Shown: positions 1-64,000 of the stretch, piece by piece | Layout of the letters: each line of letters starts with the position of its first letter | Position numbering within the stretch: the first letter of the stretch is position 1 | Assembly: GCA_015060925.1 (NCBI GenBank) | Contig: SUXM01000004.1 | Span: 1 to 64,000, forward strand | Length of the DNA stretch: 64,000 nt | Direction: 5' to 3' | Source of the DNA: Parabacteroides distasonis | GTDB lineage: Bacteria > Bacteroidota > Bacteroidia > Bacteroidales > Tannerellaceae | Program-made: the position numbers and the translations under genes | Notes under the pieces: model-generated | The model's database searches: none | Seen by the model: only the letters and a program-made list of their open reading frames with translations | What the model was told of the DNA's origin: nothing

Positions 1-585
1 TTTGTATCCCTTCGGGCGGGCAGGGTGTTGAAAAACGGTCATTGCTTGTCCCATCCCTATAGCGACACAACCGATTCTGGTCTTTACCCCTTTTTTAGTA
101 ACCGGACAGTATTTGGAACAATATCCGGCCTGATCCCATGCCACTTTTATCAGAGGAAGTATTTTATCCGCTTGATTATCGGAACGTAACAAATTGGTAT
201 TCCATTTAGTATGACGTTTAGCATGGCGAAGCGTACTTTTAGCCTGTTTGATTTTGGTCGCACGATTCTTCATCCACAAAGACATTGGTTCCGGTGCTTT
301 CTCTAACTGAAACCGATCAGTTATCGAGTATCCGATTATAGGTTGTACCCGGTCATCCGCAGCAATCAAAGCAAAACCTTCAGGTTCAAACTGTACCACA
401 TAGTAACAGGTATCTCCCTCTTCCAACATCGGAGTAATGGTATAAGCCTTCGTAGAAAAATCCTCTTTTGCCATACGCATACAGGCGGATACTGCTTGAC
501 GATGGATCTCCTCTCTGCTTACCGATTCAGCAAATAGACAGAAACATCCTAAACCGAATAATAAGGATAAAGCTAATCGTCTCAT
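1..585 (-). CDS. C10 family (streptopain-like) cysteine protease, 3' part outside window
   Basis: Secreted cysteine protease precursor; only the first 195 codons are visible and the frame stays open to the window edge. Residues 1-19 are a signal peptide (hydrophobic, ends FAES). Residues about 20-100 form a Spi-type prodomain (YYVVQFEPEGFALIAADD) that in this family keeps the protease inactive. The mature enzyme begins near residue 145: VAWDQAGYCSKYCP, then IGCVAIGMGQAM, in which Cys173 matches the catalytic cysteine of C10 peptidases. The His and later domains lie outside. A near copy with a large internal deletion lies at 11816-12293. Preceded by a well-formed promoter. Family assignment is firm; substrate is unknown. 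Confidence 0.9.
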   Translation of the reverse strand, partial: MRRLALSLLFGLGCFCLFAESVSREEIHRQAVSACMRMAKEDFSTKAYTITPMLEEGDTCYYVVQFEPEGFALIAADDRVQPIIGYSITDRFQLEKAPEPMSLWMKNRATKIKQAKSTLRHAKRHTKWNTNLLRSDNQADKILPLIKVAWDQAGYCSKYCPVTKKGVKTRIGCVAIGMGQAMTVFQHPARPKGYK

Positions 586-627
586 AAGCAAATATCTTTT
601 TTAAATCACTAAACAACTATATGTGTA

Positions 628-658
628 CAAATATAAAAGAATATTTGATAAAAACAAA
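628..658 (-). promoter_or_regulatory. Promoter of the C10 protease gene
   Basis: On the minus strand TTTG (655-658), 19 nt spacer, TATATTTG (628-635). This matches the Bacteroidota sigma consensus TTTG/TAnnTTTG. Predicted leader is about 36 nt. Confidence 0.75.
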
Positions 659-770
659 TATTCTCTCAAAAAAACAGCATATATTTCTTCCTCTGTCAAA
701 ATGACAAGCAGTAGTTTTACGAAAATTTCTATTTCGATGGAAAATTGGAACAGATTCCTACTTTCTGCTT

Positions 771-832
771 GTTCCATGCCGATGAAACTTTTTTCTCATC
801 AGTATGAGAATTTTTTCTCATGGGCATGAAAA
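771..832. repeat. Triple palindrome element, copy 1 (GAAAC/ATGAGA type)
   Basis: Three 18-nt imperfect inverted repeats start at 771 (GTTCCATGCCGATGAAAC), 793 (TTCTCATCAGTATGAGAA) and 815 (TTCTCATGGGCATGAAAA); centres are 22 and 22 nt apart. The element lies directly beyond the lpdA terminator in the direction of lpdA transcription. Less regular palindromes continue to the left (TGTCAAAATGACA at 694-706). Confidence 0.7.
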
Positions 833-880
833 AAAATCTCTATTCGACCGGCTGCTTGCCTAATCAAATAGAGATTTTTT
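831..880 (-). terminator. lpdA terminator
   Basis: Inverted repeat AAAAAATCTCTATT / AATAGAGATTTTTT (831-844 and 867-880) around a 22-nt loop, with runs of A and T at the two ends so it could work in both directions. It begins 18 nt beyond the lpdA stop. Confidence 0.8.
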
Positions 881-897
881 TTATATCGTCAAAATTT

Positions 898-2241
898 TTA
901 GAGGGCCTCTTTCAGAATCTCTCCTACCGTTGGATGTGGAAAAATGATCGCTTTCAACTCTTCGGCTTTCATTCCTTTTTCAATCGCCATACCGGCAATG
1001 ACTATCAATTCTGAAGCAGGATTGCCAAGCAGATGAGCTCCTATCACTGTTTCATCTTCCGCAAGAATCAGTTTACATACACCATTGCCTTGTTCGTTTT
1101 CAGCTACAAAACGACCGGAGAAAGCCATTGGGATTTTTTTTACCGTATAAGAAATACCTGTTGCTTGCAACTCCTCTTCTGTCTTACCCACACCGGCAAT
1201 TTCCGGATTGGTATAAACAACACCCGGTATTGCTTTATAACTCATACGACGTTCTTTTCCTAAAAGATGGTCAATCGCCACCTCCGCTTCACTGACAGCT
1301 GTATGAGCCAGCAAGGAGAAGGCGGTAATGTCACCACATGCATACACATTCGGAACAGAGGTTTGCATATATTCATTCACTTGGATACCATTACGGAAAG
1401 GTTCCGGCGCAATCGTTTCCAAACCAAACCCTTTGGTTACAGGACGGCGGCCTACGCTCAACAAAACCTTCTCCCCTTCAATGACAAAAGATTCACCATT
1501 CTTTTCCACTGTAACAGAACTTCCGTTGACAGCCGTCACCTTATGTCCCAAATAGAATTTCACTCCCCGTTTGGCATACTCGGCTTGAAGCAAATCGGAA
1601 AGTTCTTTATCCATCGGCCCCAAAATCTTGTCCAACATTTCCACCACATGTACTTCTGTTCCCATGCTATTAAAGAAAGAGGCAAATTCCATGCCTATCA
1701 CACCTCCACCGATTATAACCAATGATGTCGGTAGCTCTTTTGATTGTAATGCCTCACGGCTCGTCCAATAAGCAGTTTCTGCCAATCCGGGAATAGGTGG
1801 GATAACGGTTTCTGAACCTGTACATAGTAATAGATTGGCAGCTTCATAAACAGCTTCTCCACATGCAATGGTAATTGTACCATCCTCAGCACGCCCTTTA
1901 ATTTCTGCCTCTCCGACAACCACTTCGACGCCGTTTTCTTTCATCTTCATTCGGATACCGGCAGTCAACTTTTTAACCACCTTATTCTTACGGGCGATTA
2001 TCTTAGGAAAGTCAAAAGTTGGGTTTTCTGCACCGACAGCATACTTCCCTGCATGTTTGATCGTATCATATACTTTAGCGGAATAAAGCAACGTTTTTGT
2101 CGGTACACATCCTTCGTTCAAACAGACCCCTCCCAAGGCATTCTTTTCAAAAAGCAAAGTAGTTAATCCATTTGCGGCTGCCTTTTCTGCTGCAGTATAA
2201 CCGGCAGGACCTCCCCCTATGATTGCAACATCGTATCTCAT
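898..2241 (-). CDS. lpdA: Dihydrolipoyl dehydrogenase (E3)
   Basis: FAD-dependent E3 enzyme that reoxidises dihydrolipoamide of 2-oxoacid dehydrogenase or glycine cleavage complexes with NAD+, in the cytoplasm. 447 residues, slightly shorter than the usual 460-475. N-terminal FAD dinucleotide fold (IIGGGPAGYTAA, residues 7-18), redox disulfide GGVCLNEGCVPTKTLL (Cys40, Cys45), second nucleotide fold VVIIGGGVIGMEFASFF in the middle, and the C-terminal dimer-interface acid-base pair in FPHPTVGE (His436, Glu441). No E1/E2 or lipoate genes are adjacent, so the partner complex is encoded elsewhere. The general pyridine nucleotide-disulfide oxidoreductase fold is certain; the E3 assignment rests on the Cys spacing and HPTxxE. 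Confidence 0.93.
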   Translation of the reverse strand: MRYDVAIIGGGPAGYTAAEKAAANGLTTLLFEKNALGGVCLNEGCVPTKTLLYSAKVYDTIKHAGKYAVGAENPTFDFPKIIARKNKVVKKLTAGIRMKMKENGVEVVVGEAEIKGRAEDGTITIACGEAVYEAANLLLCTGSETVIPPIPGLAETAYWTSREALQSKELPTSLVIIGGGVIGMEFASFFNSMGTEVHVVEMLDKILGPMDKELSDLLQAEYAKRGVKFYLGHKVTAVNGSSVTVEKNGESFVIEGEKVLLSVGRRPVTKGFGLETIAPEPFRNGIQVNEYMQTSVPNVYACGDITAFSLLAHTAVSEAEVAIDHLLGKERRMSYKAIPGVVYTNPEIAGVGKTEEELQATGISYTVKKIPMAFSGRFVAENEQGNGVCKLILAEDETVIGAHLLGNPASELIVIAGMAIEKGMKAEELKAIIFPHPTVGEILKEAL

Positions 2242-2289
2242 GTTCTTAGACTTAATTTATTTTATATTCAAACTATCTTTCTCTTTTTC

Positions 2290-2706
2290 TTAAATCATTG
2301 GTTCTTTAATCTGAATAGCCGGATTATATTTTCTTAATAATCGGACAAATTCCTGCTTGTTTTCAGGGGAAACCAATAGCCATTGAACTTCTCCCTTATA
2401 AATAATCAATCGATCCAATGATAACGCATAACTGGAAACAGGCATAACGGTTGCCTCCACCGCACTTATCTCTGAAATAGCAATCTGCTTCTCCGGAAAA
2501 ATACTACAATGGACAATCAAATTTCCATCAGCAGTTATCTTATACCATGTAGATAACAACATATGGATACATTGCAATGTAATTAATAAAAATATGGCCA
2601 TCCCAACAAGTTCGCCTTTTACGAAAACCAAAACCGTACTTACTATCATAATCAACAGTATCAAATGATACCACCAACCCACCTTTGATTTAAAAACTCG
2701 ATCCAT
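2290..2706 (-). CDS. Small membrane protein with bacterial PH-like domain (DUF1200 type)
   Basis: About 138 residues from the chosen ATG. Two adjacent hydrophobic segments near the N-terminus (LILLIMIVSTVLVFV and a second around AIFLLITLQCIHMLL) are followed by a soluble beta-rich half: WYKITADGNLIVHC, IAISEISAVEAT and a C-terminal helix FVRLLRKYNP. This resembles the bPH_6/DUF1200 layout, whose function is unknown. A longer frame starts at 2733, but a promoter-like pair at 2730-2760 overlaps that Met, so 2706 is preferred. Stands alone between lpdA and a secreted protein gene. Confidence 0.6.
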   Translation of the reverse strand: MDRVFKSKVGWWYHLILLIMIVSTVLVFVKGELVGMAIFLLITLQCIHMLLSTWYKITADGNLIVHCSIFPEKQIAISEISAVEATVMPVSSYALSLDRLIIYKGEVQWLLVSPENKQEFVRLLRKYNPAIQIKEPMI

Positions 2707-2729
2707 AATCTTATTATTAATAAACAGTG

Positions 2730-2760
2730 GCAAGTTAGATAAAATCTTTCAGATGACAAA
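2730..2760 (-). promoter_or_regulatory. Possible promoter of the PH-like membrane protein gene
   Basis: TTTG (2757-2760), 19 nt spacer, TAACTTGC (2730-2737). Spacing is right but the -7 box deviates from TAnnTTTG at two positions. Confidence 0.4.
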
Positions 2761-2791
2761 GATTGCAGAGGGAAAGGCTATATATTTCCAA

Positions 2792-2826
2792 TAAAAAATG
2801 CGCCATAACCATAGGTCATAGCGCAT
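2792..2826 (-). terminator. Terminator of the TapB-like gene
   Basis: On the minus strand a 13-bp stem with G-U pairs (ATGCGCTATGACC / GGTTATGGCGCAT), loop TAT, then six T. Lies 23 nt after the stop of the 2849-3547 gene. Confidence 0.88.
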
Positions 2827-2848
2827 CAATTCTTAAGTAGGTATTTTC

Positions 2849-3547
2849 TTATTTCATTACTTCCAATATCGTGTAATACTGTAATTGGTCATTATTGTCA
2901 TATTGTTCGTTTTTGACTACTCCGACATTTGGTGTGTACCATTCGTAGCCATATCCCTCTATCACCTCCTTAGGAGAACGAGATCTTATTTTATATTTGA
3001 CCTTTGTGCAATCGTATGTGCCGGCAGGAGTCATGACAGGTTCTGTTGTTACATATTCCCGATCATAAACAGATACATTGTTACGATGATGGCGATCCCT
3101 CTTGGAAAAAATTTGGATATAAGCATCATCAAAATAAACTGTATCCTGATTCGTGGAAGCAGCAGAAATATGTGGGTAGTTGATCGCCGAATCTGTCACA
3201 TCTATATCCATTTGTCTGGAAGATACAAAAGAGGGATTGGAAAGAACCTCTTTCATCTCCATAAAAAACTCACCATTCTGACAAAAAGCTTTGATATCTC
3301 CTTTGTCATAGACATTGCCTACACTATCTTGAAAAATATAATCCGCTTCCACAACCATTCCTGAAGGATAGGTATCCACTTCATCTATCGTATAGGTCAT
3401 GACACTTTGCAAATTTCCTTTGCTGTCATACCCTTTCTTTACTAATTGAACACCTTCCGTCTGCGGAAAAAAGAATGTACAATCTTGAGCCATTGCTGTC
3501 GTTACTAATAATGCAACAAACAGACTTAAAATAACTTTACGCTTCAT
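2849..3547 (-). CDS. Secreted beta-rich protein, TapB/DUF3108-like
   Basis: 232 residues. Signal peptide MKRKVILSLFVALLVTTAMA, cleavage probably just before QDCTFF. The mature part lacks long helices and looks like a beta-sandwich. Sequence features (FFPQTEGVQLVKKGYDSKGN near the start; VMTPAGTYDCTKVKY and YEWYTPNVGVVKNEQYD near the end) are those of the TapB/DUF3108-like family of Bacteroidota, which is periplasmic or surface-exposed and of unknown role. Single gene with its own terminator; convergent partner is absent and nadB upstream is divergent. Assignment is from memory of the family, so moderate. Confidence 0.6.
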   Translation of the reverse strand: MKRKVILSLFVALLVTTAMAQDCTFFFPQTEGVQLVKKGYDSKGNLQSVMTYTIDEVDTYPSGMVVEADYIFQDSVGNVYDKGDIKAFCQNGEFFMEMKEVLSNPSFVSSRQMDIDVTDSAINYPHISAASTNQDTVYFDDAYIQIFSKRDRHHRNNVSVYDREYVTTEPVMTPAGTYDCTKVKYKIRSRSPKEVIEGYGYEWYTPNVGVVKNEQYDNNDQLQYYTILEVMK

Positions 3548-3718
3548 TATATAAAAACTTTATGTGTTAATAATTAGCAAGATATTCAATGCTATAGTAA
3601 AACATAATGTACTTTTTAGATGTTCATCACTACAAGTTTAAAATATCCAAAGAATCAATAATACAGACTATTTTATACGAAAGCTGTTATTTTAGGTACA
3701 ACTAAATAAGTTAATTCC

Positions 3719-3726
3719 TAACTTTG
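3719..3726 (+). promoter_or_regulatory. nadB promoter -7 box
   Basis: TAACTTTG matches TAnnTTTG; the gene starts 20 nt further on, giving a leader of about 14 nt. No clear TTTG at the usual distance upstream. Confidence 0.55.
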
Positions 3727-3746
3727 TAGCTACAAAGGATAATATT

Positions 3747-5327
3747 ATGGTACACACATTTGATTTCTTAGTGATAGGCTCCGGTATTGCCGGCATGAGC
3801 CTTGCTTTGAAGGTTGCCGATAAAGGAAAAGTAGCCATCATCTGTAAAACAGAATTAGAGGAAGCTAACACCTATTTTGCCCAAGGAGGTATTGCTTCAG
3901 TTACAAATTTGTTGGTGGACAACTTCGATAAACATATCGAAGATACCATGATTGCCGGTGATTGGATCAATGACCGAAACGCAGTGGAAATGGTTGTACG
4001 TAACGCTCCCGAACAAATCAATGAGCTGATAAGATGGGGCGTAAACTTTGACAAGAATGAAAAAGGCGAATTCGATTTGCATCGAGAAGGGGGACACTCC
4101 GAATTCCGTATCCTACATCATAAAGACAATACAGGAGCCGAAATCCAACTTAGTTTGATTGAAGCAATCAAAAAACATCCCAACATAACAATCTTCAACC
4201 ACCATTTCGCTGTAGAAATCATCACCCAACATCATTTAGGTATCATTGTAACTCGCCGTACACCGGGAATCAAATGTTACGGAGCCTATATCTTGAATGA
4301 AAAAAGTGGAAGCGTTGATACCTTTTTATCTAAGGTTACAGTAATGGCTACCGGAGGTTGTGAAGCTGTTTACCGTAATACAACCAACCCACTTATTGCT
4401 ACCGGTGATGGTGTAGCTATGGTCTATCGAGCCAAAGGTGCAGTCGAAAATATGGAATTTATCCAGTTTCATCCTACTGCCCTCTTCAATCCGGGCAATC
4501 GTCCTTGTTTCTTAATCACAGAAGCTATGCGTGGATATGGAGGAGTTCTTCGTACATTGGATGGAAAAGAATTCATGCAAAAATATGATAAACGTCTCTC
4601 TCTTGCCCCTCGTGATATCGTGGCTCGTGCCATCGATAATGAAATGAAATTAAGAGGAGAAGATCATGTATTTTTAGATGTTACACATAAAGATCCGGAA
4701 GAGACCAAAAAACATTTCCCTAATATCTATAAAAAATGTTTGAGTATCGGTATTGACATCACTAAAGATTATATTCCCGTAGCACCTGCTGCTCATTACT
4801 TATGTGGTGGAATCAAAGTAGATTTAAACGGACAATCAAGTATCCGCCGTTTATATGCTATCGGCGAATGTTCTTGTACCGGACTACATGGTGGAAACCG
4901 TTTAGCTTCCAACTCATTAATAGAGGCTGTGGTTTATGCTGATGCTGCAGCCAAACACATCCTTAGCGTACTTGAACGTTACGAATTCAATACTGATATA
5001 CCGGAATGGAATGATGAAGGAACTATTTCAACAGAAGAACGCGTATTGATCACGCAAAGTATGAAAGAAGTGAACCAAATCATGGAATCTTATGTAGGTA
5101 TTGTCCGTAGTAATACCCGCTTAACCCGTGCGTGGAATCGTTTAGATATCTTATATGAAGAAACAGAAGCTCTCTTTAAACGAAGTAAAGCATCCAAAGA
5201 GTTGTGCGAATTACGTAATATGATTAATGTAGGTTACTTGATTACACGTCAGGCAATGGAACGTAAAGAGAGCCGGGGTTTACATTATACGATTGATTAT
5301 CCCCCTACAAAAAAAGAGAGTTTATAA
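3747..5327 (+). CDS. nadB: L-aspartate oxidase
   Basis: Flavoenzyme oxidising L-aspartate to iminoaspartate, the first step of de novo NAD synthesis; NadA (encoded convergently next door) condenses the product with dihydroxyacetone phosphate. 526 residues, normal length. FAD fold VIGSGIAGMSLALK (residues 10-23), FAQGGIASV, the substrate/flavin region EFIQFHPTALF and LITEAMRGYGG, arginine-containing SLAPRDIVARAI, and the C-terminal LHGGNRLASNSLIEAVV plus helical domain. These distinguish it from succinate dehydrogenase flavoproteins, with which it shares the fold. The last codons and stop are part of the shared terminator hairpin. nadC is not in the window. Confidence 0.96.
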   Translation: MVHTFDFLVIGSGIAGMSLALKVADKGKVAIICKTELEEANTYFAQGGIASVTNLLVDNFDKHIEDTMIAGDWINDRNAVEMVVRNAPEQINELIRWGVNFDKNEKGEFDLHREGGHSEFRILHHKDNTGAEIQLSLIEAIKKHPNITIFNHHFAVEIITQHHLGIIVTRRTPGIKCYGAYILNEKSGSVDTFLSKVTVMATGGCEAVYRNTTNPLIATGDGVAMVYRAKGAVENMEFIQFHPTALFNPGNRPCFLITEAMRGYGGVLRTLDGKEFMQKYDKRLSLAPRDIVARAIDNEMKLRGEDHVFLDVTHKDPEETKKHFPNIYKKCLSIGIDITKDYIPVAPAAHYLCGGIKVDLNGQSSIRRLYAIGECSCTGLHGGNRLASNSLIEAVVYADAAAKHILSVLERYEFNTDIPEWNDEGTISTEERVLITQSMKEVNQIMESYVGIVRSNTRLTRAWNRLDILYEETEALFKRSKASKELCELRNMINVGYLITRQAMERKESRGLHYTIDYPPTKKESL

Positions 5328-5343
5328 AACTCTCTTTTTTTGT
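5311..5343. terminator. Bidirectional terminator containing the nadB stop codon
   Basis: AAAAAAAGAGAGTTT ATA AAACTCTCTTTTTTT: a 15-bp perfect stem whose loop includes the nadB TAA (5325-5327). A/T tracts on both sides fit termination of both nadB and the convergent nadA, whose stop is 24 nt away. Confidence 0.88.
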
Positions 5344-5366
5344 ACTTTCTATAATTAATATCTGTA

Positions 5367-6353
5367 TTATAATCCTAACTTTTCCGATATTTCTAACATC
5401 TTTATAATAGGACGGATAGCTTTTTCTTGCACTGTTTCATCAACAAAAATCTCCGGTAATTCATATTTTAAGCAATTATACAACTTTTCCATTGTATTCA
5501 AACGCATAAAATTACATTCGTTGCATGCACAACTTCCATCTTCTGGAGGAGCTGGGATGAATTCTTTATCCGGACTCTGTTTACGCATCTCATGAATAAC
5601 ACCACTTTCAGTCGCTACAATAAACTGTTTTTTTTCTGATTTGACAGTATATTTCAACAGAGCAGCCGTTGATCCTACGAAATCAGAAACAGCTACAATG
5701 GCTTGTTTACATTCCGGATGAGTAATAACATCAGCTTCCGGATATTGTTTCTTTAATGCCAATATTTTTTCCAAAGAGAATTGTTCATGTACGTGACATG
5801 CTCCATTCCAAAGCAACATCTGTCGTCCGGTTATACTGTTGATATAATTACCCAAATTCCGATCCGGCCCAAAAATCATTTTTGTATCAGCAGGAAAACT
5901 TTCCACAATTTGCCGAGCATTAGTAGAAGTGACCACTACATCCGTCACCGCTTTTACAGCAGCAGTTGTATTAACATAAGAAACAACGATATGATCTGGA
6001 TGTTGTTTTACAAAATCTTCAAACTCTACTGCTTGACAACTGTCGGCCAAAGAACATCCTGCATTTAAATCAGGTACCAATACTTTTTTATCCGGACACA
6101 AAACTTTCGCAGTCTCTCCCATGAAATGAACACCACAGAAGACAATAATATCAGCTGTTGTTTTTGCTGCTTGCTGAGCCAACGCCAAACTGTCTCCAAC
6201 AAAGTCAGCAATATCTTGTATTTCGGCTGTTTGATAATAATGAGCCAAAATAACAGCATTCTTTTCTTTACGCATCCGATTGATTTCCTCTACCAAATTT
6301 ATTCCTTGAGGAATAGGTGCATTCATATACCCTATTGATTGGTTTGTTGACAT
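5367..6353 (-). CDS. nadA: Quinolinate synthase
   Basis: [4Fe-4S] enzyme that makes quinolinate from iminoaspartate and dihydroxyacetone phosphate. 328 residues. The three cluster cysteines are in FCGVHFMGE (Cys73), NGACHVHEQF (Cys186) and CACNECNFM (Cys280); the substrate motifs AHYYQ and VSYVNTTAAVKA are also intact. Convergent with nadB, not in one operon with it, and sharing its terminator. A cytoplasmic, oxygen-sensitive enzyme, in keeping with an anaerobe. Confidence 0.96.
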   Translation of the reverse strand: MSTNQSIGYMNAPIPQGINLVEEINRMRKEKNAVILAHYYQTAEIQDIADFVGDSLALAQQAAKTTADIIVFCGVHFMGETAKVLCPDKKVLVPDLNAGCSLADSCQAVEFEDFVKQHPDHIVVSYVNTTAAVKAVTDVVVTSTNARQIVESFPADTKMIFGPDRNLGNYINSITGRQMLLWNGACHVHEQFSLEKILALKKQYPEADVITHPECKQAIVAVSDFVGSTAALLKYTVKSEKKQFIVATESGVIHEMRKQSPDKEFIPAPPEDGSCACNECNFMRLNTMEKLYNCLKYELPEIFVDETVQEKAIRPIIKMLEISEKLGL

Positions 6354-6380
6354 AGTTGTCTGTTTTTAAATTATGATATG

Positions 6381-6408
6381 CAAAAATAAGAACTTTATTT
6401 ATCCACAA
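6381..6408 (-). promoter_or_regulatory. nadA promoter
   Basis: TTG (6406-6408), 17 nt spacer, TATTTTTG (6381-6388) on the minus strand; leader about 20-25 nt. The upstream box overlaps a perfect DnaA-box sequence TTATCCACA (6399-6407). Confidence 0.55.
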
Positions 6409-6833
6409 TCATTTTACATATATCTTTTTTTATTCTTTTTTAAAATAGAATTTAGATGATGATTATAGCCTGTTGAAAGGGTTTAAACTTTTTTACCGAA
6501 TAATTTGTCCAATAGGTTATTAAACAAGATGGAGCTTTTATCAAATAGATACTAACATTTAAGTTGTATTATAAATTATTGATTTTCTATGTTTTGATAC
6601 ATATTATTATTAGCAGTTGAAAACTTATCATGTGTAAAAGTTTATATCTTTTAGATACTGTTTATAGGTGTATAACTATTGTTGATACTCTGTAATGAAT
6701 ATTTTTTGATTTTTGTTGGATAATTCCAATTAGGGTATGTATGGATAGAGTTTTCAGAAATACAAGATTTATTTTTCATTTTGTATTCACTACTTATCAA
6801 TGCCTTTTCAACTATATATCCACATTTATTCAC

Positions 6834-6841
6834 TATTTTTG
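6834..6841 (+). promoter_or_regulatory. -7 box of the SpoU methylase gene
   Basis: TATTTTTG, 18 nt before the ATG at 6860. It lies inside the longest open frame (ATG at 6800), so that upstream ATG cannot be the start if this box is used. Confidence 0.6.
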
Positions 6842-6859
6842 CAAACAAACAAGATAGAT

Positions 6860-7390
6860 ATGCGTAAACTAAAGATAACAGAACTTAATCGTCTTACTCC
6901 TGAAGCATTTAAAGATAGTAAAAAGATACCTTTAATTGTGGTTTTGGATCACGTAAGGAGTTTAAATAATGTAGGTTCCGTGTTTAGAACTTCCGATGCT
7001 TTTAGGGTAGAATGTATTTATTTGTGTGGTATTACAGCTTGTCCGCCTCATGCTGAGATACATAAAACTGCTTTAGGTGCTGAAGATACGGTAGATTGGA
7101 TCTATTTTAATGATACATTGGAAGCTGTTGATAAGTTAAAACAAGAGGGGTATGTAATATGTGCTGTTGAACAAGCAGAAGGAAGTACCATGTTGGATAA
7201 ACTACAGTTGGATAAAAATAAGAAATATGCAGTTATCATGGGGAATGAGGTGAAAGGAGTTCAACAATCAGTTGTTGATAACTGTGATATGTGTATTGAA
7301 ATACCTCAATATGGAACAAAACATTCTTTAAATGTCTCTGTTACAACAGGTATTGTTATATGGGATTTTTTTAAACAATTATCAGAGTAA
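6860..7390 (+). CDS. SpoU/TrmH family RNA 2'-O-methyltransferase
   Basis: SAM-dependent methylase of the SPOUT fold acting on tRNA or rRNA ribose. 176 residues from the chosen start MRKLKITELNRL. The three family motifs are present: LDHVRSLNNVGSVFRTSDAF (motif 1, ending with the catalytic-type Asn and Arg), AVIMGNEVKGVQ (motif 2) and IPQYGTKHSLNVSVTTGI (motif 3, the trefoil knot). The single-domain form without an RNA-binding N-terminal extension resembles TrmL/TrmH-like proteins; target nucleotide not determinable. Its 3' end overlaps the convergent DUF4294 gene by 9 nt. Confidence 0.9.
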   Translation: MRKLKITELNRLTPEAFKDSKKIPLIVVLDHVRSLNNVGSVFRTSDAFRVECIYLCGITACPPHAEIHKTALGAEDTVDWIYFNDTLEAVDKLKQEGYVICAVEQAEGSTMLDKLQLDKNKKYAVIMGNEVKGVQQSVVDNCDMCIEIPQYGTKHSLNVSVTTGIVIWDFFKQLSE

Positions 7391-7984
7391 TCCGTTTTCA
7401 ACAAGTACGACAATTCGTTCAAGCATAAAATCTTTTCCTTCTGGATCGTATTCAGTTTTTAAGCTGGCACCGAACATGCCTGCAAACAGATTCCAAAATC
7501 CAGCTCGAAAACTACCCAGGAAAGCTTTCAACAGGTTATAACTGGATTGATTGCATTCTCTGTCAATTAGTTTAATAAGTAACTTTCCTTGTGAATAGGT
7601 CAGTTTTTTTAGTTCGGGTTTATATTCTTTAAACAGTTCCTTCTCCATTCGTTTCAAATGATCCTGTTTGGATTTCTCATCTGGAAGTGTTTCTATATAT
7701 TCATAAGTTTCTATTAATGTTTCATAGACCATTTTGGCATAAGGAAGTACTCGTTTGACATCACGAACGAGTTTATTATAACGTTTCTTCTCTTTTTCGT
7801 TTTTGAATTTGATTTCCGGATAAATGTAAATTTCCCGTAAATGAATGATAGGTACAGTATCTTTTCCATCCAAATAGGCTTTATGTATTCCTTCTGGAAG
7901 TACATTGATTTTGATCTTTTGTGCATGCATCCCTATTGAACACAAAAATAAAATCAACCCTATATATACTATATTTTTAGACAT
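7382..7984 (-). CDS. DUF4294 family secreted protein
   Basis: 200 residues with signal peptide MSKNIVYIGLILFLCSIGMHA. The mature part is mostly charged and helical: IHLREIYIYPEIKF, then RYNKLVRDVKRVLPYAKMVYETL, YSQGKLLIKLIDRECNQSSY, and a C-terminal GSFRAGFWNLFAGMFGASLKTEYDP. This pattern is the DUF4294 family, found in Bacteroidota and of unknown function; the conserved YSQGKLLIKLIDRE stretch suggests a helical adaptor-like fold. Probably periplasmic. A TACATTTG box ends only 5 nt before the ATG, so the transcript may have almost no leader. Convergent, overlapping 9 nt with the methylase gene. Confidence 0.78.
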   Translation of the reverse strand: MSKNIVYIGLILFLCSIGMHAQKIKINVLPEGIHKAYLDGKDTVPIIHLREIYIYPEIKFKNEKEKKRYNKLVRDVKRVLPYAKMVYETLIETYEYIETLPDEKSKQDHLKRMEKELFKEYKPELKKLTYSQGKLLIKLIDRECNQSSYNLLKAFLGSFRAGFWNLFAGMFGASLKTEYDPEGKDFMLERIVVLVENGLL

Positions 7985-7989
7985 TGCTA

Positions 7990-7997
7990 CAAATGTA
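7990..7997 (-). promoter_or_regulatory. -7 box of the DUF4294 gene
   Basis: TACATTTG with its last base 6 nt from the start codon; predicted leaderless or nearly so. No clear -33 box. Confidence 0.45.
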
Positions 7998-8043
7998 GTT
8001 TATTTCTGTATAGATTTTGTATGTTTTAGTGAATATTAATTGT

Positions 8044-8051
8044 TACTTTTG
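8044..8051 (+). promoter_or_regulatory. -7 box of the outer-membrane barrel operon
   Basis: TACTTTTG, 31 nt before the first ATG of the two-gene unit 8083-10963. A TTTG lies at 8016-8019, 24 nt upstream, slightly far. Confidence 0.55.
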
Positions 8052-8082
8052 TTGTGTAAACAATAACTAAAACAAATTAACT

Positions 8083-8892
8083 ATGAAGTATTTTCTTATT
8101 TTATGGCTGGCTTTAGCTATCTCTTTTTATTCATTTGCTTCTACTCATCTTCGTTTGTCTGATATAAGAACCTTAAGTATGGGTGGAAATGGTGTAACTC
8201 AATCGGTTTTATTCAATCCGGCTTTATTAACACTACAAACTTATAAACAGGTTCATATTAATTACTTCAATCAATATAAGTTGAAAGAGTTAGGGACAAT
8301 GGGAATAGGTTTTATTTGTCCAAATTCCTTTTTACCTGTTGGATTTCATTTTTCTTCATTTGGATATGATGAGTATAGAGCTATAATGGCTCGGTTATCG
8401 GTTGCTAAATCTTTACATGAACAATGGAAAATAGGTATAGGATTTCAATATGCTTTCCTTCAAACTGATATATGGGAAGATATTCCCAAACAGTTATCCA
8501 TTGATATGGGGATATTATTCATTCCTGTTGAGAATTTGTTAATAGGATTGTTGATTATGAATTTACCTTCCTTTTCATTTCATAAGCAATATATTGATTT
8601 TAAATCTATTGTAGATTATTCTATTCAAATAGGTTTTCAATGGAAAGTAATAAACAATCTGTTTATAATTGGTACATTAGAAAATAATAAATCTTCTATT
8701 TTACATGGAAATATAGGTGTTAATTACAGACTATTCGATAATTTTTATGTACGAACAGGTATTCAAACAACTCCTCTCCTACCTTCTTTTGGTATTGGAT
8801 ATAGTTTATTTCCTTTTACATTAGATGTAGCTGCACAATTTCATCCTTTTTTAGGGATGAGTATGGGAATAGGATTAAATTACTCTTTTTAA
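8083..8892 (+). CDS. Outer-membrane beta-barrel protein, UPF0164/PorV-like
   Basis: 269 residues with signal peptide MKYFLILWLALAISFYSFAS. The mature start LRTLSMGGNGV-like segment followed by FNPALLTL resembles the opening signature of PorV/PorQ-type (UPF0164, FadL-related) barrels. The rest alternates polar and aromatic residues as in transmembrane strands and ends in the aromatic LNYSF typical of barrel C-termini. Ten bases before the HhH-barrel gene, hence surely co-transcribed and probably a functional partner. The low GC content is like that of its neighbour. Exact function unknown; it is shorter than PorV itself (about 390 residues). Confidence 0.7.
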   Translation: MKYFLILWLALAISFYSFASTHLRLSDIRTLSMGGNGVTQSVLFNPALLTLQTYKQVHINYFNQYKLKELGTMGIGFICPNSFLPVGFHFSSFGYDEYRAIMARLSVAKSLHEQWKIGIGFQYAFLQTDIWEDIPKQLSIDMGILFIPVENLLIGLLIMNLPSFSFHKQYIDFKSIVDYSIQIGFQWKVINNLFIIGTLENNKSSILHGNIGVNYRLFDNFYVRTGIQTTPLLPSFGIGYSLFPFTLDVAAQFHPFLGMSMGIGLNYSF

Positions 8893-8902
8893 AAATCTGA
8901 CT

Positions 8903-10963
8903 ATGAAAAAATGGTTTATAAGTATGTTAGTATGTCTGTTGATTAATTGTTATCAATCTAAAAGTCAGACTATACAATCTGTTGATAAATGGATGGAATA
9001 TGTCGAAGAAATGGTTTCTGAATCCGTAGATGAATCTTATATAGAATCACTTTATGTTGATCTTTCCTATTTAATAGAACATCCTTTTGAAATAAACAGT
9101 GTTACTGAAGAACAACTCAAACGTTTGCCTTTCTTATCAGACTTACAAATACAAAAGTTATTGGAGTATCGCATAAAGCATGGTAAAATGGTTACACTTT
9201 ATGAATTGAAACATATCGATTCGTTTGATATGAAAACTATTTCTCTTTTTATACCTTTTGTTTATATAGGTGAAAAAATAGTTGATAAGTATCCTATAAC
9301 TGTAAATAACTTGTTTAATTATGGTTCTAATACCCTACAAATCAGATATGACCAATGTTTTCAACAAAAGAAAGGATATAGTTTATATCCAGATAGTATT
9401 TTAGAACTTTATCCAAATCGAAAGTACTTAGGTGAGCCTTTTTATCATGCGATTCGTTATTCTTATGAGTTTGATGATCGTGTGTATGGAAGTTTGGTAG
9501 CAGAAAAAGATGCTGGTGAACCTTTTTGGAACAAATATCATAAAGGATATGATTATTATTCTGTGAATATCTTTTTAAAAGAGATAAATAAATGGTTGAA
9601 AACATTTACTATAGGAGACTATAAAGCTTCTTTTGGACAGGGATTAGTTATTAGTCATGATTTTTCAGTCGGACGAAATGCTCTTATTTCCCAGATAGAA
9701 AAAAGAAATAATGGTTTTAGACGGCATTTTTCAACCAATGAAAATGATTTTTTACGGGGTGTAGCTACTACATTTCATTGGAGAAATATAGATTTCAACC
9801 TTTTCTACTCTTATAGGAAATTAGATGCATATATTGATAGTAATTTGATTCGTTCATTTAAGACAGATGGATTGCATCGTTTGGTACGAGATAGAGAAAA
9901 ATTACGAACCGTTACTATGCAAACATATGGAGGAAATATCAAATATACCTCTCCTAATATATGTTTGGGTATAACAGCTCTCTCCTATTCTTTTGGTAAT
10001 CATTCTGTCGAACCGGACTGGAAACCTTATAATCAATTCTATTTCCAAGGATATCAAAATTGGAATATTGGTATGGATTATCTGTTGAAAAATAGGTGGA
10101 TTAAATTTTATGGCGAAACAGCTTTAAGTAAAAATAGAGCTATATCTACTTTAAATGCCCTCCAACTGACTCCTGCATCCTATTTTTCTCTTTTGTTATT
10201 ATATAGATATTATGATAAAAAATATCAGGCTTTTTTTGGGAATGCTTTTTCACAAGGTTCAACAATTCAAAATGAGCAGGGATTATATATGGCTTTACAA
10301 TGGACACCTTTTGCCTATTGGAAATGTGCTGCCTATGTAGATTTATTTCGTTTTCCTTGGTTAAAGTATCAGGTAGGTGCTCCTTCTATGGGAAAGGAAT
10401 ATATGATACAATTAGATTATACTCCCAATAGTTTTTTTTCTACTTATGTTCGTTATAAGTATAAACAAAAGGAAAATAACTTATCTGAAGAAACAGATGT
10501 GGATACAAGTATAATTCCTTATACCAATCAGCATGTACGTATGCAAACTACTTATTCACTTTCTTCTTCTGTTTTTCTTCGAACATCTGCTAATGTAGTA
10601 TTTTATAAAGAGGATAATAGACGAAGTAAAGGATGGATGGTTGCCCAAAATGTAGCTTGGAAACCTTTGGAAATACCTATCCAAGTGGATTTATATATGG
10701 CAGGTTTTCATACAAATGATTACCAAACACGTTTATACTCCTATGAAAAGAATCTGTTATATGCTTTTAATATGTCCTCTTTTTATGGTAAAGGTATTCG
10801 TTCAGCTTTTACTTTTCAATGGAATATAATCAAACAACTTACGCTTTCGGCAAAGTTAGGATGTACCTATTATTTGGATCGAAATATCATAGGTACAGAA
10901 TTGGAAGAGATAGAGGGTGCTATAAAAACAGACCTATATAGCTCTTTACGTTGGAAGTTTTAA
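8903..10963 (+). CDS. Helix-hairpin-helix (ComEA-like) outer-membrane beta-barrel protein
   Basis: 686 residues. Signal peptide to about residue 22 (CYQSKSQ). Residues about 55-115 are a ComEA-like helix-hairpin-helix pair: FEINSVTEEQLKRLPFLSD, LLEYRIKHGKMVTLYELKHI, a fold normally used for sequence-independent DNA binding. The remaining about 560 residues are strand-rich with many aromatic residues and end in SSLRWKF, typical of an outer-membrane barrel. Second gene of an operon with a UPF0164-like barrel (10-nt gap). Known in Bacteroidota as HhH-domain proteins of unknown role; a DNA-uptake or DNA-binding surface role is inference only. Confidence 0.82.
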   Translation: MKKWFISMLVCLLINCYQSKSQTIQSVDKWMEYVEEMVSESVDESYIESLYVDLSYLIEHPFEINSVTEEQLKRLPFLSDLQIQKLLEYRIKHGKMVTLYELKHIDSFDMKTISLFIPFVYIGEKIVDKYPITVNNLFNYGSNTLQIRYDQCFQQKKGYSLYPDSILELYPNRKYLGEPFYHAIRYSYEFDDRVYGSLVAEKDAGEPFWNKYHKGYDYYSVNIFLKEINKWLKTFTIGDYKASFGQGLVISHDFSVGRNALISQIEKRNNGFRRHFSTNENDFLRGVATTFHWRNIDFNLFYSYRKLDAYIDSNLIRSFKTDGLHRLVRDREKLRTVTMQTYGGNIKYTSPNICLGITALSYSFGNHSVEPDWKPYNQFYFQGYQNWNIGMDYLLKNRWIKFYGETALSKNRAISTLNALQLTPASYFSLLLLYRYYDKKYQAFFGNAFSQGSTIQNEQGLYMALQWTPFAYWKCAAYVDLFRFPWLKYQVGAPSMGKEYMIQLDYTPNSFFSTYVRYKYKQKENNLSEETDVDTSIIPYTNQHVRMQTTYSLSSSVFLRTSANVVFYKEDNRRSKGWMVAQNVAWKPLEIPIQVDLYMAGFHTNDYQTRLYSYEKNLLYAFNMSSFYGKGIRSAFTFQWNIIKQLTLSAKLGCTYYLDRNIIGTELEEIEGAIKTDLYSSLRWKF

Positions 10964-10996
10964 GAGAGTAAATATGGATATTCAATATAGCTTTTG

Positions 10997-11004
10997 TAGT
11001 TTTG
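10997..11004 (+). promoter_or_regulatory. -7 box of the radical SAM gene
   Basis: TAGTTTTG; the expected transcription start (about 11011) lies after the first in-frame ATG (11006), so the gene must start at the next ATG (11024). Confidence 0.6.
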
Positions 11005-11023
11005 TATGCAAATAGGAATCATT

Positions 11024-11803
11024 ATGTCAACAATTCTTTTTGATAAAATCGTATTCGGTCCTATTCGTAGTCGTCGATTAGGTATCTCTTTGGGAATGAA
11101 TTTGCTTCCAACGGATGGTAAATTGTGTTCATTTAATTGTATATACTGTGAATGTGGACTCAATGAAGAGCGTCGTACACACAGCAAACTGCCGACACGT
11201 CAAGTTGTAAAAGAGGCTTTGATACAAAAATTATCAGCTATGCAAGCTAAAGGAGTTACTCCGGATGTCATTACATTTGCAGGAAACGGTGAACCTACTA
11301 TGCATCCGGAATTTGCAGGAATCATAGATGATACGATAGAAACGCGTAACAGTTTTTTCCCTGATACAAAAATTGCTGTTCTTTCCAATTCGACTATGCT
11401 TCATAAAGAGGAAGTTTTTGAGGCATTGAATAAAATAGAAGATAATATTTTGAAGTTAGATTCTGTTTTGGATAGTCGTATTCGACAGATTAATGCACCT
11501 AATATTCCTTCCTTTACATTTGAAAAAGTGTTGAATCAATTGTCTCGTTTCGAAGGAAACCTGATTATACAAACAATGTTTTTGAAAGGAGAGATAGATG
11601 GAGAGTCAGTTACCAATACGACAGAAGAAGAGATTACCGGTTGGATCGGAGCATTGAAACAAATCAAGCCTAAACAGGTGATGATTTATACGATTGATAG
11701 AGAGACGCCGGTAAAAAGTTTGCAGAAGGTAACCAAAGAGGAATTGGAAAAGATTGCGAATCGTGCTCGTCAAGAGGGATTTGATGTCACAGTTTCAGCT
11801 TAA
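11024..11803 (+). CDS. Radical SAM protein (COG0731-like)
   Basis: 259 residues. Cluster-binding CSFNCIYCEC (Cys35, Cys39, Cys42; CxxxCxxC) near the N-terminus, after FGPIRSRRLGISLGMNLLP, which is typical of the COG0731/Tyw1-related group. The SAM-binding GNGEPTMHPEF (GGE-like motif) and IAVLSNSTML follow. No second Fe-S domain or flavodoxin domain. Product unknown; members are found as lone genes in many anaerobes. Start chosen by the promoter box and because MSTILFDKIVFGP is the usual family start. It converges on the C10 protease remnant. Confidence 0.87.
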   Translation: MSTILFDKIVFGPIRSRRLGISLGMNLLPTDGKLCSFNCIYCECGLNEERRTHSKLPTRQVVKEALIQKLSAMQAKGVTPDVITFAGNGEPTMHPEFAGIIDDTIETRNSFFPDTKIAVLSNSTMLHKEEVFEALNKIEDNILKLDSVLDSRIRQINAPNIPSFTFEKVLNQLSRFEGNLIIQTMFLKGEIDGESVTNTTEEEITGWIGALKQIKPKQVMIYTIDRETPVKSLQKVTKEELEKIANRARQEGFDVTVSA

Positions 11804-11815
11804 TTTTAAATATAT

Positions 11816-12293
11816 TTACTCTTTCACATGGATTTTGTGGGAAGCAACTTTACCATTGCAATCGACAGAGAGGATACAAAGTCCTTTGGTCTTTAAAGGG
11901 ATTTCAAACGAAGTAGAGACCCCACCACCTGAAGCGGGGTTTCCAATGATTGGGCTACCGATTCAATATCGGTAGAAGATTGAGTATCGGGTACCAAACT
12001 GGAGACTCTTCCAATTGAAATCGTTCAGTAGTCGAGTAACTAATTAACGGTTGTACCCGATCGTCTGCCGAAATCAATGCCCAACCTTCAGGTTCAAACT
12101 GTACCACATAGTAACAGGTATCTCCTTCCTCTATCATCGGAGTAATGGTATAAGCCTTGGTAGAAAAATCCTCTTCCGCTATACGCATACAGGCGGCTAC
12201 CGCTTGACGATGAACCTCCTCTCTACTCACCGGTTCAGCTAATAGACAGAAACATCCTAAACCGAATAATAAGGATAATATTAACCGTCTCAT
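11816..12293 (-). pseudogene. Internally deleted C10 protease remnant
   Basis: A copy of the window-edge protease gene. The first 98 residues (signal peptide plus prodomain) match it at 82 positions by eye count, then similarity ends abruptly after FQLEESP and the frame stops at 11955. In another frame the sequence resumes as a protein-like C-terminus (SPIIGNPASGGGVSTSFE ... GKVASHKIHVKE) ending at 11816. The catalytic Cys and His regions are missing. So this is a signal/prodomain and a tail, joined by deletion and frameshift. The 113-codon N-terminal frame could still be made and secreted as a free Spi-type inhibitor-like peptide; this is possible but unproven. Confidence 0.75.
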
Positions 12294-12316
12294 ATCAAAA
12301 AGTTTTTAGGGTTCTA

Positions 12317-12324
12317 CAAATATA
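12317..12324 (-). promoter_or_regulatory. -7 box retained upstream of the C10 remnant
   Basis: TATATTTG, identical to the box of the intact paralogue, but no TTTG at the proper distance upstream. Confidence 0.45.
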
Positions 12325-12326
12325 AC

Positions 12327-12353
12327 ACAAAAGAGAAATGAGGTCTCTTTTGT
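12327..12353. terminator. Hairpin between the DUF4221 gene and the C10 remnant
   Basis: ACAAAAGAGA / TCTCTTTTGT, 10-bp perfect stem, 7-nt loop. 135 nt after the DUF4221 stop, without a T tract, so its role as a terminator is uncertain. Confidence 0.4.
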
Positions 12354-12487
12354 TGTTGATTCTAAAAATTTAAGTGATTCATAAATCCAAAAATACAGGG
12401 TACATTTTAAAATAAAAAGCAAAGGGGGTGGACAATTTTATAAACAAATCATATCAAGAAACTTTTCGGTTATCTTATTTAAAATAA

Positions 12488-14002
12488 TCAATGCATATTT
12501 CTTTTTAAATAATCTTCTATATCAAAAGAAATATGAACCATATACATCACCCCCGGTTCTACCCATTTTGCTAAATTGGCTAAACGTAATGCCTCTTCCC
12601 TTAAATTCTCATTCTCGGTTGTCGTTGCCTGTTCGATTATTTTACAACCAATTACTTTCCCCTCTTTATCACATGTAAGAGAGACCATCATGATACCTTC
12701 CACTTTCTCTTTCAATTCTTGTTCCGGATAAACCATTTTCTGTTTAAAGAATTCTGCAAGTTCTTGAACATTCATCTTTTTTACAGTCGGTTGAACTCTT
12801 TTTTTCGGCATTACTTTAGAAGAATCTTGTTTGCTTTGTTGAGTTTCTGATTTAACATGGATACTAACCTCATTCTTTTCAACTCCTTTTATCTTTTGTA
12901 TCTCATCTGTTGTTACAATCTGATAAGAGAACATATCCTCTTTCAACCCCTCCATAAATTGAAAAAGTAATCCGTCATCCGTAATAACATAAAACGGATA
13001 ACAATTAGCAGGAAGTTTAACCTCTTTAACCTTCTTAAAATCACTGCTGATAATCGTCAGATAGGTTTCTTTATTACTAAAAGCTGCCCGATCCGTACTG
13101 TGGTCTGTATGCAAGCGATAATACAAACCACGCTTTTCATCATATTGTACCTTATGGAAAAACAACGCATGTAAATAATGATCCAAAATCTTTGTTGCAT
13201 TGGCATTTTCTCTTATTGTCTCCGATAAATTAGCCGTATATTCGCTCTCTATATGGTGCGTTGTTATCTCCCCATTCTTTCTATTAAAGATGTGGATTGC
13301 AGCTGAATTTGGGAAATTATAAACCAAACTATCCCCTTTCACTAACAGTTGCGGTGTAGATAGCTTCCCGTAATAATCATGTATGATGGTTTCAGGAAAA
13401 GGGATTGGCAACAAAGTAACCTTTTTCTCTTTTACTTGAATAGTAGCAACAGCTTGCTTTTTCTCTAAAGAAAAAGGATCTAAAAGATAGATAGGAACTA
13501 CTAATTCTTGTCGATTACTATCATAAACCAAATCCTCAAAATTACAGACTGTCACTTCGGTTGAAGAAAATGAATAAACAGAATGATCGATTTGTTTATC
13601 CAATTCTTTTTTATCCAATCGCCAAATAATTTTACCATCCAGGTCTGTCGCAAAAAAATGTGTTGTTGTTTGAATCCAAACAGTATCTTGATGGATAGTC
13701 AGTGCGTGTGGATATACAATCCCGTTTGCCCCCTCCTTTTCCAATGAAATCTGTTTGATTGGTTTTCTTTCCTTCAAATCAAAGAGGTCGATCGTGTGTT
13801 CTTTATTGTTATAGCCATACAAACATTCATGTTGAACAACATTTCGTAAAGTTGTATAAGATTCAAGATAATCCACGCCTATAAAAATGTCGACTGTATC
13901 ACTATTCACAGTCACTAATTCATTTTTTACATTTGGTTGTTGACACCCTACCAATATTATGGCCAAAAAGAAACAACTTAAAACACACTTTAAATATCTC
14001 AT
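12488..14002 (-). CDS. DUF4221-type propeller lipoprotein fused to a TonB C-terminal domain
   Basis: 504 residues. Lipoprotein signal MRYLKCVLSCFFLAIILVGC with the lipid-acceptor Cys in LVGC. Residues about 25-370 look like the DUF4221 family (six-bladed-propeller type lipoproteins of Bacteroidota; e.g. LEKEGANGIVYPHALTIHQD and FFATDLDGKIIWRL). A charged linker (KQDSSKVMPKKRVQPTVKK) leads to a TonB C-terminal-like domain: VYPEQELKEKVEGIMMVSL, FDKEGKV-like turn, LREEALRLANLAKWVEPG. The longer frame begins with TTG at 14008; the ATG at 14002 is the natural lipoprotein start. Immediately downstream of an NVEALA peptide gene and separated from it by a hairpin. Function unknown. Confidence 0.75.
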   Translation of the reverse strand: MRYLKCVLSCFFLAIILVGCQQPNVKNELVTVNSDTVDIFIGVDYLESYTTLRNVVQHECLYGYNNKEHTIDLFDLKERKPIKQISLEKEGANGIVYPHALTIHQDTVWIQTTTHFFATDLDGKIIWRLDKKELDKQIDHSVYSFSSTEVTVCNFEDLVYDSNRQELVVPIYLLDPFSLEKKQAVATIQVKEKKVTLLPIPFPETIIHDYYGKLSTPQLLVKGDSLVYNFPNSAAIHIFNRKNGEITTHHIESEYTANLSETIRENANATKILDHYLHALFFHKVQYDEKRGLYYRLHTDHSTDRAAFSNKETYLTIISSDFKKVKEVKLPANCYPFYVITDDGLLFQFMEGLKEDMFSYQIVTTDEIQKIKGVEKNEVSIHVKSETQQSKQDSSKVMPKKRVQPTVKKMNVQELAEFFKQKMVYPEQELKEKVEGIMMVSLTCDKEGKVIGCKIIEQATTTENENLREEALRLANLAKWVEPGVMYMVHISFDIEDYLKRNMH

Positions 14003-14019
14003 AATCAATCTATTTTTAA

Positions 14020-14047
14020 AATAAGGATGCGTTTACACATCCTTATT
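14020..14047 (-). promoter_or_regulatory. Intercistronic hairpin between the NVEALA and DUF4221 genes
   Basis: AATAAGGATG / CATCCTTATT, 10-bp perfect stem with 8-nt loop, followed by TTTAAAAA. It begins 7 nt after the NVEALA stop and ends 17 nt before the lipoprotein ATG. Could act as partial terminator or 3' stabiliser giving excess NVEALA transcript. Confidence 0.6.
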
Positions 14048-14054
14048 AAAATTT

Positions 14055-14318
14055 TTAACAACTTGTATCTAAATAAATATTCATACTTGTACAGCCATTT
14101 GCATGTAAAGCCGCAACGCAATCATCATAACGAGTCTGGCAACACCAAATATGACAAGCACCACCTCCTCCATATTCAATATTAGCTAAAGCTTCTACAT
14201 TTTCCAATGTCAAATCAGACAAATCCACTTCATTTCTACTTTGATACACATTCCAGCCAGCTGTTAAAGCCATCATGATGACACTCAATGCTACACCTAT
14301 TCTTTTCTTTGTTTTCAT
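14055..14318 (-). CDS. NVEALA family small secreted peptide
   Basis: 87 residues. N-terminal signal-like segment MKTKKRIGVALSVIMMALTAG, then DLSDLTLENVEALANIE, which contains the family-defining NVEALA motif, then GGGG and a cysteine-rich tail with six Cys (CHIWCCQ, DDCVAAL, GCTSMN, terminal C). NVEALA proteins (Pfam-type family limited to Bacteroidota) often sit beside propeller lipoproteins, as here. The tail after GGGG looks like a mature disulfide-rich peptide; the LxxxNVEALA part resembles a leader. Role unknown; a signalling or toxic peptide is only speculation. Own promoter box at 14385. Confidence 0.85.
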   Translation of the reverse strand: MKTKKRIGVALSVIMMALTAGWNVYQSRNEVDLSDLTLENVEALANIEYGGGGACHIWCCQTRYDDCVAALHANGCTSMNIYLDTSC

Positions 14319-14384
14319 ATCTGTTCTTTTTAATTTGTTTTTTTATAATTCATTATCGATAATTCCATCTGTTTTTCATCCAAA

Positions 14385-14392
14385 CAAATATA
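14385..14392 (-). promoter_or_regulatory. -7 box of the NVEALA-DUF4221 unit
   Basis: TATATTTG on the minus strand, with TTTG 16 nt further upstream (short spacing); leader about 60 nt. Confidence 0.55.
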
Positions 14393-14460
14393 TAAGAATA
14401 ATTATATTCAAATCAGATACCCCTGTCAAATTGTTTTAAGGCTATTAGGAGGGGTTGAAA

Positions 14461-14520
14461 ATTACCTCGGACTTAAGTTGGGATTACCTCGGATGTATTT
14501 TCAATTACATCCGAGGTAAT
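14461..14520. repeat. Triple palindrome element, copy 3 (ATTACCTC type)
   Basis: Three 17-nt units at 14461 (ATTACCTCGGACTTAAG), 14483 (ATTACCTCGGATGTATT) and 14504 (ATTACATCCGAGGTAAT); centres 22 and 21 nt apart. Lies directly beyond the hairpin at the end of the serine protease gene. The same unit family and spacing recur at 45687. Confidence 0.8.
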
Positions 14521-14569
14521 TTTATCTCCCTGCCCAGAGAAAAAAATTTTCATAGGCAGGAAGATAAAA
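14520..14569 (-). terminator. Gene-end hairpin of the T9SS serine protease gene
   Basis: TTTTATCTCCCTGCC / GGCAGGAAGATAAAA, 15-bp stem with one mismatch around a 20-nt AT-rich loop; 40 nt after the stop. No T run follows on the minus strand, so it may block exonucleases rather than terminate. Confidence 0.6.
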
Positions 14570-14608
14570 TTTCCCTATCTAAAGGATGTTATGAAGTATG
14601 ATAGATTG

Positions 14609-17407
14609 TTATCTATTTTTGATTCCTTTGATGATTTGTACCCCTTGATCCGTATGAAGACGGAAGAAATAGAGTCCGGCAGGGAATGAATCGGTATAGA
14701 TAATGGATTCCGGATGTTTTTTATGTACCATCTGTTTTCCTTCGGCAGAAATAATCTCCAATAGGTTTACCTTTTCATGTCCGTTGATATGTATCTGCTG
14801 GTTGAATGAGATAGGATGGATGGATACTTCTAAAAGAGGTATCTTTTCGTTATCCACACCTATTTCTGTACTGGCTTCACTCTTCGGACTTTCGTTGTCT
14901 TTGTATAGGGTAGAGACCTTGTACGAGATAGGGGTGGCAGGTATCTGCTTATCGGTATATTCAGTTATGGACGGTTGGGAAATCTCACCTATCTTTTGTT
15001 CGTTACGATAGATATTATAACCGGTTATTTCCGGAAATGCGCTTGTCTGCAAAGAACGGATTGATGGATTTGCACTTTCTTCTGTTCTCATCTCCGCACT
15101 TCGTATCTGTGCATTTGAACGGGTTAATAGGAGAGGAGCATAGGCTGTTCCAACGGCTTTTGTTTTTATCAATTCTCCCTCTTCAGAAGTGATGACAGCT
15201 GCAAGCAAGAAATTAAAATCATTTGTTGGGGGTTCATAATAATATTCCCAGTTCTTGCCATCGATAGAAACCAAGTTCCCTTTTCCATTGATAGCAGGTC
15301 CTTCATCGGCAACAGCCGGATAGACACCCTCTTTGGTAGGAATAGCATGGAAAGCCACGATTAAATCCTTGGAGGCGTCGATGGTAAAAGGTTGTTCTAA
15401 TTCAATGGTGTTAATATCTTTATAGATTAACTTTTGAAGCTTTTGCGTGTACTCCCGATCTCCTTGTTTGATAAGTAAAGAGTAGGTTGATCCCTCTATC
15501 GGAAGGAAAAGAACCGAACGGATTAAGTTTTGGTGCAAAGGTTGCAAATCAGCCGGTTCCCATCTCTGCCCGAAATAGAAATTTCTATTGAAGCTAAGCA
15601 TTTGATAGGCTGAACCTGTTCCCCAATAAACCATTTGTTCGAAAACAGGAGCTTTCCAACGAACCGTTACTTCCTGTCCGTTTGCTTTTGCTGTTACTTC
15701 CGTTGGAGGTTTAAGTTCGTACACATAAATAGACTTGTTAGTTGTAGGCGATTCTTTGTCGCCGGCATAAATAGCCGATACGCCATAGAGCTGAGTACCT
15801 GTTTCCGGTTCCCGGTCTGAATAAGAGGTAACCGTACTATAATCAATGAATGTATTGTTTCTGTACACTGCGTATTTAACCGGTTTTTCTTCCGAATCGG
15901 GAGCTTTCCAGGTCAGTTGTACCTCTTTATTCTTGTAGGTTAAAGAGAGGTCTGTTGGAGCTTCTTTAGGAGCAGAGGCATAACGGCCTGCAAGTTGAGT
16001 AACCCCGCTTTTGATAGGATCTAAGTATATATCCATACGGCCGGTATCAGCCTTGCTGTATTGATCCCAATGATAATACAATTTACCATAGTAATTGCTT
16101 CCTTCCGGATATTCACAAGAAGAACTACCTCCGCTGAGTGTTCCTACGATTAGTTTCTTTTGGTTGAACAGAGGAGAACCGGATGAACCGCCTTCGGTTA
16201 CGCTGTGTCCGTTTGCTGTCGAGTTGAATATCACGTTCCAATGGGCTTTTGATGCACCAAAGGTTTTATCGCTAAACCAAGTATAGGAAGTCGCAGCTCG
16301 CTTAAAAGTAGAAATCTTCATGTAATCACCGGATGGGTGATGGATTCCTACGCCGGAAGTGGCAGGCGTGTTGCTTCTGTCCCAACCATTGTAATAGACA
16401 TTATAACTTTCCGGTATGGAGTCATTTAAAAGCAGCAGCAAACCATCTGAACCTCCGTCTAAAGGTGTATGAGCTATTTTTTTGCAACCGACCATCGTCT
16501 TGTAAGAGGCAGCAGCTGAACTGTTCTCACATCCTGTTTGTTCAAAATGAAAATAAAAGACAGATTTGTTCAGATCTTTTTGAGTGACAGTCGTACTATC
16601 TATGTCGATACAATGATAGGCCGACAAGACGTATGGTTTCAGGTCTTCCGCCGTATTGTTTACAACTGAACCTGAACAGTAATAGATATATTTATTGATG
16701 GTAAAGGTAATCAAGCAGATGCCGTTTTTTTCGGTTTGCCAAGCATCACCCTCTTCGCAGTTGATATTTACCATGCAAGAACCTGAACTGCCGGGACCGA
16801 TTCCCTCTTTGGTTGGGCTTACGGAAAGATGGTTATAGCCGTAACCAATCCTGTCTATCGATAGGCGAGGTTGTTGGTTTGCTCGACCATTTGTTTCATA
16901 TTCGAGAATAATGTCATCACCGGCAATAAACTCTGTGGCATACTCCAAAGTGGAAGGATTTGTTTGATGGGTGAAAGCACCTATCAGATGGGTTCTCTCT
17001 GCATTGTAAATAAAGAGTTTTCCCTCTTCCGGGATGTAAAACTCTTTAAAGCTGACCATTAAAGCGATGGCTCCTTTGGCTTGGATCCTGAGTTGCCATA
17101 TCTTTTGTCCGTTCGGTAAGCTACTCCAATGGCCGGCATTATCGATGGAGAGATCGGTATCGATAAATGTTCCAACCTTTAAAGGTGCTCCTTGGCTGAC
17201 TTGCCATTCATCAACCATTTTCAAGTCTTCAACACTGAAGTCTATGGGTATTTGCCGGATAGGCAGACTGCTTTTCAACCGATTGGTATATTGAAAAGAG
17301 GAGGGGATACCTCCTTCGCTGATTTGCGCGGACAGGGATGCCGGATAGATTATTCCTATCATAAATAGGAACATACTTATAAGTAAAAACAGATTGTTTT
17401 TATTCAT
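14609..17407 (-). CDS. T9SS-exported trypsin-like (Lys-C type) serine endopeptidase
   Basis: 932 residues from the chosen ATG. Signal peptide (FLFMIGIIYPASLSAQ), N-terminal prodomain, then an S1-type protease domain with His265 (VLSAYHC), Asp321 (GGSDGLLLLL) and Ser409 (GGSSGSPLF), as in lysyl endopeptidases; several Cys pairs fit secretion. From about residue 480 come fibronectin-III-like modules (PTDLSLTYKNKEVQLTWKAP; a second TEVTAKANGQEVTVRWKAP) flanking a cleaved-adhesin-like jelly-roll. The last about 75 residues are a type A T9SS sorting domain (EVSIHPISFNQQIHI ... PAGLYFFRLHTD). The longer ATG at 17440 lies within the -7 box and is rejected. Secreted or surface-anchored protein digestion is expected. 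Confidence 0.88.
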   Translation of the reverse strand: MNKNNLFLLISMFLFMIGIIYPASLSAQISEGGIPSSFQYTNRLKSSLPIRQIPIDFSVEDLKMVDEWQVSQGAPLKVGTFIDTDLSIDNAGHWSSLPNGQKIWQLRIQAKGAIALMVSFKEFYIPEEGKLFIYNAERTHLIGAFTHQTNPSTLEYATEFIAGDDIILEYETNGRANQQPRLSIDRIGYGYNHLSVSPTKEGIGPGSSGSCMVNINCEEGDAWQTEKNGICLITFTINKYIYYCSGSVVNNTAEDLKPYVLSAYHCIDIDSTTVTQKDLNKSVFYFHFEQTGCENSSAAASYKTMVGCKKIAHTPLDGGSDGLLLLLNDSIPESYNVYYNGWDRSNTPATSGVGIHHPSGDYMKISTFKRAATSYTWFSDKTFGASKAHWNVIFNSTANGHSVTEGGSSGSPLFNQKKLIVGTLSGGSSSCEYPEGSNYYGKLYYHWDQYSKADTGRMDIYLDPIKSGVTQLAGRYASAPKEAPTDLSLTYKNKEVQLTWKAPDSEEKPVKYAVYRNNTFIDYSTVTSYSDREPETGTQLYGVSAIYAGDKESPTTNKSIYVYELKPPTEVTAKANGQEVTVRWKAPVFEQMVYWGTGSAYQMLSFNRNFYFGQRWEPADLQPLHQNLIRSVLFLPIEGSTYSLLIKQGDREYTQKLQKLIYKDINTIELEQPFTIDASKDLIVAFHAIPTKEGVYPAVADEGPAINGKGNLVSIDGKNWEYYYEPPTNDFNFLLAAVITSEEGELIKTKAVGTAYAPLLLTRSNAQIRSAEMRTEESANPSIRSLQTSAFPEITGYNIYRNEQKIGEISQPSITEYTDKQIPATPISYKVSTLYKDNESPKSEASTEIGVDNEKIPLLEVSIHPISFNQQIHINGHEKVNLLEIISAEGKQMVHKKHPESIIYTDSFPAGLYFFRLHTDQGVQIIKGIKNR

Positions 17408-17437
17408 CGAATAACGTACTTTATGATTGATATGTTG

Positions 17438-17466
17438 CAAATATACATATATTTAGTAAGTAACAA
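17438..17466 (-). promoter_or_regulatory. Promoter of the T9SS serine protease gene
   Basis: TTG (17464-17466), 18 nt, TATATTTG (17438-17445). It covers the upstream in-frame ATG, fixing the start at 17407. Confidence 0.68.
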
Positions 17467-17476
17467 TATAAAAAGA

Positions 17477-17506
17477 AAGGTGTAACAATCGAGATTGCTA
17501 CACCTT
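17477..17506 (-). terminator. sulP terminator
   Basis: AAGGTGTAGCAATC / GATTGTTACACCTT (one G-U pair), 2-nt apex, followed by TCTTTTT on the minus strand; 28 nt after the stop. Confidence 0.85.
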
Positions 17507-17534
17507 ATGTTAAAAGAGGATATGTATCTTCATT

Positions 17535-19211
17535 TTATTTGGCAGCCTGCCAAGCTTTTTCTACTGCTTCATTGATATTGCTACAGATATTTTCTGTTCC
17601 AATCTTTTTATCGAATCCCGATTTGACAAGTACTCGGCGGACTTGGTCATTTACTCCGGAAAGAATCATGTGGATATTATCTGATTGGGACAGGCGGAAA
17701 AGATTTTCCAAGTTATGCAATCCGGTAGAGTCCATGAATGGCACTTTACGCATACGGATGATCCGGATTTGAGGTTTGTCTGCAATGTTGTGCATAATGT
17801 CGTCAAACCTACTTGCCACACCAAAGAAGAACGGGCCATCGATTTCATAAACCTCTACACCTTTCGGCAGAGAAAGAATCTCTTCGTCGTGATGGATTTC
17901 TCCTTCATCCGATAGGTCGATTTCGTCTTTTACTACAGAGAAGTGAGTGGTTTCAGCCACACGTTTCATAAATAGGAACATGGCAATCAACAAACCGATT
18001 TCGATGGCAATCGTCAAATCGAAGATAACAGTTAGGAAGAAGGTGACCAACAAAACTGATACGTCACTTTTCGGGTTCTTCATCAGTGAACGGAATGTAC
18101 GCCATTCACTCATGTTGTAAGAGACAATGATCAATACACCGGCCAAACAAGCCATCGGGATATGTTTGGTCAACGGTCCCAAGAAAAGCAAAATCAATAA
18201 CAATACAATCGCATGGATGATACCGGCTACCGGTGTACGGCCTCCATTGTTGATGTTGGTCATTGTACGGGCAATAGCACCTGTCACAGGGATACCTCCA
18301 AAGATCGGAACGATGATATTGGCAGCTCCTTGAGCAATTAATTCAGTATTGGAGTTATGTTTATCGCCTGTTACACCGTCAGCTACCGTTGCGGAAAGCA
18401 AGGATTCGATAGCCCCCAACATCGCAATCGTGAATGCGGAAGGAAGCAACAGGTTGATGGTTTCCATATTGAAATGGATGGTTTCCGGACCGGGTAAAGA
18501 GGCATTGATTGTAAATCGGTCTCCGATTGTCTCAATACCATTGATACCTAACTGGTTTCGCATCACGTATGCAACAATCGTCATAAGGATAATAGCAACC
18601 AAAGAGCCAGGTATCTTTTTAGAAAATTTCGGTGTGATGGCAATGATTACTATGCTGGCAAGTCCTATGATTAGAGACCACACATTCATTGTGTCCATGT
18701 GTTGGAAATAAGCTATCCACTTGGAGATGAAGTCAGCCGGAACCTTATCTATTGTCAAGCCGAAGAGATCTTTCATCTGTGTAGTGAAAATAGTCAAGGC
18801 GATACCGCTGGTAAAACCAACGACAATCGGGTAGGGGATGAATTTTATAACTGTACCTAATTTCAAAGCACCCATGATCACCAAAATAATACCGGCAACG
18901 ACAGTGGCAATAGCCAACCCTTCAATACCGAAATTCTGGATGATTCCATATACAATCACAATGAAAGCACCGGTCGGACCTCCGATTTGGACATTATTAC
19001 CGCCTAATAACGAGACAATAAATCCACCAATAATAGCTGTAATCAATCCTTTTTCTGGGCTTACTCCTGATGCGATACCGAAAGCAATAGCCAAAGGAAG
19101 AGCTACGATACCAACAATGATACCGGCCATAAGGTCGGTCATAAATTTCTCTTTTGAGTAATTTTTCAGCGACGATATTAACTTGGGCTGAAAATCAAAC
19201 CTATTCTTCAT
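17535..19211 (-). CDS. SulP family anion permease with STAS domain
   Basis: 558-residue inner-membrane protein. About 14 hydrophobic segments from residue 25 to 420 including the SulP signature region GIVALPLAIAFGIASGVSP and PVTGAIARTMTNINNGGRTP. The C-terminal cytoplasmic STAS domain (about 440-555) contains VEVYEIDGPFFFGVASRFDD and RMRKVPFMDSTGLHNLENL. Such proteins move sulfate, bicarbonate or other anions by proton or sodium coupling; substrate cannot be set from sequence. No carbonic anhydrase or sulfate-reduction genes adjoin. Monocistronic. Confidence 0.92.
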   Translation of the reverse strand: MKNRFDFQPKLISSLKNYSKEKFMTDLMAGIIVGIVALPLAIAFGIASGVSPEKGLITAIIGGFIVSLLGGNNVQIGGPTGAFIVIVYGIIQNFGIEGLAIATVVAGIILVIMGALKLGTVIKFIPYPIVVGFTSGIALTIFTTQMKDLFGLTIDKVPADFISKWIAYFQHMDTMNVWSLIIGLASIVIIAITPKFSKKIPGSLVAIILMTIVAYVMRNQLGINGIETIGDRFTINASLPGPETIHFNMETINLLLPSAFTIAMLGAIESLLSATVADGVTGDKHNSNTELIAQGAANIIVPIFGGIPVTGAIARTMTNINNGGRTPVAGIIHAIVLLLILLFLGPLTKHIPMACLAGVLIIVSYNMSEWRTFRSLMKNPKSDVSVLLVTFFLTVIFDLTIAIEIGLLIAMFLFMKRVAETTHFSVVKDEIDLSDEGEIHHDEEILSLPKGVEVYEIDGPFFFGVASRFDDIMHNIADKPQIRIIRMRKVPFMDSTGLHNLENLFRLSQSDNIHMILSGVNDQVRRVLVKSGFDKKIGTENICSNINEAVEKAWQAAK

Positions 19212-19237
19212 CTTTCTGCCTATTTTTAAAAACGCGG

Positions 19238-19245
19238 CAAAGGTA
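19238..19245 (-). promoter_or_regulatory. sulP -7 box
   Basis: TACCTTTG, 26 nt before the start codon; no clear TTTG upstream. Confidence 0.5.
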
Positions 19246-19375
19246 GTGAATTTTAAATAAACATTTTATCATTTATTATAAAATACGAACCAACAATTGC
19301 TTGCCTTTTGATGTTACATAATGGTTATATATAGATGGAGTCTATAATTGTATGGATAAATTTTATGAGAATAGA

Positions 19376-19408
19376 TTTGTTTATTCATTAAACAAATGTG
19401 TATCTTTG
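19376..19408 (+). promoter_or_regulatory. Rubrerythrin promoter
   Basis: TTTG (19376-19379), 21 nt, TATCTTTG (19401-19408): a full consensus match. Predicted leader about 49 nt to the ATG at 19464. Confidence 0.78.
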
Positions 19409-19463
19409 AACCATATTCTTAATGAAAAAAGCGATTATAAATAAACTTATAAGATTTAGTGTT

Positions 19464-20042
19464 ATGGAAAAAAGTATTAAAGGAACTCGTACGGAACAAA
19501 ACTTGTTGAAATCTTTTGCCGGAGAATCTCAAGCAAGAAGCCGTTATACATTTTTTGCAAGTGTAGCAAAAAAAGAAGGTTATGAACAGATTGCAGGCGT
19601 GTTTATGGAGACTGCTGAACAGGAAAAGGAACATGCTAAACGTTTCTTTAAGTTCTTGGAAGGTGGTATGGTTGAAATCACAGCCTCTTATCCTGCCGGA
19701 AAGATTGGTACAACAGCTGAAAACTTAGCTGCTGCTGCTGATGGTGAAAACGAAGAATGGGTTGATTTATATCCTGAATTTGCTAATATTGCAGAAGAAG
19801 AAGGATTTAAAGAAATTGCTGTTGTTTTCCGTATGGTTGCTAAAGTGGAAGCTGAGCATGAAAGACGTTATCGTAAATTATTGGCGAATGTCGTAGAAGG
19901 TAAAGTTTTTGAAAAGGATGAACCTATTTTGTGGCAATGCCGCAATTGTGGTTATGTACATGAAGGAAAGACAGCACCGGGTAAATGTCCGGCATGTGCT
20001 CATCCACAAGCTTATTTCGAACCAATGAAGCAGAATTATTAA
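19464..20042 (+). CDS. rbr: Rubrerythrin
   Basis: Non-haem di-iron peroxidase that reduces hydrogen peroxide in anaerobes. 192 residues from [15 protein letters not shown]. Four-helix bundle with the iron-ligand glutamates in [39 protein letters not shown] and [15 protein letters not shown]-terminal rubredoxin-type Fe site from two CxxC-like knuckles, [10 protein letters not shown] and CPACAHP. The longer frame from 19422 adds a low-complexity extension that families lack. Own promoter and terminator, cytoplasmic; induction by oxidative stress is expected from the family, not seen here. Confidence 0.96.
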
Positions 20043-20065
20043 GAAATATTCAGTAAGTGATATAT

Positions 20066-20100
20066 GAAAGCCAACTAATTCATGTGAGTAGTTGGCTTTC
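20066..20100. terminator. Rubrerythrin terminator
   Basis: GAAAGCCAACTA / TAGTTGGCTTTC, 12-bp perfect stem, followed by TTATTTT; 23 nt after the stop. Also lies after porZ on the other strand. Confidence 0.85.
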
Positions 20101-20134
20101 TTATTTTATCTTCTGATAAGTAAGTATGAATATT

Positions 20135-22450
20135 TTATTTGATAATAGCAATCTTTGTAACGACACTTTCTTTTGAATCTTCGGTGGCTGAAAGTACCAA
20201 GTATATACCGGATGCTACACGGACACCTTTAGAATTTTGACAATTCCAAATAGCTTGTCCACCTAATGATTTAGTTTGATAAATCAAGTTACCGTTCAAA
20301 TCGGTGATTTTAACGATGGAATTGTCCATCAAACCGGTAATGGTTACTTTATCTCTGTGTTCCGGACGTACGGGATTAGGATAGGCATATACGTCTGAAT
20401 AGTCATTTTTTCCTTCAGTGGCTTCTCCTTTATAAGAAACCAATCCCTTATCTGTTCCGATAAACACCTCTCCTGTTTGAGGGTTGATTTCAATGGAATA
20501 GATGTTATCAGACAGAAGCGGGCTGTTGGAAGTATTAAACTGATGTACAATCTCTTGATTGTCGCTACTTAAAACATATACTCCATTCCCTTCCGTTCCG
20601 ATCCATTTTCTGTTACCGTTGTCTATCTTGATGGTGGTTATGATAACATTATCTAAGAAATAATAGGGGGTATCATCCTCTTCGTTGATTAGTTTGACAC
20701 GTGTACAACGTATTGATTGGTAGTTTTCAGAAGAAGCCTGTTTAGGATTCGTGAAATAGATAGCTCCTTTATTTGTTCCTACCCATACATATCCATCCTT
20801 ATCTTCAGCCATGCAGGTAAAGTTGCTGGGAGAGAAGTTATTCCCATCCGTATCTGTAAAGTTGGTGAAATGATGGTAAATAGCTTTATCTAATGAGGTA
20901 TTGTCTGCTATAACCGTAATAGAGGTTTGATTGGTCGGACGAGGAATGTTTACCCATTTATCATTGTTTGAAGTGACAAGGATGTCATTGATGGTATATT
21001 TTCCTTTTAAAGATTCTACGTAAAGACTATGCCATTTATTCTCTGTATCTAATATTTTGATGGCATTCTCTACCTCTGAATTGGTCATCCAAAGATTTCC
21101 GTTCTTATCTGTGGCAAGTCCATCAATACGGCAATATTTCCCTTCCAACCCGGCAGCGTTTTCAAGCGGGCTGTTTGCTTTTGTGTATAAACCAATGGCT
21201 TCTTGGTTAATGAATTTAATAAGTCCGTCACCCATGGCAGATACATAGATGATTTCATCACCAGCCTCATTTGTATCCACAAGGATGCTTGTGTAGTCGG
21301 TTGGCCATACTTTATATTTATCAGAGATTGATGAACGATCAATCAATGACCATTTATCTTCGTTGCAGTCATAGATCATGATGACACCAGGTTGATTGAA
21401 GCCGGTACCTTTTGTCAACACTTTGCCTCCGGGAATAAGGTATATCTTATTATTCTTGTAGGTAATCTTATAAGGACTGTTTGTATAAGGTCCGTCTAAG
21501 GTGATTGCCTCATGAGTCACTTCAAACTGGTTGGTTCCTGTTCTCTTGATAGATCGAAGTCCTTTGAAGCTTTCAGCAATCCAATATTTATCCGTTTGGT
21601 AGGTACTGATGTCTTTGATACTTAGATTGATTCTGTCGAATGTTTGTGTATCGGAATATAGATATACTTGAGAATCGGTAAGACATGCCAACTTATCCCC
21701 AACCTGTTTCATGTCAGTTAATTGTGAATGGGTTAAAAGTGTTGCCACAGTACCATTAGAACTATAATACACACCTTTCTTTTTAGATAGAAAAAATAGT
21801 TGGTTTTTAAAAGAGATAATCTCATCAATATGTGTGCCGGATGGCAATTTTGAGGAATCATACACTTTCCAGTTGGATTTGTCCAACAGATTATCGTTTA
21901 ATGAGCCATAGATGATGTTTGTTGAAGTAGAAGCATATATCTGATTGTTCAGAATGGAACAAGAGGAAATAGGTTGGGATAAGTTATAGGTATCCGTTAT
22001 CTCTCTTTTATTCATGTTGATTACTACAATCCCAAATTCTGTTGATAAGTAGGCATATTCATTGTGTATAGTAACCGCATTTACCTCCTTATTCTTGATG
22101 GATGTGGTAGTAAATAGATAAGGAATGTTTCTGATGTTATTATCTTCTAATAGGTCTATATTACAGTTTTTATAAACAATTAAAAGAGACTTGGTTTGTT
22201 TGTTGTATGATATAAATTGTATGTCTGTATCATTTAAACCATTTCCTTTGTAATATTGCTTGATGCTATTATCTTCTTTCCCATAGGTATATAGTGTACC
22301 TTCTGCTACAACAAAAACTTTATCAGCAGATTCTTCCACATGGTTTGTGTTATAATAGGAAAGATAAGTTTTCCATCCAATCATGCTATTTTCAGATGAG
22401 ACTGAAAAAGATAGGAGAAAGAATAAGAAAATAGTCAATGTACTTCTCAT
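20135..22450 (-). CDS. porZ: PorZ-like T9SS attachment-complex protein
   Basis: 771 residues from MRSTLTIFLFFLLSFSVS (signal peptide). The body is two predicted beta-propellers built of repeats such as AYLSTEFGIVVINMNKREI, YVWVGTNKGAIYFT, KWIGTEGNGVYVLSSDN and GEVFIGTDKGLVSYKGEA, as in PorZ and two-component-regulator propellers. The C-terminal about 90 residues are a T9SS CTD (DVYAYPNPVRPEH ... GIYLVLSA). In P. gingivalis PorZ works with the sortase PorU and binds A-LPS at the surface; this order of propellers plus CTD and the lack of a kinase domain support the same role. Last gene of a leuS-yitT-rdgB-porZ series, 13 nt after rdgB. The longer frame from 22492 would overlap rdgB. Confidence 0.85.
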   Translation of the reverse strand: MRSTLTIFLFFLLSFSVSSENSMIGWKTYLSYYNTNHVEESADKVFVVAEGTLYTYGKEDNSIKQYYKGNGLNDTDIQFISYNKQTKSLLIVYKNCNIDLLEDNNIRNIPYLFTTTSIKNKEVNAVTIHNEYAYLSTEFGIVVINMNKREITDTYNLSQPISSCSILNNQIYASTSTNIIYGSLNDNLLDKSNWKVYDSSKLPSGTHIDEIISFKNQLFFLSKKKGVYYSSNGTVATLLTHSQLTDMKQVGDKLACLTDSQVYLYSDTQTFDRINLSIKDISTYQTDKYWIAESFKGLRSIKRTGTNQFEVTHEAITLDGPYTNSPYKITYKNNKIYLIPGGKVLTKGTGFNQPGVIMIYDCNEDKWSLIDRSSISDKYKVWPTDYTSILVDTNEAGDEIIYVSAMGDGLIKFINQEAIGLYTKANSPLENAAGLEGKYCRIDGLATDKNGNLWMTNSEVENAIKILDTENKWHSLYVESLKGKYTINDILVTSNNDKWVNIPRPTNQTSITVIADNTSLDKAIYHHFTNFTDTDGNNFSPSNFTCMAEDKDGYVWVGTNKGAIYFTNPKQASSENYQSIRCTRVKLINEEDDTPYYFLDNVIITTIKIDNGNRKWIGTEGNGVYVLSSDNQEIVHQFNTSNSPLLSDNIYSIEINPQTGEVFIGTDKGLVSYKGEATEGKNDYSDVYAYPNPVRPEHRDKVTITGLMDNSIVKITDLNGNLIYQTKSLGGQAIWNCQNSKGVRVASGIYLVLSATEDSKESVVTKIAIIK

Positions 22451-22463
22451 AATGATAACCGTA

Positions 22464-23045
22464 TTAATGAGTATGGTTGGATAAGAAATCAATTAATTTC
22501 TTGACAGCTTCAGATCGATGGCTAATTTGGTTCTTTATGTCATTTCCTAATTCGGCAAAAGTCTCCGTATAGTTTTCAGGAACGAATATCGGATCATATC
22601 CGAAACCACTGTTACCCCGTTTTTCTTCAATGATAGATCCGTTCACTATTCCTTCAAACAAATATTCCTTTCCGTTTAATAATAAAGCAATAGCTGTACG
22701 GAAACGAGCTTTCCTGTTTTCCTTTCCCTCCATTTCATGGAGAAGTTTATTCATATTGGCTTCAGAATCGTGTCCCGTTCCTGCATAACGAGCTGAATAG
22801 ACACCAGGCGCATTATTTAATACTTCTACCTCTAATCCTGTATCATCAGCAAAGCAGTCGTATCCAAAATGTTCTTTGATATAATGTACTTTTTGTAAAG
22901 CATTTCCTTCCAATGTTTCCGCTGTTTCCGGTATATCATCATGACAGTTTATATCTGATAAACTGATAATTTCTATGTCTCCTGCTACTACTTTACGTAC
23001 TTCATCCAACTTATGTTGGTTGTTTGTTGCAAATACAAGTTTCAT
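22464..23045 (-). CDS. rdgB: RdgB/HAM1 family dITP/XTP pyrophosphatase
   Basis: Cleaves non-canonical purine nucleoside triphosphates (ITP, dITP, XTP) to monophosphates, keeping them out of DNA and RNA. 193 residues from [16 protein letters not shown], the standard family start. Conserved [22 protein letters not shown] (metal and substrate loop), [11 protein letters not shown] and the C-terminal [11 protein letters not shown] are all present. An upstream Met at 23075 adds ten residues without family support. A terminator-like hairpin (23069-23110) lies between yitT and this gene, so expression may be partly uncoupled from leuS. Confidence 0.95.
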
Positions 23046-23068
23046 GTGTAATAAGTAATGTAAATGAA

Positions 23069-23110
23069 AAAGCACTTCTATACGATATATATAACGTATG
23101 GAAGTGCTTT
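23069..23110 (-). terminator. Hairpin between yitT-like gene and rdgB
   Basis: AAAGCACTTCCATACG / CGTATAGAAGTGCTTT (one mismatch), 16-bp stem, then TTCATTT. Lies 18 nt after the upstream stop and 24 nt before rdgB, so it acts as terminator or attenuator. Confidence 0.75.
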
Positions 23111-23128
23111 AAATTGTTTCTATATTAT

Positions 23129-24007
23129 TTATGTTTTTATTTGGTCGAATCCTTCTCCATAGACACCTTTGACAACACTTTGCGAAATAAATGCTTGATG
23201 GTCTATTTCTTTTACCAATCGAAAGATAGATATGGATTCTGATTTCTTTGCCATTAAGACAACTACTTTGACAGGTTTACGTGAATATCCTCCTACACCG
23301 TCCAAGATAGTACATCCACGGTTTAGGTCTTTGATAATCCGATCTGCTATCTCGTCATGCTTTTGTGAGAAAATGAGAAATTGGACAGATTGTCGGTTTC
23401 CGTTTATTACCAAATCCAGTACGTAGTTACTTATAAACATTTCAACAAAACCAAACACGATCTTTTCCACATTATGGAAAAGAAAGAAAGAAGAACCTAT
23501 AATGATAAAGTCGCAAAACAGAAGTGCACTGCCAATAGATATGTTCTTATATTTATTGACAACAGCCCCAATGATATCCGTACCACCTGTACTTCCATTG
23601 GCAGTGAATACAAGTCCTAAACCAGCTCCACATAGGCAACCACCGATCATGATAGACATAAAAGGTTCATCAGCCAAGATGGGCTTTCCTGCCAAAAGCC
23701 ATTCAAAGAATGAAAGGGAGGCCGAAAGGGAAATAACTCCGAATATGGTCTTTAGCAAGAACTTGAATCCTAAGATTTTTAATGCTACAACAAGTAAAGC
23801 TACATTAATGATAAAGTAGGATACAGATACAGGTATCAACTCGTTGCTGGCAAAAAAGATTAGGGCACAAATACCACTCACTCCACCGGTGATGATTTCA
23901 TTGGAAAGAATGAAACCGTTGAAGCTAAAGCCATACAAGAGTGTACCTATTAAAATCATTAGGTAGTCTTGTATGGCAAGATAAACTTTATGACTTATGG
24001 TTTTCAT
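23129..24007 (-). CDS. YitT family (DUF161/DUF2179) membrane protein
   Basis: 292 residues. Five to six hydrophobic segments: LMILIGTLLYGFSF, ITGGVSGICALIFF, a long third segment, LKTIFGVISLSASLSFF and GGCLCGAGLGLVFTANGSTGGTDII. This is the YitT/UPF0750 pattern with the typical GSTGGTDIIG. The C-terminal about 80 residues form the cytoplasmic DUF2179 domain (GCTILDGVGGYSRKPVKVV). Function unknown. Follows leuS by 22 nt in the same direction. Confidence 0.9.
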   Translation of the reverse strand: MKTISHKVYLAIQDYLMILIGTLLYGFSFNGFILSNEIITGGVSGICALIFFASNELIPVSVSYFIINVALLVVALKILGFKFLLKTIFGVISLSASLSFFEWLLAGKPILADEPFMSIMIGGCLCGAGLGLVFTANGSTGGTDIIGAVVNKYKNISIGSALLFCDFIIIGSSFFLFHNVEKIVFGFVEMFISNYVLDLVINGNRQSVQFLIFSQKHDEIADRIIKDLNRGCTILDGVGGYSRKPVKVVVLMAKKSESISIFRLVKEIDHQAFISQSVVKGVYGEGFDQIKT

Positions 24008-24029
24008 TATAGTAAGTATATAAATATTA

Positions 24030-26867
24030 TCAGATTACAATATTTACAATCTTTCCTGGAACAACAATTACCTTTTTAGGAGTCTTGCCATTCATCCATT
24101 TAGCTGAATTTTCATGACTAAGAGCTGCTTTTTCAATCTCTTCACGAGGCATATCTGCCGGAAGTTCAAGATTAAAACGAGCTTTTCCATTAAAAGAAAT
24201 TGCGTAAACGAGTGAATTTTCTTTCAAGTATTCTTCATTATGGACAGGCCATTGTGCATCACAAACTGTAGTTGTATGACCGCAGGTATGCCATAACTCC
24301 TCTGCAATATGAGGTGCAAATGGAGCAAGTAAGATAATGACCTGTTCTAAAATAGCACGTTTATTACATTTCATGCCTCCCAATTCATTGATACAAATCA
24401 TGAATGCGCTGATAGAGGTATTGTAGGAGAAATGTTCAATGTCATACGTTACTTTTTTAATCAGTTTATGTAACGATTTAAGTTCTTGTGCAGATGGTTC
24501 ACCGTCTGTCACTTGTAATGTATCAGTATTTCCGAAGAACAATCCCCAAAGTTTCTTTAAGAAACGATGAACACCATCAATGCCATTAGTATCCCAAGGT
24601 TTAGATTGTTCTAACGGACCCAAAAACATTTCGTACAAACGAAGTGTATCGGCACCATATTTCTCAACGATCATATCCGGGTTAACGACGTTAAACATAG
24701 ATTTAGACATCTTTTCAACAGCCCAACCACAAATATATTTACCATCTTCCAATTCAAACTCAGCGTTATTATATTCCGGACGCCAGTTTTTGAAAGCTTC
24801 AATATCCAATATGTCGTTTGATACAATGTTTACATCCACATGGATAGGAGTGACTTCATATTGATTTTTCAAGTTTAAAGATACAAACTTATTGGTACCA
24901 TTGATACGGTATACAAAGTTTGAACGTCCTTGGATCATACCCTGGTTGATCAATTTCTTAAATGGTTCTTCTTCACATACAACACCTAAGTCAAACAAAA
25001 ATTTATTCCAGAAACGGCTATAAATCAAGTGACCGGTCGCATGTTCTGTACCACCGATGTACAAGTCTACATTACGCCAATATTCATCTACATCTTTAGC
25101 TACCAATGCTTGGTCATTATGCGGATCCATGTAACGCAAATAATAGGCTGACGAACCTGCAAATCCCGGCATGGTACAAAGTTCTAATGGGAAGATTGTT
25201 TCATTATTTATTAGAGAAACATTTGTTACCTCTTGTTTAACTGTATCCCAAGCCCATTTGACTGCATGTCCTAATGGAGGTTCTCCGGTTTCTGTCGGTA
25301 AGAATTTATCTACTTCCGGTAGTAATAAAGGAAGTTTTTCAACCGGTAACATTTGTGGCATACCATCTGCATCGTAATAAACAGGGAATGGTTCGCCCCA
25401 GTAACGTTGACGGCTAAAGATCGCGTCACGCAAACGGAAGTTTACTTTAACACGTCCTAACTGATGTTCTTGTACATATTTTTTAGTAGCAGCAATTGCC
25501 TCTTTGACAGTCAATCCGTTTAATGACAAACCGCAGTAAGGAGTTACACCCTCTTTAGGAGAGTTGCAAACGATACCCTCTTTGGCATCAAAACTTTCTT
25601 CACTTACATCACAACCCTCAATCAATGGTACGATAGGTAAATTAAAATGCTTAGCGAAAGCGTAGTCACGACTGTCATGTGCCGGAACAGCCATGATGGC
25701 ACCTGTACCATAACCGGCCAATACATAATCACTGATCCAGATAGGAACAGCATCACCGGTAAACGGGTTGATAGCATAAGATCCACTAAATACACCTGTT
25801 ACAGAACGATCGGCGATACGTTCACGTTCGGTACGTTTTTTAGTACGATCCAAATAGGCCTCAACCTCTGCTTTTTGCTCAGCAGTTGTTACTTGTGCTA
25901 CTAATTCACTTTCCGGAGCCAATACCATGAAAGTTACACCAAACATCGTATCTGCACGTGTAGTAAAGATAGTGAATTCCAAATCGCTATCTTTTACCTT
26001 AAATTGTACTTCCGTACCTTCACTACGGCCGATCCAGTTACGTTGTGTTTCTTTTAATGAATCAGTCCAATCAATCGTATCTAATCCATCTAACAGGCGT
26101 TGTGCGTATGCAGATACACGTAAACACCATTGACGCATGACCTTTTGTTCTACAGGATAACCACCGCGTTCAGATACACCATTGACAACTTCATCATTTG
26201 CCAATACAGTACCTAAGGCAGCACACCAGTTAACCATGGTTTCACCACGGTAAGCGATACGATAGTTTAATAAAATATCCTGTTTTTCTTTGTTGCTTTT
26301 AGCATTCCATTCTTCAGCTGTAAAATGAAGCTCTTCGCTACAGGCAACATCCAAACCTTCTGTTCCGTTTTGTTCAAAGATGGCTATCAGTTCACTGATA
26401 GGTCGAGCTTGCTTTTTATTGTTGCAATAGTAACTATTGAACATTTGGATAAATGCCCATTGCGTCCATTTATAATATTCCGGATCACAAGTACGCACTT
26501 CGCGGCTCCAATCATAGCAGAAACCGATCTTATCCATCTGCTCACGGTATCGGGCGATGTTTTTCTTTGTTGTTACTTCCGGATGTTGGCCGGTTTGGAT
26601 GGCATATTGTTCAGCCGGAAGTCCATAGGCATCATATCCCATTGGATGCAACACGTTGAATCCTTGTAAACGTTTGTAGCGGGAATAGATATCAGAAGCA
26701 ATGTAACCTAATGGATGCCCTACATGTAAACCCGCTCCGGAAGGATAAGGGAACATATCCAATACGTAATATTTAGGTTTGTCGCTATTTTTCTCAACCT
26801 TGTACACATTGTTGGCAATCCAATACTCGTGCCATTTCTTCTCAATTTCTCTGAAATTGTATTCCAT
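24030..26867 (-). CDS. leuS: Leucyl-tRNA synthetase
   Basis: Class I aminoacyl-tRNA synthetase attaching leucine to tRNA-Leu. 945 residues, slightly longer than E. coli (860). HIGH motif as HVGHPLGY (about residues 48-55) in [18 protein letters not shown] as [14 protein letters not shown] in the C-terminal third, and a CP1 editing domain between ([19 protein letters not shown], containing the conserved threonine-rich and Asp editing residues). The C-terminal anticodon-binding domain and final [14 protein letters not shown] strand are intact. First gene of the series to porZ. Confidence 0.97.
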
Positions 26868-26906
26868 GATTATTTTGTTTATTTTATCGTTTCCTATTTA
26901 AAGCCA

Positions 26907-26914
26907 CAAAGTTA
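26907..26914 (-). promoter_or_regulatory. leuS -7 box
   Basis: TAACTTTG on the minus strand, 39 nt before the ATG. Confidence 0.5.
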
Positions 26915-27010
26915 GTGAATTTCGCTTGAAACTATTGCTTTCTTTGGCATATAGCTTTGAAAATATATGTATAAGCGGCTGAAAATGCTCCATGTTACGG
27001 AAAAAATCAT

Positions 27011-27018
27011 TTACTTTG
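27011..27018 (+). promoter_or_regulatory. Possible glyS -7 box
   Basis: TTACTTTG (one mismatch to TAnnTTTG), 39 nt before the ATG at 27058 and inside the longer open frame, supporting the internal start. Confidence 0.4.
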
Positions 27019-27057
27019 CAGATTCTTATAAATAGATTAATTGGCAAAATAGATAAT

Positions 27058-28602
27058 ATGGCACAAGAAGATGTATTTAAAAAATTAGTTTCGCACTGTA
27101 AAGAATATGGATTTGTATTCCCTTCTTCTGAAATTTATGATGGTTTGGGTGCAGTGTATGATTACGGTCAGTATGGCGTAGAGTTGAAGAACAACATAAA
27201 GAAATATTGGTGGGATAGCATGACTTTGTTACATGAAAATGTAGTAGGTATCGATTCTGCGATCTTCATGCATCCGACTATCTGGAAGGCTTCCGGTCAC
27301 GTAGATGCATTCAATGATCCATTGATTGATAACAAAGATTCAAAAAAGCGCTATCGTGCCGATGTTTTGATTGAAGACCACTTGGCTAAGATTGAAGAAA
27401 AGATCAATAAAGAGGTGGCAAAAGCAGCTAAACGTTTTGGTGAGTCTTTTGATGAAGCACAGTTCCGTGCTACAAACGGTCGTGTGTTGGAGTATCAGGC
27501 AAAATGGAATGAGATCCATGAACGTTTTGCCAAAGATATGAACGATTCTAATTTTGAAGACTTGCGTCAGTTGATCTTGGATTGCGAAATTGTATGTCCG
27601 ATTTCCGGTACTCGTAACTGGACAGATGTACGTCAGTTCAATTTGATGTTCTCTACAGATATGGGTTCAACAGCCGATGGTGCAATGAAAGTTTATTTGC
27701 GTCCGGAGACAGCCCAAGGTATTTTCGTGAACTTCTTGAACGTACAAAAGACCGGTCGTATGAAAGTACCTTTCGGTATAGCACAGATTGGTAAAGCGTT
27801 CCGTAATGAAATCGTGGCTCGTCAGTTTATTTTCCGTATGCGTGAATTCGAACAGATGGAGATGCAGTTCTTTGTTCGTCCAGGTGAAGAGATGGAATGG
27901 TTCAAGAAATGGAAAGAAACTCGTTTGAAATGGCATAAGGCAATGGGATTGGGTGATGAAAAGTATCGTTATCATGACCATGAAAAGTTAGCTCACTATG
28001 CAAACGCTGCTACTGACATTGAGTTTGAAATGCCGTTCGGATTCAAAGAGGTAGAAGGTATTCATAGTCGTACAGACTTCGATTTGAGCCAGCATGAAAA
28101 GTATTCAGGCAAGAAGATCCAATATTTTGATCCGGAACTTAATAAGAGCTATACCCCGTATGTGATTGAAACATCCATCGGTGTAGACCGTATGTTCTTG
28201 AGTGTAATGGCCGGTTCTTATTGTGAAGAGACTTTGGAAAACGGCGAATCACGTGTTGTGTTGAAATTACCTGCAGCATTGGCTCCTATCAAGTTGGCAG
28301 TTCTTCCATTGGTGAAGAAGGATGGTCTTCCTGAAAAGGCTGAAGAGATTGTCAATATGTTGCGTTTTGATTTCCGTTGCCAGTATGATGAAAAGGACTC
28401 AATCGGTAAGCGTTACCGTCGCCAAGATGCAATCGGTACTCCATATTGTATTACAGTAGACCACGATACTTTGAAAGATAACTGTGTAACCATTCGTTTC
28501 CGTGATACGATGGAACAGGAACGTGTAAGCATTGATAAGTTACATGAAATTATCTCAGAAAAGGTAAGCATGAAGAATTTATTAAAAAAGATAATGGAAT
28601 AA
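27058..28602 (+). CDS. glyS: Glycyl-tRNA synthetase (alpha2 type)
   Basis: Class II synthetase of the homodimeric type used by Bacteroidota, archaea and eukaryotes, not the alpha2beta2 type. 514 residues from MAQEDVFKKLVSHCKEYGFVF, the usual start; the upstream ATG at 26992 adds 22 unrelated residues. Motif 2 (FRNEIVARQFIFRMREFEQME) and motif 3 (ETSIGVDRMFLSV) are clear, with LRPETAQGIFVNF between. Anticodon-binding domain at the C-terminus (PIKLAVLPLVKKDGLPE ... IRFRDTMEQERV). Followed after 4 nt by an FKBP lipoprotein gene, probably in one transcript ending at 29178-29217. Confidence 0.97.
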   Translation: MAQEDVFKKLVSHCKEYGFVFPSSEIYDGLGAVYDYGQYGVELKNNIKKYWWDSMTLLHENVVGIDSAIFMHPTIWKASGHVDAFNDPLIDNKDSKKRYRADVLIEDHLAKIEEKINKEVAKAAKRFGESFDEAQFRATNGRVLEYQAKWNEIHERFAKDMNDSNFEDLRQLILDCEIVCPISGTRNWTDVRQFNLMFSTDMGSTADGAMKVYLRPETAQGIFVNFLNVQKTGRMKVPFGIAQIGKAFRNEIVARQFIFRMREFEQMEMQFFVRPGEEMEWFKKWKETRLKWHKAMGLGDEKYRYHDHEKLAHYANAATDIEFEMPFGFKEVEGIHSRTDFDLSQHEKYSGKKIQYFDPELNKSYTPYVIETSIGVDRMFLSVMAGSYCEETLENGESRVVLKLPAALAPIKLAVLPLVKKDGLPEKAEEIVNMLRFDFRCQYDEKDSIGKRYRRQDAIGTPYCITVDHDTLKDNCVTIRFRDTMEQERVSIDKLHEIISEKVSMKNLLKKIME

Positions 28603-28606
28603 ACAG

Positions 28607-29158
28607 ATGAAGAGATATTTGCATATTGCGTTGATGTTGTTGTGTGTGCTTGTTGTCCCTGCTTGCGGTGATGATGACGAAGTAGACCAGGAAGCTGTTG
28701 AGTTGGAAGCTTATAAGTTGGAACAGGAACTTGCCTTTTTGGAAAAGGCGGATGATCCCAATTATGTGAAATGGGAATCGGAAGCCGGTGATGGATATGT
28801 TTTGGCTAAGTTGATAAAAAAGGGAGAGGGTAAAAGAACCTATTTTAATAGTCGTGTTTCGGTTTATTATAAAGGTTATTTTACGAATGGGAATCTGTTT
28901 GACAAGTACCAGAAGGAAGACGGTGTCCCTTTCCGATGTGCAGTAAGCTACTATTATGCAAATAGCTATTACGGTTCTGTTATTTCTGGTTGGGGAGTTG
29001 CTTTGCAGAACATGGTAGAGGGTGACATCTATGAGGTTTGGATTCCTCAAGAACTTGCCTATGGTGCTACCGTTAACGGAGATATTCCGGCATACTCCAC
29101 TCTTGTCTTTGAAATAGAACTTGTTTCAGTGGATCAGCAAGCTGCTACCATAGGATAA
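28607..29158 (+). CDS. FKBP-type peptidyl-prolyl isomerase lipoprotein
   Basis: 183 residues. Lipoprotein signal MKRYLHIALMLLCVLVVPAC with acceptor Cys in VPAC and acidic GDDDE after it, so it is probably directed to the outer leaflet or outer membrane. C-terminal about 100 residues form an FKBP domain: SRVSVYYKGYFTNGNLFDKY, GWGVALQNMVEGDIYEVWIP, ELAYGA and STLVFEIELVSV. Expected to isomerise prolyl bonds of envelope proteins. Four nt after glyS; the pairing is positional only. Confidence 0.9.
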   Translation: MKRYLHIALMLLCVLVVPACGDDDEVDQEAVELEAYKLEQELAFLEKADDPNYVKWESEAGDGYVLAKLIKKGEGKRTYFNSRVSVYYKGYFTNGNLFDKYQKEDGVPFRCAVSYYYANSYYGSVISGWGVALQNMVEGDIYEVWIPQELAYGATVNGDIPAYSTLVFEIELVSVDQQAATIG

Positions 29159-29177
29159 GTTTTTCATAAGAAGATAC

Positions 29178-29217
29178 AAAAAAGGCTACTTGGGATGTAA
29201 CCAGGTAGCCTTTTTTT
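29178..29217 (+). terminator. Terminator of the glyS-FKBP unit
   Basis: AAAAAAGGCTACTTGG / CCAGGTAGCCTTTTTTT, about 15 bp with one mismatch, 7-nt loop; also 11 nt after the stop of the convergent peptidase gene, so bidirectional use is possible. Confidence 0.88.
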
Positions 29218-29228
29218 ATCAAGTGGAA

Positions 29229-30401
29229 TTATTTGATGCCTAACTTGGCTTTGATTGCTTTAGGAATGGCCTCCTTATGAACCATTACATAAATGGTTTT
29301 TGCCTTTACAAAGCTTTCAGACATATTTAGGTAACCTCCGAATTTGTTACGTTCGGTTCCCCAAGAGTTTTTGGTGATGTAATACTTTGTACCGTTTTGG
29401 TCTTTTACGATACCGGTTACATGCATAAGGTGGTCATCAGTTGTGACAAACGATTCAAAACCTGCTTGGCGGATTTCCGGGGTCACGTTGATTTCCGGAT
29501 AAGGACGTTCAAACTTATAGACCTCCTCCAAACGCTCTTTTTCGTCCAATTTTTCGAAGCGGGCACGGTCGGTTTCTGATAAGTCTTCCACCTTTTTTAC
29601 TTCCGGATTGATTGCCACTCCATTTTTGAAAGAGAACCCTTTTTCGCTGACATCTCCATCCCAACAGACTGTATATCCGTTATTCAAAGCATAATCCATG
29701 ACCTCAATCATTTCTTCTAAAGGGAGGTTGTACATCAAAGCATGTTCCCAGTTGTCCGGAACTTCGACATCAAACTTCATATAATAGGGATGATGCGTAA
29801 AACTGGTCAGTTCGATGTAGTCATCCATGTTTAACCCTAATGATTTTGCGAATGACTTAGGTGTATATTCTTTGCCTTTGTATGTAAATTTTTCAGGTAA
29901 TTTGCCTAAATAGGTATCGAACAGATGATTGATCAGTTCATGGTATTCCGGACTGCGTTTCTTCATTTTGATAGCTGCATCGGCGATGGCATGCATGTAA
30001 CGTACCATTTCTCCATGGCTATGTTTTTCTGAATCATAGTTGATTCCTTTGTACACCTCTTCCGGAACGATACCTACTTGACGGTAAGCATTCATGAATG
30101 TATGGGAAAGGCTACCTTGGCCGATTCTTCCGTTACCATGACGGATATAGTTGTCCTGTAGTTGGTTCATATATTTCTGTCGGACGATAAACATCTCTGA
30201 CAGGTCATATTCTCCTTTGCCCATGCGGAGCAATTCAGACTCCATGAAGGAGGCAGTAGCGAAACACCAGCAGGTTCCTGTGGATGCTTGGTTCTTAACC
30301 GGAGTGACCGGTAGGGAAACAACTTCGGTGAATTGGTATCCTTGAGCCAATGTAGCTGAAGCAGTCAGTGCAAATGCACATGATAATAAAAATGATTTCA
30401 T
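29229..30401 (-). CDS. Secreted C1B (bleomycin-hydrolase type) aminopeptidase
   Basis: Papain-fold cysteine aminopeptidase. 390 residues with signal peptide MKSFLLSCAFALTASATLAQ, unlike cytoplasmic PepC. Catalytic Cys44 in GTCWCFATA; His in DDHLMHVTGI; Asn in TKNSWGTERN, giving the full triad. Lys-rich insert in the middle (YKGKEYTPKSFAKSLG). Downstream of the C69 dipeptidase gene with a 24-nt gap, so the two probably form an operon for final digestion of peptides in the periplasm or outside. Confidence 0.92.
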   Translation of the reverse strand: MKSFLLSCAFALTASATLAQGYQFTEVVSLPVTPVKNQASTGTCWCFATASFMESELLRMGKGEYDLSEMFIVRQKYMNQLQDNYIRHGNGRIGQGSLSHTFMNAYRQVGIVPEEVYKGINYDSEKHSHGEMVRYMHAIADAAIKMKKRSPEYHELINHLFDTYLGKLPEKFTYKGKEYTPKSFAKSLGLNMDDYIELTSFTHHPYYMKFDVEVPDNWEHALMYNLPLEEMIEVMDYALNNGYTVCWDGDVSEKGFSFKNGVAINPEVKKVEDLSETDRARFEKLDEKERLEEVYKFERPYPEINVTPEIRQAGFESFVTTDDHLMHVTGIVKDQNGTKYYITKNSWGTERNKFGGYLNMSESFVKAKTIYVMVHKEAIPKAIKAKLGIK

Positions 30402-30425
30402 TTTATGATGAATGAATGGTTAATA

Positions 30426-32036
30426 TTAGAATCCTCTTGCGAACATAGTCCAAAATTCGTCGGCCATCTCTTGCCAACGTAGGATGGTTGCTCCTGTAAA
30501 ATCAGCCGTATAACCTGTTAAGAAAGAACGGGCAGCTGCCTCTCCTTTGCTGTTTCTCAACTCTTTGTAACGGTTTTCCACGAAAGGAAGTTCACTTTGT
30601 CCCTTTTCTTCAAAATGGGCAATCGACGCATTGACAATCTCTTTGGTCAACCCCCAACGGACAGTCGCCAACTTATTGGCTGTACGGTATTTCCATACGA
30701 TGGCATCTTCCCGGTGGCGGTGTTGGCCGCAAATATGGAAAATCTCAGGTAATTGGGTAGTTCCGGCAAAGATGGGAATGCGTGGACTCTGTCCCGGATT
30801 GTCGAAAGAAACCCAGGCTACACCACCGATGTCATCAGGCAGCCAACTGCGGAGTTGGATGATATGCGCATAAGAACATTGTGGAACAGCCACCAAGCGG
30901 TAACGGGTAGTTGTTCCCTCCTTTATCCCGTTCAGCATACTGACCATATCCGGTTTCATCCATGGGTTGGCAACCGGACTGATAATCGTATCGAGTCGGT
31001 TGTTCTCCTTATCTTTGACAACCACCTTCAGGTTCTTTGTCATATCCCATTCGGTTCCTTCATAGGTTTGTCGGAAAAGAGCCATCATATCGGTAACGGA
31101 GACTAATTTGTCCGGTTTGATACTGATAGGCAACTCTTCCGCATCGTAAGACAGATGAAGGGAAGGAGCTAATGCGTTCAATATAAAGTATTCACGGATG
31201 CTGAACGACTTGGGTTCGCCCGAATTATTACCTCCACCATACGCTTTCCAGAATTTGAAAGGTTCTTTACCGTCCCAGAAACCCATCTTTTTGGCAACGG
31301 AAAACACATTCTTGGAGGCCATATAGTTGGTTTTATCTTTCAAGTCAATTGTGGAGATACGAGGCACATTGGCAGAAACACCTACATGGTCATCGGGGAT
31401 ACGGACAGCCGCCCATACTCCTCCGATACGGTCGGGGCCTTCGCCAAAGATTTCAAAATGCCAAACTTCATTTGGGTCAGCAATGGTCAGGCATTCTCCA
31501 AAATCTGCATATCCATATTTTTCGACCAATTCGCCAATCAGTTGGATGGCTTCACGTGCCGTACGGCAACGTTGCAAAGCTATCTTTTCCAACTCTTCGA
31601 TCATGAACATACCTTTTTCATTCCGTAATTCCTTACGGCCGGTGATAGTGGTTTCACCTATACCTAACTGCTTTTCATTCAGGCATGGATAAGCCGTATT
31701 CAAGTATTGATAAGTTGCACGTGCTTCCGGAATAGTTCCTTTCAACTTCATGCCCGTACTGTCCGTAGCGTGTTCGGTATGCATGTATCCTTCATAGATG
31801 GAAACAAGGGTATCTTTATCATATTGGGCAGCCGGTACGACATTCATCCATGTACGGTAGTTCCCATCGCATGTATGGCTGGTCATTACCGATCCATCGG
31901 TGGATGCTTTCTTACCTACCATGATGCTGGTACAACTTTCCGGAGTGTTGACCGGACGAGCATATTCAATCTCTTGTGCAAACAGATTGCAACTATAACT
32001 GATAAGAATGATTGTAAGGATAAAGTATTTGTTCAT
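30426..32036 (-). CDS. Secreted C69 family dipeptidase
   Basis: N-terminal nucleophile dipeptidase (PepDA type). 536 residues, signal peptide MNKYFILTIILISYSCNLFA, short propeptide, then Cys35 in TPESCTSIMVGKKASTDGS, which becomes the catalytic N-terminal Cys after processing. Further conserved stretches: TSHTCDGNYRTW, GYADFGECLTIADPNEVWHFE, ADEFWTMFARGF at the end. First gene of a two-gene unit with the C1B peptidase. A partial promoter box TACCTTTA lies at 32060-32067. Confidence 0.92.
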   Translation of the reverse strand: MNKYFILTIILISYSCNLFAQEIEYARPVNTPESCTSIMVGKKASTDGSVMTSHTCDGNYRTWMNVVPAAQYDKDTLVSIYEGYMHTEHATDSTGMKLKGTIPEARATYQYLNTAYPCLNEKQLGIGETTITGRKELRNEKGMFMIEELEKIALQRCRTAREAIQLIGELVEKYGYADFGECLTIADPNEVWHFEIFGEGPDRIGGVWAAVRIPDDHVGVSANVPRISTIDLKDKTNYMASKNVFSVAKKMGFWDGKEPFKFWKAYGGGNNSGEPKSFSIREYFILNALAPSLHLSYDAEELPISIKPDKLVSVTDMMALFRQTYEGTEWDMTKNLKVVVKDKENNRLDTIISPVANPWMKPDMVSMLNGIKEGTTTRYRLVAVPQCSYAHIIQLRSWLPDDIGGVAWVSFDNPGQSPRIPIFAGTTQLPEIFHICGQHRHREDAIVWKYRTANKLATVRWGLTKEIVNASIAHFEEKGQSELPFVENRYKELRNSKGEAAARSFLTGYTADFTGATILRWQEMADEFWTMFARGF

Positions 32037-32113
32037 AAGTCTGTTGTTTTTTCAGCGGTTAAAGGTAAAAAATATAAATCAGACTTTATGTTTTTTATTT
32101 GATGTAAATGAAA

Positions 32114-32173
32114 GTTTCATAGGATGAAACTCGAAGTTTCAGGTGTGAAACCAAAAGTTTCTACCTATGAAAC
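32114..32173. repeat. Triple palindrome element, copy 2 (GTTTC/GAAAC type)
   Basis: Three imperfect palindromes: 32114-32130 (GTTTCATAGGATGAAAC), 32136-32151 (GTTTCAGGTGTGAAAC), 32157-32173 (GTTTCTACCTATGAAAC). Centres are 21.5 and 21.5 nt apart. Lies 24 nt beyond the helicase terminator hairpin and upstream of the C69 gene. Confidence 0.82.
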
Positions 32174-32197
32174 TTTTAGACCTATTAGCTATTACTT

Positions 32198-32240
32198 AAA
32201 ATAAAAGCGAGTAATCAATCTGATTACTCGCTTTTATTTT
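32198..32240 (-). terminator. Terminator of the DEAD-box helicase gene
   Basis: 20-bp perfect stem AAAATAAAAGCGAGTAATCA / TGATTACTCGCTTTTATTTT with a 3-nt loop; the stem itself carries the T-rich 3' side. 13 nt after the stop. Confidence 0.9.
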
Positions 32241-32253
32241 AATCGGAAATGTG

Positions 32254-34047
32254 TTAACGTCTTTTCTTACGGGATTCACGAGCGGAAGAGGTACGCTTCC
32301 AAGGACGTGAACTATCTCGTTCATCTTTACGGAAGTCCCGATCGGAACGGTCGGTTCGCCCTTTGCCACGTCTGCTTTTAGGAGCATGATCATTTCGGCT
32401 GCCTCTCTTTCCTCGTCCTTTGCCTTCTCCTTCGCCTTTTTTGTCTTGCGCAGGCTCAACGGAAATACGACGTCCGTCTATTTCAAAGCCATTCATACAT
32501 TTTATGACCCGTTTGGCTTCGCTCTCTTCCACTTCAAAGAATGAGAAACTATCACGTAAATCTATGCGGCCGATATCTATTTTACCCGGTACACATTTGT
32601 TGACCAATTCTATCAACTGTCCGGCATATAAATCATCTACTTTTCCAAAGTTGAGGAAGAGGCGGGTATATCCGGCTTCGGCAGTATGTCCACGTTTCTC
32701 TTTCTTACCCGAACGGTCATCTACCTGTTGGATTTCATCTGCATCTTTGTAGTAATCAATCATTCGGTTAAACTCTAACGAAACCATGCGTTTGATGATG
32801 TCTTCTTTGTCTAACCACTCTAATTTACGGAAGATTTGAGGCATTAAAGAGGCAATCTCCTCTTCGTTCACCTTTACTTTCTCAATTTGGTCAACTAAGT
32901 TAAACAGTTGCTTTTCACAGATAGCATGTCCAGTAGGCATTTCACCTCTCTCAAATTTTTTCTTGATGGTCTGTTCGATGTCACGAATCTTACCCTTTTC
33001 TTTGATATGACAGATAGAGATGGAGATACCGGTTTTACCGGCACGTCCGGTACGTCCACGACGGTGTGTATAGGATTCGATATCATCAGGCAAACCATAA
33101 TTAATGACATGCGTAAGGTCATCGACATCCAAACCACGTGCAGCCACGTCGGTTGCTACTAATAGTTGCAGGTTCTTGATACGGAATTTTTGCATTACGT
33201 AATCACGTTGTGCCTGACTGAGTTCTCCATGTAAGGAATCCGCATTATATCCATCCTGAATCAATTTATCGGCAATTTCTTGTGTCTCTTTGCGTGTACG
33301 GCAAAAAATTATTCCATAGATGTTAGGATAAAAGTCTGCAATACGTTTCAATGCCAGATATTTGTCTTGGGCACGTACCATGAAATAGATGTCCCGGATA
33401 TTCTTGTTGCCCTCGTTTTTCTTTCCTATCACGATCTCTTTCGGGTTCTTCATGTATTTTTTCGTGATATGGGCGATCTCTTTCGGCATAGTAGCAGAAA
33501 AAAGCAACATATTCCGGTTTTCTGGAACCTCAGCAAGGATGGCGTTGATACTATCTGTGAAACCCATGTTCAGCATTTCGTCAGCTTCGTCCATGATGAC
33601 ATTCTTTATCAGATCCAAATTAACCGTTTTGCGATTCATTAAATCCAATAAACGGCCGGGTGTGGCTACGACCACATGTACACCACGTTTTAATGTTTTG
33701 ATCTGGCTCTCAATACTGGAACCTCCATAGACAGGAAGTACTTTCAAATTGTCTATGTATTTAGAGTAATCGTTCAAGTCATCAGCGATTTGTAAACAGA
33801 GTTCACGTGTAGGACAAAGTATAAGTGCCTGTGGCTGATAAATATCAACGTTGATTTTTTGTAAGATAGGAAGACCGAAAGCTGCTGTTTTACCTGTACC
33901 GGTCTGCGCTAATGCAATAACGTCATTGTCTTCTCCCAGTAAAAAAGGAATCACTTCTTCCTGTACTGGCATGGGGGATTCATATCCCATTTCTTGAATT
34001 GCCTTTAATATAGGTGCGGCAACTCCTAATTCTTCAAATGTTTTCAA
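32254..34047 (-). CDS. DEAD-box RNA helicase with DbpA-like C-terminal domain, TTG start
   Basis: ATP-dependent RNA helicase of the DeaD/DbpA type, probably in ribosome assembly or cold adaptation. 597 residues starting at TTG: (M)KTFEELGVAAPILKAIQEMG. Q motif, AQTGTGKTAAF (Walker A), PTRELCLQ, MDEADEML (DEAD), FSATMP, ARGLDVDDL and HRRGRTGRAG are all intact. C-terminal RNA-binding fold YTRLFLNFGKVDDLYAGQL, then a basic RGKRGSRNDH tail rich in Arg, Lys, Gly and Ser. No ATG is near. The longer frame from TTG 34074 overlaps the -7 box and is rejected. Confidence 0.93.
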   Translation of the reverse strand: MKTFEELGVAAPILKAIQEMGYESPMPVQEEVIPFLLGEDNDVIALAQTGTGKTAAFGLPILQKINVDIYQPQALILCPTRELCLQIADDLNDYSKYIDNLKVLPVYGGSSIESQIKTLKRGVHVVVATPGRLLDLMNRKTVNLDLIKNVIMDEADEMLNMGFTDSINAILAEVPENRNMLLFSATMPKEIAHITKKYMKNPKEIVIGKKNEGNKNIRDIYFMVRAQDKYLALKRIADFYPNIYGIIFCRTRKETQEIADKLIQDGYNADSLHGELSQAQRDYVMQKFRIKNLQLLVATDVAARGLDVDDLTHVINYGLPDDIESYTHRRGRTGRAGKTGISISICHIKEKGKIRDIEQTIKKKFERGEMPTGHAICEKQLFNLVDQIEKVKVNEEEIASLMPQIFRKLEWLDKEDIIKRMVSLEFNRMIDYYKDADEIQQVDDRSGKKEKRGHTAEAGYTRLFLNFGKVDDLYAGQLIELVNKCVPGKIDIGRIDLRDSFSFFEVEESEAKRVIKCMNGFEIDGRRISVEPAQDKKGEGEGKGRGKRGSRNDHAPKSRRGKGRTDRSDRDFRKDERDSSRPWKRTSSARESRKKRR

Positions 34048-34071
34048 GATGTAATAAAATATTAGATTGGA

Positions 34072-34079
34072 CAAAGGTA
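34072..34079 (-). promoter_or_regulatory. -7 box of the helicase gene
   Basis: TACCTTTG; transcription would begin near 34066, leaving the TTG at 34047 as the first family-consistent start (leader about 18 nt). Confidence 0.6.
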
Positions 34080-34099
34080 CGACAATAATCGGATACTTA

Positions 34100-35164
34100 T
34101 TAATCTAATAGCATATCTTTTAACTGTTCTTGTTCTTTTTCTGTCAAGTGTAATTTTTCTGATAGGAATTTCTTCGTGGAGCCATATTCCTTTTTTATCT
34201 TGTTAAAGACCAATTCAAGCCATGATTCATGCGCATGAAGCAATAAAGTGATGGTCTCTTGCGCATCAGTGTTCAGATTACGTGCCATCTCTGCATGGTG
34301 TTCGAAATGAATATGGTGATTAGAGGTCATGTAATCTTCCAGAATGGTCTCTTCCGGAACCTCAAGTGCGGATAGCAACATGGCCATAAGAAAACCGGTT
34401 CGATCTTTTCCTATGGAACAGTTGACCAAGATAGGGTAATTCTCTTTGTCGAGAAAGACTTTTAGTGCTTTACCGAATTGCTTGCTATTCTCATTCATAT
34501 ATTGCAGATAGGTATCCTGCATATAGACGATACCATCTCCTTTGCGTATCTGTCCCTCCATTAATCTTTGGGTGATTATATCTTTATTTTTAACCGGTAT
34601 AGGAATTGGGATTATCTTTACGTTTGGATATTTATTGGGAGCCAGCGTGGTTTCATCTTCTCCTCTTAAGTCGATAATGGTCTTAATCTTTAGGTTGTTT
34701 ATGCGGATAATGTCTTTATGGCTTAGTGAAGATAATTCCCCGGAGCGGTATATTTTACCCCATTGGGTGATTTTTTTTCCTCGCTTATTCAGATAGCCTC
34801 CCATGTCGCGCAGGTTTTGGACACTGTCCATTTGTACGGAACGAGCACCGACAGTATGGAAATATTCATCGTTGAAAGATAAAAGGAAATACTTACGACT
34901 TGTATTGTCTTGAGTAATATGGGTAATCTTACCCTCTTTTATATCGGCTATATTACAGGGATAGGAGAGGTCAAAGGAGATAGGATTATCCGAAACATAG
35001 AGTTTTATAGTTCCTTCTATCTGTGGATTAGTTTCCCACTTTATGATATAGTTTCCGATATTGTCCCTTGAGCAGACAGATTGGATCTCGGGTGTTTTAT
35101 CGGAACTACATCCCATGAATAAGACGATACTGATAAATAGAGCAAGAATTTGTTTTATTGTCAT
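34100..35164 (-). CDS. Tyrosine-phosphatase family lipoprotein
   Basis: 354 residues. Lipoprotein signal ending LFMGCSSD. An N-terminal Ig-like region (CSRDNIGNYIIKWETNPQIEG) precedes a Y_phosphatase3-type domain: VQNLRDMGGYLNKRGKKI, WGKIYRSGELS and the signature NCSIGKDRTGFLMAM (Cys nucleophile, P-loop and Arg in CxxGKDR). Exposed at the outer membrane or in the periplasm, so it may act on phosphotyrosine, phosphoinositide-like or sugar phosphates; substrate unknown. The ATG at 35179 lies too close to the -7 box (35184), so the second Met is preferred. Confidence 0.87.
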   Translation of the reverse strand: MTIKQILALFISIVLFMGCSSDKTPEIQSVCSRDNIGNYIIKWETNPQIEGTIKLYVSDNPISFDLSYPCNIADIKEGKITHITQDNTSRKYFLLSFNDEYFHTVGARSVQMDSVQNLRDMGGYLNKRGKKITQWGKIYRSGELSSLSHKDIIRINNLKIKTIIDLRGEDETTLAPNKYPNVKIIPIPIPVKNKDIITQRLMEGQIRKGDGIVYMQDTYLQYMNENSKQFGKALKVFLDKENYPILVNCSIGKDRTGFLMAMLLSALEVPEETILEDYMTSNHHIHFEHHAEMARNLNTDAQETITLLLHAHESWLELVFNKIKKEYGSTKKFLSEKLHLTEKEQEQLKDMLLD

Positions 35165-35183
35165 ATTACTGTCATTCATAATT

Positions 35184-35191
35184 CAAAGATA
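35184..35191 (-). promoter_or_regulatory. -7 box of the phosphatase lipoprotein gene
   Basis: TATCTTTG on the minus strand; predicted start of transcription falls at or after the first in-frame ATG, favouring the ATG at 35164. Confidence 0.55.
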
Positions 35192-35230
35192 TAGAAAATA
35201 TATCTTCTTATCATTGAGTCTTAATGATAT

Positions 35231-36160
35231 TTAAGACTGTTGACGGTAATTGCTTGCAAACTCTTTAGAAATGTAATTATCGTAACTTTGGCAAACTTCA
35301 CTGGCTAAATCTATGCCGCAGTGCACGATACGTCCCCACATCTCTTCTGAAAGCGTTGCAAGATCCTTTTTCCCTATATTATATTTTAACAAACCATAGA
35401 TGACACCTGCATTGAAGTTGTCCCCAGCCCCGATTGTACTGATCGGTTGCAGAGGGGAGGAGTCGTAATGGTAACGTTGGTTCCCGTTGTACAGGTTGAC
35501 TCCGTCTGCTCCATGGGTAGTCATGAAATGATTACAATAGAACTGGATATGGTCGGTGTACACCTTCCCGGTATCAGTCATGTTGAATATGTTGAAAAAG
35601 TCTTCGTCTGAGCCTCTGACGATATCCGCATATTCAAAGTTTTCCAAGATAGTCGGTGTTAAGTGGATAGCTTCATGAGCATGAGCTTTCCTAAAATTCG
35701 GGTCGTAATATAAGATTGCATTCCTCTCCTTTGCATAATCCAATATTTCAATCATACGTTTGCGTAATGCCGGATTAAGCGAATAGTAGGAACCAAAGAT
35801 AAAGATGTCATCTTCATTGATTTCCGGTAAAGCAACGTCCAAACGCTGTTTGGGATACTCTTTGTAAAACATATAATTGGCACTGCTACTCTCTTCTAAG
35901 AAGGCCAATGAGATAGGACTTTTCCCTTCTGGGAAACAATCCACATACTCGGTGGAAAGATTGTTCTCTTTCATGAAAGAACGGATGATTTCACCTACTC
36001 GGTCGTTGCCTACTTCGCTGATGAAAGAAACCGGAACTCCTAATCGGCCCAAAGAGATTAAACCGTTGAAGGTAGAACCTCCCGGTACGGCTATATAGGG
36101 TTGGTTGTTTTTGAAGATAATATCCAAGATAGTTTCTCCGATACCAATTACCTTTCTCAT
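35231..36160 (-). CDS. PfkB family carbohydrate kinase
   Basis: 309 residues, ribokinase fold. N-terminal GETILDIIFKNNQPYIAVPGGS with the sugar-binding GG pair, and the C-terminal ATP/catalytic motif STIGAGDNFNAGVIYGL containing the general-base Asp. Looks like a fructokinase-type kinase; sugar not fixed. Two nt after the SIS-domain isomerase gene, which implies one transcript and linked sugar-phosphate metabolism. Confidence 0.9.
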   Translation of the reverse strand: MRKVIGIGETILDIIFKNNQPYIAVPGGSTFNGLISLGRLGVPVSFISEVGNDRVGEIIRSFMKENNLSTEYVDCFPEGKSPISLAFLEESSSANYMFYKEYPKQRLDVALPEINEDDIFIFGSYYSLNPALRKRMIEILDYAKERNAILYYDPNFRKAHAHEAIHLTPTILENFEYADIVRGSDEDFFNIFNMTDTGKVYTDHIQFYCNHFMTTHGADGVNLYNGNQRYHYDSSPLQPISTIGAGDNFNAGVIYGLLKYNIGKKDLATLSEEMWGRIVHCGIDLASEVCQSYDNYISKEFASNYRQQS

Positions 36161-36162
36161 AT

Positions 36163-36795
36163 CTATTTGTTTTCTATTTTGCTTTGTTCACGACTTTTAG
36201 AACCCAAGTAACCTCCGTGGTGGCGTTTGGCATAATCCCCATAGCTGAAATGAATCTGTTTCATCGTTCCTACAACCAGTAGGTCACCGATAACTGTCAT
36301 GACAGTCGTGGAGGTGGTAGGGGTTAGTCCGAGCGGACATACCTCTTGAGGAGCGCCTGTAGGCAGACAGACGGTCGCTTTTTCTGCCAATGGGCTTTCC
36401 GGATTGCCGGTAATCACGATGAATGGAATATTGGGTACAAGTCCACGTGCCAACTCTTCTAATTCGAGCAACTCACGAGTTTTGCCGGAGTTGGAGATAA
36501 GAAGCATGATGTCATTTTTACGAACGATACCTAAGTCTCCATGTTGCGCTTCGCTGGGATGTAGGAAATAGGCAGGCGTCCCTGTCGAACTGAATGTCGT
36601 GGCAATATTCATAGCGATCTGTCCGGCTTTTCCCATTCCACTGGTAATCAAACTACCGCCTAATTCGTGTACATGCTTGACAATAAGTTTGATCGCCTCT
36701 CCATAACCACTTGTCACCGGGATGTTGCGGACTGCATCTGCTTCCTGTTGCAAGATGGACGAAATAGCATCATTTATCATAATCTCTTCTCTCAT
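36163..36795 (-). CDS. SIS-domain arabinose-5-phosphate isomerase-like protein
   Basis: 210 residues, single SIS domain without the CBS pair of KdsD/GutQ. Key stretches match arabinose-5-phosphate isomerases: TSGMGKAGQIAMNIA, STGTPAYFLHPSEAQHGDLG, LISNSGKTREL and LTPTTSTTVMTVIGDLL. Arabinose 5-phosphate is the precursor of Kdo for LPS. Single-domain isomerases of this kind are known in Bacteroides, so this may be the Kdo-pathway enzyme, although the kinase neighbour leaves other sugar phosphates possible. Start may be at 36795 or at the Met at 36780. Last 20 residues (YGDYAKRHHGGYLGSKSREQ) are basic. Confidence 0.82.
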   Translation of the reverse strand: MREEIMINDAISSILQQEADAVRNIPVTSGYGEAIKLIVKHVHELGGSLITSGMGKAGQIAMNIATTFSSTGTPAYFLHPSEAQHGDLGIVRKNDIMLLISNSGKTRELLELEELARGLVPNIPFIVITGNPESPLAEKATVCLPTGAPQEVCPLGLTPTTSTTVMTVIGDLLVVGTMKQIHFSYGDYAKRHHGGYLGSKSREQSKIENK

Positions 36796-36814
36796 TACAA
36801 TTAATATGAATGTA

Positions 36815-36847
36815 CAAATGTATCTATTTTAATCTATCTTACACAAA
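36815..36847 (-). promoter_or_regulatory. Promoter of the SIS-PfkB operon
   Basis: TTTG (36844-36847), 21 nt, TACATTTG (36815-36822). Full consensus; leader about 13 nt to the ATG at 36795. Confidence 0.78.
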
Positions 36848-36865
36848 GGAAGGCATATATTTTTG

Positions 36866-36873
36866 TACTTTTG
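36866..36873 (+). promoter_or_regulatory. -7 box of the M16 peptidase gene
   Basis: TACTTTTG, 13 nt before the first ATG. Divergent from and 19 nt apart from the SIS operon promoter, so a shared regulator could affect both. Confidence 0.5.
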
Positions 36874-36886
36874 TGCCCTCTAATCG

Positions 36887-38119
36887 ATGAATATGGAAAA
36901 GGATTATTTCTCTCATATTTTGCCTAACGGATTGCGGATGGTACATCTACCCTCTGTTTCTCCGGTCTCATATTGTGGTTTTGCCATCAACGCCGGAACG
37001 CGTGATGAGGCTGTTAATGAGTTTGGTTTGGCTCATTTTGTGGAACACATGATCTTTAAAGGAACGGAAAAACGTAAGTCTTGGCATATTCTAAACCGGA
37101 TGGAAAATGTAGGAGGGGAGCTGAATGCTTATACGACTAAAGAGGAGACATTTGTTTATTCGATTTTTATGGAGGAGCATTTCAAGCGTGCTTTTGAGTT
37201 GTTGGCAGATTTAGTGTTCCATTCGCAGTTTCCGGAACAGGAGATAGAGAAGGAGGTTGATGTGATCCTTGATGAAATCAACTCTTATGAGGATAGCCCT
37301 TCGGAATTGATTTATGATGAATTTGAGAACTTGTTGTTCGATGGACATGCCTTGGGGCATAATATCTTGGGTAATGAGCAGTCGTTGTTGAGTTTTGATA
37401 CGGATGCAGGAAAGTCTTTTATGAGACGTTTTTATGTTCCGGAGAATATGGTCTTTTTCTCTATGGGGCGCATACCTTTTAAAAAGATCGTACAGATGGC
37501 AGAAAGTGCATTATCGGCTCTCTCTTTACCAATGGCATCACGTAACCGGATAGTTCCGGGAGAGATTGTTCCGCTTCATCGGCAGGTTCATAAGGATACG
37601 CACCAAGCGCATGTGTTGATAGGAGGGAGAGCATATAGCATGCACAACGAGAAACGTTTGCCGTTATTCCTGTTGAATAATCTATTGGGTGGCCCGGGGA
37701 TGAATAGCCGGTTGAATGTATCTTTGAGAGAAAAGCATGGATTGGTTTACAATGTGGAATCGAATGTAACCTCTTATACCGATACAGGCGTTGCCACGAT
37801 CTATTTCGGTACTGATCCGAAGAACAAAGAGAAAGCGGTTCGTTTGGTTTATAAGGAACTGGCTCGCCTACGGGATGTCAAATTGTCTACGACTCAATTG
37901 GCAGCCGCTAAGAAACAGCTCATTGGGCAATTGGGAGTCTCAGGGGATAACCGTGAAGGGCTTTTCTTGGGATTAGGCAAAAGTTTCTTACACTATAACC
38001 GTTATGATACGCTTCCCGAAGTCTTTGTCAAAGTGGAAAGCCTGACAGCCGAACAGATACAGGAGGTAGCCAATGAGATCTTTGCTCCCGAATGCCTGTT
38101 TAGTTTGATCTATCAATAA
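36887..38119 (+). CDS. M16 family zinc metallopeptidase
   Basis: 410 residues, the size of one processing-peptidase subunit. Inverted zinc motif HFVEH (His50, Glu53, His54) with the third ligand Glu130 in ILDEINSYEDSP, and C-terminal half with RLPLFLLNNLLGGPGMNSRL and the substrate-binding HGLVYNVESN. No signal peptide, so cytoplasmic, probably degrading peptides. The start could also be the Met two codons on (36893). Convergent with the AGCS gene with only 7 nt between. Confidence 0.94.
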   Translation: MNMEKDYFSHILPNGLRMVHLPSVSPVSYCGFAINAGTRDEAVNEFGLAHFVEHMIFKGTEKRKSWHILNRMENVGGELNAYTTKEETFVYSIFMEEHFKRAFELLADLVFHSQFPEQEIEKEVDVILDEINSYEDSPSELIYDEFENLLFDGHALGHNILGNEQSLLSFDTDAGKSFMRRFYVPENMVFFSMGRIPFKKIVQMAESALSALSLPMASRNRIVPGEIVPLHRQVHKDTHQAHVLIGGRAYSMHNEKRLPLFLLNNLLGGPGMNSRLNVSLREKHGLVYNVESNVTSYTDTGVATIYFGTDPKNKEKAVRLVYKELARLRDVKLSTTQLAAAKKQLIGQLGVSGDNREGLFLGLGKSFLHYNRYDTLPEVFVKVESLTAEQIQEVANEIFAPECLFSLIYQ

Positions 38120-38126
38120 TAAACAT

Positions 38127-39527
38127 TTACCAGCATTCGGCTTTGTCTTTTAATTCAGGAAGTTTATTTTTATCGAATATAGGTTCTTTGATTCCCTGCT
38201 TCTTTTGATTTACGTAATCCTGTAAGAGAAGAAAAGCCTGTTTGCTTAGGAGTGAAATGGCTACTAAATTACAGATAGTCATAAGCCCCATTGTGACATC
38301 AGCCAGGCTCCACGCCAGATCCAAACTTGCCAAAGCCCCGAACATCACCATTCCGCCGACTAAGATACGGTAGAGATGGAGTACACTTTTCTTTGAGGTG
38401 ATAAACCGTATGTTGGCCTCACCATAGTAATAGTTTCCGATGATACTGCTAAAAGCAAATAGGAAGATGGCAATAGCCACGAAGACACCTCCTGCCTTTC
38501 CCACTTCGATTGTCAAAGCTTGCTGTGTCAATTGTACGCCATTGATCGAACCATCTAACGGTACACCGCTGAATAGGATGATGAAAGCCGTACAGGTACA
38601 AATAAGCAGTGTATCGGTAAAAACACCTAATGTTTGAATCAGCCCCTGTTTGACAGGGTGGGTGACAGAGGCTGTTGCTGCCACGTTAGGTGCTGAACCC
38701 ATACCGGCTTCGTTGCTGAACAATCCACGTTTAATCCCCATCATCAAGGCAGCACCAACTGAACCACCTAATGCCTGTTCCCAACCGAATGCACTGTTTA
38801 TGATTAATTTGATGACAGCCGGCAGTTCGGTGATATTGAACAAAACGATAAACAAAGCCAATAAAACATACCCTAATGCCATAATCGGGACAATGATACT
38901 GCTTACTTTGGCGATACGTTGGATACCACCGAAGATAATGGCAAGTGTCAGTATAGTAAGAACGATTCCTACTATGGTTGGATTGAAGTTAAAAGAGCCT
39001 TGCAAGGCGGCGCATATCGTGTTGCTTTGTACAGAGTTAAAAGCAAACCCGAAAGTTACAGAGATCAAGACGGCAAATAGGATCCCCATCCAGTTCAAAC
39101 CCAATCCGTGGCGCATGTAATAGGCAGGTCCTCCGATAAAAGAATCTTTCCCTTTCTGTTTGTAGAGCTGTGCCAAAGTTGATTCGATGAAGGCACTGGA
39201 TGAACCCAACAAGGCGATGATCCACATCCAAAAGACAGCTCCCGCTCCTCCAACGGCAATGGCTGTTGCCACACCTGCCAAATTGCCGGTACCGACACGA
39301 CTGGCCAAAGAGACGGCAAATGCTTGGAAAGAGGAGATCTGTTTTTCTCCTTTGTGGGCTTTGTTGGTGGAATCACCCAAGACACGAATCATCTCCCTAA
39401 TCATGCGAAATTGGACAAAATGGGTTTTGAAGCTGAACCATACGGCACATCCCAATAACAGGATAATCAAGATGTATGACCACAATATCTCATTTATTCC
39501 ATTAATCCAACTATTTATCAGTTCCAT
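38127..39527 (-). CDS. AGCS family sodium:alanine/glycine symporter
   Basis: 466 residues from MELINSWINGINEILWSYIL. About 11 hydrophobic segments; the family signature GAVFWMWIIALLGSSSAFIESTLAQLYK and GIKRGLFSNEAGMGSAPNVAA are clear. Imports alanine or glycine with sodium across the inner membrane. The upstream ATG at 39566 is inside the -7 promoter box and rejected. Follows the ComEA-like gene but has its own promoter. Confidence 0.93.
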   Translation of the reverse strand: MELINSWINGINEILWSYILIILLLGCAVWFSFKTHFVQFRMIREMIRVLGDSTNKAHKGEKQISSFQAFAVSLASRVGTGNLAGVATAIAVGGAGAVFWMWIIALLGSSSAFIESTLAQLYKQKGKDSFIGGPAYYMRHGLGLNWMGILFAVLISVTFGFAFNSVQSNTICAALQGSFNFNPTIVGIVLTILTLAIIFGGIQRIAKVSSIIVPIMALGYVLLALFIVLFNITELPAVIKLIINSAFGWEQALGGSVGAALMMGIKRGLFSNEAGMGSAPNVAATASVTHPVKQGLIQTLGVFTDTLLICTCTAFIILFSGVPLDGSINGVQLTQQALTIEVGKAGGVFVAIAIFLFAFSSIIGNYYYGEANIRFITSKKSVLHLYRILVGGMVMFGALASLDLAWSLADVTMGLMTICNLVAISLLSKQAFLLLQDYVNQKKQGIKEPIFDKNKLPELKDKAECW

Positions 39528-39563
39528 ATCGGTTATTTGTTGTGTATGTATATTTATAAAACA

Positions 39564-39595
39564 CAAACCTAAATAAAATGTTTCGCATAAACAAA
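39564..39595 (-). promoter_or_regulatory. Promoter of the AGCS symporter gene
   Basis: TTTG (39592-39595), 20 nt, TAGGTTTG (39564-39571); leader about 30 nt to the ATG at 39527. Partly just before the end of the upstream gene at 39606. Confidence 0.78.
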
Positions 39596-39605
39596 TCTTC
39601 TCCGG

Positions 39606-40277
39606 TCAAGGCCGAGATTTGAACGAAAGATAGGGGGCTAAACGCTTTCTATCCTCTTCTGTAAACTCTTCCAACAGTTGCAAGTTTTCCCAACCGGTAA
39701 GTATCCCCTTTTGTTTGCGGAGTTGCAGGATAACCTTTACTTGTTGATACTCAAGGTAAGGGTGCTTGAGCAGTGTGGAAAAAGGCAGGGTATTGATCTC
39801 TAATGGCCGGATATATGTCGTGTCAACCCTGAACCAAGGAGTAAGGGCTTCATATCGGTCGGCATCTATGCCATATACTTCCGCTAACTGCTCTACTGAA
39901 TGGAAGCCGCCCAACAGCTCCCTATATTTGATGATTCGTCGGGCAAAGGTACTGCCGATGCCGGGTATCTTTTTCAGGACAGTTGTGTCGGTTGTGTTTA
40001 ATTCCACAACCGTTCCTTTGGGATACTTATTGGATTGAAATGTTTTTGTATATCTCCTTTTTGTCTGTTTGGTTGAGGTTGTCTTCCGGATGGTGACAGG
40101 CTCTTTTACCGATGCCTGCGGCTTTTCTTCTTGATAGGCATCCGTCTCGGAATGGATAGGCATTGCTTTGGGGTCGGTTCGGTACAACAAAATCCAAGAG
40201 ATTGAAACAAGGGATAAAAGGAGGGTGAATGCTCTACGCTCTCCTTTGGAGAAGTAAAAAAGATCTCTCCAGTTCAT
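39606..40277 (-). CDS. ComEA-like membrane-anchored helix-hairpin-helix protein
   Basis: 223 residues. One N-terminal membrane segment (AFTLLLSLVSISWILLY), then a charged and Lys/Thr-rich linker, and two or more HhH units: VVELNTTDTTVLKKIPGIGSTFARRIIKYRELLGG (in parts) and LEINTLPFSTLLKHPYLEYQQVKVILQLRK. The GIGxxxAxxIxxYR motif is the DNA-contacting hairpin of ComEA. Probably periplasmic DNA binding as in natural transformation, but other competence genes (comEC, comF) are not in the window. See also the HhH-barrel at 8903. Confidence 0.86.
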   Translation of the reverse strand: MNWRDLFYFSKGERRAFTLLLSLVSISWILLYRTDPKAMPIHSETDAYQEEKPQASVKEPVTIRKTTSTKQTKRRYTKTFQSNKYPKGTVVELNTTDTTVLKKIPGIGSTFARRIIKYRELLGGFHSVEQLAEVYGIDADRYEALTPWFRVDTTYIRPLEINTLPFSTLLKHPYLEYQQVKVILQLRKQKGILTGWENLQLLEEFTEEDRKRLAPYLSFKSRP

Positions 40278-40319
40278 AGTTGTCGTTTGTTAATGATTTT
40301 GATTAAATAGTTCTTTTTG

Positions 40320-40349
40320 CAAAGGTAGGAGTTTCCTGTTAGTAAACAA
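40320..40349 (-). promoter_or_regulatory. Promoter of the ComEA-like gene, inside a terminator hairpin
   Basis: TTG (40347-40349), 19 nt, TACCTTTG (40320-40327). The -33 element lies in the loop of the 40326-40359 hairpin. Confidence 0.65.
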
Positions 40350-40359
40350 GAAACTCCTA
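40326..40359 (-). terminator. Terminator-like hairpin of the NSS transporter gene
   Basis: TAGGAGTTTC / GAAACTCCTA, 10-bp perfect stem with 14-nt loop, 11 nt after the stop (40370). Followed by CCTTTGC rather than a T tract. Confidence 0.6.
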
Positions 40360-40369
40360 TGGGCTTATC

Positions 40370-41737
40370 TTAGAATAGAGACATGATCTGGTTGATCAGC
40401 CCTAATTCGTTCAAGAAGATGATACCGATGGCAATAGGAGCCACGTATTTCATGAAGAAGGCGTAGGTATTGAAGAAATAAAAAGGAATTGTTCCTTCAT
40501 TTGTCAATTCTGCCTTTATGACTTTGCGCTCAATCCGTGTGCCTGCGAAGATACAGATCAACATACCTCCCAAAGGTAACATGATCTTGGCTGTCAGATA
40601 ATCCAAGAAATCAAAGAAGATCATGCCTCCAATCGTGAAATCTTTCAGTACCCCGAACGAAAGCGAACTGAGTACCCCTAAGATGAAGGCTCCGGCTGAA
40701 ACAAGGCAGGCTGCTTTGCCTCGTGACATCTGATGCTCTTCATGTACGTAGGCAGTGGCCACCTCATGCATGGAAATGGTTGAGGTCAGGGCTGCCAATG
40801 CCAGCAAGATAAAGAAGATGATAGACCAAACATTTCCCATCGGAAGTTGGGCGAACACATTGGGAAGGGTGATGAACACCAACTCAGGACCGGCTGTCGG
40901 GGTGATACCGAAACTGAAGACGGCCGGGAAGATCATGATACCGGCAAGTACAGCTACCAACGTATCAAGCAAGGTGACTTGCAAAGCTGTTGTTTGCAGG
41001 TTCGTATCTTTCTTGAAATAAGAAGCATAGGTGATGAGGCATCCCATACCGATACTTAATGAGAAAAAAGCTTGTCCCATTGCACTGAGAATGACCGATG
41101 AGTCAATTTTGCTGAAGTCCGGTTGGAACAGGAAGGTTAATCCTTCGCTTGCATTAGGCAAGGTAACGGAACGGATACAAAGAATGATCAAGATTAAAAA
41201 AAGGAGCGGCATCATTAGTTTGGATGCTCGTTCGATACCGGATTTGACACCGGACATGATGATGACATGGGTGAGTACTATAAAAGTAACAGTCCAGATA
41301 ACCGGACGTAGAATACTTGTTGAGAAATTACTAAAGTCGGTAGCAAAGTCTGTTGCAGTTTTATCGCTCAACGAACCGTTGAAGGCTTGTAGAACATATT
41401 CCAGTGTCCAACCGGCCACAACCGAATAGAACCCTAAGATTAGAAAAGCAGCCAACACCCCGTTGTAACCGATCAGGCTCCAGCGGGTTCCGGGAGCAAG
41501 CTCTTTAAAGGCTCCGGCTGCATTTCGGTTGGTATGTCGACCGATAAAGAATTCCGTAATCATGACGGGAAATCCCAATAGTAAAATGCAAAGGATGTAG
41601 ATGAGCAGGAAAGCTGCTCCTCCGTTGGATCCTAACATATAGGGGAAGCGCCATATATTACCTAACCCGACAGCACAGCCGACAGTTGCCAAGATAACGC
41701 CTATTTTGCTTCCAAATGTAACTCTGTTCTCTGACAT
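40370..41737 (-). CDS. NSS family sodium-dependent amino-acid transporter
   Basis: 455 residues, eleven to twelve membrane segments. Family opening SKIGVILATVGCAVGLGNIWRFPYM (sodium/substrate site 1 helix) and the later SIGMGCLITYASYFKKDTN are as in MhsT/LeuT-like prokaryotic transporters. Probably imports hydrophobic amino acids with Na+. Single gene, followed by a hairpin. Confidence 0.94.
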   Translation of the reverse strand: MSENRVTFGSKIGVILATVGCAVGLGNIWRFPYMLGSNGGAAFLLIYILCILLLGFPVMITEFFIGRHTNRNAAGAFKELAPGTRWSLIGYNGVLAAFLILGFYSVVAGWTLEYVLQAFNGSLSDKTATDFATDFSNFSTSILRPVIWTVTFIVLTHVIIMSGVKSGIERASKLMMPLLFLILIILCIRSVTLPNASEGLTFLFQPDFSKIDSSVILSAMGQAFFSLSIGMGCLITYASYFKKDTNLQTTALQVTLLDTLVAVLAGIMIFPAVFSFGITPTAGPELVFITLPNVFAQLPMGNVWSIIFFILLALAALTSTISMHEVATAYVHEEHQMSRGKAACLVSAGAFILGVLSSLSFGVLKDFTIGGMIFFDFLDYLTAKIMLPLGGMLICIFAGTRIERKVIKAELTNEGTIPFYFFNTYAFFMKYVAPIAIGIIFLNELGLINQIMSLF

Positions 41738-41765
41738 GTTTTAAATAAAGATTTATTGAATAATA

Positions 41766-42428
41766 TTAAAATGATGAATCTACGGTTTTACCATCTTTGA
41801 TATGAATCACCCGGTCGGTGTCTGTTGCCAACTGCTCATCATGCGTGACGATGACGAATGTCTGATGCATCTGATCTCGAAGGTCAAAGAAGAGGCGATG
41901 AAGCTCCTCTTTGTTTTGTGAGTCTAAACTGCCGGATGGCTCATCGGCCAAGATGACGGCCGGGTTGTTTATCAACGCACGGGCAACAGCCACACGTTGT
42001 TTCTCGCCCCCCGAAAGCTCGTTCGGTTTATGTGTCATCCGATCTTTCAGGTTCAAGAAATCTAAAATCTCTTTCGCTCTTTTCCGGGCATCCGATGCCT
42101 TCTCTTTGGCAATAAGAGCCGGAATCATCACGTTCTCCAATGCCGTAAACTCCGGTAGGAGTTGGTGGAACTGGAAGACAAAACCGATGTTTTTATTGCG
42201 GAAAGCAGCCAATTTCTTCTCCGACAAAGCGATGGTTTCCGTCCCGTTAATGTATAATTTACCACTGTTGGGGGTATCCAACGTCCCTATGATCTGGAGC
42301 AAGGTTGTCTTTCCGGCACCGCTTGGGCCGACTATCGACACGATTTCTCCTGCATGGATGGTCAGGTCGATCCCTTTTAATACTTGTAAAGAGCCGAAGC
42401 TCTTGGTTATTCCTTCTGTTCGAATCAT
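41766..42428 (-). CDS. lolD: LolD-like ABC transporter ATPase
   Basis: 220 residues. Walker [13 protein letters not shown] (residues about 34-45), signature [15 protein letters not shown], Walker [14 protein letters not shown], and the H-loop VIVTHD. The LolD/MacB-type sequence [30 protein letters not shown] is the usual lipoprotein-release ATPase. The permease (LolC/E) is not adjacent. Overlaps tcdA by 4 nt (ATGA), so translationally coupled. Could alternatively energise a MacB-like exporter. Confidence 0.88.
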
Positions 42429-43150
42429 GATGATTGGGCAAGTTGATTAATTGTATAAGCCGCCAAGTAACATCCGAAGATGGCAGGCATATAGGAGACT
42501 GTTCCGGTTGTCGTCCGTTTGCATGCCTCTCCTTCTATTTCGATGACCGCTTCCGGATTGGCCATCTCAGTGGAGAAGACGACCGGGATACCTTTCTGGA
42601 TTCCCAAACCACGTAACCGTTTACGGACAGCTTTGGCCAACGCACAGTTACATGTCTTCGACAGGTCTGCCACCTTCACTTGTGACGGATCCATCTTGGC
42701 TCCTGCACCCATGGAGGAGACGACCGGGATACCTTTTTTGTAAGCATGATAGAGTAGGAATGCCTTCGGACTTAAGGAGTCGATGGCATCCACCACGAAG
42801 TCGTAACGGGTTTCCGACAAAATGGCTTCCGTCCGTTCGTCACGCAGGAACTCATGGATGACTGTCAGTTTCAAAGAGGGATTGATGTCCAACAGGCGGC
42901 GTGCTACGACCTCCGCTTTAGGCATCCCGATGGTGGAATGTAAAGCCGGAAGCTGTCGGTTGATGTTGCTCTCGTTTACCGTATCGGCATCGATGATAGT
43001 CATTTGGCCGACTCCCGCCCGGCAGATCTGTTCGGCAGCGTATGCGCCTACACCTCCCAAGCCTACTACCAACACATGACTGTTGGTTAGCCGTTCCATT
43101 CGGCTATGCCCTAATAAAAGTTCCGTCCTCGTGGTCCAAAAATTACTCAT
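42425..43150 (-). CDS. tcdA: tRNA threonylcarbamoyladenosine dehydratase
   Basis: ThiF/E1-like enzyme that cyclises t6A37 to ct6A in tRNA, using ATP. 241 residues. Nucleotide-binding [38 protein letters not shown] (Asp and Arg for ATP), conserved [18 protein letters not shown] and [15 protein letters not shown] with the C-terminal cysteine. Upstream partner in a two-gene unit with lolD. A -7 box lies only 5 nt before the start codon, hinting at a leaderless transcript. Confidence 0.94.
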
Positions 43151-43155
43151 GCGTG

Positions 43156-43163
43156 CAAAAGTA
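43156..43163 (-). promoter_or_regulatory. -7 box of the tcdA-lolD unit
   Basis: TACTTTTG ending 5 nt before the tcdA ATG; implies almost no 5' leader. No matching TTTG. Confidence 0.45.
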
Positions 43164-43302
43164 ATAAATCAATCATAAACGGAGGACCTTTTATAGATCT
43201 TTGTTACATTTTAATTCTTCCTTGTAACCTATTTGTAATATTTATGTCATGGAAGAGAAACATCTGTTTCAGACATTTGCCTTGAATTTTTAATCATTTA
43301 TT

Positions 43303-45558
43303 ATGGAGACGTTTTATCTCTTTCTGATCATTTTCCTTTTTATACTGGCCATATTCGACCTGTCGGTAGGGGTCAGTAACGATGCAGTAAACTTCTTGAA
43401 TTCGGCGATAGGGTCGAAAGCTGCCTCTTTTAAGGTTATTTTGGTAATTGCCGCTATTGGCGTTTTTGTCGGGGCATCCCTTTCCAATGGAATGATGGAT
43501 ATTGCCCGGCATGGAATCTATCAACCGCAACATTTCTATTTCTCGGAGATCATGTGTATTCTGCTGGCTGTCATGCTGACCGATGTGGTGTTGTTGGATG
43601 TCTTTAACTCTTTGGGAATGCCCACCTCCACGACAGTCTCTTTGGTTTTTGAATTGTTGGGAGGTACGGTTGCCATTGCGTTGATCAAGATAGCCAACTC
43701 TGACGGGTTGCTGCAGTTTGGCGATTTGTTGAATACCGACAAGGCATTGACGGTGATTATGGGTATCTTCCTCTCTGTGGCCATAGCGTTTATCTTCGGG
43801 GCGGTTGTTCAATACTTCTCCCGTCTGATCTTTACCTTTAACTATAAGAAACATGCTCGTTATTTCATCGGCCTGTTTGGGGGGATTGCCGCTACTTCCA
43901 TCCTTTATTTTATGTTGATCAAAGGTTTAAAAGAGAGCTCTTTTATGGAGGGCGATTTCAAAGAGATGGTCTATAGCCATACGGGAACTATCGTATGGGG
44001 TGCGTTGGTTGTTTTTACCATTCTGATGCAGATACTTCATTGGTGTAAAGTGAATGTCTTTAAGGTGGTGATTCTGATGGGAACCTTTGCTTTGGCATTG
44101 GCTTTTGCCGGTAACGACTTGGTGAACTTCATCGGCGTTCCTTTGGCAGGATATTCCTCTTACATGGATTTGATGGCGCAAGGAGGAACGGTGACGACTG
44201 ATACTTTCCTCATGGAATCCCTTTTGGCTCCGGCAAAGACTCCTTGGTACTTTTTGGTTGGTTCAGGGGCGATTATGGTATTCGCTTTGGCTACTTCCAA
44301 AAAGGCACAGGCGGTTATTAAAACCTCAGTGGATCTCTCTCGACAGTCGGATGGTACAGAAAATTTCGGAACTTCACCGGTTGCCCGTGTGTTGGTACGT
44401 ACAGCCAACAATGTTTCGACAACTTTGTTGAATGTGATCCCGCCTCGTGTGAAGGATTGGATGGATAGCCGTTTCAATCATGATGAGATTATATTGGAAG
44501 ACAAAGCCAGTTTTGATTTGGTGCGTGCCTCAGTCAATGTGGTGCTGGCCGGCTTGTTGATTGCGATGGGTACCTCGTTGAAGTTACCTTTATCTACAAC
44601 TTATGTCGCTTTCATGGTGGCAATGGGTAGCTCGTTGGCTGACCGTGCCTGGGGGCGTGAGAGTGCAGTTTATCGGATTACAGGTGTTTTGTCGGTGATC
44701 GGTGGTTGGTTTATTACTGCGGGGGCGGCTTTCACTTGCTGCTTCTTGGTGGCTTTGTTGATTCATTTCGGGGGAGTGGCTGCAATGGCTGCGATGGTGG
44801 CATTGGCGGTCTACCTGTTGATTCGTAACCAGATTATGTATAAGAAAAAGATGAAGAAACAGGCAATGCAGGAGGAGGTGAATTCTACTATTTCCAAGTT
44901 GAGCGAAACAACCGACAAACGGGAAGCTCTTTCTCTATTCCGTGAGCATAGCCGTGACGAGTTGTGCCATGTGCTTAATTTTTCCGCAGATGTTTTTGCC
45001 CGTTCCGTCTTTGGTTTTATGGATGAGAATCTGCGTGAGCTTCGCAAAGCGATAAGTGAGTTGGAAGAGAAGAAAACCTATTTGAAGCAGGTTAAGCGAG
45101 TAGGGACATTGGGAGTAACCCAATTGGAACATGACATTGCGGTGGATAAAGGGCTTTACTATTACCAAGGCAATGACTTTGCCAGCGAATTGATCTACAG
45201 TATCCGCCGTCTGGCAGAGCCATGCAAAGAGCATGTCGATAACCATTTCAGCCCATTGAATGAGGCACAGAAGAGGGATTTCGGACAGATGAGCGACCGT
45301 ATCGTCTCCTTCCTTTCACTTAGTGCATCAATGATTGAGAATAATGATTACCACCGGATGAGCGATTTGGTGCGTCGGTCAGTCGAACTCTCTAACCAAT
45401 TGACCGCTTTGAAGAAAGAGGAACTGAAGCGTATCCAAGGACAAAGTGGCAGTACAAAGGTCAGCATGGTTTATCTGACGATGGTACAAGAGGCACAAAA
45501 CGTAGTCATCTTCGCTGTCAACCTCCTAAAGGTAAGCCGTAAGTTCCAAGTAGAGTAA
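43303..45558 (+). CDS. PiT family phosphate transporter with PhoU-like cytoplasmic domain
   Basis: 751 residues, longer than typical PiT (about 500). N-terminal membrane half carries the PiT repeat signatures: FDLSVGVSNDAVNFLNSAIG and, in the second half, GMPTSTTVSLVFELLG and KLPLSTTYVAFMVAMGSSLADRAWG. From about residue 525 it is soluble and helical (FREHSRDELCHVLNFSADVFARSV ... LRELRKAISELEEKK), resembling PhoU/DUF47 regulators fused to the transporter. Imports phosphate with H+ or Na+. GC-rich compared with genes around 50-60 kb. Confidence 0.92.
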   Translation: METFYLFLIIFLFILAIFDLSVGVSNDAVNFLNSAIGSKAASFKVILVIAAIGVFVGASLSNGMMDIARHGIYQPQHFYFSEIMCILLAVMLTDVVLLDVFNSLGMPTSTTVSLVFELLGGTVAIALIKIANSDGLLQFGDLLNTDKALTVIMGIFLSVAIAFIFGAVVQYFSRLIFTFNYKKHARYFIGLFGGIAATSILYFMLIKGLKESSFMEGDFKEMVYSHTGTIVWGALVVFTILMQILHWCKVNVFKVVILMGTFALALAFAGNDLVNFIGVPLAGYSSYMDLMAQGGTVTTDTFLMESLLAPAKTPWYFLVGSGAIMVFALATSKKAQAVIKTSVDLSRQSDGTENFGTSPVARVLVRTANNVSTTLLNVIPPRVKDWMDSRFNHDEIILEDKASFDLVRASVNVVLAGLLIAMGTSLKLPLSTTYVAFMVAMGSSLADRAWGRESAVYRITGVLSVIGGWFITAGAAFTCCFLVALLIHFGGVAAMAAMVALAVYLLIRNQIMYKKKMKKQAMQEEVNSTISKLSETTDKREALSLFREHSRDELCHVLNFSADVFARSVFGFMDENLRELRKAISELEEKKTYLKQVKRVGTLGVTQLEHDIAVDKGLYYYQGNDFASELIYSIRRLAEPCKEHVDNHFSPLNEAQKRDFGQMSDRIVSFLSLSASMIENNDYHRMSDLVRRSVELSNQLTALKKEELKRIQGQSGSTKVSMVYLTMVQEAQNVVIFAVNLLKVSRKFQVE

Positions 45559-45598
45559 CACTTTTTTGATTTATACAATATTACACTATCCCGTTTTC

Positions 45599-45656
45599 AT
45601 GAGATCGCTTCCCATTTCGTGCCCAAGGAATGGGAGATAAGCGATCTCATTTTTTG
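45599..45656 (+). terminator. Strong hairpin after the PiT gene
   Basis: ATGAGATCGCTT / AAGCGATCTCAT 12-bp outer stem with an inner CCCATT / AATGGG stem, followed by TTTTTT; 40 nt after the stop. Confidence 0.85.
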
Positions 45657-45686
45657 TTTTTTTACCTACTATAGATATTTCCTGAA

Positions 45687-45746
45687 ATTACCTCGGAGGT
45701 AATCAGAAATAAGTCCGATGTAATTCCCAATTACCTCCGAGGTAAT
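45687..45746. repeat. Triple palindrome element, copy 4 (ATTACCTC type)
   Basis: Three 17-nt units: 45687 (ATTACCTCGGAGGTAAT), 45708 (AATAAGTCCGATGTAAT), 45730 (ATTACCTCCGAGGTAAT); centres 21 and 22 nt apart. Lies between the PiT terminator and the DUF937 gene end (stop at 45750), so between converging genes. Same family as the 14461 element. Confidence 0.82.
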
Positions 45747-45749
45747 TTT

Positions 45750-46187
45750 TTATTTGAATAACCCGCCAAGTAATCCTCCTGCCATATTTTTCAAAGTATC
45801 ACCTCCTGAAAGCGAACCAAGTAATGTTCCAAAATCTAACCCTTTGCCGGATGAAATCTGTTGGACTAATTGGTTGACAACAATCGGTAATACGGATTTG
45901 GCTGTGTTGACGATTTCCGGCGATAGGTTCAGCTTTGTTGCGATGTTTGAACCGAAATAGTCAATGGCTGCTTGCGCTATTTGGTTGGTTACAGAACTGT
46001 TGTTTCCGGAAAGGGACGATAGTAATTCTCCAATGTTTGAACCGTTACCTGTTAGTTGTTTCAATCCTTCTATGACAGAATCAGCTAATCCGTCATTGAT
46101 TTGGCTTTGTTCATTGGCCGGTACGTTGAATTTTCCTGCTACAGAGGATAATACTTGTTCTTTTACAAGTGCTAATAATTCTTCCAT
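45750..46187 (-). CDS. DUF937 domain protein
   Basis: 145 residues, no signal peptide or membrane segment. Alternating hydrophobic helices with Gly/Ser-rich turns (GELLSSLSGNNSSVTNQIAQ, GTLLGSLSGGDTLKNMAGGLLGGLFK) as in the DUF937/YidB-like family. Often small cytoplasmic or envelope-associated proteins of unknown role. Overlaps the end of the M28 peptidase gene by 16 nt on the same strand, so likely co-transcribed with it. Confidence 0.86.
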   Translation of the reverse strand: MEELLALVKEQVLSSVAGKFNVPANEQSQINDGLADSVIEGLKQLTGNGSNIGELLSSLSGNNSSVTNQIAQAAIDYFGSNIATKLNLSPEIVNTAKSVLPIVVNQLVQQISSGKGLDFGTLLGSLSGGDTLKNMAGGLLGGLFK

Positions 46188-47839
46188 TTGTTGTTTGTTT
46201 TTATATATGTTGTTTTATTGTTCCATAACGGCAATGCTATCAATACCATGATGTAATAGAATGCTAATAGCATGACGACACCGAGTGTTCCAATGGTCAG
46301 TGCCATGGCTAATATATAGGTAAAGGAAAAAGCATGGAGGGATATAACTAAAACTGCTATCCATAGGAATATCCGAAGGGAGCTGATTTGCCAAAAAAAC
46401 AGTGCGAGTGTGGCACATGCCAAAGGAATGAAGAACATCATGTTTTCACCAAAGGAGAAAAGTAGCAGCCAGCTTAATAGGCATAAAATGGATAGGGTGC
46501 TGTAAAGTGTCAAAATTGAATCATAGAGCCGTTGTTTGAAGTAATAGCAAACGACTGCAATTGACATTACAGCCATGGCTACTATCATGGCTGTATTATC
46601 ATAAGAGATGCCGGATACTGTTCCGAAGAGGGTAAACCGGACTCCTGCCATACGTGCGCATATCCAAGCAATCAGTTCTCCGATAACTAAAATACCCAAT
46701 GAAATGAGGAATAGTTTTCCGGATTGTTTGATAAGCTCCATCATATTGAAGTTTCTTCTTTTTTTGTTTTGGAACAGGATAAAGAGAAACAGAACTGTTA
46801 TGCAGATATTTAATGCCCAATAACCAGTCTGAGGAAAATGAAAGAATCCCAAAAGAGGAATGGTGAAGTTTATACTATCTTTGTCTGAACGGAAATAGTT
46901 TTTGTTGTTGTATTTGCTATTGGTCAGGTAATGTTTGATGATAGGGACAATCTGTTCTCCATAGTGTTGGAGAGAAATTTCACTGATGTTATCCAAATGA
47001 TCCAGTTCGGTATGGTAATGGTTTACATCAGCTATGACGGAGAAGTTAAATCCGGGTATTGTATCTTTTACAATGGAGAAGTCGGTATCATTAGGCATAA
47101 ACTTGTAAACGACACTTGTAAGTGAATAGGTGTAGGGGTATTGGGCATGGTTTCCGTATAGCTCCATTAATTTTTCATTGCCGGGAGAGGTCTCAAAAAG
47201 TAAAACAGGTCCATAAGTACCTCTTGCCTCAATGTTAATTACCAAACCTACATGTTCAAAAATCTCCTTGTTGGACTGATAGGCCAATTTCATACCGACC
47301 ATACCTACCTCTTCAGCATCGGTAAACAGTACTTTAATTCCTTGATTCCATACTTCTCGGAACTTTAAAACTTGATTTAGACTTTCCAAGATCACTCCTA
47401 TTCCGTAACCATCGTCACCAGCTCCAAAGGAACTGACTATCTCTTGGTTTCGTTTCATGGGATATTTGGAGTCATAATGGGCGATTAACATCAGATAGGT
47501 TGTGTCCTTTAAAGGTTTTATTGGAGGAAACTCTGCCAATAGGTTGTCTGCGTGAAAAATATAACCTTTGGCTTTTTGAGAGGGATAATGATAGACCCGT
47601 ACTTCTCCTCCTAATGTTTTAAGTCTCTCTTTTAGATAATCTCGTACAGCCGTTCTTGCTTCTGGATGTGCGACAGAATGAGGCTCTTTGGCTATGATCT
47701 TCAAATCCTCTACCACTCGTCCTGAAGAAAATCCTTTGTAGTCTTTCCCTTTCGGGGTTGGCAATGACTGCCACCCGTAAGCGATAAGGGACGATAGAAT
47801 AAGAATAATAATGAAAATGAAAAGGTTACCTTTATTCAT
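46172..47839 (-). CDS. Membrane-anchored M28 zinc peptidase
   Basis: 555 residues. N-terminal membrane segment (FIFIIILILSSLIAYGW), a periplasmic M28 aminopeptidase domain about 35-310, then seven or so hydrophobic C-terminal segments. Zinc ligands are visible: His in LIAHYDS, bridging Asp in GAGDDGYGIG, general-base Glu plus ligand in TDAEEVG, Glu in INIEARG, His in VNHYHTELDH. Domain arrangement recalls FXNA/YfbL-like membrane peptidases. The peptidase domain faces out of the cytoplasm; exact substrate unknown. Followed by DUF937 with overlap. Confidence 0.9.
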   Translation of the reverse strand: MNKGNLFIFIIILILSSLIAYGWQSLPTPKGKDYKGFSSGRVVEDLKIIAKEPHSVAHPEARTAVRDYLKERLKTLGGEVRVYHYPSQKAKGYIFHADNLLAEFPPIKPLKDTTYLMLIAHYDSKYPMKRNQEIVSSFGAGDDGYGIGVILESLNQVLKFREVWNQGIKVLFTDAEEVGMVGMKLAYQSNKEIFEHVGLVINIEARGTYGPVLLFETSPGNEKLMELYGNHAQYPYTYSLTSVVYKFMPNDTDFSIVKDTIPGFNFSVIADVNHYHTELDHLDNISEISLQHYGEQIVPIIKHYLTNSKYNNKNYFRSDKDSINFTIPLLGFFHFPQTGYWALNICITVLFLFILFQNKKRRNFNMMELIKQSGKLFLISLGILVIGELIAWICARMAGVRFTLFGTVSGISYDNTAMIVAMAVMSIAVVCYYFKQRLYDSILTLYSTLSILCLLSWLLLFSFGENMMFFIPLACATLALFFWQISSLRIFLWIAVLVISLHAFSFTYILAMALTIGTLGVVMLLAFYYIMVLIALPLWNNKTTYIKTNNKWKNY

Positions 47840-47890
47840 ATTAAAAACATTATTGAGTAAACAAAAGTAGGATATTTTTATAATTCTATA

Positions 47891-47898
47891 TTACTTTG
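47891..47898 (+). promoter_or_regulatory. Possible -7 box of the PAP2 gene
   Basis: TTACTTTG, one mismatch to TAnnTTTG; 27 nt before the ATG. Confidence 0.35.
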
Positions 47899-47925
47899 TG
47901 GACAAAATCTTAGAAGGTACAAATA

Positions 47926-48717
47926 ATGAAACATTTTATATACTTAGTTCTAATCTTATTTCATATTCAGTCGGCTGTCGCTTCTGTCTCTGTAGGGAAG
48001 GAAAAGATTCATTTTAGTATCTCTGATACATTGCACGAGAACAAAGGTGAAGAGCGGATGTCTATTGTCAATTATAAGTTTAATCCGAAAAACTTGATTC
48101 TTCCCGCATCTTTGATAACAGTAGGGGCAATAGGTACTGCGATTGATGGAATGAATGACTTTCATCTGTTTTCCCGAAAGGATTCTGTCAAGCAGATTCA
48201 TGTAGATGATTATCTGGAATGGGGAATGTTAGGATGGGTATTTGTTTGTGACTTGATGGGAAAGGAGAAGCATAATTGGGTCGATCAACTTTTCTTGGTT
48301 ACAATTGCTGAAGGATATAATGTGATTATGACCCGGTCGGTTAAACATTTAGTAAATGAGACAAGACCGGATGGGGCTAATTACTCTTTCCCTTCCGGAC
48401 ATACCGCTAATGCTTTTTTAGGTGCACATATGGCTTGGAAAGAGTTTAAGGATAGTAATCCGGTATTGGCTTATTCCGGTTATGCAATAGCCGCTTTTGT
48501 GGGAGGATGTCGAGTGTATAACAATCGGCATTGGCTTTCTGATGTGATAGCCGGAGCCGGATTTGGGATTCTTTCTGTAGAATTGGCTTATCTGACCTAT
48601 TTCCCGATTCGAAATGCAATTGCGCGTAAAGTAAATAAGAAAGCGGGTGATCGGTTGGTCGTTGCTCCAACTTTTAATACTCACGGGGGAGGAATTTATC
48701 TCTCTTGGCGTTTTTAA
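47926..48717 (+). CDS. PAP2-family phosphatase (LpxE/LpxF-like)
   Basis: 263 residues with an N-terminal signal/membrane segment (FIYLVLILFHIQSAVAS). The three PAP2 phosphatase motifs are intact: KHLVNETRPDG, SFPSGHTANAFLG and YNNRHWLSDVIAGAGFG. Family members remove phosphates from lipid A or undecaprenyl-pyrophosphate; in gut Bacteroides an LpxF-type enzyme confers antimicrobial-peptide resistance, and a similar job is plausible here. C-terminus GGGIYLSWRF resembles an outer-membrane strand, which is unusual for this family. Convergent with the GH3-type gene, 4 nt between. Confidence 0.9.
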   Translation: MKHFIYLVLILFHIQSAVASVSVGKEKIHFSISDTLHENKGEERMSIVNYKFNPKNLILPASLITVGAIGTAIDGMNDFHLFSRKDSVKQIHVDDYLEWGMLGWVFVCDLMGKEKHNWVDQLFLVTIAEGYNVIMTRSVKHLVNETRPDGANYSFPSGHTANAFLGAHMAWKEFKDSNPVLAYSGYAIAAFVGGCRVYNNRHWLSDVIAGAGFGILSVELAYLTYFPIRNAIARKVNKKAGDRLVVAPTFNTHGGGIYLSWRF

Positions 48718-48721
48718 TGCA

Positions 48722-50233
48722 TTATAGTTGAATAGCCTGTAGCTCTTCTATAAATCCTCGTTCATTGCTGAGACGAGGGATTTTATGTTGTCCTCCTAAT
48801 TTACCTTTCAGACGAAGCCATTCGTAGAAAGTGCCTTCCGGGGCAACAAGGATTTCCAAGGGTTGTAGGGAGATCTCTTTATAACGTTTGGCCTCGTAAT
48901 CTGAATTAAGTTGTTGTAGTGTCTGATCTAGTAAAGTGGCGAATTCATTTAAAGATGGAGGCATCTTTTCAAATTCAATCAACCATTGATGACGCCCTTT
49001 TGCTTTATTCAGCATGAAAAGAGGTGCGACAGTATATTCTTTAACCTTGGCATCAGTTAATCGGCAAACGGTACTGATGGCTTTGTCTGCATTGTCAACC
49101 ATTAATTCCTCCCCAAATGCATTGATGTAGTTTTTAGTTCGTCCTGAAATGACAAACTTATGAGGATAAAGGGAGGTGAATCGAATCGTATCTCCGATAA
49201 GGTATCGCCATAACCCTCCTGAAGTAGTGATGACTATGGCATAGTTTTTATCTACTTCCACTGATTCTAAAGGTAGGATAGTTGGGTTTTCACTCTCGAC
49301 TTCATTTACGGGGATAAACTCATAAAAAGTTCCGTAGTCAAGCATTAGAAGCATACTTTTATCTGTTGGATCATCTTGCAGACCAAAAAATCCTTCTGAT
49401 GCATTATAGGTCTCCATATACTGCATTTTATCGGAGGGGATAAGAGCCTTATATTGATCTCGGTAGGGCTCAAAACTGATTCCTCCGTGAAAGAATACTT
49501 CTAAATTTGGCCATACTTCTGTTAGATGTTGGCATCCTGTTTTCTTTAAAATTGCTTTGATTAACACCAACATCCAAGAGGGAACGCCGGAGAGACTGTT
49601 TACATCTGCTTTCCATGTATTTTCTACGATTGCTTCTATCTTGCTTTCCCACTCATCCATAAGGATAATCTTTTTATCGGGTACTCGAATCAAGTTAACT
49701 AATGGATTGAGGTTTTGTAAAAGAACGGCAGACAAATCTCCACAGTGTGCATTTTGGTTCAAAGGAGAAGGACTGTGACTTCCTCCTAATATAAGCCCTT
49801 TGCGGGAAAAGAAACAACTATCCGGCCTGTTTTGGAGATAAATGGATACAGTGTCGAAACCTCCTTGGTAGTGACAACCTTGTAGTATCTCTGGTGTTAC
49901 AGGGATAAATTTACTTTTGTCATTGGTAGTTCCGCTACTTTTGGCGTACCATTTGACTGAAGAAGGCCAAAGGATATTTTTTTCTCCGTTAATCATACGG
50001 ATTACATACGGTTTTATGTCATCGTATGTTTGTAGGGGTATTCTTTGAGAGAAGTCGTTATATCCTTTTATACTTTTAAATGCATGTTTTTTACCCCATT
50101 CAGTATGTTGAGCGATGGATAACAAAGATTGCAACTGTTTACGTTGGATCTGGTCTGCCTCCTGAGCAAACATGGCAATTTTCTTTTGCCGAGGGCGAAA
50201 GAAAAGAGATATTGTGTTTGTTAATATATCCAT
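48722..50233 (-). CDS. GH3 auxin-responsive-promoter family acyl-adenylase
   Basis: 503 residues from MDILTNTISLFFRPRQK. Family of acyl-acid-amido synthetases (plant GH3) and their bacterial relatives. ATP/adenylation motifs SSGTTNDKSKFIPVTPE and YETYNASEGFFGLQDD are clear, plus the C-terminal hinge FVISGRTKNYINAFGEELMVDNAD. Forms an acyl-adenylate and probably couples it to an amine, but the bacterial substrate is unknown. No lipid or NRPS genes are next to it. The longer frame (50257) overlaps the -7 box. Confidence 0.85.
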   Translation of the reverse strand: MDILTNTISLFFRPRQKKIAMFAQEADQIQRKQLQSLLSIAQHTEWGKKHAFKSIKGYNDFSQRIPLQTYDDIKPYVIRMINGEKNILWPSSVKWYAKSSGTTNDKSKFIPVTPEILQGCHYQGGFDTVSIYLQNRPDSCFFSRKGLILGGSHSPSPLNQNAHCGDLSAVLLQNLNPLVNLIRVPDKKIILMDEWESKIEAIVENTWKADVNSLSGVPSWMLVLIKAILKKTGCQHLTEVWPNLEVFFHGGISFEPYRDQYKALIPSDKMQYMETYNASEGFFGLQDDPTDKSMLLMLDYGTFYEFIPVNEVESENPTILPLESVEVDKNYAIVITTSGGLWRYLIGDTIRFTSLYPHKFVISGRTKNYINAFGEELMVDNADKAISTVCRLTDAKVKEYTVAPLFMLNKAKGRHQWLIEFEKMPPSLNEFATLLDQTLQQLNSDYEAKRYKEISLQPLEILVAPEGTFYEWLRLKGKLGGQHKIPRLSNERGFIEELQAIQL

Positions 50234-50254
50234 GCTACTTTTATAAATCAACTG

Positions 50255-50262
50255 CAAATGTA
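50255..50262 (-). promoter_or_regulatory. -7 box of the GH3-family gene
   Basis: TACATTTG overlapping the longest-frame ATG (50257), fixing the start at 50233 (leader about 15 nt). Confidence 0.55.
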
Positions 50263-50282
50263 ATCATTCTCTTTTTAATATG

Positions 50283-50311
50283 TTTGACTTATACATATTT
50301 TCGTATATTTG
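50283..50311 (+). promoter_or_regulatory. pfkA promoter
   Basis: TTTG (50283-50286), 17 nt, TATATTTG (50304-50311); leader about 23 nt. Confidence 0.6.
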
Positions 50312-50340
50312 TAAAATGAGTATTTAATCCCAGTAAAATT

Positions 50341-51354
50341 ATGAAAATAGGTATCCTTTCTTCTGGAGGTGATTGTCCAGGTATTAATGCAACGATTCGT
50401 GGTGTAGGTAAGACTGCTCTTATGCATTATGGAATGGAAGTTATAGGTATTCATAGTGGTTTTGTCGGTCTTTTGAATAAGGATGTTCAAGTGTTTGACG
50501 AACGAAGTCTTTCTGGTATATTAAACTTGGGAGGAACAATTTTAGGTACTTCCCGTGAAAAGCCTTTTCGGAAACTATTAAAATCAGATGATAGTGAGAA
50601 GCCACAAATAATTAGGCAGAATTATGAGGAGTTGGGATTGGATTGTTTGGTTTGTATAGGAGGAAATGGTACGCAAAAGACAGCATGTAAGTTGTCTAAT
50701 ATGGGATTGAATGTCATAGGAGTACCTAAAACGATAGACAATGATATATGGGGAACAGATATTACATTTGGATTTGATACTGCAGTGAATATTGCAACAG
50801 AAGCGATTGACCGTTTACATTCAACAGCCAGTTCTCATAAACGGGTAATGGTGGTGGAAGTAATGGGGCATCATGCTGGATGGATCGCTTTGTATGCAGG
50901 AATGGCTGGTGGTGCAGATGTTATTTTATTGCCAGAATTAGGATATGATTTGGATAAGGTGAATGAAACTATCTTGAACCGTGCGCATCGGGGAAAACCT
51001 TATTCAATTGTAGTTGTAGCTGAAGGTATTAAGACGCCCAATAAAGAGCGGCCTTCTGTTTATGTTACGCGAGTAATTGAAGAGGTTACCGGCATTGAAA
51101 GCCGTGATACAGTTTTGGGATATATTCAACGAGGAGGGAATCCATCTCCTTTTGATCGAAATTTAGCAACAAGATTAGGTGGGCATGCTACTGAACTTAT
51201 AGCTAAAGGTGAATTTGGGAAAATGGTTTGTATGAATGGAAATGATGTAGATTCGATTGCGCTTTCAGAAGTGGCAGGTAAATTGAAATTAGTGAATTCT
51301 GACCATGATTTGATTCTTCAAGGAAAAAGAATGGGGATTTCATTTGGTGACTGA
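50341..51354 (+). CDS. pfkA: 6-phosphofructokinase
   Basis: Glycolytic kinase making fructose 1,6-bisphosphate. 337 residues. Nucleotide loop SSGGDCPGINATIRG, GGNGTQKTA (residue 104-type position is Gly), substrate loop GVPKTIDNDI, in which Lys stands where ATP-type E. coli PfkA has Gly, MVVEVMGHHAGWIAL and LGYIQRGGNPSPFDR. The Gly/Lys combination is found in group III-like enzymes that use ATP or, in some cases, PPi, so the phosphoryl donor is not certain. Divergent from the GH3-family gene. Confidence 0.93.
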   Translation: MKIGILSSGGDCPGINATIRGVGKTALMHYGMEVIGIHSGFVGLLNKDVQVFDERSLSGILNLGGTILGTSREKPFRKLLKSDDSEKPQIIRQNYEELGLDCLVCIGGNGTQKTACKLSNMGLNVIGVPKTIDNDIWGTDITFGFDTAVNIATEAIDRLHSTASSHKRVMVVEVMGHHAGWIALYAGMAGGADVILLPELGYDLDKVNETILNRAHRGKPYSIVVVAEGIKTPNKERPSVYVTRVIEEVTGIESRDTVLGYIQRGGNPSPFDRNLATRLGGHATELIAKGEFGKMVCMNGNDVDSIALSEVAGKLKLVNSDHDLILQGKRMGISFGD

Positions 51355-51393
51355 TACTTCTAATATTGAAGGTGAAATTTTAATTTTTTCTTC

Positions 51394-52233
51394 TTATTTA
51401 TGATGACAGACTATTTCTTCTGGAAGTTCTTCAAATTCATGATCAGCAGTTGTTTCACCGGTTCTTTTTTTCTTCATTTCTGATATGAATTTTTGAAATT
51501 CTTTGTCTGTGCGTAATTTTTTTATAGCCATCTTGGCTGCTGATTGTTGGGATTCTTTTTTGGTATATCCTATACCTACACCAATTTGTATATCGGAAAG
51601 CGTAATACTCGTTTGAAAAACAGGACTTCCTTCATTGTCAGTGAAAGATTCGATTAAGTTAAAAGCTACTTCTAATTTGTTTTTTTGGCTCCACTCTATT
51701 AGACTTGACTTGAAATTAACCTCCTTGCGAGCAATCGTATCTAAATTTATAAATCTTTTAATTATTACATTTTGGATAAAATCGAAACAGACTTGATAAC
51801 CTTGGTCTAAATAAATAGCTCCGATTAAGGCTTCAAGGGCATTTCCGTACATATGATTGTTATGAGGGTTAAGTCTACTAGAATATGCAACCATTTTATC
51901 AAGTCCTAACTGGATGGCAATACGATTCATTGTTTCGCGTTGCACAATTTTAGAACGGGTGTTGGTTAAAAATCCTTCTCGTTTATATGGGAATTTTCTA
52001 TAGATAATATCTGCGATAATGGCATCTAAAATAGCATCGCCCAAAAATTCCAATCGTTCATTGTTCAACCATTTACCATCATCTCCTTTTATTGATGAAG
52101 ATTTATGAAGAAATGCTTGCTCGTATATGTGGACATTTTCAGGATAAAAACCTAGAATCTTATATAAAGAAAAATAAGGCTCCTTCCCTTTTTTTTTGAG
52201 GAGCCTTATTTTTTTGTATAGTTTTTTTAACAC
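51394..52233 (-). CDS. rnc: Ribonuclease III, GTG start
   Basis: Double-strand-specific endoribonuclease for rRNA and mRNA processing. 279 residues, with a longer N-terminus than E. coli (KKLYKKIRLLKKKGKEPYFS). RNase III signature NERLEFLGDAILDAIIADI contains the catalytic acidic residues; the C-terminal dsRBD has VGIGYTKKESQQSAAKMAIKKL. Starts at GTG one nt after the fabF stop (TAA C GTG); no ATG is available. Codons 8-21 encode a perfect 14-bp terminator-like hairpin. Third gene of the acpP-fabF-rnc operon. Confidence 0.94.
   Translation of the reverse strand: MLKKLYKKIRLLKKKGKEPYFSLYKILGFYPENVHIYEQAFLHKSSSIKGDDGKWLNNERLEFLGDAILDAIIADIIYRKFPYKREGFLTNTRSKIVQRETMNRIAIQLGLDKMVAYSSRLNPHNNHMYGNALEALIGAIYLDQGYQVCFDFIQNVIIKRFINLDTIARKEVNFKSSLIEWSQKNKLEVAFNLIESFTDNEGSPVFQTSITLSDIQIGVGIGYTKKESQQSAAKMAIKKLRTDKEFQKFISEMKKKRTGETTADHEFEELPEEIVCHHK
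52171..52212 (-). promoter_or_regulatory. Terminator/attenuator-like hairpin inside the rnc 5' coding region
   Basis: AAAATAAGGCTCCT / AGGAGCCTTATTTT, 14-bp perfect stem with a 14-nt loop, then TTCTTTAT. Covers rnc codons 8-21. Looks like an intrinsic terminator for acpP-fabF transcripts, which would hold down rnc expression, or a target for RNase III itself as in the E. coli rnc leader. Confidence 0.68.
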
Positions 52234-52234
52234 G

Positions 52235-53500
52235 TTACTTCGTAAATTTTTTAACTATAACACTTGCGTTATGACCACCAAATCCAAAAGTATTAGATAA
52301 TGCAGCATTGACCACCCTTTTTTGAGCTTTATTAAATGTAAAGTTCATCTTATAATCAATTTCAGGATCGTTATCTCCTTCTTCGTGGTTGATTGTAGGG
52401 GGGACGATATCTTCTTTTACAGCTAAGATACTAATCATAGCCTCTAAAGCACCTGCTGCTCCTAATAGATGCCCTGTCATTGACTTTGTGGAGCTAATAT
52501 TTAATTTATAAGCGTGATCTCCGAATACTTCTTTAATCGCTTTTGCTTCAGAAATATCTCCAACAGGAGTAGATGTTCCATGTACATTTATATAATCAAT
52601 GTCTTCAGGCTTCATTTCTGCGTCATCTAAAGCATTTTGCATAACAAGTTTAGCTCCTAATCCTTCTGGATGTGTAGCTGTTAAATGATATGCATCTGCA
52701 GATAAACCGGCTCCAACCACTTCTGCATAGATCTTTGCTCCTCTGGCTAAAGCATGTTCCATTTCTTCTAAGATTAGACATGCTGCACCTTCACCCATTA
52801 CAAAACCATCACGACTTGCACTAAATGGACGAGATGCTGTTTCTGGGGAATCATTGCGCGTGGATAGAGCGTTCATGGAATTGAATCCTCCAAGTCCTGG
52901 TGCAGCAATAGCTGCTTCTGCACCACCAGTTACGATAGCATTCGCTTTTCCCAAACGGATATAGTTATATGCATCACAGATTGCATTGGTGGATGAGGCA
53001 CATGCTGATACTGTCGCAAAGTTTGGTCCACGGAATCCATAAATCATGGAAATATGACCAGCAGCAATATCTGCAATCATTTTTGGAATAAAGAAAGGAT
53101 TAAACTTTGGACCAATAGTATCTTTTGTTTTAGCATATCCTACGACTTCTTCTTCAAAAGTTTTGATACCTCCAATACCTGCAGCAAATATTACGCCAAT
53201 ACGATTTTTATCTTCGTTTTCTAAATCCATACCAGCATCTTCTACCGCTTGTTTAGCTGCACCTATTGCTAATAAACTATATCGGTCGCATTTACGAGCC
53301 TCTTTTCGATCCATAACTTGGTTTGGATCAAAGTCCTTAACCTCGCAAGCGAATAATGTTTTAAATTTTGATGCATCAAAAAGGGTAATAGGTCCTGCGC
53401 CACTTTTACCATTAATTAAACTGTCCCATGTTTCAGAGACAGAATGTCCTAATGGAGTAATAGCTCCAAGACCTGTTACCACAACTCTTTTTAATTCCAT
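52235..53500 (-). CDS. fabF: Beta-ketoacyl-ACP synthase II
   Basis: Condensing enzyme of type II fatty-acid synthesis. 421 residues from MELKRVVVTGLGAITPLGHS; the longer frame begins with TTG at 53509. Active-site Cys in VSACASSTNAICDAY, the two His in NVHGTSTPVGD and MTGHLLGAAGALEAM, C-terminal NTFGFGGHNASVIV all intact. 21 nt after acpP, from which it receives the acyl chains; followed directly by rnc. Confidence 0.97.
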   Translation of the reverse strand: MELKRVVVTGLGAITPLGHSVSETWDSLINGKSGAGPITLFDASKFKTLFACEVKDFDPNQVMDRKEARKCDRYSLLAIGAAKQAVEDAGMDLENEDKNRIGVIFAAGIGGIKTFEEEVVGYAKTKDTIGPKFNPFFIPKMIADIAAGHISMIYGFRGPNFATVSACASSTNAICDAYNYIRLGKANAIVTGGAEAAIAAPGLGGFNSMNALSTRNDSPETASRPFSASRDGFVMGEGAACLILEEMEHALARGAKIYAEVVGAGLSADAYHLTATHPEGLGAKLVMQNALDDAEMKPEDIDYINVHGTSTPVGDISEAKAIKEVFGDHAYKLNISSTKSMTGHLLGAAGALEAMISILAVKEDIVPPTINHEEGDNDPEIDYKMNFTFNKAQKRVVNAALSNTFGFGGHNASVIVKKFTK

Positions 53501-53521
53501 ACCTTTCAATAAAAGGATTGA

Positions 53522-53758
53522 TTACTTCGCATTAGCTTCGATGTAAGCAATAGCATCACCTACACATGTAATCTTTTCAGCTTGATCATCTGGAATAGAA
53601 ATACCGAATTCTTTTTCGAATTCCATAATTAATTCTACAGTGTCAAGAGAGTCTGCTCCTAAATCGTTAGTAAAGCTAGCTTCGTTTGTAACTTCTGTTT
53701 CTTCAACACTTAATTTATCAACGATAATAGCTTTTACTCTTTCAGCAACTTCAGACAT
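53522..53758 (-). CDS. acpP: Acyl carrier protein
   Basis: 78-residue acidic protein. Phosphopantetheine attachment Ser in [17 protein letters not shown]-terminal [16 protein letters not shown] typical of AcpP. First gene of acpP-fabF-rnc. Own promoter at 53786-53815. Confidence 0.97.
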
Positions 53759-53785
53759 AACTTTTTCAATTTAGATTAATAAATA

Positions 53786-53815
53786 CGAATATACTTTTTA
53801 AATTTGTAGTGCAAA
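53786..53815 (-). promoter_or_regulatory. Promoter of acpP-fabF-rnc
   Basis: TTTG (53812-53815), 18 nt, TATATTCG (53786-53793), one mismatch in the -7 box. Confidence 0.6.
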
Positions 53816-53912
53816 GAAAAGAATTTTTTATGTTACAAAGCAAATTTAATAGGCTAAAAATGTGGAAAACTGCACATTTTTTCTTTTCTTGTGCATAAAA
53901 ATAGGGTGATAT

Positions 53913-54476
53913 ATGAAAAATATTGCAATTTTTGCTTCAGGGACAGGAACAAATGCCGAAAATATTACTCGGTATTTTAAAGGTAGTTTAAATATACATG
54001 TAGCAGTTGTTTTGTCTAATAATCAAAATGTTGAAGTACATGCACGTGTAAATCAATTGGGAATTCCATCTTTTGTTTTTACCCGTGATGAATTTAATGA
54101 TGGGCAAGTTATATTGGATAAATTAGATGAATATAGTGTTGATTTTATTGTTTTGGCCGGTTTCATGAATAAGATTTCGGATCCAATATTAAATGCTTAT
54201 CCTAATAAAATTATAAATATCCATCCAGCTTTGTTACCTAAATTTGGGGGTAAAGGTATGTATGGACATCATGTACATGAGGCTGTAGTGGAAGCGCGGG
54301 AAGAAAAGACAGGGATAACTATTCATTATATTAATGGACAATATGATGAGGGCACTATACTCTTTCAAGCAGAATGTCCTGTTTGTCCTTCAGATACTCC
54401 TAAAGATGTGGCAACAAAGGTACATGCATTAGAATATAAGTATTATCCTTTAATCATAGAAAAACTATTGATTTAA
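53913..54476 (+). CDS. purN: Phosphoribosylglycinamide formyltransferase
   Basis: Third step of purine synthesis: transfers formyl from 10-formyl-THF to GAR. 187 residues. IAIFASGTGTNAENI (phosphate loop), FIVLAGFMNKISDPIL, NIHPALLPKFGGKGMYGHHVHEAV with the Asn-His pair and ITIHYINGQYDEGTI are the PurN signatures with the catalytic Asn, His and Asp. Divergent from acpP, and its last 4 nt overlap the convergent pdxB. Confidence 0.95.
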   Translation: MKNIAIFASGTGTNAENITRYFKGSLNIHVAVVLSNNQNVEVHARVNQLGIPSFVFTRDEFNDGQVILDKLDEYSVDFIVLAGFMNKISDPILNAYPNKIINIHPALLPKFGGKGMYGHHVHEAVVEAREEKTGITIHYINGQYDEGTILFQAECPVCPSDTPKDVATKVHALEYKYYPLIIEKLLI

Positions 54477-55591
54477 AAGGATTCAATTAATTTAAATCCT
54501 AATTGCTGAAGAATTATAGATTCTTCCTTTGTCGCATGTAAAATAGTGTATGCGTTGAATTCTCTTGGGTGTTCGTAGTTATTACGAAAATATTCAAAGT
54601 TTTCAGGCTTTTCACGAAGTTTTTTATCTATTATAGATGGGTTGAAACTTCTTAAAATAGCATGTTCAATTCTGTTTTCTGAGAAATCGTCCAAATCTAT
54701 AATTGGATTTTTAGGAAAAGGAGGCCTCACTTCATTTATTTTATCGAACTGTAAATGAAAGAAAATGGCAATATTCTCTAAGCACATACGAGTCCCATTA
54801 GCTTTTCCATCAGCTGAAAATCCTGCTATATGAGGTGTAGCGATTGTTGTGAGTGTTAGTAAATCAGTATTAATCTGTGGTTCATTTTCCCAACAATCAA
54901 TAATTAATTCGCTAATCTTATTTTTTTTATAGGCATTTATAAGAGCTTTTGTATCGTGGACAGATCCTCGTGATGCATTGATAAATAAAGGTTTTCGCTG
55001 AAGTTTGTTGAAAAATGATTCATTAGCTAAATGAAATGTGGGAAATTTACCATCTTTTGTTAAAGGGGTATGAATGGTGATGATATCAGCCTGTTCTGCG
55101 ATGGTGTCTAATGAAACAAAACCTTCTTCTCCTTCTTTTTCTGCACGTGGAGGATCATTACGAAGCACTTTCATGCCGTATGCTTTACAAAGTTTTTCAA
55201 CTTCTTTTCCTACATGACCAACACCTACAATACCTATAGTCTTTTCTGATAAATTTTCTTTTTTATGGAGAGCGATAGTAATTATTCCTGCAAGGACATA
55301 TTGGGCGACAGATACAGCATTGCATCCAGGTGAATTTTTCCAGGTTATACCTGCTTCTTCGCAATATTGTGTATCAATATGGTCAAATCCAATAGTGGCT
55401 GTTGTGATTAATTTAACTTGACTATCTTTTAGTAGTTCGCGTGTGCATTTATTTATACTACGTATGATAAGTACATCTGCATCTTGAATGTATTTAGGAG
55501 TAAACTCTTTTGAATTTAAATAAGATACTTCAGCGATGGGTTCAGCAATTCCTTTTAAATAGGGAACAGTATTATCGGCTACAATTTTCAT
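54473..55591 (-). CDS. pdxB: Erythronate-4-phosphate dehydrogenase
   Basis: NAD-dependent enzyme of the DXP-independent pyridoxal phosphate route. 372 residues. Nucleotide-binding GIVGVGHVGKEVEKLCKAYGM, active-site Arg in NASRGSVHDTKAL, Glu in IIDCWENEPQ and His in TPHIAGFSADGKANGT. The C-terminal dimerisation part (NYEHPREFNAYTILHAT) separates PdxB from other 2-hydroxyacid dehydrogenases. Own promoter just before the end of the upstream gene. Other pdx genes are not near. Confidence 0.9.
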   Translation of the reverse strand: MKIVADNTVPYLKGIAEPIAEVSYLNSKEFTPKYIQDADVLIIRSINKCTRELLKDSQVKLITTATIGFDHIDTQYCEEAGITWKNSPGCNAVSVAQYVLAGIITIALHKKENLSEKTIGIVGVGHVGKEVEKLCKAYGMKVLRNDPPRAEKEGEEGFVSLDTIAEQADIITIHTPLTKDGKFPTFHLANESFFNKLQRKPLFINASRGSVHDTKALINAYKKNKISELIIDCWENEPQINTDLLTLTTIATPHIAGFSADGKANGTRMCLENIAIFFHLQFDKINEVRPPFPKNPIIDLDDFSENRIEHAILRSFNPSIIDKKLREKPENFEYFRNNYEHPREFNAYTILHATKEESIILQQLGFKLIESF

Positions 55592-55611
55592 TTATTATCT
55601 TTTTATGGCAA

Positions 55612-55619
55612 CAAAGATA
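55612..55619 (-). promoter_or_regulatory. pdxB -7 box
   Basis: TATCTTTG, 20 nt before the start and directly after the stop of the upstream gene (55623). Confidence 0.55.
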
Positions 55620-55622
55620 ATT

Positions 55623-56477
55623 TTATTTATTGAACTTGACATAGTTTAAACGGGTATATCGAATGTTTTTACTTTCATAAATTGCAGCTATACGGGCAGA
55701 GGTTATATAAATAAAATCTCCTATTTGAAATGCGTGTTCGGATGAGGACAATTGTCCGGATATTCTACTTGGATAATGAGAAGGGACAGTTATATTTACT
55801 AAATTCCCTTTAGAATCAATGGTTGTTAGATGTTGGCGGACAAAGAACAGTGGCGAAGTAAGATCCATACGTGTTTTATATGGATCATCTTCTAATTTAA
55901 TTCGTATTATTTTTAATGTTAGGTTTGATAACTTATCTCCTATTTGACCTAAATACTGACTGATAGTTTGTTCAACCTTTTTTTTCTTTATGTTTTTGTC
56001 TATATATATTAAGTTGTAGACTTGTGCTATTTTTGTAAAACGTTCTTCTTTAGGTGTATGGAAGATGAATTTGCATGCGATCCAATTGATATAACCAGGA
56101 TCTATTTTAGCTATCTCATAGAGGTAATGACCTCTATATTTACCAAAGGGAATCAAATCTTCTCCACGAGTAGACATTCTTTTATCATTATAATCGGTAA
56201 TGAAAATACAACGATTGGCATACCATAGTTGAGTAGTAACGATACGAAGTGAAGAAGTAATATCAGATGTTAAATCTTCTATAAAAAGGAAAGATTGCTT
56301 ATCAAGTGATGGAGTATAAAACCATAAACTGAACAAAGGGTTGTTTGAGTGTGGTAATACAATCAAATAACATCCAGCCTCTTTGTAAGAGGCTTTTTTC
56401 AAGTTGTAGGTGTTCAATTTCTCATATAAGAGATGTTGATCTTGTTCTGATATGTTTGGTATTCTTGGATTAGCCAT
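55623..56477 (-). CDS. Unknown protein with ExoX-C/DUF3820-like motif
   Basis: 284 residues, soluble. The central IPFGKYRGHYLYEIAKIDPG followed by YINWIACKF is the small fold found at the C-terminus of exodeoxyribonuclease X and in DUF3820 proteins. N- and C-terminal parts (KLNTYNLKKASYKEAGCYLIV; LFFVRQHLTTIDSKGNLVNI and a strand-rich tail ISGQLSSSEHAFQIGDFIYI) match nothing I know. No nuclease DEDD motif. Divergent from the GH2 lipoprotein and possibly co-transcribed with pdxB. Function unknown; a nucleic-acid role is only suggested by the motif. Confidence 0.65.
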   Translation of the reverse strand: MANPRIPNISEQDQHLLYEKLNTYNLKKASYKEAGCYLIVLPHSNNPLFSLWFYTPSLDKQSFLFIEDLTSDITSSLRIVTTQLWYANRCIFITDYNDKRMSTRGEDLIPFGKYRGHYLYEIAKIDPGYINWIACKFIFHTPKEERFTKIAQVYNLIYIDKNIKKKKVEQTISQYLGQIGDKLSNLTLKIIRIKLEDDPYKTRMDLTSPLFFVRQHLTTIDSKGNLVNITVPSHYPSRISGQLSSSEHAFQIGDFIYITSARIAAIYESKNIRYTRLNYVKFNK

Positions 56478-56492
56478 ATTCTTCTACTTTCT

Positions 56493-56523
56493 CAAAAATA
56501 CTAAAAAGCAGGGAATATACAAA
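56493..56523 (-). promoter_or_regulatory. Promoter of the ExoX-C-like gene
   Basis: TTTG (56520-56523), 19 nt, TATTTTTG (56493-56500): full consensus; leader about 9 nt. Confidence 0.75.
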
Positions 56524-56533
56524 TTTTTTTTCA

Positions 56534-56541
56534 TAGCTTTG
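56534..56541 (+). promoter_or_regulatory. -7 box of the GH2 lipoprotein gene
   Basis: TAGCTTTG, 18 nt before the ATG at 56560; divergent from and adjacent to the opposite promoter. Confidence 0.5.
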
Positions 56542-56559
56542 TTAAGCTATTGATTAATA

Positions 56560-59500
56560 ATGAGATATTTAATATGTTTATGTATGAGAAAAAGGTATAA
56601 GAGTCGAAGAAGAACCTATATCTATTGTAGGTTTATTATGAGTTTATTAGTTTTAATTGGATGTCAAGACAAAGGAAAGGTTTCTTTTGATTGTTCTGAT
56701 GTTTACACACGTGGGATAGGTCAATACCCTGGTAATCCTAAAGAAGATTTTTCTCCTTCTTTAGTTCCGGATCATTCTACGTATCGAAATGTAGCACTTC
56801 AACGTGTTGCTATTGCCTCTTCCAGTTATGATTATAACATGGTTGCTCAATTAGTAACAGATGGAATTATTTCAAATAAAGAATCGTTGTATTATTTGGA
56901 GGTAATTACACCCGAAGGAAATCTTCCAAGACGGGAACGGGAGTGGATGATAGATCAAGGACGTCATTCGCGAAATATATTATATGGGGAAGATTCTTAT
57001 TTTCAAATAAAGTTGGTTAATTATCAAAAGTTAGTAGATGAAATATCAATAAAAGGTAATCTTATTTATGATGATAAGGTTGCAAATGATGGATTTCAGA
57101 TTATATGTCAGGGATCAAATGATGGAAATAATTGGGTGAACATTGGAGAATTGAGTGGTAAAGGGTTACCCGGAAAAGTCGCTTCTTCCCGCGTGAAAGT
57201 TACAGATCCAAATAAACAAACTAAAGAGACTAATATGCCTGTTCGTCAATTAAATGAGAAGATCTCATTTAATAAAGATGTTAATTATTCTTGTTATCGT
57301 GTTTTGTTTAAGATGAAAGGAGCACTGGAATGGTTGTTGAAGGAGGTTGGCTTTTATTATAAGGATAAATGGCAAGAAGTAAAACCTGCTCAATATTTTG
57401 GTAGTGCTTGGTTTAGTGAAACCGCTGGGGAGGAATGGGTTTATGTAGATTTAGGTACTCGTTCTGAATTAGATAAGATTGTTTTGTATTGGATAAATAA
57501 AGCGATTGAAGGACAAATTCAGTTATCAGATGATGCGAAAGAGTGGAAAGAGGTTGCTTTACTTCCAGGAGGAGATGCATTAGTGGAAGATATTCTATTA
57601 AAAGGTAAACCTAGAGCAAGATATGTACGTGTTTTGATGCAAAAATCTGCGGATGGTAATCCTTATATTTTGAGTGAGATGAAGGTGATGGGTAAAGGTG
57701 GTCTGATTGCTCAACCTGCGGTAAGTCCAAACATTTCTGCAAATGAGATTCGTTTGTCTGGCGGTAATTGGAAATTACAGCGTGCTTCTGAAATTACAGC
57801 TTCGGGAGAGGAAATTTCAACTTTAAGTTATAACCCCAAAAATTGGGTAGTAGCAACTGTCCCAGGTACGATTCTGAGTAGTTATAAAAATGTAGGGGCA
57901 ATTGTTGACCCTAATTATGCCGATAACCAATTACATATTTCAGAGTCATTCTTTAATTCTAATTTTTGGTATCGGGATGAGTTTGATATTCCTAATGGTT
58001 TTAAGAAAGAACAGGTGTTTTTGAATTTTGATGGTATTAATTGGAAAGCAAAGATTTTTTTGAATGGAAAATATGTGGGACGTATGGAAGGTGCTTTCAT
58101 TCGAGGAAAGTTTAATGTGACAGATCTTATTGTGCAGGGGAAAAATGTAGTTGCAATTGAGATCATTAAAAATGACAATCCTGGTGCTATAAAAGAGAAA
58201 AACAAACAGAGTACAGATTTTAATGGAGGAGTTTTAGGCGCAGATAATCCGACTTTTCATGCTACGATTGGATGGGATTGGATTCCTACTGTTCGAGGTC
58301 GAAATAGGGGCATATGGAATGATGTTTATTTGACTACTACTGGAGATGTTACAATTATTGATCCGTTTGTACGATCGGTTTTACCTTTACCAGATACAAC
58401 TTCTGCAATATTGACTGCAGAGGTGATGGTGAAAAACAATGGCTTAAAGGATATAAAAGGAATATTAGAGGGAAAGATAGGTACGGTCTCTTTTCAACAA
58501 CCGGTTGAGTTGAAAGCCAATGAAATAAAAACAGTTGTTTTTGATGTAAATGATTATCCGCAAATGAAGATAGATAACCCACGTTTATGGTGGCCTAAGG
58601 GATATGGAGAACCCTATTTATATAGTGCTAATTTTACTTTTAAGATAGATAATAAAGTCTCTGATTTTCTTGATTACAAGGTTGGAATTCGCCAAATGAC
58701 CTTTAATGAAGACAATCAGGTGTTGAGTATGTTTGTCAATGGACGTCGTTTTATAGGAAGAGGAGGTAATTGGGGATTTAGTGAATCTAATTTGAATTAT
58801 CGTGGACGTGAATATGATATTGCAGTGGCTTATCATGCTGATATGAATTTTACTATCATGCGTAACTGGGTGGGTATGATTGGAGATGAGGAACTATATG
58901 AAGCATGTGATCGCCATGGTATAATGATTTGGCAGGATTTTTGGTTGGCTAATCCAACGGATGGTCCGGATCCATATAATCCTTCTATGTTTATTTCCAA
59001 TGCGGAAGATTATGTGAGACGAATTAGGAAACATCCTTCTATTGCTCTTTATTGTGGTAGAAATGAAGGGTTTCCTCCGAAAGAAATAGATCAAGCTTTG
59101 CGCCATATTGTAAAAGAGGAACATCCGGATATTCATTATATATCCAGTTCTGCAGATGATGTGGTGAGTGGTCATGGCCCTTATCGGATGCTCCCGGCAA
59201 AGGAATACTTTACATTAGAGATTGGGAATGATAAGTTTCATAGTGAACGTGGAATGCCTAATGTTATGACTTACGAAAGTATGCTTCGGACTTTCTCTCC
59301 AGATGAAATCTGGCCACAGGGGGATCAGTGGGGGATGCATGATTATACGCGTGAAGGAGCACAAGGGTGTACTTCTTTCAATGAAATTATTACTAAAGGA
59401 TATGGTGAACCTAAAAATGCTAAAGAGTTTGCAGAACTGGCACAATGGGTGAATTATGATGGTCATCGTAGTATGTTTGAGTCTAGAAGTAAAAATCGAA

Positions 59501-60204
59501 AAGGTTTGTTGATGTGGATGAGTCATCCTTGTTGGCCTTCTATGGTATGGCAGACATACGATTATTATTTTGAGCCGACTGCAGGTTATTTTGCGATTAA
59601 AAAAGCATCTGAACCTTTACATATTCAATGGAATCCAGTAACTGATGAGGTAGAGGTGGTTAATTACAGTGCTGGAGCACAAGAGGGATTGGTGGCTAAA
59701 GTACAAGTTTTAAATATGAATGCTTCGGTCGCTTGGGAAGAAGAGGTTACTTTGGATAGCCATGAAGATACAACAAATAAATGTATACAATTAGAATTTC
59801 CGGATAGTTTGTCAAAAGTCCATTTTATTAAAATGACATTGACAAAAGAGGGGAAACTTCTTTCTGAGAATTTCTATCATCGTAGTAAAGAAGAAAATAA
59901 TTATCAAGAATTACGTCAGTTACCAAGGATTTCATTGCAATCAGATGTGAAAGTAAAGAAGGAGAAGGATGGTCAATGGTTGGCTACGGTTACATTACAA
60001 AATAAGACCTCTGTTCCAGCTTTGAATATTCGTTTGAATGTGGTAGGAGAGCAGGATGGTTTACAATTCTTACCTATTTTCTATTCAGATAATTATTTCT
60101 CATTATTACCCGGAGAAGAAAAATTGATTACTATTTGTTGGAAAGATGAAGATACAAGAGGTAATAAACCTAAAGTTCTTATCTCTGGATATAATGTAGA
60201 CTAA
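56560..60204 (+). CDS. Discoidin-containing GH2 glycoside hydrolase lipoprotein
   Basis: 1214 residues. Long basic n-region, then lipoprotein box SLLVLIGCQDK. Residues about 70-390 hold two F5/8 type C (discoidin-like) carbohydrate-binding modules (NVALQRVAIASSSYDYNM; VYVDLGTRSELDKIVLYWI). From 400 on the GH2 sugar-binding, Ig-like and TIM-barrel domains follow: WVVATVPGTILSSYKNVG, IWNDVYLTTTGD, NGRRFIGRGGNWGFSES and IMRNWVGMIGDEELYEACD. Acid/base Glu in YCGRNEGFPP; nucleophile probably Glu in FHSERGMPNVM. This resembles exo-beta-glucosaminidase/mannosidase-type GH2 enzymes; linkage not determinable. Surface or periplasmic glycan degradation; no SusC/D genes adjoin. Start could be a later Met (56584). 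Confidence 0.87.
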   Translation: MRYLICLCMRKRYKSRRRTYIYCRFIMSLLVLIGCQDKGKVSFDCSDVYTRGIGQYPGNPKEDFSPSLVPDHSTYRNVALQRVAIASSSYDYNMVAQLVTDGIISNKESLYYLEVITPEGNLPRREREWMIDQGRHSRNILYGEDSYFQIKLVNYQKLVDEISIKGNLIYDDKVANDGFQIICQGSNDGNNWVNIGELSGKGLPGKVASSRVKVTDPNKQTKETNMPVRQLNEKISFNKDVNYSCYRVLFKMKGALEWLLKEVGFYYKDKWQEVKPAQYFGSAWFSETAGEEWVYVDLGTRSELDKIVLYWINKAIEGQIQLSDDAKEWKEVALLPGGDALVEDILLKGKPRARYVRVLMQKSADGNPYILSEMKVMGKGGLIAQPAVSPNISANEIRLSGGNWKLQRASEITASGEEISTLSYNPKNWVVATVPGTILSSYKNVGAIVDPNYADNQLHISESFFNSNFWYRDEFDIPNGFKKEQVFLNFDGINWKAKIFLNGKYVGRMEGAFIRGKFNVTDLIVQGKNVVAIEIIKNDNPGAIKEKNKQSTDFNGGVLGADNPTFHATIGWDWIPTVRGRNRGIWNDVYLTTTGDVTIIDPFVRSVLPLPDTTSAILTAEVMVKNNGLKDIKGILEGKIGTVSFQQPVELKANEIKTVVFDVNDYPQMKIDNPRLWWPKGYGEPYLYSANFTFKIDNKVSDFLDYKVGIRQMTFNEDNQVLSMFVNGRRFIGRGGNWGFSESNLNYRGREYDIAVAYHADMNFTIMRNWVGMIGDEELYEACDRHGIMIWQDFWLANPTDGPDPYNPSMFISNAEDYVRRIRKHPSIALYCGRNEGFPPKEIDQALRHIVKEEHPDIHYISSSADDVVSGHGPYRMLPAKEYFTLEIGNDKFHSERGMPNVMTYESMLRTFSPDEIWPQGDQWGMHDYTREGAQGCTSFNEIITKGYGEPKNAKEFAELAQWVNYDGHRSMFESRSKNRKGLLMWMSHPCWPSMVWQTYDYYFEPTAGYFAIKKASEPLHIQWNPVTDEVEVVNYSAGAQEGLVAKVQVLNMNASVAWEEEVTLDSHEDTTNKCIQLEFPDSLSKVHFIKMTLTKEGKLLSENFYHRSKEENNYQELRQLPRISLQSDVKVKKEKDGQWLATVTLQNKTSVPALNIRLNVVGEQDGLQFLPIFYSDNYFSLLPGEEKLITICWKDEDTRGNKPKVLISGYNVD

Positions 60205-60260
60205 TACATAACAAAAACTGTCCCAATTTTTCATTTTGGGACAGTTTTTGTTATGTATTA
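60202..60260. terminator. 25-bp bidirectional terminator including the GH2 stop codon
   Basis: Stem arms 60202-60226 and 60236-60260 pair perfectly over 25 bp (TAATACATAAC... / ...GTTATGTATTA) with a 9-nt loop. The first TAA is the stop codon. 7 nt before the stop of the convergent Na/Pi gene. Confidence 0.88.
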
Positions 60261-60266
60261 TATTGT

Positions 60267-61955
60267 TTAAATCTTCTTTTCAATAATAGCTTGAACTACA
60301 TTTAAGACATAATCGCCTAACTTTTCAGCTTCATTGATGATGTCCATGTAGTAAACGCCATCTTGATATTGATATTTCTTGTTATTGATATTTTCAACAT
60401 TGTTAATCTTTAACTGATTACGATAGTTATTGATTTCGTTTTCGATATTATATGATGGGTTAATATCAGAACGTGAAACATCTGTTCTTTCTAAAACTTC
60501 AATCATACGGCTTACAGACCTTTCTGTAAGTATTAACATTTGTTCAACGTTATGATTTTGTTCATCAGTGAATGTGGATTTAAACTCATTACGACGCTTG
60601 ATGCTTCGAGCCATATTGTTACAAGAGTCTGCTATACTTTCAATTTCGGATACAGCACGTAACATAATACGAACCTCTTCTTTCCCTTCTGAACTTAAAC
60701 GCCCTTCAGCTACACATGTCAAATAATTCGCGATCTCTATTTCCATGCGGTCACTGATACTTTCATATTTTTCGACTCGGCTATAAGTTTTTAAGAAAGC
60801 ATCCTCATTTTTTTCATAAAATAGCTCTTTAATCATGCCTAACATACGCCCCGTACGTTCAGCAAATAAAGCTATCTCTTTATGTGCTTGCAATAAAGAA
60901 AGTTCAGACGTTGATAGCATACCTCCTGTGATATAACGTAAACGATACTCTTCGTCTTCTTCCTTTTTTCCTTGGATGATAAGACAAACGGTTTTTTCAA
61001 TCATATTGACAAACCAAATCATGATAAACGTATTGCTGATATTGAAAGCAGTGTGGAATGCTGCCAATTTGAAAGAAACCGCTACAGCAGGATCGCTCAC
61101 GTGCATAATATCAGAAACAAACCAAGAGATAGCACCTGTAAACGGATAGAATAGGATTAATACCCAGCATACACCAAAGATATTAAACATCAAGTGAGCC
61201 AATGCTGCTCGTCTAGATTGTGTATTTCCTGTTAATGCTGCTAAATTAGCAGTAATGGTTGTACCAATATTTTCTCCTAATACTAAAGCAACCCCTAATT
61301 CATATCCAATCCATCCGTTAGCACACATAATTAATGTTATGGCCATAGTTGCAGCTGAAGCTTGTACAATCATGGTTAGGATAGCTCCAATAAACAGGAA
61401 TAGGATAATGGAGAAAAATCCCATATCGGTATAATTCTGTACAAACGCCAACATGTCAGGGTTGGCACTCAAATCCGGAGCATTGGCTTTTAAGTTTTGA
61501 AGCCCCATAAAAAGGAATGAAAACCCAAAAATAAATTCACCGAGCGATTTACGGGAACTTTTGTCAGAAAATAGGAGCGGGATTCCGATAGCTAATAGTG
61601 GGAGTGCAAACGCTGCTATATCTACTTTAAACCCGAGAGCAGAAATGATCCATGCCGTAACAGTGGTACCAATGTTAGCTCCCATGATTACCCCAATGGA
61701 TTGGGTAAGTGTGAGAAGTCCTGCGTTAACAAAACTAACAACCATTACGGTAGTGGCAGAGGATGACTGGATGAGGGCTGTAATCAATACACCGGTCAAC
61801 ACACCGGTTACCCTATTTGTGGTCATAGCGGTCAGAATTTTTCGCAAACTATCTCCTGCAAATTTCTGTAATCCTTCGCTCATAATTTTCATACCATATA
61901 GGAATAGACCTAAGGAACCTATAAGACGTAGAAAATCAAAAAATGAATAGTCCAT
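60267..61955 (-). CDS. Na/Pi cotransporter family protein (NptA-like)
   Basis: 562 residues. Eight to nine membrane segments with duplicated motifs GVLTGVLITALIQSSSATTVMVV and MIVQASAATMAITLIM (QSS/QAS repeats of the NaPi-II family). The C-terminal about 220 residues are a PhoU-like helical domain (AERTGRMLGMIKELF, AEKLGDYVLNVVQAI). Imports or equilibrates phosphate with sodium. A second phosphate carrier beside PiT at 43303. Convergent with the GH2 gene, sharing its terminator. Confidence 0.93.
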   Translation of the reverse strand: MDYSFFDFLRLIGSLGLFLYGMKIMSEGLQKFAGDSLRKILTAMTTNRVTGVLTGVLITALIQSSSATTVMVVSFVNAGLLTLTQSIGVIMGANIGTTVTAWIISALGFKVDIAAFALPLLAIGIPLLFSDKSSRKSLGEFIFGFSFLFMGLQNLKANAPDLSANPDMLAFVQNYTDMGFFSIILFLFIGAILTMIVQASAATMAITLIMCANGWIGYELGVALVLGENIGTTITANLAALTGNTQSRRAALAHLMFNIFGVCWVLILFYPFTGAISWFVSDIMHVSDPAVAVSFKLAAFHTAFNISNTFIMIWFVNMIEKTVCLIIQGKKEEDEEYRLRYITGGMLSTSELSLLQAHKEIALFAERTGRMLGMIKELFYEKNEDAFLKTYSRVEKYESISDRMEIEIANYLTCVAEGRLSSEGKEEVRIMLRAVSEIESIADSCNNMARSIKRRNEFKSTFTDEQNHNVEQMLILTERSVSRMIEVLERTDVSRSDINPSYNIENEINNYRNQLKINNVENINNKKYQYQDGVYYMDIINEAEKLGDYVLNVVQAIIEKKI

Positions 61956-62009
61956 TTAAAATACGTTTAAGTGGATGTATATCCGATTAATATTTCTAAC
62001 TTTATGGGA

Positions 62010-62017
62010 CAAATGTA
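62010..62017 (-). promoter_or_regulatory. -7 box of the Na/Pi cotransporter gene
   Basis: TACATTTG on the minus strand, 54 nt before the start. A TAACTTTA (61997-62004) on the plus strand may serve the divergent kinase gene. Confidence 0.45.
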
Positions 62018-62037
62018 TAAATAATAACTGAAATACT

Positions 62038-63705
62038 ATGTCTAAAACTATTACAATTTATTGCAAAAATAACAATATTTATAAAGAAGTTCCTATGGGT
62101 TCTTCTTTATTGGATATTTATGAATGGGTGGGTGCGCCTTTACCGTTTAAACCTATGAATGCGTTGGTCAATAATAAGACAGAAGGGTTGATTTATCGTT
62201 GTTGGGAACCGAAAGATATAGAATATATCGATTATTCTCAGCTTTCCGGACAGCGGACATATGTACGTTCTCTTTGTCATATCTTTTCTAAAGCCGTGAA
62301 TGACCTTTTGCCTATGGCGACTTTGAATTTAGAACATTCTATCTCAAAAGGTTATTATTGTGTGATTCATAATGGCAAGAAGATTGATGAAGAGACTATT
62401 GCTAAGATTAAAGATAGAATGTATCAAATTGTTAAAGCTGATTTACCATTTTTATTAAAGAAAGTACGAACGGAAGAGGCTATCTCTTTATTTCGTGAAC
62501 GAGGAATGGAAGATAAAGTTCGTTTGATAGAAAGCATAGGTGTTTCTTATACTACTTATTATGAGTTAGATGGATATGTGAATTATTTCTATGGTTGTTT
62601 GACTCCTTCTACTGGTTTTATTCAATGTTTTGACTTGATTCCTTATTTGGATGGTGTTTTGTTGCGAGTACCTCAGAAAGGTGAACCTTTACAATTGGAA
62701 CCAGTTATCCAACAGGATAAGATGTATCAGGTTTATAAGGAGCATTTGACATTACAGCGTACGTTAGGTTTAGAGAATGTGGGAGATTTGAATCGCTCGA
62801 TTCAAAAGGATAAAACTTCTGAAGTGATTATGGTATCTGAGGCTATGCAAGAAAAGCAGGTTGCTAAAATCGCAGAGGAAATAGCCTCTCGTTATGATGA
62901 AGGTGTTCGTATTGTATTGATATCAGGTCCTTCTTCTTCAGGGAAAACGACTTTTTGTAAACGTTTACAGGTTCAACTGATTACGAATCTGATTTATCCG
63001 GTCGGTTTATCGTTAGACGATTACTTTTTGAATAGGGAAGATACTCCAAAAGATGAGTATGGTGAGTATGATTTTGAATCATTATATGCCATAGATTTAC
63101 CCTATTTCAATCATGATTTACAAAAACTTTTGGCAGGAGAAGAAATTGATATGCCAACATTTGACTTTGAAACAGGATGCCGTATTTATCGAGGAAAGAA
63201 ATTAAAAATGAGGAAAAATTCGGTGTTGGTTATAGAAGGTATTCATGCGTTGAATCCGGAGTTGACAAAAATGGTGGAGGAACATTGTAAATATCGTGTG
63301 TATGTTTCGGTCTTGACCTCTATCTCTTTGGATAACCACAATTGGATTCCAACTACAGATAACCGTTTGCTTCGCCGTATTATTCGTGACTACCGTTTCC
63401 GTGGCTATTTGGCACGTGATACTATTGCCCGTTGGCCAAGTGTGCGTCGAGGGGAGGATAAATGGATATTTCCTTATCAAGAAAATGCGGATGCCATGTT
63501 TAACAGTGCTATGTTATATGAGTTGGCGGCTTTGCGAAAGTTTGCAGAACCTATATTGTTGGAGGTTCGTGAATGTGACTCAGAATATGCGGAGGCTTAT
63601 CGTTTACTTCGTTTCTTGCGATATTTTAATTATATACCGGATATAGCTCTTCCGGGTACTTCTCTTCTACGGGAATTCTTAGGGGGAGGTAGTTTTCAGT
63701 ATTAA
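62038..63705 (+). CDS. Nucleoside kinase with TGS-like N-terminus (uridine-kinase type)
   Basis: 555 residues. N-terminal TGS-like fold (ITIYCKNNNIYKEVPMGSSL), then a ThrRS-like second domain (HIFSKAVNDLLP ... LEHSISKGYYCVI), then a P-loop kinase domain from about residue 285: VLISGPSSSGKTTFCKRL (Walker A), VGLSLDDYFLNREDTP, VLVIEGIHALNPEL. This fusion is typical of Bacteroidota and Firmicutes nucleoside/uridine kinases. Phosphorylates uridine/cytidine or a related nucleoside; the role of the ThrRS-like part is unknown. No tRNA-synthetase active site is present. Confidence 0.9.
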   Translation: MSKTITIYCKNNNIYKEVPMGSSLLDIYEWVGAPLPFKPMNALVNNKTEGLIYRCWEPKDIEYIDYSQLSGQRTYVRSLCHIFSKAVNDLLPMATLNLEHSISKGYYCVIHNGKKIDEETIAKIKDRMYQIVKADLPFLLKKVRTEEAISLFRERGMEDKVRLIESIGVSYTTYYELDGYVNYFYGCLTPSTGFIQCFDLIPYLDGVLLRVPQKGEPLQLEPVIQQDKMYQVYKEHLTLQRTLGLENVGDLNRSIQKDKTSEVIMVSEAMQEKQVAKIAEEIASRYDEGVRIVLISGPSSSGKTTFCKRLQVQLITNLIYPVGLSLDDYFLNREDTPKDEYGEYDFESLYAIDLPYFNHDLQKLLAGEEIDMPTFDFETGCRIYRGKKLKMRKNSVLVIEGIHALNPELTKMVEEHCKYRVYVSVLTSISLDNHNWIPTTDNRLLRRIIRDYRFRGYLARDTIARWPSVRRGEDKWIFPYQENADAMFNSAMLYELAALRKFAEPILLEVRECDSEYAEAYRLLRFLRYFNYIPDIALPGTSLLREFLGGGSFQY

Positions 63706-63720
63706 TTATTAAAATCTTCC

Positions 63721-63728
63721 TATCTTTG
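63721..63728 (+). promoter_or_regulatory. -7 box upstream of the edge glycosyltransferase gene
   Basis: TATCTTTG, 91 nt before the ATG; the leader would be long compared with other genes here. Confidence 0.4.
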
Positions 63729-63818
63729 TACCAATTCAAAAAGGCATATATTTTAAATGATGTCTTTTAGGGTTTCTATCTATGAATAGAGTAACACGAT
63801 CAATTACAGGAAAGAAAT

Positions 63819-64000
63819 ATGAAAGAAATACATATCATCACTCCGGTTAAAGATTCAATAGAATTGACTTTGCAAACGATAGAGTCTATTCTATCCTCTG
63901 AGTTTACGACACCTTATCACTATTATGTGTATAATGATTTCAGTACTCCTGAAAATGCTGCTCGTTTACAAAAGGCTTCAGAGGAGATGGGGTTTGAATT
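63819..64000 (+). CDS. Glycosyltransferase family 2 protein, 3' part outside window
   Basis: Only about 60 codons visible. Starts MKEIHIITPVKDSIELTL and continues with QTIESILSS and YHYYVYNDFSTPENAARL, the N-terminal nucleotide-sugar-binding half of a GT-A fold (PVKD and NDFS correspond to the usual PVYN and NDGS). Donor and acceptor sugars are unknown. The frame runs off the window edge. Confidence 0.7.
   Translation, partial: MKEIHIITPVKDSIELTLQTIESILSSEFTTPYHYYVYNDFSTPENAARLQKASEEMGFE

Follow-up and report, generated by a model that had tools for sequence, protein, structure and literature searches.

Near-invariant spacing in intergenic arrays of imperfect palindromes from Parabacteroides distasonis: candidate phased docking sites

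What kind of element occupies positions 14461–14520 of the 64,000-nt stretch of Parabacteroides distasonis DNA analysed here (the window), and how is it related to other elements of the same geometry built from unrelated units? Hairpins and transposase relics are the usual explanations for palindromes between genes. Here, the spacing between palindromes is stricter than their sequence, even across unit families within one array, which opens to test the long-standing question of whether such repeats act via phased protein binding on double-stranded DNA or via hairpins.

The mosaic array at 14461 and other arrays of the window

The element contains three 17-nt ATTANNTCSGANNTAAT units on the plus strand, which we assign to family A: ATTACCTCGGACTTAAG (14461–14477, centre 14469), ATTACCTCGGATGTATT (14483–14499, centre 14491) and ATTACATCCGAGGTAAT (14504–14520, centre 14512). 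Re-reading of the sequence confirmed the three phased units and the 22/21 spacing given in a preliminary description of this DNA. On one side lies a gene for an 87-residue NVEALA peptide (14055–14318, minus strand), and on the other a gene with a rhamnogalacturonan-lyase domain (14609–17440, minus strand), the end of which is 88 bp from the element. The same description had placed a gene-end hairpin beside the element, but the long inverted repeat at 14521–14575 consists of two more palindromes, of family E, in the same register: a unit core CCCTGCCCAGAG at 14528–14539 (centre 14533.5), 21.5 bp past the third A unit, and a degenerate core with two mismatches at 14550–14561 (centre 14555.5), a further 22 bp on, which falls below the one-mismatch limit of the five-family chaining described below (compare loci L153 and L166). 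The locus is a five-unit mosaic in the order A, A, A, E, degenerate E.

Other arrays were also located in the window. The family B element at 771–832 (plus strand, TTCTCAT-N4-ATGAGAA) had been likened to the one at 14461; the three units and the unrelated sequence stand, whereas its spacing is 22/22 rather than 22/21 and its first unit is degenerate. A second family A element (45687–45746, minus strand, 60 bp, 21/22) lies in a convergent gap, and a family D element at 32114–32173 is exactly 60 bp long, with centres at 32122, 32143.5 and 32165 and the layout GTTTC-N7-GAAAC, GTTTC-N6-GAAAC, GTTTC-N7-GAAAC. When the window was scanned for triplets of strongly self-complementary centres, whatever their sequence, neither the 14461 nor the 771 array was flagged, because their units are imperfect palindromes, and Rfam gave no match at its gathering score in the window and eight loci.

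Spacing within and between unit families

The source genome is a 2.54-Mb metagenome-assembled genome (MAG) of 41 contigs, 88% complete. With up to two mismatches allowed, the family A unit matches it 72 times on the forward and 64 times on the reverse strand, while the unit read backwards matches neither strand; the matches are not due to chance. A model of sequence alone, derived from 14 elements, gave 165 matches in the same genome and 76 in G029, a genome of the same genus (both strands, E ≤ 0.05). Family A loci were stretches drawn from these two match lists together with three sampled contigs. Within the fetched stretches, a finder that accepted any spacing between 17 and 27 returned 77 distinct elements, spaced (22,21) in 34 cases, (21,22) in 34 and (21,21) in six; the remaining three have a spacing of 17 or 27 and one unrecognisable outer unit. 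None is spaced 22/22, and the finder returned nothing on backwards-read sequence. The length is exactly 60 bp in 68 of the 77, and since 22/21 reads as 21/22 on the other strand, the element has a direction, its two linkers being 5 and 4 nt long. In all 68 oriented elements the unit 1 core T7 C8 G10 A11 is invariant, at positions that the finder scores while tolerating mismatches. The consensus unit is a 5-7-5 palindrome, from which the arms of individual units often deviate. A's stand directly to the left and T's directly to the right of oriented elements; beyond these few bases no flank is common to all 68, although subsets share flanks, and no conserved flanking GTAG or CGTC tetranucleotide was found among them.

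Four further unit families, B to E, share this geometry. Family B runs at 22-nt steps; the consensus D unit also has the 5-7-5 form, which families B and E lack. With a pattern that allowed 57–64 bp and up to three substitutions, family D elements of the source genome proved to be exactly 60 bp in 15 of 15 cases; 16 stretches were scanned and all but L277 yielded elements, so that a fixed 60-bp length is common to two unrelated families.

Units of the five families were then chained over the fetched loci of the source genome, any centre distance from 15 to 30 being accepted, which gave 101 chains against a single one, at 29.5, in the backwards control. Neighbouring A units lie 21 (75 pairs) or 22 (60 pairs) apart in 135 of 135 pairs, B units 22 (15 of 15), E units 22 (8 of 8) and D units 21.5 (28 of 31, the others at 20, 21 and 22); C units show distances of 21 and 22. 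Junctions between families keep the register, at 21.5 bp for both A–E (8/8) and B–D (3/3). These eleven junctions are not all independent, four of the A–E cases (14461, C5, C11 and C40) being copies of one A+E compound, and the list of families depends on geometry, as families were defined from the arrays seen here, though between-family distances were unused in defining them. One array on C13 has six units, in order three of D, a D/A hybrid and two of A, at steps of 21.5, 21.5, 20, 22 and 21. The view that these are several subfamilies of one element type with near-invariant spacing is supported: instead of a scatter lacking a peak at 21–22, the distances concentrate there within families and hold between them.

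Among 59 relatives searched, the exact double unit was found only in G029, a second species, which keeps the A+E element at the corresponding gene end (identity is 81% in the element and 80% in the gene, with about 60 extra bases between them), there spaced 21/21. Of 27 G029 elements examined, nine are spaced 21/21 and 16 are 21/22 or 22/21, and in two the third unit is displaced or unrecognisable. Seventeen have a flank-matched partner among the 77 elements of the source genome, ten of them on both flanks; in these ten pairs spacing is identical in six and 1 bp off in one gap in four. The A+E compound itself recurs at four places in the source genome, 90–98% identical and with sharp edges, and between the 14461 and C5 copies the shared sequence extends into about 90 bp of left flank (98% over 207 bp). 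Because of the flank-matched partners and the recurring compound, we conclude that many elements are older than the split from G029 and that some were copied.

In other genus members the units differ in sequence and the spacing stays at 21–23. Stricter scans, with AT-rich matches set aside, gave three arrays each in G014 and G019, two of those in G019 at 23/23; family D arrays of G060 are spaced 21/21 in all six fetched, which were chosen from pattern matches; and G020 and G026 carry TTAAGTCCGAC arrays with a period of 22–23 (about eight units, counted by eye, in L234). The family D double unit has at least five matches in ten of 38 genus genomes, the source included, and at most two in each of 79 other genomes of the order (15 in total, against 13 in the backwards control). 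No arrays were found by the stricter scans in 60 kb of G006 (one chance-like pair), 16.7 kb of G022 or 40 kb of G035, and 40 kb of G040 gave two chance-like matches only. A looser scan for geometry alone, with one shuffle per sequence, was too noisy for use: it counted 108 pairs against 54 shuffled in the source sample, with no clear 21–22 peak, 49 against 17 in G014, 43 against 12 in G019, 69 against 17 in thirteen other genus samples, and 15 against 17 in G035/G040. For this reason we base the claim for other genus members on the stricter scans and the patterns.

Five family A elements (L165, L175, L177, L178 and L025) have a common left flank of about 100–226 bp, part of a longer genomic repeat; four of them lie about 190–480 bp from a contig end, and for L025 the distance is about 950 bp. 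At L187, L030 and L016, A elements are next to or close to a different repeat, some 400 bp in length, that contains a long palindrome (AAAATGACC...GGTCATTTT). One flank of L081 (G029:C351) resembles L195 and the other L165 of the source genome, near opposite ends of contig C30; a large-scale rearrangement here is inseparable from MAG misassembly or paralogy. Long TTAAGTCCGACA arrays of period 22–23 at about 11500–11690 of L234 (G020) and at G026:C7:24150–24248 share the AAGTCCGA half-site with family A.

Placement, pairing between units and alternative explanations

The preliminary description had raised, as one option, different binding proteins with a common mode, which, judged from sequence, is a good candidate explanation. 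A near-rigid spacing across unrelated sequences is best explained by phasing at the DNA level. We weighed a tentative proposal, to which we give somewhat less than even weight, namely that the elements are helically phased arrays at which dimeric DNA-binding proteins dock, and that copying has spread them. Its main rival is that they are non-coding hairpin repeats of the REP/BIME kind, kept or spread via single-stranded DNA or RNA hairpins, the spacing being inherited from unit copying; we consider this a possible explanation, at perhaps a third of our confidence.

After elements with shared flanks had been dropped, 61 of the 68 oriented elements remained. Their mean folding energy over the whole element is lower than that of unit-swapped controls (z −4.5 and −5.6 on the two strands, 30 swaps), so that units of the same element co-fold better than exchanged ones, and against mononucleotide shuffles 57 of the 61 show more stable folding, with z below −2. 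In 26 of the 61, one pair of units makes 15 or more of 17 pairs, against 17.1 (s.d. 3.1) expected. A long hairpin between units 2 and 3 is predicted at 14461 (−27.4 kcal/mol over a 71-nt stretch, z −5.8). Two of seven orthologous alignments that span an element also hold pairing through two-sided change: L147/L163, where two mutually pairing half-sites show CC against AG, and L150/L182, with one base changed on each side. The many intergenic copies and the recurrent A+E compound would likewise suit hairpin repeats. Against them, the best-pairing units differ between elements (1–2 in 24, 1–3 in 22 and 2–3 in 15 of the 61, ties given to the first); units 2 and 3 fall slightly under chance in their matching (z −2.4), where units 1 and 3 match clearly (4.1) and 1 and 2 weakly (2.3); other orthologue pairs change without restored pairing, as in L079/L007, with a mismatch left in each of the two species; and the spacing holds across unrelated families. 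G–U wobble, considered as a sign of transcribed RNA, was the same as in the unit-swapped null.

Within units the picture is different. The compensatory change inside each palindrome that had been envisaged did not appear: over all 68 oriented elements, left and right arms match no better than arms of different elements (z −1.1, −1.6 and −1.7), so that arm-to-arm covariation is rejected, and in the middle unit equal half-sites occur less often than chance predicts (z −3.6, 61 elements). Adjacent bases are coupled. At half-site positions 5–6 (12–13 reversed), the 408 half-sites carry CA in 158 cases, CC in 113, AG in 45, GG in 38, TG in 19 and CG in 15, where 83 CG would be expected if the two positions were independent, and the half type is tied to the central base (GG with G in 34 of 37, AG with C in 29 of 39). 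Recognition of half-sites would be expected to leave such coupling without covariation between arms, as seen.

The phased reading draws on the near-invariant spacing, the 60-bp length, the invariant core and the conservation of spacing in G029. The matching between units (z −4.5 and −5.6; units 1–3, z 4.1) is unpredicted by double-strand binding alone; about 77 copies in all kinds of gap, convergent ones included, would be unusual for the sites of a regulator; and rigid phasing is at odds with the 20-bp step in C13, the 21/21 spacing of nine of 27 G029 elements, the two 23/23 arrays of G019 and the 22–23 period of G020. On balance, the pairing results argue against pure double-strand binding and for hairpins or hairpin-templated copying of units. 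The inter-unit matching is best explained by copying or hairpins, either of which is compatible with DNA-level phasing.

That the elements are bidirectional transcription terminators or protectors of mRNA 3′ ends seems improbable from their placement. With ORF calls counted from 90 aa upwards, all but one of the 77 family A elements lie outside them. The 69 with both neighbours called comprise 33 in codirectional, 20 in divergent and 16 in convergent gaps (seven are unclassified), where placing elements at random in gaps no shorter than 60 bp of a 457-kb sample predicts 59%, 29% and 12%; the calls are mechanical and miss small genes, such as the NVEALA gene beside 14461, which was overlooked in this count. 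Stable predicted hairpins, the flanking A's and T's, the excess in convergent gaps, the position of 21 of the 33 codirectional elements nearer the upstream gene's end, and the location of 14461 just past the end of a gene would all suit terminators. However, the 20 elements in divergent gaps have no gene end beside them and match the random share, and orientation in codirectional gaps is with transcription in ten cases, against it in 18 and undirected in five. The elements are intergenic and are not confined to gene ends. Elsewhere in the window, a perfect 25-bp inverted repeat between convergent genes (60202–60260) is likely to be a bidirectional terminator.

Finally, arrays of core-like sites for a tyrosine recombinase of the promoter-invertase type are very improbable: consensus A and D units share the 5-7-5 design of Bacteroidales invertase repeats, the 95% identity of L068 and L194 over 700 bp of left flank stops inside an A element (in the unit 2 core, by eye) and one unit of the orthologues L154/L170 is, by eye, its own reverse complement, but known-type sites are mostly single inverted pairs 254–345 bp apart (G016, G017 and G001; one pair is 2.9 kb apart and some sites are unpaired) rather than 21.5-bp arrays, the exact P. 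distasonis motif, the only one sought, has no match in the source genome, and families B and E lack the 5-7-5 form.

A candidate docking platform and its relation to known systems

Based on these observations, we return to phased docking as the preferred reading. Each imperfect palindrome of 16–18 bp would be one putative docking site on double-stranded DNA, and sites 21–22 bp apart, about two helix turns, would align three, and up to six, dimers on one face, where they could touch. Differences between unit families would mean that they are read by related proteins, or by one scaffold with differing recognition; we propose that the spacing is kept across family junctions because it is set by protein–protein geometry, and we infer that the phasing is under selection. 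The likely use would be as an intergenic platform for docking, of a chromosomal or regulatory kind. Copying would affect units as well as whole elements, which would be corrected against each other, probably via hairpins during replication. The arrays point to a shared, putative scaffold at the DNA level. A more specific form, in which modular, interchangeable palindromic sites each have a dedicated reader within a protein family with a common oligomer interface, so that unrelated sites could be joined in one two-turn register, would be a phased DNA scaffold not described before, and we rate it as possible though unlikely. No paper among those listed in searches of the openly licensed literature describes such arrays. 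Should such a protein family be found, a major gut genus would have a new system for regulation or for chromosome organisation.

ArgR offers a precedent for the geometry only. According to the available part of PMC6640053, it binds two 18-bp semi-palindromes (ARG boxes) with 3 bp between them; these adjacent imperfect palindromes, whose centres are about 21 bp apart, are bound by one multimer. As far as that text goes, such sites have one sequence and lie at particular promoters, whereas the arrays here comprise about 77 copies of one family and unrelated families besides.

REP/BIME elements with their RAYT (TnpA-REP) transposase are likewise many-copy, intergenic and palindromic, and in the excerpt of PMC3733652 they are short and in some cases clustered, with trimers mentioned; they differ from the present arrays in that the latter hold a 21–22-bp register, between unrelated unit families as well. 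The Y1/RAYT domain (PF01797) has no match in the source genome, in which a gene could be missed at 88% completeness, or in G029 or the single-contig G014, both of which carry arrays, and a classical REP system with RAYT is thereby unsupported; eight of 38 genus genomes, G019 included, do have a match. The missing GTAG/CGTC tag is not decisive, because PMC6006769, in the section that treats the Bacteroidetes TnpA subclass 2.6, reports that the REPs of that subclass are atypical and lack GT[AG]G.

A MITE would have terminal inverted repeats with target-site duplication; in the elements here the ends are inverted (ATTAC...GTAAT) and the edges of the A+E compound are sharp, with no duplication evident by eye. 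Porphyromonas gingivalis belongs to the same bacterial order as the source organism. Its BrickBuilt minisatellite/MITE is intergenic, with a 23-nt period and predicted stem-loops, and is made of direct repeats in 1 to 22.8 copies, most with a leader and/or tail (PMC4596501, in the portion available). In contrast, the arrays here have inverted half-sites, usually three palindromes in 60 bp, and no common leader or tail.

Promoter-invertase repeats of Bacteroidales, as set out in part of PMC12118408, are 17-bp units with 5-bp arms and a 7-nt core (TAC-N7-GTA); the P. distasonis repeat given there, GCTACTYRGNRAGTAGC, shares GTTAC-GTAAC with the arrays here. Those repeats, on the same partial source, are distant pairs flanking a promoter, in contrast to units 21–22 bp apart in phased arrays. 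In G016, two sites of the P. distasonis type stand in tandem, 27 bp apart (G016:C1:4423345 and 4423372), beside the usual distant inverted partner.

Genes for PDDEXK_2 proteins (Rpn-type nuclease/transposase) adjoin A elements at L068:12365–13279, at L194:554–1444 and at the right end of L025. Arrays of a genome's own kind lie beside few of the 30 such genes scanned, among 34 matches listed in four genomes, and we treat the link as a lead only. An A-like element of G029 (L252:1084–1144), with the core GGGA/TCCC in place of TCSGA, lies upstream of a PDDEXK_2 gene and may represent a further subfamily.
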